Source: an uncultured bacterium (GTDB lineage: Bacteria; Bacillota_I; Bacilli_A; RFN20; CAG-826). From it: a DNA stretch of 37,927 nt. Shown piece after piece: positions 1 to 37,927 of the stretch (position 1 is the first letter of the stretch; each line of letters opens with the position of its first letter). Below the pieces are notes generated by a model. That model did not search any database, had not been told where the DNA came from, and worked only from the letters and a program-made list of their open reading frames with translations. A program made the position numbers and the translations under genes. The stretch covers positions 1 through 37,927 of the forward strand of contig CASFSG010000022.1 of NCBI GenBank assembly GCA_949297305.1, given 5' to 3'.

Positions 1-138
1 AATAAAAGATATAACAACATGCCTAGATTTATCCTTAAATGTAAGACTCCAAACGAAATAGAAATTGAACTTAAAAACGATTTAATTAAAATAAGAGGTG
101 AGCAAGGACTAAAAAGTCTCACATCATTTGAAAGTTAA
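1..138 (+). CDS. C-terminal end of an unidentified protein (partial)
   Basis: Frame 1 is open from the first base to a TAA at 136-138 and gives 45 residues ending in SLTSFES. An internal ATG at 19 has no ribosome binding site before it, so the reading frame most likely enters from outside the window. The tail is short, basic and charged, has no membrane segment, and matches no family I recognise. It could also be a fortuitous open frame, but the hairpin directly after it and the new promoter further on fit the end of a transcription unit. Confidence 0.45.
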   Translation, partial: NKRYNNMPRFILKCKTPNEIEIELKNDLIKIRGEQGLKSLTSFES

Positions 139-155
139 CAAATATTTAAAGAATT

Positions 156-176
156 AAAAACAATAATTGTTTTTTT
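156..176 (+). terminator. Weak AT-only hairpin with T run
   Basis: The arms 156-164 and 166-174 are exact reverse complements. Allowing a realistic loop, a stem of about 7 bp remains, followed by Ts to 176. There is only one G-C pair, so this is a weak terminator candidate. Its position just after the stop at 138 is the main support. Confidence 0.3.
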
Positions 177-192
177 CATCATTTTTAGGCAA

Positions 193-198
193 TATAAT
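193..198 (+). promoter_or_regulatory. Probable -10 element for the DUF3137-like gene
   Basis: A perfect TATAAT lies 28 nt before the ATG at 227, with AGAGGG at 215-220 as ribosome binding site. No -35 box with 16-18 nt spacing stands out, so the call rests on the -10 alone. Confidence 0.4.
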
Positions 199-226
199 TA
201 TTTAAGTTAATCAAAGAGGGTTATTT

Positions 227-1312
227 ATGCTAACAAATGAAGAAAAGAATATTAATGAGAACAATCAAGAAGTAGATGAGAAAACTTCTAAAAGCCTCTC
301 GCAATCTGAGGAAGTAGAAGAAGCTAAGGAAAATAAAGAAACAATTGACGATAAGTTAGCAAAAACTATTTCTAACGAAAACGATAAGCAGAAAGATGAA
401 GTTGAAGAGGAGGAACCTCCTTTACCTATTGACAGTGATTATCTTATTGAATTTGAAAATTATCGTAAGAAATTTTTGAAGTTTTATAAAATCCAAAGAT
501 ATTTACAATGGGCAGTTGCTGCGGTTGCGTTAATAATTATTATCTTTGCTTCGATTGGTTCGGCGTTATGGGATTTTGATCTTTCGGTAATTATTTCAAT
601 GTATGTCATATCTTTAGTTATCTTTATCGCTTATTCAGTGATTATGCGCGTTGTTTTAAATAAAAAGATGAAAAAATATTTCATCGAATATTATAATTTA
701 ACTTATAAATACATAACCGAAGGTTATACATATGATGATTTTTTGGTTGATGCTCATAAGAAGATTGAAACTATCGATTTTTTAGAAAGCGACGTTTACC
801 AAAATATTGTTAATGTCGGCTCTAGAGCTCTAGTCTCGTTTAAATATGATGATTTACCAATCTTTATGTGTGATGCGGCAGGTTCAGTGAAATATGAAAA
901 ACGTTTAATTCCTGTCTTTGTTGGAAAGTATTTTAGAGCACCAGCAAGTTATGATTTAGAAACCAAAACTATTATTTATTTAAAAGGTGATGCCCGTTCT
1001 ATTCCTCCGACAAAAGTTGATGATTTAAATGTTTCATATGAAGATGATCGCATGATTATTTATTCTAGCGATAAGAATTATCAAAAGTTTTTTAATTCCA
1101 AATGCAAAAAAACTTTTTTGGAGCTAAAACCTAACAAAGATTTAATTGACGCTTTTGTCTGCTTAAAGAATGGTAAATTATATGCTGGATTAGGTTATGA
1201 TGATTCTTTGATGGTTTTACCGCTTCAAAACGCCATTGAGGTTCGACCCTTAAAACAATTTAAACATGACATTGATGTCATGCTCCGCCTTATTAGATTG
1301 CTCAATAAGTAA
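227..1312 (+). CDS. DUF3137-like membrane protein
   Basis: A 361-residue protein. The first ~70 residues are Glu/Lys/Asn-rich and probably disordered. Two adjacent hydrophobic segments at about 93-112 and 119-141 form a membrane hairpin. The remaining ~215 residues are soluble and probably cytoplasmic. Their pattern, with IPVFVGKYF, then a beta-rich stretch with YEDDRMIIYSSD, then a C-terminal leucine-rich helix, resembles the DUF3137 family of low-GC Gram-positives and mollicutes, whose function is unknown. The start has a good ribosome binding site (AGAGGG). The next gene starts on the base after this stop, so the two are probably co-translated. The family call is from memory of pattern and is moderately sure. 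Confidence 0.6.
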   Translation: MLTNEEKNINENNQEVDEKTSKSLSQSEEVEEAKENKETIDDKLAKTISNENDKQKDEVEEEEPPLPIDSDYLIEFENYRKKFLKFYKIQRYLQWAVAAVALIIIIFASIGSALWDFDLSVIISMYVISLVIFIAYSVIMRVVLNKKMKKYFIEYYNLTYKYITEGYTYDDFLVDAHKKIETIDFLESDVYQNIVNVGSRALVSFKYDDLPIFMCDAAGSVKYEKRLIPVFVGKYFRAPASYDLETKTIIYLKGDARSIPPTKVDDLNVSYEDDRMIIYSSDKNYQKFFNSKCKKTFLELKPNKDLIDAFVCLKNGKLYAGLGYDDSLMVLPLQNAIEVRPLKQFKHDIDVMLRLIRLLNK

Positions 1313-1837
1313 ATGAAAGACATTACTGGTGAATGGGTTAGAATAAAGGCATTTAAACACGATGGAGCTTTTCATCGTCTTTGGTCGCATAATTATGTTG
1401 TTTTAGATGATGAACAATATTATGTTTTAGCCTCTAGTCGCTCTTATGTAATCGAAAATAATGGCAGAAGATGGCACACGAAAGAGCCATCCTTATTTAT
1501 CTTTTCTAAAACAGAATGGTTTAATGTAATTGCAATGTTTAAAAATGATGGCACGATTACTTATTATGTTAATATTGCTTCGCCCTCTATTTATGATCGC
1601 GGCTTTATTAAATTTGTTGATTATGATTTAGATATAAAATTATTTGGCGATGGTTCAACGCGTTTATTAGATGTTGGAGAATATAAGCGACATGCGAAAT
1701 TACTCGGCTATAATGAAGACATCCGTAACATCTTAACCGAGGCAGTAAGCCACGTATATCAATTAATTCAAAATCATGTTTTTCCTTTTGACGATAATAA
1801 AATTCGTCAATATTTTCGCAAGTTTGAAAGAGATTAA
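1313..1837 (+). CDS. Nucleoside tri-/diphosphate phosphatase, DUF402 (Ntdp/YgaC-like)
   Basis: A 174-residue cytosolic protein closely resembling Staphylococcus aureus Ntdp and Bacillus YgaC, which remove phosphates from nucleoside tri- and diphosphates. Shared blocks are KHDGAFHRLW near residue 15, the GRRWHTKEP segment near 52, WFNVIAMF near 70, YYVNIASP near 84, and the acidic DYDLDIKLF near 104. The last is the DUF402 metal-binding region. Length (about 175-180) matches the family. The ATG directly follows the TAA of the upstream gene with no separate ribosome binding site, indicating translational coupling. No truncation or missing key residue is apparent. Confidence 0.85.
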   Translation: MKDITGEWVRIKAFKHDGAFHRLWSHNYVVLDDEQYYVLASSRSYVIENNGRRWHTKEPSLFIFSKTEWFNVIAMFKNDGTITYYVNIASPSIYDRGFIKFVDYDLDIKLFGDGSTRLLDVGEYKRHAKLLGYNEDIRNILTEAVSHVYQLIQNHVFPFDDNKIRQYFRKFERD

Positions 1838-1849
1838 ATATTTTATTTT

Positions 1850-1890
1850 TGCGGTGTATTTTGCGTTAAAACCGCATTATTTTATTTGTT
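1850..1890 (+). terminator. Rho-independent terminator after the DUF402 gene
   Basis: TGCGGT (1850-1855) pairs with ACCGCA (1871-1876). An inner TTTT/AAAA pairing around GCGTT can extend the stem with a small bulge. The stem is followed by a T-rich tail (ttattttatttg). The tail lies inside the 3' end of the convergent minus-strand gene. Read on the minus strand, the sequence after the stem is A-rich, so this looks like a plus-strand terminator only. Confidence 0.6.
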
Positions 1891-2776
1891 TTAATATTTC
1901 TAAAACCTCTTTATTGCCAGGTTCAATTCTTCTTTTTTTATCGGGATAATTAATAGCGTCTCCCGCTCCATAGATATGCTTAGATATTCGATATTTACTA
2001 TCGACTATATAGCCTAATTTATCATGAGGTAAAGTCAATTGATTTTTTGATGGAATTGAACCATAATTAACCACAACATAATCGCATTCTAATTCCAACA
2101 ACTCATCGTTTTTAATATTTTTAATAATAATTTTTTTGCATACACTATTTTTTATTTTTATCGAGCAGGGGACATAAGATAAATAGATTTTTAAATCCTT
2201 TAAGTTTTCTATTGTCTTTTTATTTCCACGAAATTCATCGCGGCGATGAATTAAAGATAGATGATGCGTATATCGATATATTTCTTTTGTTAAATCTAAG
2301 GCGGAATCACCACCCCCAAACACTAAAACAGTTTTATTTTTAAATATTGAAAAATCTTTGATGCTATAAAAAATATTTGTTGCCTTCTTTTCGCCCTCTA
2401 ATTCAAGCGTTCGAGGAGTGGGAAAGCCTAAACCAGTCGTAAGGACAATATTTAAAGCGCGATACTCCTTTGTATGATTGACTTGAATTGTCGCATATTC
2501 TTCCTCGTCTATAATTGATGTCACCATCGAATTAAAACGAACATTATTCAAATTAATTTTATTTATAAGAAATTTAATATAATCACTTGAATTAATAGAA
2601 GGGAAGCCATCAATATCTACTATTTCCTTAATTGGGTAAAAATTTGTTATTTGACCACCTAAAGAAGACGTTGCTTCAAATAATATATAAGGTTCCTTTC
2701 TCTCTTCTAATTTACTAGCTAAATATAGGCCGATTGGTCCGCCACCAACAATAATTACTTTATTTATCAACATCAT
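1877..2776 (-). CDS. Thioredoxin-reductase-like ferredoxin/flavodoxin-NADP+ reductase (YumC type)
   Basis: A 299-residue soluble flavoprotein. The FAD-binding glycine motif GGGPIG is at 11-16, the NADPH-binding GGGDSA at 154-159, HRRDEFRG follows near 177, and the second FAD contact is GAGDA near 269-273. The segment LGGQITNFYPIKEIVDIDGF near 39-58 is typical of the YumC-type ferredoxin-NADP reductases. There is no CxxC redox pair, which excludes a true thioredoxin reductase. The C terminus is about 30 residues shorter than usual. The family tail with its aromatic residue stacking on the flavin is replaced by a short charged helix. No ribosome binding site precedes the start, and a -10 box lies only 11 nt upstream, so the mRNA may be nearly leaderless. 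It may be a flavodoxin or ferredoxin reductase. Confidence 0.8.
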   Translation of the reverse strand: MMLINKVIIVGGGPIGLYLASKLEERKEPYILFEATSSLGGQITNFYPIKEIVDIDGFPSINSSDYIKFLINKINLNNVRFNSMVTSIIDEEEYATIQVNHTKEYRALNIVLTTGLGFPTPRTLELEGEKKATNIFYSIKDFSIFKNKTVLVFGGGDSALDLTKEIYRYTHHLSLIHRRDEFRGNKKTIENLKDLKIYLSYVPCSIKIKNSVCKKIIIKNIKNDELLELECDYVVVNYGSIPSKNQLTLPHDKLGYIVDSKYRISKHIYGAGDAINYPDKKRRIEPGNKEVLEILKQIK

Positions 2777-2784
2777 ATCAAAAT

Positions 2785-2800
2785 TATTATATAATAATTT
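2785..2800. promoter_or_regulatory. Palindromic bidirectional -10 element
   Basis: The 16 bases 2785-2800 are a perfect inverted repeat. It carries TATAAT on the plus strand at 2792-2797 and on the minus strand at 2793-2788. It sits in the 44-bp gap between the flavoprotein gene (minus) and tsaE (plus), so one symmetric site could start both transcripts. The plus strand has a partial -35 (TCAACA, 2769-2774, 17-nt spacing). No clear -35 is seen for the minus strand. Confidence 0.55.
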
Positions 2801-2820
2801 AGTTTCAAAGGCTTATAAAT

Positions 2821-3285
2821 ATGGAACATAAAATTATTATTAAAAATCTATTAGAGACAGAAAAGCTAGCTAAACTACTCATTGACAATCTTTCTATACC
2901 CAATGTCATCACCCTTTCTGGCGATTTAGGAGCAGGGAAAACAACTTTTGTCAAAGGTTGTCTCAAAGCTTTAAATTATCAAGGTAAGGTCATATCACCC
3001 ACTTTTAATATTTTAAAATGCTACTTTGATGTTCAACCGCATATTTATCATATTGATGCCTATCGCTTAGAAGACAATAATCACGATTTAGGATTAGAGG
3101 AATATATTGAAAGCGATGGCTTATGTTTTATCGAGTGGCCACAGTTTATTGCTGATATTATTCCAAATAAACATTTAGAAATTTATATAAAAATTATCGA
3201 TGATGAACATCGTGAATTTATTTTTATCGATCGCCATAATTTCTATCAAGATTTTTTTAAGGAGTTAGTTAATAATGGGTTATAA
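2821..3285 (+). CDS. tsaE: tRNA t6A biosynthesis ATPase TsaE
   Basis: A 154-residue P-loop ATPase that works with TsaB and TsaD to add threonylcarbamoyl to A37 of ANN-decoding tRNAs. Visible marks are the Walker A GDLGAGKTT at about 34-42, then SPTFN near 59, HIDAYRLE near 77 and FIEWPQ near 102. All are in the usual TsaE order and the length is normal. The start has AAAGG about 8 nt upstream and the divergent promoter before it. It is the first gene of tsaE-tsaB/rimI-tsaD, and its 3' end overlaps the next gene by 11 nt. Confidence 0.95.
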   Translation: MEHKIIIKNLLETEKLAKLLIDNLSIPNVITLSGDLGAGKTTFVKGCLKALNYQGKVISPTFNILKCYFDVQPHIYHIDAYRLEDNNHDLGLEEYIESDGLCFIEWPQFIADIIPNKHLEIYIKIIDDEHREFIFIDRHNFYQDFFKELVNNGL

Positions 3286-4333
3286 TCTATATCTCGATTC
3301 TTCTAATAAATTGTTATTTGTCCTTCTTAGTAAGGATGGTATATTGCTCGATAAAATTGTTTATGACGCCTCTTTAAGGCAAAGTGAAACGATGGTTTTA
3401 GAAATAGAACATATTTTAAAAAGAAATAATCTTAGAAAAAAAGAGTTATCTAACATTATTGTTGGGATAGGACCAGGCTCTTATACAGGCGTTAGAATTG
3501 GCATTATAGTTGCGAAGGTTTTAGCTTATTCACTAAAAATTCCTCTTTTTGCGATCAGCTCATTATCTTTATTAAAAATACCGCAAAAACCAACTATTTG
3601 TTTATTAAACGCTCGCGCAGAACGAGTTTATTTTGCTGTTTATGATGGTGAAGATATTTTGGTAGAGCCTTGTGTTATTTCGCTTATTGAAGCAAGAAAA
3701 TATATCGAATCACATCCAACATATCTCCTTAGTGGTGATGCTTATTTATTTAATTTAAAAAGCGCGAGTTATGATGCAATTCAAAATTTGTTAGATGGTT
3801 TTAATCCTAAGTATTTAGTAAAAAATATTTTTGCCTTAAAACCTATTTATTTAAAGGAATATAATGTCCCAAATTCGCATTTAGAGATTATTGAGGGTGA
3901 TGTTAATTATCTTGATGAAATATATGCTTTAGAGATTGCTAGTTTTAAAGAAGCTTGGAAGAAAGAAGATATTCTTTTTTCTTTAAAAAATAATCAATCG
4001 AACAAATATTTGCTTTTATTTTTAAATAAAGAATTAATCGGATTCTTAAGTTATATCGATATGTTTACGACCGCAACGATTGTCCAAATATGCATTAAAA
4101 ATGAATTTCGTCGTTTAGGCTATGGCAAAATGCTCATGGAGGAGATGGAAAAGAAATTAACTAGCAAAATAGAAAAGTGTGAGTATATTTCTTTAGAAGT
4201 GCGCGCTTCTAATAGCGGCGCTATTAAGTTTTATGAAAAGTTAGGTTATCAGTTTATTGTTAACAAAAAACATTATTATAGTGATGGCGAGGATGCCTTA
4301 TATTTAGTGAAGGATTTAATTGGTGAAAAATGA
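3275..4333 (+). CDS. tsaB-rimI: Fused TsaB - RimI (t6A complex subunit + ribosomal S18-type N-acetyltransferase)
   Basis: A 352-residue protein with two domains that are usually separate. Residues 1 to ~195 are TsaB, an inactive ASKHA-fold paralogue that dimerises with TsaD: the core GIGPGSYTGVRIG lies near 64-76 and IPLFAISSL near 89. Residues ~205-350 are a GNAT acetyltransferase of the RimI type, with the acetyl-CoA loop RRLGYG near 278 and the C-terminal NSGAIKFYEKLGY typical of RimI. The reading frame runs through without interruption. AAGGAG precedes the ATG, which lies inside the end of tsaE. The stop overlaps tsaD by 4 nt. Fusions of this kind are known in other bacteria. The acetylation substrate here is inferred, not shown. 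Confidence 0.93.
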   Translation: MGYNLYLDSSNKLLFVLLSKDGILLDKIVYDASLRQSETMVLEIEHILKRNNLRKKELSNIIVGIGPGSYTGVRIGIIVAKVLAYSLKIPLFAISSLSLLKIPQKPTICLLNARAERVYFAVYDGEDILVEPCVISLIEARKYIESHPTYLLSGDAYLFNLKSASYDAIQNLLDGFNPKYLVKNIFALKPIYLKEYNVPNSHLEIIEGDVNYLDEIYALEIASFKEAWKKEDILFSLKNNQSNKYLLLFLNKELIGFLSYIDMFTTATIVQICIKNEFRRLGYGKMLMEEMEKKLTSKIEKCEYISLEVRASNSGAIKFYEKLGYQFIVNKKHYYSDGEDALYLVKDLIGEK

Positions 4334-5337
4334 AAATCTTAGCGATTGAATCTAGTTGTGATGAAACGAGTATTGCAATTATTAGTGATGGCAAACTTTT
4401 AAGTAATGTCATCTCTAGTCAAATTAAAGCCCATCAAATTTTTGGTGGTGTTATGCCTGAAGTTGCTTCGCGCTTACATGCTGAAAATATATTATATGTT
4501 TTAGATGAAGCTTTAAGAAGCGCGAACATCACTTTAGAAGACATTGATGCTTACGCCTTTACTAGAGGCCCTGGTCTAATTGGTGCTTTGCATATTGGAA
4601 TGCAAGTGGCAAAAACTTTAGCGATGCTCTATGACAAGCCTTTAATTCCTGTTCACCATTTAGCGGGTCATATTTATGCGAATGAATTTAATAATGAACT
4701 TAAGTTCCCTCTTCTATCTGTCGTTGTTAGTGGCGGGAATACTGAATTAGTTTACATGAAAGAACATTTGTCTTTTGAGATAATTGGAGAAACTCGTGAT
4801 GATGCGGTGGGTGAATGCTTTGATAAAGTTGCAAGAACTCTCGGCTTATCTTATCCTGGCGGCGTGATAATTGATCGTTTAGCTAAAGAAGGAGAAGATA
4901 CCTATGAGCTACCATTACCACTACATGATGGCTCCTTAGATTTTTCTTATAGTGGTTTAAAAACCGCCGTTATTAATTTAGTTAACAACGAAAAGCAAAG
5001 AGGTAACGAAATTCGCGTCAATGATATGTGTCGTTCTTTTGAAAATGTGGCGATTAAGATGATTGTTGATCGAACCTTAAAGGCTGCTAAAAAATATGAT
5101 ATTAAACAAATTGTTTTAGCGGGCGGTGTTTCAGCTAATTCTTATTTGAGAGATGAAATGATTCGCTTATTTTCTTCTAGTGGTATTGAGCTAATTATTC
5201 CGCCCTTATCTATGACTGGCGATAACGCTGCGATGATAGCTAAACTTGCTGAACATCTCTACCATAGAGGTTTAACTTGTTCGCTATCTATCAGTGCTGA
5301 TTCAAATTGGCCAATTGAAGATTACGATAAGTTTTAA
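4330..5337 (+). CDS. tsaD: tRNA N6-threonylcarbamoyladenosine transferase TsaD
   Basis: A 335-residue catalytic subunit of t6A synthesis, which transfers threonylcarbamoyl from threonylcarbamoyl-AMP to A37. The N terminus MKILAIESSCDETS is the family signature. The metal-binding HLAGH pair is H110 and H114, and the third ligand is the Asp of SMTGDNAA near 297. GGVSANSYLR near 263 is the nucleotide-binding segment. Length is normal. ATGA overlaps the end of tsaB-rimI, so translation is coupled. tsaC/sua5, which makes the substrate, is not in this window. Confidence 0.96.
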   Translation: MKILAIESSCDETSIAIISDGKLLSNVISSQIKAHQIFGGVMPEVASRLHAENILYVLDEALRSANITLEDIDAYAFTRGPGLIGALHIGMQVAKTLAMLYDKPLIPVHHLAGHIYANEFNNELKFPLLSVVVSGGNTELVYMKEHLSFEIIGETRDDAVGECFDKVARTLGLSYPGGVIIDRLAKEGEDTYELPLPLHDGSLDFSYSGLKTAVINLVNNEKQRGNEIRVNDMCRSFENVAIKMIVDRTLKAAKKYDIKQIVLAGGVSANSYLRDEMIRLFSSSGIELIIPPLSMTGDNAAMIAKLAEHLYHRGLTCSLSISADSNWPIEDYDKF

Positions 5338-5340
5338 CTA

Positions 5341-5368
5341 TTAATAAAATAATAATTTTATTTATAAT
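5341..5368 (+). promoter_or_regulatory. Candidate promoter for asnS
   Basis: TATAAT at 5363-5368, with a weak TTAATA at 5341-5346 and 16-nt spacing, followed by a strong ribosome binding site GGAGGT (5382-5387) and the ATG at 5394. It lies directly after the tsaD stop. The -35 is poor, so read-through from the tsa operon is an alternative. Confidence 0.4.
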
Positions 5369-5393
5369 ATAAATTGGTTTTGGAGGTAAAACG

Positions 5394-6812
5394 ATGGACG
5401 AAAAGAAAGTATATAGTGTCTATGTTTGCGACATATATGAAGCGTTAGAATGCGAATGTGAGCATCACCAAGACGCAAGAAAAGAATTGCTAGATAATTA
5501 TTTAAATATTGAAGGCTGGGTTCGCAGCAATCGCGATAACGGCTCGATTGGTTTTTTAGAGCTGAATGATGGAACTAGTTTTCGCAATATTCAAATAGTT
5601 TATTCCAAAGAAAAAAGTGATGAATTATATGAAACATATAAGGGAATGAAACGAGGAGCAGCGGTAGCAATTACCGGTAGTTTAGTATTAACGCCTAACA
5701 ATAAACAACCTTTTGAGATTCATGCCTTTGATGGTAATGTTGTCGCTGATGTTAGTGAAGATTATCCTTTGCAAAAGAAGTTCCATTCCGTTGAATTTTT
5801 ACGTTCAATTGCTCATTTACGCGTTCGCTCTAATTTATCAACAGCCATTTACCGCGTTCGCAATGCTTTATCGATGGCAATTCATTCCTATTTTCAAATG
5901 AATGAATTTATGTATGTTCATACTCCTTTAATTACTTGTAATGACGCTGAAGGAGCGGGTGAAACCTTTTCAGTTGTAACTAAAGATAAAAATCCTGCTG
6001 CTTTCTTTGGTAAGCCTGTTGTTTTAACCGTTACTGGCCAACTTCATGTTGAAGCTTTTGCCCTTGCTTATCGCAATGTTTATACCTTTGGTCCAACTTT
6101 TCGCGCCGAGCATTCTAACACGACGCGACATGCTTCAGAATTTTGGATGATTGAACCAGAAATGTCTTTTGCGGATTTAAATGATAATATGGACGTCATT
6201 GAAGGATGTGTTAAATATTGCATCAATTATGTTTTAGAAAATTGCCGAGACGAATTAAACTTTTTTAATACCCAAGTTGACAAAGATTTAATTAAACGCT
6301 TAGAGCATGTCAAAGATTCTGAATTTAAGCGCATAACTTATACTGAGGCAATAGAGCATATTCATACCGCTATTAAAAACGGATATGATTTTGAAAATAA
6401 AAATATTAAGTGGGGCGAAGGACTCCAAAGCGAACACGAAAGATACTTGACTGAAAAAGTTATTGGGGGACCAGTGTTTGTTACTAATTATCCTAAAAAT
6501 ATGACGGCGTTTTATATGCGTCAAAATGATGATGGCAAAACCGTTGCAAATTGCGATTTGCTCGTTCCTTATGTTGGCGAACTTGTTGGGGGTTCACAAA
6601 GAGAGGAACGTTATGATGTTTTAAAGGCTCGTATGGAAGAACTTGATAACCTCAAAGGTTTAGAATGGTATTTGGAGCTTCGCAAATATGGTTGTCCTTA
6701 TCATTCTGGCTTTGGAATTGGTTTTGATCGTTTATTAATGTATGTAACTGGGGTTAATAATATTCGCGATGTTCAGCCCTTTCCACGTACTTCTGATCCA
6801 ATTAAATATTAA
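5394..6812 (+). CDS. asnS: Asparaginyl-tRNA synthetase
   Basis: A 472-residue class IIb aminoacyl-tRNA synthetase that charges tRNA-Asn. An N-terminal OB fold (about 35-125, with NIEGWVRSNRDNG) binds the anticodon. The catalytic domain follows, with motif 2 FGPTFRAEHS at about 230-239 and the downstream RHASEFWMIEPEMSF, which is typical of AsnRS and not AspRS. Motif 3 is GFGIGFDRLLMY near 439-450. The ribosome binding site GGAGGT is strong. Its product and the GatCAB genes in the same window mean that indirect Asn-tRNA synthesis is not needed for asparagine, so GatCAB probably serves Gln-tRNA-Gln. It is followed at 21 nt by a small membrane-peptide gene. Confidence 0.96.
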   Translation: MDEKKVYSVYVCDIYEALECECEHHQDARKELLDNYLNIEGWVRSNRDNGSIGFLELNDGTSFRNIQIVYSKEKSDELYETYKGMKRGAAVAITGSLVLTPNNKQPFEIHAFDGNVVADVSEDYPLQKKFHSVEFLRSIAHLRVRSNLSTAIYRVRNALSMAIHSYFQMNEFMYVHTPLITCNDAEGAGETFSVVTKDKNPAAFFGKPVVLTVTGQLHVEAFALAYRNVYTFGPTFRAEHSNTTRHASEFWMIEPEMSFADLNDNMDVIEGCVKYCINYVLENCRDELNFFNTQVDKDLIKRLEHVKDSEFKRITYTEAIEHIHTAIKNGYDFENKNIKWGEGLQSEHERYLTEKVIGGPVFVTNYPKNMTAFYMRQNDDGKTVANCDLLVPYVGELVGGSQREERYDVLKARMEELDNLKGLEWYLELRKYGCPYHSGFGIGFDRLLMYVTGVNNIRDVQPFPRTSDPIKY

Positions 6813-6833
6813 TTTTGATAGAAAGGTATACTG

Positions 6834-7010
6834 ATGGATAATTTCGAAGACAAAAATGTTAACCAAGATGTTGCTGATGAAAAAGAATTAAAGAAAAAAG
6901 AGTATTCTGATAAAAGAACAAAACGCTATTTCTTTATTCTTTTAACACTCAATATTCTTTTGCTTATTTTTATCATTATTGAAATTATCTTTTTGGTTAT
7001 TAATCTCTAA
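6834..7010 (+). CDS. Small single-span membrane peptide, 58 residues
   Basis: An ATG at 6834, with AGAAAGG at 6820-6826 as ribosome binding site, opens a frame of 58 codons ending in TAA at 7008-7010. The first ~31 residues are charged and hydrophilic (many Asp, Glu, Lys, with KRTKR just before the membrane). Residues ~33-57 are one very hydrophobic helix rich in Ile, Leu and Phe. The basic patch before the helix predicts a cytoplasmic N terminus. The start lies 21 nt after asnS, and the next gene begins 2 nt after the stop without its own ribosome binding site, so this peptide probably couples translation of the downstream hydantoinase. I do not recognise the family. Confidence 0.65.
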   Translation: MDNFEDKNVNQDVADEKELKKKEYSDKRTKRYFFILLTLNILLLIFIIIEIIFLVINL

Positions 7011-7012
7011 AT

Positions 7013-8368
7013 ATGAAGACTTTAATTAAAAATGGTTACATTGTTTTTTATAATAAAATTGCACGCTTAGATGTGGCCTTTTGTGATAAAAAAATTACTG
7101 AAATTGCCGAATATATTTCGCCAGTAGGCTTCGATAATATTATCGATGCAAAAGACAAATATATTATGCCGGGAGCAATTGATGCGCATACGCACTTTGC
7201 TATGCCCTTTGGTGGGACTATTTCAAGCGACGACTATGAGTCTGGTTCTTTAGCGGCCTTAGCAGGAGGCGTTACTTGTTACATTGATTATGCCATTCAA
7301 AAACGCGGTGATACTTTATTAGAAATCTTAAATCACCGCAAAGAGTTAGCGAAAAATAAATCCTATGTCGACTATGGATTCCATATTGCTATTACTGATT
7401 TTAACGAAGATATTGCTGATGAATTCAAACGTTTAAAAGATTATGGTGTTTCTTCAATTAAATGCTTTATGGTCTATAAAAAAGAAAAGATGAATGTCGA
7501 TGATATCACTTTAGCGGAAATTCTTCGTTTAGGTAAAGAAAACGATATTTTAGTCAATGTCCATTGTGAAGATTGCGATCTCATCGATCAAAGAATCGAA
7601 CAATTTTTAAAAGAAGGCAAAACTTCTAATTGGTATCATTATCTTTCTAGAGATGAAGAAGTAGAAACTTTAGGCGTAAAAAAAGCCTTAAAAATTGCCA
7701 AAGATGTCGATGCTCCTATCTATATTGTTCATAACGCATCAAAAGATGGTATTAAAGCAATTATTTATGCTAAAGATAATGGTCAAATTGTCTATGCGGA
7801 AACTTGTCCGCAATATTTATATTTTACTAATGATGTTTATCAAAGCGAACGCGCTGCTCAATATGTTTGTTCTCCATCAATCAAGGGTAAAGAAAGTCGC
7901 ACAGCTTTATGGGAAGCTATTTGGACAAATTATATTGATGTTATTGCCACCGATCATTGTCCGTTTAAACTTAGTGAAAAAGCCTGGGGTGATAATGATT
8001 TTACGAAAACACCTAATGGGTGTGATGGCGTAGAAAATCTTTATCGTTTTGTAATTTCTGCCGCTTTAAAAAACCGTTTAAGTTTATCAAAAGCTGTTGA
8101 ACTAGTTTCTCATAATCCTGCTAAAATTTTCAATTTAAAAAATAAAGGGGATATTGAAGTTGGCAAAGACGCTGATATTATTATATTAAATCCTAATGGT
8201 AAGCACATTTATCACAATAAAGATACTTATTCTAATGAAGATAATTCTATTTGGGAAGATGTTTCTTATAAAGGCACGATAGAAGAAGTATATGTTCATG
8301 GTAAACTAGCGTTTAAGGATGGTAAAATTCTTATCTCAAAAGAAGAAGGGCAATATATTAAAAGATAA
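7013..8368 (+). CDS. Dihydropyrimidinase / D-hydantoinase family cyclic amidohydrolase
   Basis: A 451-residue amidohydrolase-superfamily enzyme that opens cyclic amides such as dihydrouracil or hydantoins. The binuclear metal site is complete: H59 and H61 of DAHTHF, carboxylated lysine K150 in SIKCFMVY, H184 in NVHCED, H240 in IVHNAS and D314 in ATDHCPF. Y155 after the lysine is the usual catalytic tyrosine. The sequence SKAVELVSHNPAKIF and the C-terminal beta-sandwich (VGKDADIIIL) are typical. Length is close to the usual 455-490. It lacks its own ribosome binding site and follows the small membrane peptide by 2 nt. No other pyrimidine-degradation gene (beta-ureidopropionase, dihydropyrimidine dehydrogenase) is nearby, so the natural substrate is open. 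Confidence 0.88.
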   Translation: MKTLIKNGYIVFYNKIARLDVAFCDKKITEIAEYISPVGFDNIIDAKDKYIMPGAIDAHTHFAMPFGGTISSDDYESGSLAALAGGVTCYIDYAIQKRGDTLLEILNHRKELAKNKSYVDYGFHIAITDFNEDIADEFKRLKDYGVSSIKCFMVYKKEKMNVDDITLAEILRLGKENDILVNVHCEDCDLIDQRIEQFLKEGKTSNWYHYLSRDEEVETLGVKKALKIAKDVDAPIYIVHNASKDGIKAIIYAKDNGQIVYAETCPQYLYFTNDVYQSERAAQYVCSPSIKGKESRTALWEAIWTNYIDVIATDHCPFKLSEKAWGDNDFTKTPNGCDGVENLYRFVISAALKNRLSLSKAVELVSHNPAKIFNLKNKGDIEVGKDADIIILNPNGKHIYHNKDTYSNEDNSIWEDVSYKGTIEEVYVHGKLAFKDGKILISKEEGQYIKR

Positions 8369-8389
8369 AATAGTAAGTATTTTTAATAA

Positions 8390-8420
8390 AATAATCCGCA
8401 AAAACGGATTATTTTTTATT
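8390..8420. terminator. Bidirectional rho-independent terminator
   Basis: A perfect 9-bp stem (8390-8398 with 8405-8413) closes a CAAAAA loop and is followed by a T run on the plus strand. On the minus strand the same stem is followed by TTATT-rich sequence. It serves the convergent hydantoinase operon and the 8409-10589 membrane operon. The minus-strand stop codon (8411-8409) lies inside the stem. Confidence 0.85.
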
Positions 8421-9110
8421 TTCATTATCATTTTGATTGTTGCTAGCTTCGTTAGATAATGGTACCTCTTCATAAGGCTTATTTTCAGCCATGCCACCAA
8501 AATTATCTAAACTTTTTTCAAAAACATTATGGGCAATTTTATATAGGCGATGAGTGCGCGCCATATAAGCTTGGACATTAATTAAAAACCATATTCCTCC
8601 GATCAGCATTCCAAAGAAAAAGATATATGAACCTAAAGCCTCCACTTCAAAATGGGGTTCATTTAATAGTGGTGGCCAATCGGCTAAAACGCGCATTCCA
8701 AAGACGGTTGTGTAACTAGCCTTAGCAAAATCTGGGAGGAAAAATAGTGTTCCAATGCCTTCTTTATGATAATCAAAAATATTGACATTCCAATTGCCGC
8801 TTATTGCACAATATAAAATTATAGCTAACGAGGCCACTAGCATTATTAAAAACGGAATCCAGGCTTCTTTAAGTAATAAAGCATTATTTTTCTTCATACC
8901 GAAGATGAATAGTTTTTTGCGTTCACTAATAACGCCGGCCTTGACAACATCATGAACTAATGTATCTGCTTTCTTCGATTGAAATTTCATTATTTTTTTT
9001 ATTAGTAAACCTAGATATCCAGCAATGACAAATATGAGAATAAAAATGAGGAAGATTAAAATGATTAAGCGTTTATCGTTCTCGGTTAAAGTGATAAGAT
9101 TAATCATCAT
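8409..9110 (-). CDS. Unidentified three-span membrane protein
   Basis: A 233-residue protein with predicted membrane segments at about 14-38, 85-105 and 158-182. Between the first two is a basic loop rich in Lys (KKIMKFQSKKAD). Between the last two is a ~50-residue loop with aromatic and charged residues. The C-terminal ~45 residues are acidic and Asn-rich and probably disordered. A strong ribosome binding site (AAGGAGG) precedes the ATG at 9110. A second ATG follows directly. Its start overlaps the preceding gene by 4 nt (ATGA), so it is the last gene of a tightly coupled three-gene operon. I do not recognise a family and see no catalytic motif. Confidence 0.75.
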   Translation of the reverse strand: MMINLITLTENDKRLIILIFLIFILIFVIAGYLGLLIKKIMKFQSKKADTLVHDVVKAGVISERKKLFIFGMKKNNALLLKEAWIPFLIMLVASLAIILYCAISGNWNVNIFDYHKEGIGTLFFLPDFAKASYTTVFGMRVLADWPPLLNEPHFEVEALGSYIFFFGMLIGGIWFLINVQAYMARTHRLYKIAHNVFEKSLDNFGGMAENKPYEEVPLSNEASNNQNDNENKK

Positions 9111-9670
9111 TTATTTTCCTCCTTACTTTCATTTAAAATCTCTTTTATTTCTTGGTCGAGAAATTCAGGGCGTTTGATTTCTGATTTCTCTTGCAAGTTT
9201 TTCTCTTCGGAGTAAGTTAAAGAGTTGTATTCTTGTTGGTCGATTGCTTCAACTCTATTTTCTAGTTGTGATTGATTTTGTTGATTGGCAAAATTTTGGT
9301 ATTTTGTTGCATTCATAAAGTCATTAGGATTTACAAAGGCGTTTTGCTGCGTTTGATAATAATTTTGTGTTTGATAATAGTTATTTGTGGTAGTTGTTGT
9401 GTTATTTGTGGTGTTTGATATATTTTGTTCGGGAGATGGCGTCTCTTTTACTTGGTTCTCTTTAAGAAGTAATATTTCTTTTGCTTTTTTGTCTTCTGGA
9501 AATTCTTTAAATAGATTGCGACCGGTTAAAAAAAGTATCAAGGCTTTAATCGAGGAAAAAATAAACATTACCAAACAAAATAAAGCGTAAAGTAAAAGAT
9601 AAAGAATGATGAAAGGTAGCAATACAATATATAAGACTCCCATACCAAATGTTTTAAAAAAATTAGTCAT
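9107..9670 (-). CDS. Unidentified membrane-anchored protein with Asn/Gln/Tyr/Thr-rich tail
   Basis: A 187-residue protein. Residues ~8-50 are strongly hydrophobic and likely form one or two membrane segments, followed by a basic patch (FLTGRNLFKEFPEDKKAK). Residues ~85-140 are a low-complexity stretch of Asn, Thr, Gln and Tyr, including two copies of YYQTQ. The last ~45 residues are acidic and charged. The tail looks disordered. AAAGGT precedes the ATG, which lies inside the 3' end of the upstream gene (8-nt overlap), and its own 3' end overlaps the next gene by 4 nt. No family is recognised. It may act as a membrane-tethered scaffold, which is inference only. Confidence 0.7.
   Translation of the reverse strand: MTNFFKTFGMGVLYIVLLPFIILYLLLYALFCLVMFIFSSIKALILFLTGRNLFKEFPEDKKAKEILLLKENQVKETPSPEQNISNTTNNTTTTTNNYYQTQNYYQTQQNAFVNPNDFMNATKYQNFANQQNQSQLENRVEAIDQQEYNSLTYSEEKNLQEKSEIKRPEFLDQEIKEILNESKEENK
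9351..9420. repeat. Short degenerate direct repeats in the low-complexity coding tract
   Basis: GTTTGATAAT occurs at 9351-9360 and 9369-9378, with a shorter GTTTGATA at 9413-9420. GTTATTTGTGG occurs at 9380-9390 and 9401-9411. On the minus strand they encode the YYQT and NNTT units of the 187-residue protein. Such tracts can change length by slippage. Confidence 0.6.
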
Positions 9671-10589
9671 TTTCTTTACCTTTTTTTATTTTATTATCTC
9701 TTTTATGCTTGTTCAAGATATAGGCGATTGAATCGGTTATTTCAACGCTCAATGGATAAACGCCTAATAAAATCAAGCCGCTATTAGGGGGAAGATGTTG
9801 ATAAAAGAATGCAAAAACAAAAATACTTAAAAGAATATTAAAAGAAAAAATAATCAATTTAATTTTTTGAATATTCATTATTGCCATAATTATTGAAATA
9901 ATTGCGAAATAATAAAAAGTCACCAAAGCAATATAAGCCAAGGTTAGACTATAGAAATAACCTATTATAATTAAGATAACCAAGATTAAGTCGAGTAAAT
10001 ATTGAATTATTTTGCCCTCTTTAATTAGAAACAAATCTTTTTCAAAGCGTTTAAATTCATTATAAATAATTAAATATGAAAGATAGATTTGAATTAAAGA
10101 GATAATTAGTAAAATACTTGGAAAATATATCTTAATTGTAGCCATCTCGATATTAAAAATATCTACTAGCGACTCAATGATATCAACACCACTTATTAGA
10201 TGGACGAAATAGATACCTAAGTAGTAAAAACCCAATTCAATAAAAGCTGATAATAATATTGTGAATGTCGGATTAATTTTAAACTTAGCAAATAAGCCGA
10301 AAAGAAATCCGATTAATAAAGAGGGCAAAACATAAAAAATAGTTGTATCAATATTCCACAAAGTAGCAACAATCGTTAATCCAAGTGATGCAAAAATATA
10401 TATCGGATAATAGCGAGCTTTAGTGTAATAAGCCACTAATGTGTTAATTAAAGGTAAAAACAAAATTAAAAAAACAGCAATAAACGAAGTGAAGGCAATT
10501 AATACAGCAATTAATAGATTAATTACCGCCATAATAGCCATAAATGTTAAGTTTTGAATGATTGTTTCCTTCTTTTTAAATAACTGCAT
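9663..10589 (-). CDS. Polytopic membrane protein, possibly DUF2232/YybS-like
   Basis: A 308-residue integral membrane protein with about eight predicted spans from residue ~12 to ~290, a short basic N terminus (QLFKKKET) and a strongly basic C-terminal tail (NKHKRDNKIKKGKEND). Size, topology and the LPLINTLVAYYTKARYYPIYIFA region near 44-66 recall DUF2232 proteins such as YybS, some of which resemble small-molecule transporter S components. This is a weak match from memory. It heads the operon with the two membrane genes downstream. There is no Shine-Dalgarno sequence. A full promoter places the expected transcription start within about 3 nt of the ATG, so the mRNA is probably leaderless. Confidence 0.7.
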   Translation of the reverse strand: MQLFKKKETIIQNLTFMAIMAVINLLIAVLIAFTSFIAVFLILFLPLINTLVAYYTKARYYPIYIFASLGLTIVATLWNIDTTIFYVLPSLLIGFLFGLFAKFKINPTFTILLSAFIELGFYYLGIYFVHLISGVDIIESLVDIFNIEMATIKIYFPSILLIISLIQIYLSYLIIYNEFKRFEKDLFLIKEGKIIQYLLDLILVILIIIGYFYSLTLAYIALVTFYYFAIISIIMAIMNIQKIKLIIFSFNILLSIFVFAFFYQHLPPNSGLILLGVYPLSVEITDSIAYILNKHKRDNKIKKGKEND

Positions 10590-10598
10590 CTATTTAAT

Positions 10599-10627
10599 TT
10601 TATAAAATTTTATTTTAAGCGACACAA
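10599..10627 (-). promoter_or_regulatory. Promoter of the three-gene membrane operon (leaderless arrangement)
   Basis: On the minus strand TTGTGT (10627-10622) and TATAAA (10604-10599) are separated by exactly 17 nt. Only 9 nt lie between the -10 and the ATG at 10589, and no ribosome binding site fits there. The expected start point is near 10592. Confidence 0.6.
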
Positions 10628-10643
10628 AATAAATTTTTCTTTC

Positions 10644-10649
10644 TATTAA
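10644..10649 (+). promoter_or_regulatory. Candidate -10 for the thioredoxin-fold gene
   Basis: TATTAA lies 8 nt before the ATG at 10658, with only a weak GCGACA (10619-10624) upstream at 19-nt spacing. No ribosome binding site is present. This would overlap the oppositely directed promoter at 10599-10627. Confidence 0.3.
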
Positions 10650-10651
10650 AT

Positions 10652-11125
10652 ATGTGTATGAAAATTAGTTTATTTGCTCTTCCTTGCATAATTGCTCTTA
10701 TAAGTGTCGATAGTTGTGCCTCTACCGTCTTCCCTAGTTTTGCTTATGATGAATCTAGAAGTGAGGACAGTTTTAATGAAACATCCTATTCTTATGAAGA
10801 TGTTGCTTCCTTTTTTATTCCATTTGAAGAAATATTTCTCATTGATAAATTAACATATTATATTTATTTTTATGCGTCGTGGTGTCCTGTATGCAACGAA
10901 ATAAAAGATAGAGTAATTGCCTATGCATTACAACATCAAAACATTTATTTTTTAAATGAACCACGCGAAATTAAATATGCTGAAAATATCTCGAGCACGA
11001 TTGGAATATCTTCTTTAGATAATCTTTATATTGTTGGTTATCCTTCTTTGATTAAAATTAATAACAAAACTATCGAAAAAAACCTCGCAGGTGATATCTT
11101 AATTTTAAATGAACTAAACATCTAA
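10652..11125 (+). CDS. Exported thioredoxin-fold protein with CPVC motif
   Basis: Up to 157 residues. A hydrophobic signal segment covers about residues 3-18 and is followed by a cysteine (C22) in VDSC. This could be a lipoprotein attachment site, although Asp at -2 is unusual. After a short acidic linker, the thioredoxin fold shows FYASWCPVC with redox cysteines C78 and C81, and GYPSL near 128 supplies the cis-proline. The protein should work outside the membrane in thiol-disulfide exchange. The ATG at 10658 (MKISLF) is a more likely start than 10652, because it leaves room for the -10 element. No ribosome binding site is seen for either. No Dsb-type partner is nearby. Confidence 0.72.
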   Translation: MCMKISLFALPCIIALISVDSCASTVFPSFAYDESRSEDSFNETSYSYEDVASFFIPFEEIFLIDKLTYYIYFYASWCPVCNEIKDRVIAYALQHQNIYFLNEPREIKYAENISSTIGISSLDNLYIVGYPSLIKINNKTIEKNLAGDILILNELNI

Positions 11126-11153
11126 TTTTCTCAGCAAATTTATTTAAATAGCC

Positions 11154-11182
11154 TTAAATGAAACGACGGTTTATGCTACAAT
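11154..11182 (+). promoter_or_regulatory. Extended -10 promoter of pcrA-ligA
   Basis: TACAAT at 11177-11182 is preceded by TGC (extended -10). TTAAAT at 11154-11159 lies 17 nt upstream. The -10 directly abuts the ATG at 11183, so that ATG falls before the expected transcription start (near 11189) and cannot be the initiation codon. The ATG at 11204 is then the start. Confidence 0.6.
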
Positions 11183-11203
11183 ATGAAACTAGGTAAAAAG
11201 GCT

Positions 11204-15402
<4,199 letters not shown>

Positions 15403-15469
15403 TTTTTAGTCATTCATTATTTTTAATATTTTATCTATTAAGATAACTCTTTTAAAAAAACTAAATTAA

Positions 15470-15478
15470 TGCAATAAT
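15470..15478 (+). promoter_or_regulatory. Extended -10 promoter before gatC (leaderless arrangement)
   Basis: TGC followed by AATAAT forms an extended -10 (hexamer 15473-15478). Only 9 nt separate it from the ATG at 15488, so transcription should begin about 3 nt before the AUG. The AGG at 15483-15485 is too close to the AUG to act as a normal ribosome binding site. The 85-nt gap after ligA shows no good terminator. Confidence 0.5.
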
Positions 15479-15487
15479 AATTAGGCT

Positions 15488-15781
15488 ATGAAGGAATATT
15501 CCAAAGAAATATTAAAAGACGCTGCTAATCGTTTGCTCTTCGATATGTTAGATGAAGAATACGATACGCTTTTAAAAGAATTTGACATCATTATTCGTCA
15601 GATGTCTTTGCTTGGTAATGATGAAGACATTGATAGTTATGCTCCAGCAACTTTTCCATTTGAATGTTCAACTGATTATCTTAGGGACGATGTACCATCA
15701 ACTCCTTTAAAACAAGAAGATGCATTAAAAAACGCTCATAGCAAGGAAGATGGACAAATTAAATTGCCAAAGGTCGTATGA
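15488..15781 (+). CDS. gatC: Asp/Glu-tRNA amidotransferase subunit C
   Basis: A 97-residue small subunit of GatCAB, which clamps GatA and GatB together. The family is weakly conserved. Here the N-terminal helices (about 5-48) and the tail with LRDDVPSTPLKQEDALKNA near 65-83 match the GatC pattern, where the LR.D motif is typical. Position directly before gatA with a 4-nt overlap (ATGA) supports the call more than sequence does. It is the first gene of gatC-gatA-gatB-galE-hydrolase and has a probable near-leaderless start. Confidence 0.87.
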   Translation: MKEYSKEILKDAANRLLFDMLDEEYDTLLKEFDIIIRQMSLLGNDEDIDSYAPATFPFECSTDYLRDDVPSTPLKQEDALKNAHSKEDGQIKLPKVV

Positions 15782-17244
15782 AAAAATATTTAGAATATAC
15801 AATTTATCAACTCCATCAAGCTTACTTAAATAAGGAAGTCACGCCTTTAGAAGTGATTAAGGAAGTCATCGCCGCATTAAAAGAAGATAAAAATAATGCG
15901 ATTGAATACTTGATGGAAAAAGAAGCGCTTGAAAAAGCATCAAAATTAGTTGATTGTCCCTCAGATAATTATTTTTGGGGTATTCCATTTGCTATTAAGG
16001 ATAATTTTTCTACTAAAGATGTTCCAACAACTGGAGGATCAAATATTTTAAATGGTTATATTCCCTTGTATAATGCAACAGTTGTTCAGAAACTCTACGA
16101 TTTAAATGCTATTCCAGTTTGTAAGGCGACCTTGGACGAATTAGCAATGGGTGGTAGTGGCACAAGTGGACATCTAGGGCCCACTTTTAATCCCTATGAC
16201 AATACTCATCAACATCTTATTGGTGGTTCTAGTTCAGGTTCGGCTGCTTTAGTAGCCGCAGCAATTGTTCCTTTTTCTTTGGGTAGTGATACGGGCGACT
16301 CTATTCGTAAACCTGCAAGTTATAGTGCCTTAGTTGGTTATAAGCCAACATGGTCATTGATTTCGCGTTATGGTTTATTTCCTTTCGCGCCTTCTTTAGA
16401 TACTGTTGGTTTTTTTACTAGATCAGTTTTTGATGCTTCTATTGCATTAGAAGTCTTAGCAGGTCATGACTTTAATGATGCTACTTCTAGAAAGTGTGAG
16501 CCTGTTTGTTATTCAAAAAATATTGGTAATTTTAATAAGAACTATCGCCTTGCTACCATTAAAGAAATTGATGAAGCAATCACTGACCAACACATTTTAA
16601 AGGCTTATCAAGATTTATTAAACAAAATTAAAGGATTAGGTGTGGTTGTTGAAGAAGTCTCTTTATCTAAGAAACTTTTAGAGACACTTTTTCCGACATA
16701 TTTTGTCATTTCTTGTGCAGAAGCAACTAGTAATAATGCCAATTTAGATGGCATTAAATTTGGCCCTTACTATGATGGCAAAACATATCAAGAAGTAATG
16801 ATGAACGCGAGAACTAAAGGTTTTAGTGAACTAATTAAGAGAAGGTTTGTTTTTGGTTCATATGCTCTTATGAAGGAAAATCAAAACGACTTGTTCATTC
16901 GTGCGAAAAGGAATCGCATGCGCATCATTCAAGAAATTAATAAAATATTTGCTAAATACGATTTTATTATCTCTTTAGCTTCTAGCGGGGTAGCTCCTAC
17001 ATTCGATAATAATCAATTAGATAAATTAAGCGACGAATATTTAATTGCTGAAAATCATTTAGTAATTGGCAATTTCGCTGGTTTACCATCGATTACTTTA
17101 CCGCTAGGATTTGAAGATAATTTACCATTTGGTGTCAATTTATCGGGTAAGCCATTCTATGATCAAGATGTTTTGATTATGGCGAAGAAGATTGAAGAAT
17201 TGACCGGTTTAGAAAACATTTCATCCAAGAGGTGTCAAAAATGA
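15778..17244 (+). CDS. gatA: Glutamyl/aspartyl-tRNA amidotransferase subunit A
   Basis: A 488-residue amidase-signature enzyme that releases ammonia from glutamine for GatB. The Ser-cisSer-Lys triad is present: K74 in FAIKDN, S151 in GGSSSGSA and S175 in DTGDSIRKPA, with the normal 24-residue spacing between the serines. The residue before the nucleophile is Asp (D174), where most amidases have Gly whose backbone helps form the oxyanion hole. Length is normal. Both ends overlap neighbours by 4 nt. The protein is probably active, and the substitution may be a lineage trait. Confidence 0.95.
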   Translation: MKKYLEYTIYQLHQAYLNKEVTPLEVIKEVIAALKEDKNNAIEYLMEKEALEKASKLVDCPSDNYFWGIPFAIKDNFSTKDVPTTGGSNILNGYIPLYNATVVQKLYDLNAIPVCKATLDELAMGGSGTSGHLGPTFNPYDNTHQHLIGGSSSGSAALVAAAIVPFSLGSDTGDSIRKPASYSALVGYKPTWSLISRYGLFPFAPSLDTVGFFTRSVFDASIALEVLAGHDFNDATSRKCEPVCYSKNIGNFNKNYRLATIKEIDEAITDQHILKAYQDLLNKIKGLGVVVEEVSLSKKLLETLFPTYFVISCAEATSNNANLDGIKFGPYYDGKTYQEVMMNARTKGFSELIKRRFVFGSYALMKENQNDLFIRAKRNRMRIIQEINKIFAKYDFIISLASSGVAPTFDNNQLDKLSDEYLIAENHLVIGNFAGLPSITLPLGFEDNLPFGVNLSGKPFYDQDVLIMAKKIEELTGLENISSKRCQK

Positions 17245-18671
17245 ATTTTGAAGCAGTTATTGGACTAGAAATTCATGTTGAGTTAAAAACTAAATCGAAA
17301 ATGTTTTCAAGCGCTCCAAATGTTTATGGTGCTTTAGCTAATAGTCAAATTGCCCTTTTAGATATGGCTTTTCCTGGCACTCTACCATCGGTTAATAAAG
17401 AAGCGGTAAGATACGCTATTAGGGTAGCAAATGCTCTCCATATGGAAATTGATGATGAACTGCATTTTGATCGTAAAAATTATTTTTATTCTGATTTGCC
17501 TAAAGGCTATCAAATCACGCAAAATGAAAGGCCAATTGGTAAGGAAGGTTATTTAGAAATTGAAACAGAGGATGGATTAAAGAAAATAGCAATTGAAAGA
17601 CTACATATTGAAGAAGATACTTGCAAGCAACTTCATTATTCTGATTACTCTTTATTAGATTATAATCGTGCGGGTGTGCCCTTAATTGAAATCGTTTCTA
17701 AACCTGTTATGCATAGTGGGCTAGAAGCGATGAAGTATGTTGAAAAAATTCGTTCTATTGTTACTTTTAGCGAAGTTAGCGATGGCAAGATGGAAGAAGG
17801 CTCCTTAAGGTGCGATGTGAATATTTCTTTAAGACCTTACGGAGCAAAAGAATTTGGCACGAAAGTAGAAATTAAAAATATTAATTCAATCTCATATATT
17901 CAAAAAGCGATTGATTTTGAGTTGATGCGTCAAGCTAAAATTTTGCTTAGTGGTGGAGTTATTGCTCAAGAAACTCGTCGTTATGATGAAATGAAAAAAG
18001 AGACAATTTTAATGCGAGTCAAAACTGATGCTGTCGATTATAAATATTTTGCTGAACCTAATATTATCCCCATTAAATTAAGCAAAGAATTCATTGTTGA
18101 TGCAATTAGAAGCTGCCCTGAATTAAAAGATGATTTAATCGCGAGATTTATTAAGCAATATCAATTATCAAAATATGATATTTCTTTATTAACAATGAGT
18201 AAAGATATCGCTTATTATTTCGATGAATGCGCTAAATATTCTTCTAACTATAAAACTATCGCCAATTGGATTAATGTCGATATTAATTCCGTTTTAAACA
18301 AAAATAATCTTACAATTAAAGACTTTAATATTACTCCGATGATGTTATGTAATTTAATCAAAATGATCGATTCAAAAGAAATTAATAATTCCCAGGCGCG
18401 TGAAATCTTTGCTTATATGGTCGATAAAGACGTCGATGCCTTAAAAGCAAAAAAAGCCCTTGGTATTACCTCGCAAATTCTCGATACGGATTTTATCGGT
18501 AAATTAGTCGAGGAGGTAATTGAGGAATTTCCTGAATCGGTTGTCGATTTTAAAAATGGAAAAGATCGCGCCTTAGGCTTTATGGTTGGCAAAGTTATGG
18601 CAAAATCTAAGGGCAAGGCTAATCCTAAGATTGCTAGCGACATGCTTTTAGAAATAATAAAAAATAGTTGA
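17241..18671 (+). CDS. gatB: Glutamyl/aspartyl-tRNA amidotransferase subunit B
   Basis: A 476-residue subunit that binds misacylated tRNA, activates the side chain with ATP and amidates it. The signature FEAVIGLEIHVELKT is at the N terminus, the catalytic-core sequence FDRKNYFYSDLPKGYQITQ is near 77-95, and SDGKMEEGSLRCDVNIS lies near 184. The C terminus is the YqeY-like helical tail domain (about 330-476). The frame extends upstream to a GTG at 17232. The ATG at 17241 is chosen because AAGAGGT precedes it at good spacing and it overlaps the gatA stop as ATGA. With asnS present, the enzyme probably makes Gln-tRNA-Gln. Confidence 0.95.
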   Translation: MNFEAVIGLEIHVELKTKSKMFSSAPNVYGALANSQIALLDMAFPGTLPSVNKEAVRYAIRVANALHMEIDDELHFDRKNYFYSDLPKGYQITQNERPIGKEGYLEIETEDGLKKIAIERLHIEEDTCKQLHYSDYSLLDYNRAGVPLIEIVSKPVMHSGLEAMKYVEKIRSIVTFSEVSDGKMEEGSLRCDVNISLRPYGAKEFGTKVEIKNINSISYIQKAIDFELMRQAKILLSGGVIAQETRRYDEMKKETILMRVKTDAVDYKYFAEPNIIPIKLSKEFIVDAIRSCPELKDDLIARFIKQYQLSKYDISLLTMSKDIAYYFDECAKYSSNYKTIANWINVDINSVLNKNNLTIKDFNITPMMLCNLIKMIDSKEINNSQAREIFAYMVDKDVDALKAKKALGITSQILDTDFIGKLVEEVIEEFPESVVDFKNGKDRALGFMVGKVMAKSKGKANPKIASDMLLEIIKNS

Positions 18672-18688
18672 GATTTAAGGAGATTTTT

Positions 18689-19714
18689 ATGTTAAAAGGT
18701 TATGTTTTAGTTACTGGTGGGACCGGTTATATTGGTTCCCACACTGTCGTTGAATTGCTTAATAACGATTATAAAGTTGTCATCGTTGATAACTTATGTA
18801 ATTCCAAGGCTTTAGTGGTTGATCGCATTGAAAAAATCGCTCATAAGCGTCCTGATTTTATTGAAGCCGATGTTCGCGATAAAGAAAAAATGCGCGAAAT
18901 CTTTAAAAATTACCCAATTGATGCCGTCATTCATTTTGCTGGCTTAAAGGCAGTGGGTGAATCGGTGGAAAAGCCTCAACTTTATTATGATAATAATATT
19001 GGTTCAACCGAAGTGCTTTTAGAAGTAATGAAAGAATTTAATTGTAAGAATATCGTTTTTTCTTCTAGTGCGACGGTATATGGTAATCCCAAGCGCATTC
19101 CAATTTTTGAAGATGATCCAACTGGCGAAGTTACCAATCCATACGCCGAGACCAAAGTTAAAATTGAAATTATTTTAAAAGAGTTGGCGAAAATTGATTC
19201 ATCAATGAACATTGCTATCTTGCGTTATTTTAATCCCATTGGGGCACATAAATCAGGGCTTATTGGTGAAGATCCTAACGGTATTCCAAATAACCTAATG
19301 CCCTATATAACACAAGTTGCAATTGGTAAGCTACCATTTGTTCATGTTTTTGGCAGCGATTATAAAACGAAAGATGGAACTGGTGTTCGCGACTATATTC
19401 ATGTCGTCGATTTAGCGTTAGGACACGTTGCAACTTTAAAAAAATTAGAACAAAATCCTGGTTTAGTTATTTATAATTTAGGCACTGGTATTGGCACCTC
19501 TGTGATTGAATTAATTGAAGCCTTTAAAATGGCCAATAAGATTGATATTCCTTATCGAATCGAAGGTCGTCGTCCTGGCGATATCGATGAATGTTATGCA
19601 AATTGTGATAAAGCATTTAGGGAAATGGGTTGGAAAACTAAGTATAATATGGTTGATTGCTGCAAAGATTCATGGAATTGGCAATCGCATAATCCAAAAG
19701 GATATGAAGAGTAG
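18689..19714 (+). CDS. galE: UDP-glucose 4-epimerase
   Basis: A 341-residue short-chain dehydrogenase-type epimerase interconverting UDP-glucose and UDP-galactose. The NAD-binding TGGTGYIGSH is at about 9-18, SSSATVYG near 117 provides the catalytic Ser/Thr, and PYAETK has the Tyr-x3-Lys pair. GTGVRDYIHVVDLA near 228 is typical of GalE. The start at 18689 has TAAGGAGA at 18676-18683. A TTG at 18668 overlaps the gatB stop, has no ribosome binding site and is rejected. It lies 17 nt after gatB and 8 nt before the hydrolase, so it is transcribed with gatCAB. Its product could feed galactolipids or the glycan locus. Confidence 0.93.
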   Translation: MLKGYVLVTGGTGYIGSHTVVELLNNDYKVVIVDNLCNSKALVVDRIEKIAHKRPDFIEADVRDKEKMREIFKNYPIDAVIHFAGLKAVGESVEKPQLYYDNNIGSTEVLLEVMKEFNCKNIVFSSSATVYGNPKRIPIFEDDPTGEVTNPYAETKVKIEIILKELAKIDSSMNIAILRYFNPIGAHKSGLIGEDPNGIPNNLMPYITQVAIGKLPFVHVFGSDYKTKDGTGVRDYIHVVDLALGHVATLKKLEQNPGLVIYNLGTGIGTSVIELIEAFKMANKIDIPYRIEGRRPGDIDECYANCDKAFREMGWKTKYNMVDCCKDSWNWQSHNPKGYEE

Positions 19715-19722
19715 GTGAGAGT

Positions 19723-20679
19723 ATGGAAAAGATTAAAACTTCTTATATAGGGGCAAGTGGCGATACACTATTAGGCTTTACTTATAAAACCGATCTCAAA
19801 GAGCCCTTAGGCAATATTATCATTGTTACAGGTATGGCTGAATGCGCTTATCGCTATGATGATTTTGCAACTTTTTTAACCAATAACGGCTATGATGTAT
19901 ATTGTTTTGACCATTATGGACAGGGTGAAAATGTTACCGATTTAAATCAATTAGGAGTGGTTCCTAAATCTTTCTTTTCGCGTTCGGTAAAAAATTTAGA
20001 TAAATTAGTTACTACTTTAAGAACATCTTGTCTACCGACTTATATTTTTGGTCATTCGATGGGTTCGTTTATTGTTCAAGATTATATTCAAAGGTACACC
20101 CACCATGTCAACAAAGTTGTTATTTGTGGATCAAATGGTCCAAATGCAAAGTTTTTGTATTGGTTTGGTTACCATTTTGCGCGCTTACTCGTTAATAAAA
20201 AGAATCGCGATAAGCAAGGCGTTTTCCTAAATAAATTAGTGATGGAACCATATTCTAAATCGATTAAGAATCGTCAATCTAACAACGATTGGTTATCAAA
20301 TATTCCCGAAGTTGTTAGAGCTTATGACATGGATCCTAAGTGTGGTTATATTCCAAGTAACGGTTTCTTTTTAGAACTATTAAAAGGCAATAATCGTTTA
20401 TATAAGAAAAAATTCTTAAAGAAGATCCGCCCCGATATGAATATTTTAATCGTTGGTGGTAGTTTAGATCCCGTGGGAGCAAAATCGCGCGGTTTAAAAT
20501 CGCTAGCGAAATTATATATTCGTCTTGGCGTCGAGCATGTGGAAACTAAAATCTATCCTGGCGCGCGTCATGAAATTCTTAACGATACCTGTTCTAAAGA
20601 AGCTTATAACGATATTTTAGATTTTTTAAAGGCTGATGATGGTATCGCCGAAATCATTCAAGAAAAAGTTAAAAAATAA
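19723..20679 (+). CDS. Alpha/beta hydrolase, monoacylglycerol lipase/lysophospholipase-like
   Basis: A 318-residue serine hydrolase of the Hydrolase_4 (S33-like) type. The nucleophile elbow GHSMG puts the catalytic serine at S112. The acid is the Asp in VGGSLDPVG near 244, and the base is the His in GARHEIL near 282. FDHYGQGEN near 62-70 is the segment seen in monoglyceride lipases and lysophospholipases (usually DxxGxGxS). No signal peptide is present, so it is cytoplasmic. AGGTGAG precedes the ATG. It is the last gene of the gatC operon, next to galE. The substrate is unknown. Membrane lipid turnover is a reasonable guess. Confidence 0.85.
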   Translation: MEKIKTSYIGASGDTLLGFTYKTDLKEPLGNIIIVTGMAECAYRYDDFATFLTNNGYDVYCFDHYGQGENVTDLNQLGVVPKSFFSRSVKNLDKLVTTLRTSCLPTYIFGHSMGSFIVQDYIQRYTHHVNKVVICGSNGPNAKFLYWFGYHFARLLVNKKNRDKQGVFLNKLVMEPYSKSIKNRQSNNDWLSNIPEVVRAYDMDPKCGYIPSNGFFLELLKGNNRLYKKKFLKKIRPDMNILIVGGSLDPVGAKSRGLKSLAKLYIRLGVEHVETKIYPGARHEILNDTCSKEAYNDILDFLKADDGIAEIIQEKVKK

Positions 20680-20756
20680 TTTAGGTTTACTCTATAAAGC
20701 TATATAAAATTTTTAAATTGCATATATTTAATTACATTTTCATTTTAAGAAAATAA

Positions 20757-20797
20757 TTAGCACTCTATATTGACAAGTGCTAATTTTTTATTATAAT
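20757..20797 (+). promoter_or_regulatory. CIRCE operator overlapping the clpB promoter
   Basis: TTAGCACTC (20757-20765), 9 nt, then AAGTGCTAA (20775-20783) is the HrcA-binding CIRCE inverted repeat with one base different from consensus (AAG for GAG). TTGACA (20770-20775) lies in the spacer and runs into the right arm. TATAAT follows at 20792-20797 with 16-nt spacing. HrcA bound here would cover the -35 box, so clpB should be repressed until heat or protein stress. AAAGGAGGG at 20807-20815 is the ribosome binding site. The stretch 20680-20756 shows nothing else. Confidence 0.93.
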
Positions 20798-20823
20798 AAG
20801 CGATGAAAAGGAGGGTTTAGCTT

Positions 20824-22941
20824 ATGAATAACGGAATGCCAAATTATGAAAATGATGAAAATATCTTAACAAAATTCGGTCGTCTTGTCACAGAAGATGT
20901 ACGCAGAAATAAAGTTGATCCAATTATTGGTCGCGACGATGAAATACGAAAAATTATTACGGTTTTAGCTCGCAAAACAAAAAATAATGTCATTCTTTTA
21001 GGCGAGCCCGGTGTTGGTAAAACAGCCATTATTGAAGGCTTAGCTCAACGTATTGTCAATAATGATGTTCCTCAGACTTTACAAAATAAAGACATTTTTG
21101 AACTAGATATGGGTGCTTTAATTGCTGGTGCAAAATATCAAGGCGAATTTGAAGAACGTTTGAAAGCCGTTTTAAATAAAATTAAAAATAGCAATCACCA
21201 AATTATTATGTTCATTGATGAAATCCATCTTATTGTCGGCGCAGGTCGCAATCAAGGAGCGATGGATGCTTCTAATATGCTAAAACCAATGCTCGCGCGT
21301 GGCGATATCGATTGTATTGGGGCTACTACGTTAAACGAATACCAACAATATATCGAAAAAGATCGCGCGCTTGAAAGGCGTTTCCAGCCAATTATGGTTA
21401 ATGAGCCTTCAAAAGAAGATACTTTATCAATACTAAGAGGATTAAAACCTCGCTTTGAATCGCATCACGGAGTTAAAATTACCGACAACGCTCTTGTCGC
21501 TGCTGTTAATTATAGTGTTAGATATATCACAAATCGCTTCTTACCAGACAAAGCGATTGATTTAATCGACGAGGCTTCGGCAGAAACTCGTGTTGAAATT
21601 GAATCAATGCCACAAGAACTTGATGATGTTAGTCGTAAAATTAGGCAATTAGAAATTGAAAAATTAGCTCTTGAACAAGAAAAAGATGAGCAATCAAAAT
21701 TGCGCCTAGAGAAGCTAAAAGAAGAATTAACCTCTTTAAAGGCGGAATCTGATAAGCTAACAGTACAATGGAAGAAAGAAAAAGAAGAAATTTCTAGATT
21801 AAAAGAATATAAAAATAAACTAGATCAACTTACTTTTTCTCTTAACCAAGCATATAATGAAGGCGATTTTAAAAAAGCAAGCGAAATTCAATATCGTGAT
21901 ATCCCCTCTTTAAAAAATAAAATTGAAGAGATTGAAAAAAACGAAAAGAGTTCAAAGAGAATTCTTTCCGATGAAATTACGGAGAATAATATTGCCGAAA
22001 TCGTTTCTAAAATGACGAATATTCCAGTTAATCGAATTACGAAAGGGGATAAAGAAAGAGTCTTAAATCTAGATGCTACCTTGCGAAAAAGAGTTATTGG
22101 TCAAGATAAAGCCATCGCTTTAGTTAGCGACGCTATTTTAAGACAAAGAGCCGGTATTAAAGATCAAAATCGTCCAATTGGTAGTTTTCTATTCTTAGGA
22201 CCAACGGGGGTTGGCAAAACCGAAGTTGCGAAAGCCTTAGCGGAAGCTCTTTTTGATAGCGATACACATATTATTCGTATAGATATGAGTGAATATATGG
22301 AAAAATATAGTGTTTCTCGTCTATTAGGTGCGCCGCCAGGTTATGTTGGTTATGAAGAGGGTGGGCAACTAACTGAACCCGTTAGACATAACCCATATTC
22401 AATTGTTCTTTTTGATGAAATCGAAAAAGCTAATCCGGAAGTCTATAATGTCTTATTGCAGATTATGGATGATGGTCGTTTGACAGATTCGCAAGGTCGT
22501 GTCGTCGATTTTAAAAATACAATTATCATTATGACAAGCAATATTGGTAGCGAATTCATTTTGCATAACCAAGAGGAATCAGTTAACGATTTATTAAGAG
22601 CAACATTTAAACCAGAATTTTTAAACCGCATTGATGAAATTGTTTATTTCAACAGCTTAGCAAAAGATGTTCAACTCGAAATTGCTAGCAAGATGCTAAG
22701 CGATTTATCAAAGCGTTTAGCAAGCGAATATTATCAAGTTATTTTTGATAAATCGGTCGCTAATTATGTTTTAGATTCTGCTTACTCTAGTGATTTTGGT
22801 GCACGTCCTTTAAAGCGCTTTATTCAACATAATATTGAAACAATATTAGCTAGGATGATCATCAACGAAGAATTAAAAGTTAATAAACCATATGTTGTAA
22901 AATATGATGGTGAATTAAAAATAAATCCTTTAGATAAATAA
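20824..22941 (+). CDS. clpB: Disaggregase ClpB, short form lacking the N domain
   Basis: A 705-residue AAA+ chaperone that threads aggregated proteins with DnaK. The first AAA module has Walker A GEPGVGKT at 60-67 and Walker B IMFIDEIH near 131. The ClpB-type coiled-coil middle domain covers about 260-380 and is long, which separates it from ClpC and ClpA. The second module has Walker [10 protein letters not shown] near 460 and [10 protein letters not shown] near 500. The usual ~150-residue N-terminal substrate domain is missing and the protein begins ~60 residues before the first Walker motif. This short form is known in mycoplasmas. The start is fixed by a strong ribosome binding site. Expression should be under HrcA through CIRCE. 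Confidence 0.94.
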
Positions 22942-22957
22942 ATTATCGATTAAAGTA

Positions 22958-22988
22958 AATAAGCGCTTTCTTAAGCGCTTATTTTTTA
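22958..22988. terminator. Strong rho-independent terminator between clpB and the mutase gene
   Basis: An 11-bp perfect stem (22958-22968 with 22973-22983) closes a TCTT loop and is followed by TTTT on the plus strand. On the minus strand the stem is followed by TTTACTTTAAT, so it can also end the convergent mutase transcript. Confidence 0.85.
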
Positions 22989-23009
22989 GAATAATTTAAG
23001 ATTAGCAAA

Positions 23010-24704
23010 TTAAAGGTTATTCATGATATCATCAATTAATGAAATATATTGATTTAATCTATTTTCATCGCTAGTGAAAATATATGCTTTAAGCTTAGGC
23101 TCTGTGCCACTTGGTCTAAAAGTAATTGTATCATTATTTCTAAAGAAATATTTGACAACATCGCTTTTAGGAAGTTTGATTTCTATAATTTGATTATCCT
23201 TATACATCATTGATTTTAGATAATCAGCATATGAATCCAATTCACCAAATTTAGTGCGTATATTTTCCTTGCGAAAAATTTCCATTGCCCGATTAATTTT
23301 CTCTTTTCCAATCATTCCTTCTAATTCATAATTTAAAGTTTTAGTGACGTAATGACCATATTCTTCATATAAGTTATTCATTTGATCGACTAAGGTTTTG
23401 CGGCGATTTTTATAATAATTCGCCATTTCAGCAATCAATAAACAAGCATTAATTGAATCTTTATCTCTTACATCTTTATTAGTTAAATAGCCACAACTTT
23501 CTTCAAAGCCAAAGAGATAATCATCAAGATGCCCGACATTTTCTAAATGGAGCATTTGTTCACCAATAAATTTGAATCCTGTTAAAACTTCGATGACATT
23601 CACACCTAATTTCTTAGCCATGATATTTGCCATATCGCTAGAGACAATCGTTTTGATAATAGTTGGATTAGCTGGCAATTTATTATTTTCTTTTTTAATT
23701 TTATAAATCCAATCAAATAGTAAGATTCCCACTTCATTTCCCGTCAAAATTATCGGTGTGTTATTTTGATTAATAACCACTCCAACCCGATCAGCGTCAG
23801 GGTCAGTCGCTAACATAATATCAAGCCCATGCAATATTAAATATTTCTCAATGCCTAGTTGTAGTGCTTCTTTAAATTCAGGATTTGGATAGGGAGCTGT
23901 TGGGAAATTGCCATCTGGTGTTTTTTGTTCTTGGACAATTTCTACGGAAAAGAATCCATCTTCTCTTAAAACATTTGTGACCATCTTTAAGCCTGTACCA
24001 TGCAAAGGAGTATAAACAATATGCAAATTTCTTTCTTCTTTCGAAAGAGAATTAGCTAAAGTTGATTTGCGATAAGCGGTCAATAAATCATCGTCGACGA
24101 ATTCAATGTACCCGTTATACATTAAGGTATCGAAATCACCAACTTTAATATTTTTAAACATGTCGAGTTGCTCAATTTCATTCATGACATCACTCGCGCT
24201 TTCGTTAGCCATCTGAGCCCCGTCACTACCATAACATTTATAACCATTATACTGTTTAGGATTATGACTTGCGGTGATAACAATACCAGCCTCACATTTT
24301 AAATAACGAACCGCAAAAGACAAGACCGGTGTTGGGGCAATATCTTCAAAAAGATAAACTTTAATTTTGTTTTTTCCTAAAACGCGCGCTGCTTCATACG
24401 CAAATTCCTTGGAATTATTGCGCGTATCATAAGCAATCGCACATTTTGGTTTCTTTTGATATTTTTTATTTAGATAATTTGCTAAGCCTTGGGTTGCTCT
24501 ACGAACTGTATAAATGTTCATGCGGTTTGTTCCTACGCCCATAACGCCTCTAAGACCACCCGTGCCAAATGTTAAGTCGCTAGAAAATCTTGAAATTATT
24601 TCTTCTTCATTGTCTTTAATTTTCTCTAATTCAAGATGATCGTGGTTTAAGAGATTTTTTTCTTTGAGCCAGCAATGATATTTATTTAAGATATTTTCGT
24701 CCAT
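23010..24704 (-). CDS. Phospho-sugar mutase (PgcA/ManB-like alpha-D-phosphohexomutase)
   Basis: A 564-residue cytosolic enzyme that moves phosphate between C6 and C1 of hexoses. All four functional loops are seen: the phosphoserine loop TASHNPKQYNGYK with S146, the metal loop DPDADRVG, the sugar loop GFEESCGY, and the phosphate loop FRPSGTEPK near the C terminus. Length fits the PgcA-type glucomutase/mannomutase branch (about 565-580). AAGGAAGGT precedes the ATG, and a TATAAT lies upstream at 24733-24728. It is divergent from the glycan locus, which has manA and manC but no other mutase, so it is the best candidate for Man-6-P to Man-1-P as well as Glc-6-P to Glc-1-P. Confidence 0.92.
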   Translation of the reverse strand: MDENILNKYHCWLKEKNLLNHDHLELEKIKDNEEEIISRFSSDLTFGTGGLRGVMGVGTNRMNIYTVRRATQGLANYLNKKYQKKPKCAIAYDTRNNSKEFAYEAARVLGKNKIKVYLFEDIAPTPVLSFAVRYLKCEAGIVITASHNPKQYNGYKCYGSDGAQMANESASDVMNEIEQLDMFKNIKVGDFDTLMYNGYIEFVDDDLLTAYRKSTLANSLSKEERNLHIVYTPLHGTGLKMVTNVLREDGFFSVEIVQEQKTPDGNFPTAPYPNPEFKEALQLGIEKYLILHGLDIMLATDPDADRVGVVINQNNTPIILTGNEVGILLFDWIYKIKKENNKLPANPTIIKTIVSSDMANIMAKKLGVNVIEVLTGFKFIGEQMLHLENVGHLDDYLFGFEESCGYLTNKDVRDKDSINACLLIAEMANYYKNRRKTLVDQMNNLYEEYGHYVTKTLNYELEGMIGKEKINRAMEIFRKENIRTKFGELDSYADYLKSMMYKDNQIIEIKLPKSDVVKYFFRNNDTITFRPSGTEPKLKAYIFTSDENRLNQYISLIDDIMNNL

Positions 24705-24727
24705 AAATTACCTTCCTTACAGTGATT

Positions 24728-24733
24728 ATTATA
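24728..24733 (-). promoter_or_regulatory. -10 element for the phospho-sugar mutase gene
   Basis: A perfect TATAAT on the minus strand 23 nt before the ATG, with the AAGGAAGGT ribosome binding site between. The -35 region (24751-24756) is only ATTTAA. Confidence 0.5.
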
Positions 24734-24807
24734 TCTTAAATATCGACATTTTAAATATTTTATTATGTCTTTTTCCTCTTTATCTGCTATTACTTAGATT
24801 GTTTTTT

Positions 24808-24816
24808 TGTTATACT
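24808..24816 (+). promoter_or_regulatory. Extended -10 promoter of the plus-strand glycan operon (leaderless arrangement)
   Basis: TGT followed by TATACT (24811-24816) is an extended -10. Exactly 7 nt separate it from the ATG at 24824, so the expected transcription start is at or next to the A of the AUG. No ribosome binding site can exist on that transcript. Confidence 0.55.
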
Positions 24817-24823
24817 AACAACT

Positions 24824-25489
24824 ATGAAAAAGGAAGATAACACATCGCCCTTAGAAATAGAATATTCTTATAAAAAACAACCTGTGTATGATTTTTTTAA
24901 GCGCTTTTGCGATATTTTCGTCTCTTTGTTTTCTTTAATTTTATTATCTCCCGTTTTCCTCGTTTTAATGATTTTAGTTAAAGCTACATCTGAAGGACCA
25001 ATCTTTTTTAAACATCGCCGCGTCGGGAAAGGTGGTGTTGATTTTTATGTATATAAATTTCGCACGATGAAACATGATTCACGTTCAATTGCTGAGACAC
25101 TAACAAAAGAAGAGTTTGAAGAATATTTAGTTGATTTAAAACTTAAAGAAGATCCGCGTGTTACTAAATTTGGCCGTCTATTAAGAAAATCTTCTTTGGA
25201 TGAATTACCGCAATTATTCAATATCTTAAAAGGCGATATGTCTTTAATTGGCCCTCGACCAATTTTAAGAGAATACGAATTAGAACGATTTGGAAAATAC
25301 CAAGATTTATTACTTAAAGTTCGTCCTGGTTTAACTGGCTATTGGGGCACGCACGGGCGAAATGATACAACTTACGAAGAAAGAATTAAAATGGAATTAT
25401 ATTACATTACTAAAAGATCTTTTTGGATGGATACTAAAATATTCTTTTTAACCTTTAAAGCCATCTTTACTAAGAAAGGGGCAATTTGA
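24824..25489 (+). CDS. Initiating phosphoglycosyl transferase (bacterial sugar transferase family)
   Basis: A 221-residue monotopic membrane enzyme that transfers a sugar phosphate from a UDP-sugar to undecaprenyl phosphate, the first step in building a lipid-linked glycan. The N terminus has one hydrophobic segment at about 28-50 (re-entrant helix) after KRFCDI. The family motifs follow: PIFFKHRRVGKGG near 62, FYVYKFRTMK near 76, the catalytic KSSLDELPQLFNILKGDMS near 125 with its Asp-Glu pair, and GPRP near 146. RPGLTG near 172 is near the C terminus. The length is that of the catalytic core without the extra N-terminal membrane domain of WbaP. It heads the plus-strand glycan operon. The sugar (galactose, glucose or an N-acetylhexosamine) cannot be read from sequence. 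Confidence 0.93.
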   Translation: MKKEDNTSPLEIEYSYKKQPVYDFFKRFCDIFVSLFSLILLSPVFLVLMILVKATSEGPIFFKHRRVGKGGVDFYVYKFRTMKHDSRSIAETLTKEEFEEYLVDLKLKEDPRVTKFGRLLRKSSLDELPQLFNILKGDMSLIGPRPILREYELERFGKYQDLLLKVRPGLTGYWGTHGRNDTTYEERIKMELYYITKRSFWMDTKIFFLTFKAIFTKKGAI

Positions 25490-25490
25490 G

Positions 25491-28412
25491 ATGTTAGATC
25501 ACTTAAAAAGCCGATCGTATGCGAATAAAATTTTACTTTACATTATCGTTTTTATCGGCGGATTTCTTTTATTAAATGTTGGCTTATTCGATACAACTGG
25601 ATTTTTGAGAACCTTACACCTTGAAGAATTTTTAATTATTTTTGGTGTTTTCTTATTAATTCTATTTGCGTTTGCCTATATTAATCATAAGCATAATCGT
25701 TATAAGACTAATTATCTTTTAGTCGCGGGCTTATTAATTTTAACCATCATGTCTTTTTTTGTTTTAGTGCTATCGCCTAATACTTATGAAGTTAGTTATC
25801 AAGGTTTAATAAAAGAAGTAACATTTAATTTTGAAAATAAAACTTATTTTTTAATTGGTTCCTTTCTCAGCTGTTTTTTCTTTTATTTATTTATTTATGT
25901 TATTCCTCGTTCTTTTTATTATCGTAAACAATTCAAATGGATTATTTATCTATTTCTGCTTTTTCTCCTAGCAGGTTTAATCTATAGCTATGTTGTTGAA
26001 TATGATAATTATTTAAATTTTCTTTCTTCGTTTAATAGTGGTGATATTTACTCTTCTACCACCATGTCTTTTTTTGGACATCGTAACGTCTATGGTCTCG
26101 TCTTATTTTTAGGAGTTATTTCTTTACTATATCTCCATTATTTAAATAAGAAATTTTATTGGTACATTTTAATTGCCTTTTTATGTTTGAATATGGTTTT
26201 TACATTAAGTAAAACACCCATGTTGCTTACTGCCTTTATTCTAGTTTGTTATTTATTTATGCGTTTTCTTTTATCGTTTAAGGCGCATCGAAAACGCAAC
26301 CTAATCACCTTTGGGGTTTTCTTCATTATAACTACGACAATTATTGTTTTAGTTACTGTTGGAGCCTTTTATCAGATTCCTTATATTTCTAAAATTTCTA
26401 ATGCTTTTAAAGATATAATTTCTAGTGGTTCTAACACTTTCGATAGTCGACTAGCTATTTGGATTAATACTTTCAATTTATTTACATCTAATCTTCTCAA
26501 TATGATGTTTGGTTTTGGCTTTGGAGTTTTTGATCATCTTTTATTTGCCTATCAATCAATCGTTCCAGGCGCGGAAGCAACATCTAATATTCATAACGGC
26601 TATTTGATGCTTGTTTCGCAAGGCGGCATCATCTTGCTAGCATCTTTTATTTTAGTAATTATTTATTTAGTTTATATCATTATTAAAATGTATAAAATTG
26701 ATAAAGACCTATCTTTATTTTCCCTCTTTTTATTAATTGCAAGTTTAGGCTATATGATGATGGAATCGCGAGCGATTATCTTTACTAATTCTCCTGATAT
26801 GATCTATCTAACTTTTATTGCTACTTCACCTCTATTAGCTAGCTACTATCATTATCATCACCCTTTAATCAATGAGGAAATTCGTTATAGCGGAAAACAA
26901 ATGGTAAACGAAAATTTTTCTATCACCTTTCAAGAAGAATATGGTCTTGCTAAATTTTTGATGTATTTATTAACACCGATTGTAGGAACTTATTATGGGT
27001 TTATCTATCATTTAAGTGAAACATTTGGTTGTTCGGAAACTATTTTATATTCCGTTGGAGGAGCGTTAATTTTTATTTATTTATTTGTCCCATTTATTGT
27101 TCAAATGCTCTATGATTTCTCTAAGAAAAAACGCGTCAATTATTTGTATTATCCCCGTAAAGTCCTATTATTTTATTTAATTGCTGTTTCTTTAGATGCC
27201 GCTGCAATTTTTTTAATAATTTATTTTTCATCTTCCGTTAATACAATTTATTTAGTGATTTTTTCAATTGCTTCACCAATCTATTTTTATGTGCTTTTAT
27301 ATGTTGTTCACTATTTTAGAAAATTTACTGGAACTGGCGAATTTATTCATCGCATTAATTATTTATGTCTTTTCTCTTTAAATAAAAATATTCTTTTAGA
27401 CGATTATCATCACAAAAAAGATGCTCCATTAAATTATGAGGCGAACAAAAAATATATTTTGCTTATTGCTGACGATGATTTATACCGCTTGAATTTATGC
27501 AAAGAACTTGCTAGTCGCGGCTATGAAGTGATTGTTTATGATGAATTAATGAATAACTTCTTACATAAAATTAATTCGCGTCTACCTTATAGGCAAAATC
27601 TCGAAGCTAGCCGCATTTATCTCGATGATATTTTATTTGATAATTTATTCATCGCATTTTCCTATGTCATAGTCTCAAGTGGTCGCGGATTAACAATTAA
27701 TATGGTCAAAGACTTAAAAGAATATCATCAAGAAGCTCAATTCATTTTTTATAATCCTTATTTAATCAGTCAATATTATTATTCTTCAGTTTTGTATCGT
27801 TTATTCGATAAAACTTATACGCTTTATGCTGCTGATGCCTTTACTTATCAAATGAATTTAATCAAATCTTATTATTTCAATGAAGTTTTGTCCTATCGCG
27901 ATATTAAGATAACTGACGATTTTATCATTTTATCGAATGCGACAAATTTATCATCTTTAAAAAAGACCGCTGATATTTTTTATTCGCAATATTCTCGCGG
28001 TAATATTGTCGTGCGTTTGCCACTTAAAAAGCATGATAAATTCTTTAAAAAAGCTCGACGTATTTTAGGAAAATACTATGATAAGGTCACCTTTGTTAAT
28101 TCCTTTTTCACCGAAGATTTAATCTTAAAAATCGCTAAAGTGAAATATTATGTTGATTTAGTTAGTAAAGACGCTATGAATAACATTGATTTAAAGAATA
28201 TACTCATTTTAAAGAAAAAGATTGTCACTAATAATCGCATTGCTAAACTTGTTGATAACTATTCACCAAACGATATTTATATTTTCTTAAAAGAGGAAAT
28301 GCTAAATTTAGAAGACATTTTCTTTAATAATAATATTTATGATGATTTTAGCGAAACGATAATTCATGATAGCAATATTAAAGTGTTTGTTGATGATTTA
28401 TTAGCGAAATGA
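25491..28412 (+). CDS. O-antigen polymerase/ligase-like membrane protein fused to a degenerate GT-B-like domain
   Basis: A 973-residue protein in three parts. Residues 1 to ~455 have about twelve membrane spans and the Wzy/WaaL-family signature. FGHRNVYG lies near 195, and a long loop contains SNIHNGYLMLVSQGG near 365-379, the region bearing the conserved His of this superfamily. Residues ~485-615 form a second block of about four spans. Residues ~645-973 are soluble and look like a GT-B fold: KYILLIADDD, then LCKELASRGYEVIVYDE (a Rossmann start), then FIILSNATNLSSLKK and later alpha/beta units. No EX7E catalytic pair is seen, so this part may be non-catalytic. AAAGGGG precedes the ATG, and the gap to the upstream stop is 1 nt. 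The frame is unbroken across all joints. Confidence 0.78.
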   Translation: MLDHLKSRSYANKILLYIIVFIGGFLLLNVGLFDTTGFLRTLHLEEFLIIFGVFLLILFAFAYINHKHNRYKTNYLLVAGLLILTIMSFFVLVLSPNTYEVSYQGLIKEVTFNFENKTYFLIGSFLSCFFFYLFIYVIPRSFYYRKQFKWIIYLFLLFLLAGLIYSYVVEYDNYLNFLSSFNSGDIYSSTTMSFFGHRNVYGLVLFLGVISLLYLHYLNKKFYWYILIAFLCLNMVFTLSKTPMLLTAFILVCYLFMRFLLSFKAHRKRNLITFGVFFIITTTIIVLVTVGAFYQIPYISKISNAFKDIISSGSNTFDSRLAIWINTFNLFTSNLLNMMFGFGFGVFDHLLFAYQSIVPGAEATSNIHNGYLMLVSQGGIILLASFILVIIYLVYIIIKMYKIDKDLSLFSLFLLIASLGYMMMESRAIIFTNSPDMIYLTFIATSPLLASYYHYHHPLINEEIRYSGKQMVNENFSITFQEEYGLAKFLMYLLTPIVGTYYGFIYHLSETFGCSETILYSVGGALIFIYLFVPFIVQMLYDFSKKKRVNYLYYPRKVLLFYLIAVSLDAAAIFLIIYFSSSVNTIYLVIFSIASPIYFYVLLYVVHYFRKFTGTGEFIHRINYLCLFSLNKNILLDDYHHKKDAPLNYEANKKYILLIADDDLYRLNLCKELASRGYEVIVYDELMNNFLHKINSRLPYRQNLEASRIYLDDILFDNLFIAFSYVIVSSGRGLTINMVKDLKEYHQEAQFIFYNPYLISQYYYSSVLYRLFDKTYTLYAADAFTYQMNLIKSYYFNEVLSYRDIKITDDFIILSNATNLSSLKKTADIFYSQYSRGNIVVRLPLKKHDKFFKKARRILGKYYDKVTFVNSFFTEDLILKIAKVKYYVDLVSKDAMNNIDLKNILILKKKIVTNNRIAKLVDNYSPNDIYIFLKEEMLNLEDIFFNNNIYDDFSETIIHDSNIKVFVDDLLAK

Positions 28413-29497
28413 AAGTAGTATTAGTGCACGATTGGTTAACTAATATGGGGGGAGCCGAGAAAGTTCTCATCTATTTAGCCAAATTATTTCCCGACGCACC
28501 AATCTATACCTCGGTTGTTAATTACGCTAAAATTGACCCATTTTTTAAAACGCGAAAAATTATCACAACTTTTCTCCAAGGTAATAGACCCTATATTAAC
28601 AATCATAAGAAATATTTCCCCTTCATGCCTTTAGGCTTTCGTTCTCTTAAATTAGAAAAATGTGACCTAGTTATTTCATCTTCGAGTTCTTGTGCTAAAA
28701 TGGTTAAAATTCCTAAAGGCGCGATACATATCTGTTATTGTCACACTCCAATGCGTTATGCCTATTTTGCGCGCGAAGAATATGTTTCTCGCCTCGACAA
28801 ATGGCAACGGCCACTCGCTAATCTGTTATTAAAATATATGCGTTATGCCGATAAAAAATCCAATAAACATATCGACTATTTTATCGCTAATAGCAACGAA
28901 GTTAAAAATCGTATTAAAGAATATTATCACCGGGATGCTACAACAATTTTTCCTGGTGTGGAAGTTGATAAGTTTCAAGTAAGCGAAACAAACGATGGAT
29001 ATTATTTATGTTTATCGCGCTTAGTGTACTATAAACGATTCGATTTAGCCATTAAGGCTTGTAACGCCCTTAAAAAGCGTTTAATTATTGTGGGTGAAGG
29101 GGAAGCTTTAAATGATTTAAAGGAGATCAGCGGTCCGACAATTGAATTTGTTAATCGTGTCGATGATCAAGAATTAATTAATTACTTTATGAAGGCGAAA
29201 GCTTTCATTTTTCCCGCTTATGAAGATTTTGGCATTGTGCCTATTGAAGCGATGGCGTGCGGTAAACCAGTAATCGCTTATCATAAAGGCGGTTCGCTTG
29301 ATTATGTCATCGATGGCGTTACGGGTGTTTTCTTTTCTGAGCAAAGCCCACAAAGCGTCACTGACGCAATCATTAAATTTGAAAATACGATGTTTAATCC
29401 TTTTAAAATAAGGCAACATGCTTTAAAATTTTCTGTTGAGCGTTTTCAAAAAGAAATTCTCGACTTTATAGATAAATTACCATTAAAAAATAAATAA
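28409..29497 (+). CDS. GT4 family glycosyltransferase (mannosyltransferase WbaZ-like)
   Basis: A 362-residue GT-B enzyme. The N-terminal acceptor domain starts KVVLVHDWLTNMGGAEKVL with the glycine-rich loop. CYCHTPMRYAY near 111-121 is characteristic of WbaZ/WcaI-like mannosyltransferases. The donor domain has LSRLVYYKRFDLAI near 197 and the EX7E pair as E272 and E280 in EDFGIVPIE. Donor is probably GDP-mannose or GDP-rhamnose, given manA/manC/gmd/rmd in the locus, but this is inference. ATGA overlaps the upstream stop, so translation is coupled. No signal peptide is present. It should act at the inner membrane face on lipid-linked glycan. Confidence 0.9.
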   Translation: MKVVLVHDWLTNMGGAEKVLIYLAKLFPDAPIYTSVVNYAKIDPFFKTRKIITTFLQGNRPYINNHKKYFPFMPLGFRSLKLEKCDLVISSSSSCAKMVKIPKGAIHICYCHTPMRYAYFAREEYVSRLDKWQRPLANLLLKYMRYADKKSNKHIDYFIANSNEVKNRIKEYYHRDATTIFPGVEVDKFQVSETNDGYYLCLSRLVYYKRFDLAIKACNALKKRLIIVGEGEALNDLKEISGPTIEFVNRVDDQELINYFMKAKAFIFPAYEDFGIVPIEAMACGKPVIAYHKGGSLDYVIDGVTGVFFSEQSPQSVTDAIIKFENTMFNPFKIRQHALKFSVERFQKEILDFIDKLPLKNK

Positions 29498-29499
29498 AC

Positions 29500-30381
29500 A
29501 TGATACTTAAATTAATACCGATATATAAGCATAATATTTGGGGCGGACGCTATCTCAATGATTTATATCATCAATTAAATCAAGAAAATATTGGTGAAGC
29601 TTGGGTTTTAAGTGTATTAAATGATGATAACTCATTAGTTGAGAATTCCTCTTTAACTTTAAAAGATTATTTTCAAAAAGATCCTTCAATCATTTCCCAT
29701 CGTTATAAGGGTCAATTTCCCATTTTAGTAAAAATTATAGATGCCGAAGAACCTTTATCAATTCAAAATCACCCATCTGGTAAGACGGAATTTTGGCACA
29801 TTTTAAGTGCGAAAAAAGGAAGTTATATTTATCTAGGATTAAAAGAAACATTATCTAAGGAAGATTTAGAAAAATATCTTAATGATGGCTCAATTTTGGG
29901 ACATTTGAACAAAGTTAGAGTCTCACCAGGCGACTGTTATTTTATAAAACCAGGTACAATACATGCGATAGGGGAAGGTATTACTTTAGTTGAAATCCAA
30001 CAAAATATGAATGTTACATATCGTCTATATGATTATAACCGCCTAGATAATGAAGGTCATAAACGCGAGCTACATATTAAAGAAGCAGTAGAATGCGCGC
30101 GCTTAGAGCAATATAGTATCAATAAAATGTATCGTAACATCGAAGGCGAATTAATTCGCTGCCGTTTCTTTGATGTTAAAAGACATCGCCTTTATGGTAG
30201 AGAATTAAAGGTTGCCGACGAAAAAAGCTTTCATTATTTATTAATACTTGATGGCGAAGGCTCATTAATAAGCGGCAAAGAACATTTTAGTTTAAAAGAA
30301 GGCGATTCATTATTTATAACAGCTAGTCATGGGGCCTATTTAATCGAAGGCGATGTGGAATATTTATTGATTACTTTATAA
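29500..30381 (+). CDS. manA: Mannose-6-phosphate isomerase, class I (short)
   Basis: A 293-residue cupin-fold zinc enzyme converting fructose-6-phosphate to mannose-6-phosphate for GDP-mannose synthesis. Visible ligands are Q89 and H91 in SIQNHP, E97 in GKTEFWHI, and H155 in KPGTIHAIGEG. VEIQQNMNVTYRLYDYNR near 165 is the family signature. Bacillus ManA has roughly a dozen more residues between QxHP and GKTE. Here that loop is almost absent (PSGKTE), so the active-site entrance may be trimmed. No ribosome binding site is seen and the start is 2 nt after the GT4 stop, suggesting reinitiation. Its 3' end overlaps the convergent glycosyltransferase gene by 11 nt. Confidence 0.92.
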   Translation: MILKLIPIYKHNIWGGRYLNDLYHQLNQENIGEAWVLSVLNDDNSLVENSSLTLKDYFQKDPSIISHRYKGQFPILVKIIDAEEPLSIQNHPSGKTEFWHILSAKKGSYIYLGLKETLSKEDLEKYLNDGSILGHLNKVRVSPGDCYFIKPGTIHAIGEGITLVEIQQNMNVTYRLYDYNRLDNEGHKRELHIKEAVECARLEQYSINKMYRNIEGELIRCRFFDVKRHRLYGRELKVADEKSFHYLLILDGEGSLISGKEHFSLKEGDSLFITASHGAYLIEGDVEYLLITL

Positions 30382-31618
30382 CTAATTCTTTTTGAGCAAA
30401 ATCTTCATAAATCTTATATACATTATCATAGGAAAAATCATTCGCCCTAATTAAGCCCTTTTTAATTAGTTCCTCTTTAAAAAGTTCGTTTGATAAGACA
30501 TCATTCATCAATTTGGCAACATGGTTATAATCCTTTTCATCAAAGATGATTCCCCCCTCTTTAATCGTCCCAGGAATAGCGGATGATCGATAAGCGACAA
30601 TAGGCGTTTTCGTTAACATTGCTTCAATGAGAGGGACGCAGAAACCTTCGTGTTCCGACATGCATAAAAATAAATCAGCAAGATGATATATAGTCGCTAA
30701 TGATTTAAAGGGGGCATTCACTTCGAAAAAAATCGCATCTTCCATTTTTGCATCTTTGACTAAGGCATTTAAAAACTTCGAATAACTTTGATCATCTTCT
30801 TTGCCCACCAATATTAATCTTGAATTAGAATTATATTTTTTATAGTAAACATAAAAAGCTTTTATCACATCTTCAATTTTTTTATTAAAAACTTGTCGAC
30901 CAACAAAAATTATATTTGTTTTTCCATCATCATACTTAATTTTAGTATCGATATCATCTGCGACAGTTAAAATGTCGTTTGAACGCAAAAATAACGGCAA
31001 AACACCAGTATTTTTATATTTAAATTTCTTTAATTCTTCTTCATTAAATTCACTATCGCCTAAAGCTAAATCAAAATATGGGGCAAGTTCTTTAACTTGT
31101 TTATAGCCTAGTTTGGTCGCAAGATATTTTCTAACATCTCGAACAAAATATTTAGGGGGTGTAATGTTATGATAAATCATTATTTTTTTAGCTACTTCAA
31201 CATTTTTTACCAGTGAATGAATTTTCTTATCGCCAATAGCCATATGGTAAATCAAAATATCATATTGACTCGGCAAATATGCTTTTCGCGGAACTAAATT
31301 CGTTCGTTCAACACTGAGCATACTTTCGAAAACGATAATATTATTTAAACCCATTTTATCAAAGGAATCACTCATCAATACAACATCATTTCCAATCGCA
31401 TCATTTTTAACTAAAGTCGGAACAACTTGGACGATGCGTACTTTTTTATCTTCATATATTTGACGATGGTGAAGACGAAATTTAAATACATGATACATCG
31501 ATAGTATTTTTTTAACGCCAGTGATAAAATACATCTTTAGAATTGAAAATGACTTGACGCGTTTTTTTAGTATAAATTTGCGATCTAATATTTCTTTATT
31601 AATTTGATGATTATTCAT
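30371..31618 (-). CDS. GT4-like glycosyltransferase
   Basis: A 415-residue GT-B enzyme and the last gene of the minus-strand glycan operon. After a basic N-terminal region, the acceptor domain begins at RIVQVVPTLVKNDAIGNDV and includes YHNITPPKYF. The donor domain has NIIFVGRQVFNKKIEDVIKAF and the EX7E pair in EGFCVPLIE, followed by TPIVAYRSSAIPGT. The frame is open up to 31690, but that would place 80 nt inside the upstream gene. The ATG at 31618 has AAAGGA upstream and overlaps the previous stop by 8 nt, so it is chosen. The sugar donor is not evident. GDP-rhamnose or GDP-mannose is plausible from context. Confidence 0.88.
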   Translation of the reverse strand: MNNHQINKEILDRKFILKKRVKSFSILKMYFITGVKKILSMYHVFKFRLHHRQIYEDKKVRIVQVVPTLVKNDAIGNDVVLMSDSFDKMGLNNIIVFESMLSVERTNLVPRKAYLPSQYDILIYHMAIGDKKIHSLVKNVEVAKKIMIYHNITPPKYFVRDVRKYLATKLGYKQVKELAPYFDLALGDSEFNEEELKKFKYKNTGVLPLFLRSNDILTVADDIDTKIKYDDGKTNIIFVGRQVFNKKIEDVIKAFYVYYKKYNSNSRLILVGKEDDQSYSKFLNALVKDAKMEDAIFFEVNAPFKSLATIYHLADLFLCMSEHEGFCVPLIEAMLTKTPIVAYRSSAIPGTIKEGGIIFDEKDYNHVAKLMNDVLSNELFKEELIKKGLIRANDFSYDNVYKIYEDFAQKELVIK

Positions 31619-32795
31619 AGTCTTGTTCCTTTTCAATAAAATTTCGTAATTTTTTAATAACGATATCCCAACGATAATTCCTATTGACAAAATCTAAACC
31701 ATTTTTACCCATTTGGTTTCTGATATCGTGATTAGTAATCAAAAATTGTAACATTTTTACAAATTCATTTCTTCCTTGGTAATATAAACCGGCATTTGAG
31801 CGTTCAACTTGCCCTTTTAAAACTGCAGATTCCTCATTTACCAAAACTGGCTTTTGATACGCAAAAGCTTCTAAAATGACAATTGATAAACTTTCATATT
31901 TAGAAGGGTTTATTAATATATCAGCATGTTTTAATAAGGTATATTTTTCATCTTCATTAATAAAACCAGTCGCGATGATATCTTCGTTAGTAGGGATGTC
32001 TAGGTATAAGCCACCGACTAGCACCAATTTATATTCTTTATCTTTATTTATCCTTTTATAATATAGAAAATTATCGATTAAATCTTTTACGCCTTTAGAG
32101 GCATCTATTCGGCCGATATAGATAAGATACTTTTGATTTTCTAAATGGTATTTTTTTAATATCTGGTCACTAGTTTTTCTTTCTTCCTCAATCCCAATTC
32201 CTAAGATTATATTATCTTTGTTAGTAGCGTTCTCTTTAAAGATACTTATTGCGGTTTGTTTTTCTTCTTCGGTCTGATAAATGATTCGCTTTGCATATTT
32301 AAATTCATCTTGCATAATTTGATAATGAGCGTAGGGTTCTTCATGCAAAAATGGGATTAATATTCCTTTTTCTTTCGCTAGAATAATAGAAGCATAAGTA
32401 GGGTAATACAAATAACAAAAACACAAAATCGCTTGATATTTATCGTAGTTCTTTTTTATCTTTCGATTAATTTGCTTAATATATGGTCCCTGTCTTTTTA
32501 AAAATTTAAAACCATTTTGCCTATTATTATTTTTTTCTAAAAGCGACATGCTTATAGATTGTCTAATGACTTTTCTTTTTGGAGAATTAAAATAATAGAC
32601 ATTTACACCATCTAGATTAGTCTTACCGCTATGATAATATTTCTTCCAGGTATCATAATTTTTTGCCGTGCTAGTATAGACATCTATATCGTAATAGGGT
32701 AAAAGGTGATTCGCGTATTGCCTTACATAATCTTCCGCGCCACCATTGACTTCTTTGCCATATCTTTGAATGATAAAGAGCAATTTCTTTTTCAT
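31611..32795 (-). CDS. GT4 family glycosyltransferase
   Basis: A 394-residue GT-B enzyme. The N-terminal domain starts LLFIIQRYGKEVNGGAEDYVRQYANHL with the typical GG-A loop. The donor domain has IYIGRIDASKGVKDLIDNF, GFINEDEKYTLLKHADILINPSKYESLSIV with the EX7E pair ESLSIVILE, and QKPVLVNE. The start directly follows the TAG of the preceding 102-residue gene, with GGTAGAG as weak ribosome binding site inside its end. It works with the other transferases on the ABC-exported polymer by context. The linkage and sugar are unknown. Confidence 0.9.
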   Translation of the reverse strand: MKKKLLFIIQRYGKEVNGGAEDYVRQYANHLLPYYDIDVYTSTAKNYDTWKKYYHSGKTNLDGVNVYYFNSPKRKVIRQSISMSLLEKNNNRQNGFKFLKRQGPYIKQINRKIKKNYDKYQAILCFCYLYYPTYASIILAKEKGILIPFLHEEPYAHYQIMQDEFKYAKRIIYQTEEEKQTAISIFKENATNKDNIILGIGIEEERKTSDQILKKYHLENQKYLIYIGRIDASKGVKDLIDNFLYYKRINKDKEYKLVLVGGLYLDIPTNEDIIATGFINEDEKYTLLKHADILINPSKYESLSIVILEAFAYQKPVLVNEESAVLKGQVERSNAGLYYQGRNEFVKMLQFLITNHDIRNQMGKNGLDFVNRNYRWDIVIKKLRNFIEKEQDYE

Positions 32796-33104
32796 CTATT
32801 TTTCTCTACCTTTTTCTAGTTCTTTAAGACGAGCATTTAAATTATAAATGACGCGAATAGTGGCCTTTTCAAATTCTTTCACTTCGCGCATTTGTTTTTC
32901 TAATGTTCCGCGTATTGCTTTGTTGATAATCTTACGAATAACTTTCTTCATCTTATTATCATTTGGCAAATCTAAACTTAATTCGCGATATACTTCCCTC
33001 TTTAATTCGTCAAAAAGAACGCGAAATTCTTCATCGTCGATTAAATCGCTTTGTGAAGATTCTTTTTTTAATAACTCAACAAGCTCTTTTGAATTTATTT
33101 CCAT
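32796..33104 (-). CDS. Small helical protein between wzt and glycosyltransferases
   Basis: A 102-residue soluble protein with very high Glu, Lys, Arg and Leu content, predicted all-helical. Residues ~1-40 are acidic. Residues ~50-100 are basic with heptad-like spacing of Ile, Val and Leu (KKVIRKIINKAIRGTLEKQMREVKEFEKA, then NLNARLKELEKG), suggesting an amphipathic or coiled-coil helix. I do not recognise a family. GGAGA precedes the ATG, which is 3 nt after the wzt stop, and its own stop touches the next ATG. Its fixed place in the operon argues that it is a real gene serving export or assembly, perhaps a coiled-coil adapter. That role is inference. Confidence 0.72.
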   Translation of the reverse strand: MEINSKELVELLKKESSQSDLIDDEEFRVLFDELKREVYRELSLDLPNDNKMKKVIRKIINKAIRGTLEKQMREVKEFEKATIRVIYNLNARLKELEKGREK

Positions 33105-33107
33105 AAT

Positions 33108-34283
33108 TTATCTCCATATGTGTTCGATATTAATTGCCCCTTCATTTTCTTTCTCATTTTTAATCGTAAATCCAATGTGTTCATTATGATAATCTAAACA
33201 TTCTTTATCATCGTTTAAAAATGTATTGATATGATACTCGCCGTTTTTAAAAGGCAAGTTTTTTAATAATAAAATAACTTCATTTTTCTTAGGATTAATT
33301 TCAGTGCTATCGACGAATAATTCTTGATTATTTTCATCGAGAACCACGATTCCGATAAGAGGATTTTTAATTTGAGAATTAAGCTGGTATTCCAATTTAA
33401 TTTTTAAGGATGAAAACGATGAAAATATTTTATTTTTGTGGCTATTTTCGTCTAAAAGCTCAATATTTATTATTTTTCCTAATGCGTCATTGTTTAATTT
33501 ATCACCTTTTGCGTCCCTAATTGCATTGGCGATTGTTTGTTCTTTCCCTTCTAGATAATCATCATATTTATCCGCTGTTTCTTTTGTTAGGCCATCATAA
33601 GAGATTAAGCCATCTTTTATCCAAATCGCACGCGTGCAGAAGGAACGAATTATATGATCATCATGGGTGACAATAATTATCGTTACACCCTTTTGTTTAA
33701 GTTCTTCTAAATGTCGATAACATTTCTCTTGGAATTTTTTATCGCCGACTGCTAAAATCTCGTCTATTAATAAAATATCCGCGTCTACATTAATTGCAAC
33801 AGAAAAGGCTAAACGCATGTACATACCACTAGAATATGTTCTAATTGGTACATCGATAAAATTTCCTAGTTCGGAAAATTCGATAATTTGATTTAAACGT
33901 GCATCAATTTCTTTTTTAGTTAAACCAAATATTGAAGCGTTAATATAGATGTTTTCTCGACCCGTCATATCAGGATGAAAACCTGCACCTAGTTCAATTA
34001 GACATGATAAACGTCCGTTAATAGTAACTTTCCCCCCATTAGGAGAATAAATACCTGATAGCAATTTTAATAATGTTGATTTACCGCAACCATTTCGACC
34101 AATTAATCCGACGACCTCACCTTGATAAACATCAAAAGACACACCATCTAAAACCTTCTTAATTTCATAACGATTTCTCTTCCAAAAGAGAATTTTATCT
34201 TTTAAATTAAAACCTTTGTCGTAATAAATTTTGAAGATCTTTTTTAAATTTTGGACACTAATTCTAAGCGGTGTTTCTTTCAT
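33108..34283 (-). CDS. wzt: Polysaccharide ABC exporter ATPase with C-terminal glycan-binding domain (Wzt type)
   Basis: A 391-residue protein. Residues 1-~245 are an ABC ATPase of the polysaccharide/teichoate export class. It has Walker A GRNGCGKST at 62-70, LIELGAGFHPDMTGRENIY near 86 (diagnostic of the Wzt/TagH class), the signature YSSGMYMRLAF near 149, Walker B ILLIDEILAVGD near 169 and the switch His in THDD. Residues ~265-391 are beta-rich and match the Wzt C-terminal domain that reads the end of the exported glycan. GGAGGA precedes the ATG, which abuts the wzm stop. A substrate-specific C-terminal domain suggests that the polymer carries a recognised end modification, though no methyl or phosphate capping enzyme is seen here. 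Confidence 0.94.
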   Translation of the reverse strand: MKETPLRISVQNLKKIFKIYYDKGFNLKDKILFWKRNRYEIKKVLDGVSFDVYQGEVVGLIGRNGCGKSTLLKLLSGIYSPNGGKVTINGRLSCLIELGAGFHPDMTGRENIYINASIFGLTKKEIDARLNQIIEFSELGNFIDVPIRTYSSGMYMRLAFSVAINVDADILLIDEILAVGDKKFQEKCYRHLEELKQKGVTIIIVTHDDHIIRSFCTRAIWIKDGLISYDGLTKETADKYDDYLEGKEQTIANAIRDAKGDKLNNDALGKIINIELLDENSHKNKIFSSFSSLKIKLEYQLNSQIKNPLIGIVVLDENNQELFVDSTEINPKKNEVILLLKNLPFKNGEYHINTFLNDDKECLDYHNEHIGFTIKNEKENEGAINIEHIWR

Positions 34284-35129
34284 CTATAATTCCTCCGCAA
34301 AACGTTTTTTACCTTTTTTGAAGACAAAAACGCCAATCACTAAAATGATGATAGCAGCACCGAAAGATAACCAAATTGATTGATAGGATGTAATATCGAA
34401 ATTTGGCCATCTCCCATAATAAAAAATAGCATGATAGGCATCGATTAAACTAGACATTGGATTTAAGTAAAATATCCATGCATAACTCCCAGCAATAGAT
34501 GTTTCATACATTATTGGAGTCGCATAAGTTAATCCCATCGATAAGACGCCCATAATATGCTCGAAATCTCTTAAATAAACAGATATTGTACTTGTAATTA
34601 AAGCAACACCCAAACATAAAATAAATTGGATTATAATAATTAAAGGAAAGGCGAACCAAGTTAAAAAATTATAAGATTCCCCATAAGCATTTAGTGGTGG
34701 AAAATTGAAAACAAACCCATTTGAAACATCAAAAAATACTGTCACTAATGTCACAACTGCGACGATGATAAAACAATAAAGCATATTAATAAAAGCAGTT
34801 AAAACATAAGAGAGAGGAATAACTTCCCGCGGAAAGTAAATTTTAGTGACTAAATTCTTTTGATGAATGAGACATTGCGATGCATTTGTAAACGAATTTT
34901 GAAAAAATAACCAAGGTATTAAACCAACAAAAACATATAAATAAAAATTAGGTAATGTCGATTTTAATAAGACTCCAAAAATAATCGTATAAATGATTAA
35001 TTGGAGCAAAGGATTGATAAATGTCCATAAAAAACCAAGGACACTGCCTTTATAACGCCCTCTAAGCTCGCGATGAGTTAGGCTAATAATCATTTGACGA
35101 TAAGCGTATAATTCCTTGATTAACTTCAT
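34284..35129 (-). CDS. wzm: Polysaccharide ABC exporter permease (Wzm/TagG type)
   Basis: A 281-residue ABC-2 family membrane protein with six predicted spans. The cytoplasmic N terminus contains LTHRELRGRYKGSVLGFLWTFINPL near 16-40, the conserved amphipathic gate motif of the family. Later segments FFDVS, LRDFEHIMG and YLNPMSSLIDAYH near 220 also fit. It forms a dimer with Wzt below it to pass lipid-linked polymer across the membrane. The gap to rmd is 2 nt and the next gene abuts it, so all are one operon. Confidence 0.94.
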   Translation of the reverse strand: MKLIKELYAYRQMIISLTHRELRGRYKGSVLGFLWTFINPLLQLIIYTIIFGVLLKSTLPNFYLYVFVGLIPWLFFQNSFTNASQCLIHQKNLVTKIYFPREVIPLSYVLTAFINMLYCFIIVAVVTLVTVFFDVSNGFVFNFPPLNAYGESYNFLTWFAFPLIIIIQFILCLGVALITSTISVYLRDFEHIMGVLSMGLTYATPIMYETSIAGSYAWIFYLNPMSSLIDAYHAIFYYGRWPNFDITSYQSIWLSFGAAIIILVIGVFVFKKGKKRFAEEL

Positions 35130-35131
35130 AT

Positions 35132-36070
35132 TTATTTTCTCGCGTAAGATAATATATCATTTAAAGTTTCTTTAAAAGTATATGATGGACGAAAACCAGT
35201 ATCTAAAAACAATTTTGTACTATCGCCATAATAATATTTTGTGTCGATGGGGCGAAATTTCTTTTCATCATGGCAAACGGTAATTTTCACATTACTATAC
35301 TCTAACAATTCATTTAATATATCCTCTATCTTCTGAGGCGATTGACTAGCAATATTATAAATTTTTCCTCTATGTCCTTTTTCAAGTAAAAGGCGATAAG
35401 CCTTCACCACGTCCCGCACATCTAAAAAATCGCGATAGGAATCGAGATTGCCTACATTAATTGTCGGAATTTGTTCCCCCTTTTCAATCGAGGCAATTTG
35501 ATAAGCGAAATCGGCGATTACAAAGTTTTTTGCTTGCCGCGGACCGCTATGATTAAAAGGTCTAGCAATAAGGTAATCTAAATCTTGGAATTCTTTCATT
35601 GCCATTTCTTCCATTTCTTTTTTTGATAAAGAGTATGGGTTATTTGGTCTAAGAGCATACTCTTCTTTAAGAGGCATTTCATTCAATGAATAAGAACCAT
35701 AAACTTCACCGGAAGAGACTAAAATAATGCGGATTTGCGGATTTATTTCTCTAATTGCTTCCAATATATTTCGTGTTCCTTGAACATTAATTGTCTTAGT
35801 TAAAGTCGGATTTTCCCAAGAAAATTTGACACTTGAAATGCCAGCAAGATGGACGATAGCAGAAATTTTGTTTTTCTTTAAAATGTCTTTAATTTGTTCT
35901 TTATTTAAAATATTTAAAATTTGATAGGGGTAACTATCTAATCCAATTTCATTTTCTAACTTAGTAATCGTTACTTTGTAATGATATTTAGTTAATTCAT
36001 CATATAAGTAAGGAGCAACAAAACCCGCTCCGCCAGTTATTAAGACGTTTTTAGCGTTTTCATCTTTCAT
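35132..36070 (-). CDS. rmd: GDP-6-deoxy-D-mannose (GDP-4-keto-6-deoxymannose) reductase
   Basis: A 312-residue extended SDR that reduces the Gmd product to GDP-D-rhamnose. The NAD(P)-binding loop is TGGAGFVAPYL near 12-22. SSGEVYG near 118 and PYSLSKKEME supply the catalytic Ser and Tyr-x3-Lys. ARPFNHSGPRQAKNFV near 168-183 and the following IADFAYQIASIEKG are hallmarks of Rmd. They distinguish it from GDP-fucose synthase (Fcl/WcaG), which would give L-fucose. The start overlaps gmd by 11 nt with no clear ribosome binding site, so translation is coupled to gmd. Confidence 0.9.
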   Translation of the reverse strand: MKDENAKNVLITGGAGFVAPYLYDELTKYHYKVTITKLENEIGLDSYPYQILNILNKEQIKDILKKNKISAIVHLAGISSVKFSWENPTLTKTINVQGTRNILEAIREINPQIRIILVSSGEVYGSYSLNEMPLKEEYALRPNNPYSLSKKEMEEMAMKEFQDLDYLIARPFNHSGPRQAKNFVIADFAYQIASIEKGEQIPTINVGNLDSYRDFLDVRDVVKAYRLLLEKGHRGKIYNIASQSPQKIEDILNELLEYSNVKITVCHDEKKFRPIDTKYYYGDSTKLFLDTGFRPSYTFKETLNDILSYARK

Positions 36071-37079
36071 TTTTTAATAAATTAATGTCATTTTCGACCA
36101 TTAATTTCACTAATGTTTTAAAATCTATTTCGCGATGCCAATTAAGAGCTCTTTCGGCTTTTTGGGCATCGCCGATTAATAATTCTACTTCGGCTGGACG
36201 ATAAAATTTCGGATTAACTTTAATTACTATTTCGCCTGTTGCTTTATTAATACCGATTTCATTTTCATTTTCGCCTTTAAATTCAATCTCTATCCCGGCA
36301 CATTTAAAAGCCTCAAGAGCAAATTCTCTAACTGAATGGGTCTCGCCACTAGCGATGACGTAATCATCTGGCTTATCTTGTAGTAACATCAAGTGCATCG
36401 CTTTAACATAATCTTTTGAATGTCCCCAGTCTCTTTTCGCATTTAAATTGCCTAATTCAATCGGGGTTTTATCGCCGTTAACAACCATTTTTGCAATCGC
36501 ATGTGTGATTTTACGCGTGACAAATTCCAATCCCCGACGTTCTGATTCGTGATTAAATAAAATGCCAGAGCAAGCAAATAAACCATATGATTCGCGATAA
36601 TTAATTGTTATCCAATGACCATATAATTTTGCCACACCATAGGGTGAACGGGGATAAAAAGGCGTTTTTTCATTTTGAGGAATTGCTTGGACTTTGCCAA
36701 ACATTTCGCTTGTTGAAGCTTGATAAAAATGAATTTTAGGATTGACTTGACGTATCGCTTCTAAAAAATTTGTCACGCCTAACGCATTGATTTCAGCTGT
36801 TGATAAAGGCGAATCCCAACTAGCTTTTACAAACGATTGCGCGGCTAGATTATAAACTTCATCCGGATTACTTTCTCTTAATGCCAATATGAGACTTGCT
36901 AAGTCGCTCACATCGCCATAAATAAAATGAATTTGTTCTTTTAAGTGTTCGACATTTCCAAAATCTTCTTTGGCTTTTCTCCTAATCAAGCCATAAACTT
37001 CATAACCCTCACTAAGCAATAATTCGCTTAAATAAGACCCGTCTTGGCCAGTAATGCCACTTATTAATGCTTTTTTCAT
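36060..37079 (-). CDS. gmd: GDP-mannose 4,6-dehydratase
   Basis: A 339-residue extended SDR that converts GDP-mannose to GDP-4-keto-6-deoxymannose. The NADP-binding GITGQDGSYLSELLL is at 8-22. The catalytic residues are T123 and E125 in ASTSEMFG, with Y147 and K151 in SPYGVAK. LFNHESERRGLEFVTRKIT near 182 binds GDP-mannose, and NLNAKRDWGHSKDYVKAM near 217 is typical of Gmd. Length is slightly short of E. coli Gmd but complete. GAGGT precedes the ATG. It lies 11 nt after manC and overlaps rmd, so the three form the GDP-D-rhamnose cassette. Confidence 0.96.
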   Translation of the reverse strand: MKKALISGITGQDGSYLSELLLSEGYEVYGLIRRKAKEDFGNVEHLKEQIHFIYGDVSDLASLILALRESNPDEVYNLAAQSFVKASWDSPLSTAEINALGVTNFLEAIRQVNPKIHFYQASTSEMFGKVQAIPQNEKTPFYPRSPYGVAKLYGHWITINYRESYGLFACSGILFNHESERRGLEFVTRKITHAIAKMVVNGDKTPIELGNLNAKRDWGHSKDYVKAMHLMLLQDKPDDYVIASGETHSVREFALEAFKCAGIEIEFKGENENEIGINKATGEIVIKVNPKFYRPAEVELLIGDAQKAERALNWHREIDFKTLVKLMVENDINLLKNER

Positions 37080-37090
37080 ATTTTACCTCA

Positions 37091-37927
37091 CTATAATTTA
37101 TCTTCTTTATCACTAGGTAAAGAAGAAATTAATTTCTTTATTTCGTTAATGGACTCTTTTTTTGACACTAAAACGATATCATTAGTTGCGACCACGATCA
37201 AATTATCGATATGATTGGTGACAATCAAAGGTCCTTTCGAATAGGCAATTGTATTGGTTGTTTCATAGGCGTAGGTATTGCCCACTAATGTGTTTTTGTT
37301 ATTATCGCAACCATAGATTCTTTCTAAAGCTTTCCAACTGCCAACATCATCCCAAACGAAAGATGATTTGATGGTATAAACATTTTGAGCTTTTTCCATT
37401 AAAGCATAATCGATTGAAATATTATCTATTTTTTCATAGACTTCTCTTAATACTTCTTCTTGCTTCTTTTTATCTTTTATAAAGATTTCATGCATTTGAT
37501 TATACTGTTGAGGCACAAATTCTTTTAAGGCCTTTTCTAAAGCTTTATTCGACCAAATAAACATTCCGGAATTCCACACATATTCATGACTAAGCAAATA
37601 TTTTGTAGCGGTCTTTTCATTAGGTTTTTCTTTAAATTCTGACACTTTATAAATATCATCGTTAGATACCTTATCACCTAAATGGATATAACCATATTCG
37701 GTATTAGGAGAAGTAGGAGTGATGCCTATCGTTAATAAAACATCGCGATTATTTGCAAACGCAATCGCTTTTCTTAAATCGTTTAAATAATTTTCCTCAT
37801 TCCTAATCAGGTGGTCGCTAGGTAAAACAATCATTACATAATCATCATAAATTTGATTGACAATTTCTAAGCCTAAATTAATTGCTGGAGCGGTATTTTT
37901 GCCACAAGGTTCATAGATGATATTTTC
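37091..37927 (-). CDS. manC: Mannose-1-phosphate guanylyltransferase, cut by window edge
   Basis: The C-terminal ~278 residues are present. The frame is open to the last base of the window, and the first residues (ENIIYEPCGKNTAPAI) are the internal family motif, so the ATG at 37834 is not the start. Missing are roughly the first 80 residues, including the GTP-binding GGxGTRLWP loop. Other marks are LPSDHLI, FKEKP, YVWNSGMFIW and VWDDVGSW in the usual order. The protein ends soon after the left-handed beta region and has no fused isomerase (AlgA-type) domain, consistent with a separate manA in this locus. It makes GDP-mannose from Man-1-P and GTP. The operon promoter lies outside the window. 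Confidence 0.93.
   Translation of the reverse strand, partial: ENIIYEPCGKNTAPAINLGLEIVNQIYDDYVMIVLPSDHLIRNEENYLNDLRKAIAFANNRDVLLTIGITPTSPNTEYGYIHLGDKVSNDDIYKVSEFKEKPNEKTATKYLLSHEYVWNSGMFIWSNKALEKALKEFVPQQYNQMHEIFIKDKKKQEEVLREVYEKIDNISIDYALMEKAQNVYTIKSSFVWDDVGSWKALERIYGCDNNKNTLVGNTYAYETTNTIAYSKGPLIVTNHIDNLIVVATNDIVLVSKKESINEIKKLISSLPSDKEDKL

Follow-up and report, generated by a model that had tools for sequence, protein, structure and literature searches.

The window analysed here, a stretch of 37,927 nucleotides from an uncultured bacterium, holds a glycan locus in which a membrane protein of the polymerase/ligase type continues, within one reading frame, into an extra membrane block and a soluble domain. 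The locus raises the question of whether such a three-part protein is real, where its parts came from, and what the soluble domain could do on an enzyme of this type.

Reading frame and gene neighbours

The frame begins at an ATG and runs without interruption through positions 25491-28412 (+), giving a protein of 973 aa in the ORF check of the window. The earlier note had considered an assembly fusion or frameshift between the parts, and this is not the case. In a search of 144 related genomes, both congeners were found to carry 973-aa orthologues, 83% and 42% identical to the window protein, and a second three-part paralogue of ~970 aa was present at another locus in 3/3 genomes of the genus, making six full-length copies across three congeneric genomes (two each). 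The glycan gene order around the window copy, namely phosphoglycosyl transferase, fused protein, GT4, mannose-6-phosphate isomerase-like protein, glycosyltransferases, Wzt, Wzm, two sugar-nucleotide enzymes and ManC, was kept in the third species, and in the second species as far as the contig was fetched. Since each congeneric genome has two full-length copies and the locus is syntenic, an artefact of assembly or frameshift is excluded, and the frame is real.

On the forward strand, the fused gene lies tightly packed between its neighbours. The gene for a WbaP-type initiating phosphoglycosyl transferase (24824-25489, +; Pfam Bac_transf, E 2.8e-64; TIGR03025/TIGR03022) ends 1 bp before it, and the gene for a GT4 glycosyltransferase (28409-29497, +; Glycos_transf_1, E 6.3e-30), whose EX7E motif is intact (EDFGIVPIE at residue 272), overlaps it by 4 bp. 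A type I mannose-6-phosphate isomerase-like protein follows (29500-30381, +; Pfam MPI_cupin_dom and PMI_typeI_cat). The reverse strand encodes two group 1 glycosyltransferases (30371-31690, Glycos_transf_1, E 4.3e-25; 31611-32795, Glycos_transf_1, E 9.8e-21), the ABC exporter ATPase Wzt with its carbohydrate-binding Wzt_C domain (33108-34283; Pfam ABC_tran and Wzt_C), the ABC-2 exporter membrane protein Wzm (34284-35129; Pfam ABC2_membrane), a reductase-like sugar-nucleotide epimerase/dehydratase (35132-36070; Pfam GDP_Man_Dehyd and Epimerase), a GDP-mannose 4,6-dehydratase (36060-37079; GDP_Man_Dehyd, E 6.3e-134) and the mannose-1-phosphate guanylyltransferase ManC, which is cut by the window end (37091-37927; NTP_transferase and ManC_GMP_beta-helix).

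Three further observations concern the annotation of the window. As listed, the two glycosyltransferase frames overlap by 80 bp, and the 30371-31690 frame probably starts downstream of the TTG given for it, because the congener frame is 20 residues shorter. Between the glycosyltransferase and Wzt genes lies a frame of 102 aa (32796-33104, -), 76% identical in one congener and with no Pfam match. Elsewhere in the window, a 352-aa protein (3275-4333, +) joins a TsaB/TsaD-like domain (residues 32-136) to a GNAT acetyltransferase (residues 214-325) and resembles a TsaB-RimI fusion.

The membrane part

The first part of the protein, residues 1-465 (25491-26885, +), is an O-antigen-ligase/Wzy_C membrane transferase core according to PF04932, the AlphaFold2 model and PDB profile matches. 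A polymerase/ligase-type core had been proposed from the sequence, and the Pfam search with the full 973-aa protein bore this out, with Wzy_C matched at residues 227-387 (E 2.5e-10; 40.8 bits against a curated cut-off of 31.7); nothing significant was found outside Wzy_C in that search, and the full protein had no match in NCBIfam. The full-length AlphaFold2 model placed 12 membrane helices in residues 10-456, with a large outer loop at residues about 294-369. A PDB profile search with 33 relatives retrieved the oligosaccharyltransferase 9rmk (E 3.2e-10) and the ligase WaaL 7tpg (E 5.7e-6), and WaaL was also the top, though weak, fold match of the full model (E 0.008). In the 7tpg alignment, R320 (codon 26448-26450, +) and H368 (codon 26592-26594, +) were aligned with WaaL Arg-265 and His-313, respectively; all 33 relatives have the Arg of R320, and the His of H368 is nearly invariant in them. 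In WaaL, Arg-265 binds the phosphate of Und-PP and His-313 is the proposed acceptor activator (PMC10920833).

The window protein therefore shares with WaaL ligases and PglL-type O-oligosaccharyltransferases (CAZy GT121, clan GT-C1) the Wzy_C domain, the 12-helix core, the large outer loop, and the Arg and His at these two positions, whereas it adds a four-helix block and a cytoplasmic GT-B tail and has a Lys (K241) in place of the first WaaL Arg. Because Lys and Arg are concentrated in the inside loops under the AlphaFold2 helix plan (32 in 161 residues, against 5 in 124 outside), the N- and C-terminus, and hence the soluble tail, are predicted to be cytoplasmic, with loop 294-369 outside.

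The earlier note had left the core as polymerase or ligase. Such a core is present, and we consider it likely to be a ligase, because the locus has Wzm/Wzt, H368 stands at the acceptor-activating position, and the locus of the second paralogue has a Wzy of its own. Glycans exported via Wzm/Wzt are finished inside, and this pathway needs a ligase and no Wzy. The paralogue locus has both its own Wzx and its own Wzy, as one 949-aa protein in two species and as two proteins in the third, so the second paralogue is likewise an extra Wzy_C protein there. The 949-aa fusion, Polysacc_synt followed by Wzy_C, was seen in the window's own genome (L121:3923-6772) and in a congener (L122:3336-6185). The alternative, in which the membrane part is a Wzy polymerase and the tail measures or positions repeat units, seems unlikely. 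It draws on the fact that Pfam Wzy_C takes in polymerases as well as ligases, which are not separable by sequence with certainty, and on the many family relatives that are fused to flippases, the usual partner of a polymerase; against it stand the Wzm/Wzt genes of a pathway without need for Wzy, the Wzy present besides the paralogue in 3/3 species, and the His, not Asp or Glu, at the acceptor-activating position, most polymerase families of the WaaL clan having Asp or Glu where ligases have His (PMC10920833).

For a predicted ligase, the closest comparison of gene content is with the S-layer glycan loci of Geobacillus and Paenibacillus alvei, where a WbaP-type starter and Wzm/Wzt occur together with a Wzy_C transferase, WsaB or WsfB, predicted to act on S-layer protein (PMC2943079). 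The window locus likewise has a Wzy_C transferase beside a WbaP-type starter and Wzm/Wzt. WsfB, moreover, also has a C-terminal accessory domain, although it consists of TPR repeats, whereas the accessory part of the window protein is a degenerate GT-B domain.

The second part, residues 466-636 (26886-27398, +), is the extra membrane block. In the full-length AlphaFold2 model, residues 485-636 formed a confident separate block of four membrane helices plus one amphipathic helix, in agreement with the four more spans read from the sequence. The block is indeed part of the architecture, but it is less unusual than had been supposed, as it also occurs in many two-part relatives that lack the soluble domain: in the same family, relatives with the core alone measure 460-520 aa and those with core and membrane block 600-740 aa, and they lack the tail. 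A vague resemblance of the block to the N-terminal membrane domain of a MurF-like protein was rejected, with no Pfam support and with the block occurring in two-part Wzy relatives.

Fold, ancestry and lost signature of the tail

The third part, residues 652-973 (27444-28409, +), is a predicted cytoplasmic GT-B domain of the WaaS/CpsH glycosyltransferase type in degenerate form, as indicated by AlphaFold2, PDB folds and hhalign. The full-length AlphaFold2 model had low confidence for the tail; residues 648-973 modelled alone from 27 aligned sequences reached a pLDDT of 87.9 and a pTM of 0.84. Compared with the PDB, this model gave 179 matches at E <= 0.001, the best 50 of the 179 being mainly GT-B transferases and GT-B-fold epimerases (the UDP-GlcNAc 2-epimerases among the matches share the GT-B fold). 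E-values against GT-B proteins were about 1e-8 to 1e-10, and TM scores were 0.66 for the mannosyltransferase 7qsg, 0.62 for BshA and 0.60 for PimA. Structure prediction followed by a fold search thus confirmed the GT-B-like soluble domain that the earlier note had suspected, with the two Rossmann-like halves of this fold.

The ancestry of the tail was reached through the congeners and stand-alone proteins, not through a direct search with the window tail. Used alone, the window tail had no match in NCBIfam and only a sub-threshold match in Pfam (Glyco_trans_4_2, E 0.25), and a PDB sequence search with it returned only designed Rossmann-type proteins at weak E-values. The tail profile, in turn, found stand-alone proteins of ~330 aa in other genera, and those from related genera matched NCBIfam NF053598 (WaaS/CpsH family glycosyltransferase) at E 1e-41 to 1e-80. 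The tails of the congener orthologues matched the same model over positions 1-317 or 2-317 of 318 (E 1e-7 and 7e-9), with 32 and 36 bits, below the 60-bit curated cut-off. With hhalign, the tail aligned to the stand-alone NF053598 proteins over 309 columns at a probability of 99% (E 8.5e-18), and the probability was 99% for both paralogue groups. As judged from these alignments, the tail is a divergent branch of the stand-alone WaaS/CpsH family and not a new fold. In E. coli, WaaS serves as the LPS-core rhamnosyl transferase (PMC4651636). The window tail aligns with this family over its whole length and folds as GT-B, whereas the family members are soluble stand-alones of ~330 aa that carry the signature Q-x-G-x-T-x-R-x-x-E, and the window tail is fused to a membrane protein, has lost the signature and falls below the model cut-off.

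The EX7E motif was absent from the window protein after residue 600, as the earlier note had observed. The absence is correct but not the telling feature it was taken for, since EX7E is not the motif of the WaaS/CpsH family, which has a related one; the loss of the family's own signature is what is informative. In the stand-alones, Q-x-G-x-T-x-R-x-x-E stands ahead of a KK-[IL]-[IV]-T-x-N stretch and may be their counterpart of EX7E, with Q conserved in 19/21, G in 20/21, R in 20/21 and E in 21/21. In the window protein and its two orthologues, these columns read A/S/N for Q, N/S/S for G, D/D/D for R and N/N/N for E; N903 (codon 28197-28199, +) occupies the position of the Glu found in 21/21 stand-alone WaaS/CpsH proteins (column count in alignment A3). 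Two further pairs were replaced in the window orthologue group, WD (16/21 each in the stand-alones) by PY and FD (19/21 each) by LY. The scaffold residues KK, T, the Tyr of FY and a late Phe were kept, and so were two acids conserved in the stand-alones, D810 and D889. In the second paralogue, the Glu was kept (3/3), and Q, G, R and the second Asp of FDxxD were gone.

The loss of the catalytic signature has not freed the tail from selection, which is strongly purifying: between the window protein and its nearest orthologue, dN/dS was 0.064 in the tail, as against 0.082 in the ligase core and 0.159 in the middle block. The second paralogue (L034:12641-15535, L038:10566-13463), with its Glu kept, showed the reverse of the window orthologues, with a dN/dS of 0.157 for the tail against 0.069 for the core. 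From its substitutions, the window tail probably no longer transfers sugar. This reading is one of conservation only, because no structure fixing the catalytic residues was found for the family, the WaaS/CpsH proteins having no match among PDB sequences. A different active site might be built from residues that are conserved among the orthologues.

Distribution and possible role of the fusion

The homologue search proposed in the earlier note recovered the three-part order only in this genus. Outside it, profiles of the tail found no fused three-part form in 224 family genomes, in 395 drawn from the class (NCBIfam model) or in 279 of the order, and a search of the collection with profile P0001 retrieved one congener contig only (CASFQR010000002.1). 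Within the genomes searched, the order is thus confined to the genus. A single fusion origin for both paralogues is compatible with the data, though weakly supported (48/56).

No library model gives this order, as had been supposed when the protein was said to have no described counterpart; on the other hand, Wzy_C-glycosyltransferase fusions recur in related genera. Three Wzy_C-GT4 fusions from related genera (L053:3379-5820, 813 aa; L112:1887-4298, 803 aa; L117:1547-3967, 806 aa) share with the window protein a C-terminal cytoplasmic GT-B domain behind a Wzy_C core, but have an intact EX7E and no four-helix block. A 1156-aa protein (L051:1179-4649) shares the Wzy_C core, membrane block and C-terminal GT-B domain, and differs in its type of GT-B (PF13524-like). 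Other combinations were Wzy_C-flippase fusions (L113:2897-5632, L114:2586-5357, L115:1970-4672), Wzy_C with flippase and pyruvyl transferase (L111:2574-6215), and a 1390-aa Wzy_C, GT4 and flippase protein (L118:1805-5977), the Wzy_C part of which was called by genome search. A phrase search of the literature found no paper on Wzx-Wzy or Wzy-glycosyltransferase fusions. As a novel combination of known parts and families, the window protein exemplifies a fusion habit that recurs in its bacterial family; what sets it apart is a tail that is degenerate and yet strongly conserved.

Considering all of these results, the explanation that we favour, at slightly better than even chances, is a predicted ligase with a membrane-anchored, non-catalytic coupling tail; that the tail serves in docking or recognition, without catalysis, we infer with slightly more assurance. 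In this model, the first part would be a glycan transferase of the outer face, with R320 holding the undecaprenyl diphosphate of the donor and H368 activating the acceptor; a glycan containing mannose or deoxymannose, brought to the outer face by the Wzm/Wzt of the locus, would be moved from its lipid carrier to a surface acceptor. The four-helix block, already present in relatives, would anchor the tail, a GT-B domain presumably captured from a WaaS/CpsH glycosyltransferase whose donor-site signature has gone. The tail would most likely bind the unfinished lipid-linked glycan, or else the phosphoglycosyl transferase, the neighbouring GT4 or Wzt, and such binding would couple assembly at the inner face and export to transfer at the outer face. 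A sensor or docking role had been suggested in the earlier note, whose interpretation is partly supported, and such a role would agree with all of the results. By analogy, WsfB, with its TPR tail, is a precedent for a Wzy_C transferase that ends in an interaction domain. GtfB, a glycosyltransferase homologue that acts as a chaperone beside GtfA in the GtfA/GtfB accessory-Sec complex (PMC6973325), is a precedent for a glycosyltransferase homologue as recognition partner, although GtfB is soluble, has a protein acceptor and belongs to another family.

The main rival reading for the tail, rather improbable in our judgement, is that of a still-working glycosyltransferase with a rewired active site, which would add a sugar inside while the glycan is ligated outside. 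In its favour, the model shows an intact GT-B fold at high confidence, no other part of the protein is as conserved as the tail, D810 and D889 are kept, and since independent Wzy_C-GT4 fusions with an intact EX7E exist in related genera, a working glycosyltransferase on such a tail is possible in principle. However, Q, G, R, E, WD and FD were all changed in 3/3 orthologues, and Q, G and R in the paralogues too, and each paralogue group has lost a partly different set, as expected of an activity that was lost and not moved. That the tail merely survives from an accidental fusion and now does nothing is very improbable: the decayed signature and the faster-evolving tail of the second paralogue would suit this view, but in the window orthologues the tail shows a lower dN/dS than any other part and is free of stops and frameshifts, and both paralogues have kept it in 3/3 species.

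The coupling tail might also be carried one step further, to a pseudo-glycosyltransferase serving as a built-in regulatory subunit, which would read the glycan or the enzymes inside and gate transfer outside; we put this forward tentatively, as a doubtful extension. If true, synthesis, export and attachment would be controlled within one polypeptide, which would fit the wider habit of the family of fusing Wzx, Wzy and glycosyltransferase machinery.

Wzx, Wzy and related enzymes are believed to form complexes with the enzymes of repeat-unit assembly (PMC10030265). Proof of a physical link from one side of the membrane to the other is difficult to obtain, and natural fusions between ligase-type proteins and glycosyltransferase domains, whether dead or alive, tell which partners must be close. 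Should the tail prove to be a pseudo-enzyme, it would offer a testable route from cytoplasmic assembly to attachment at the outer face, and a handle for the engineering of surface glycans.
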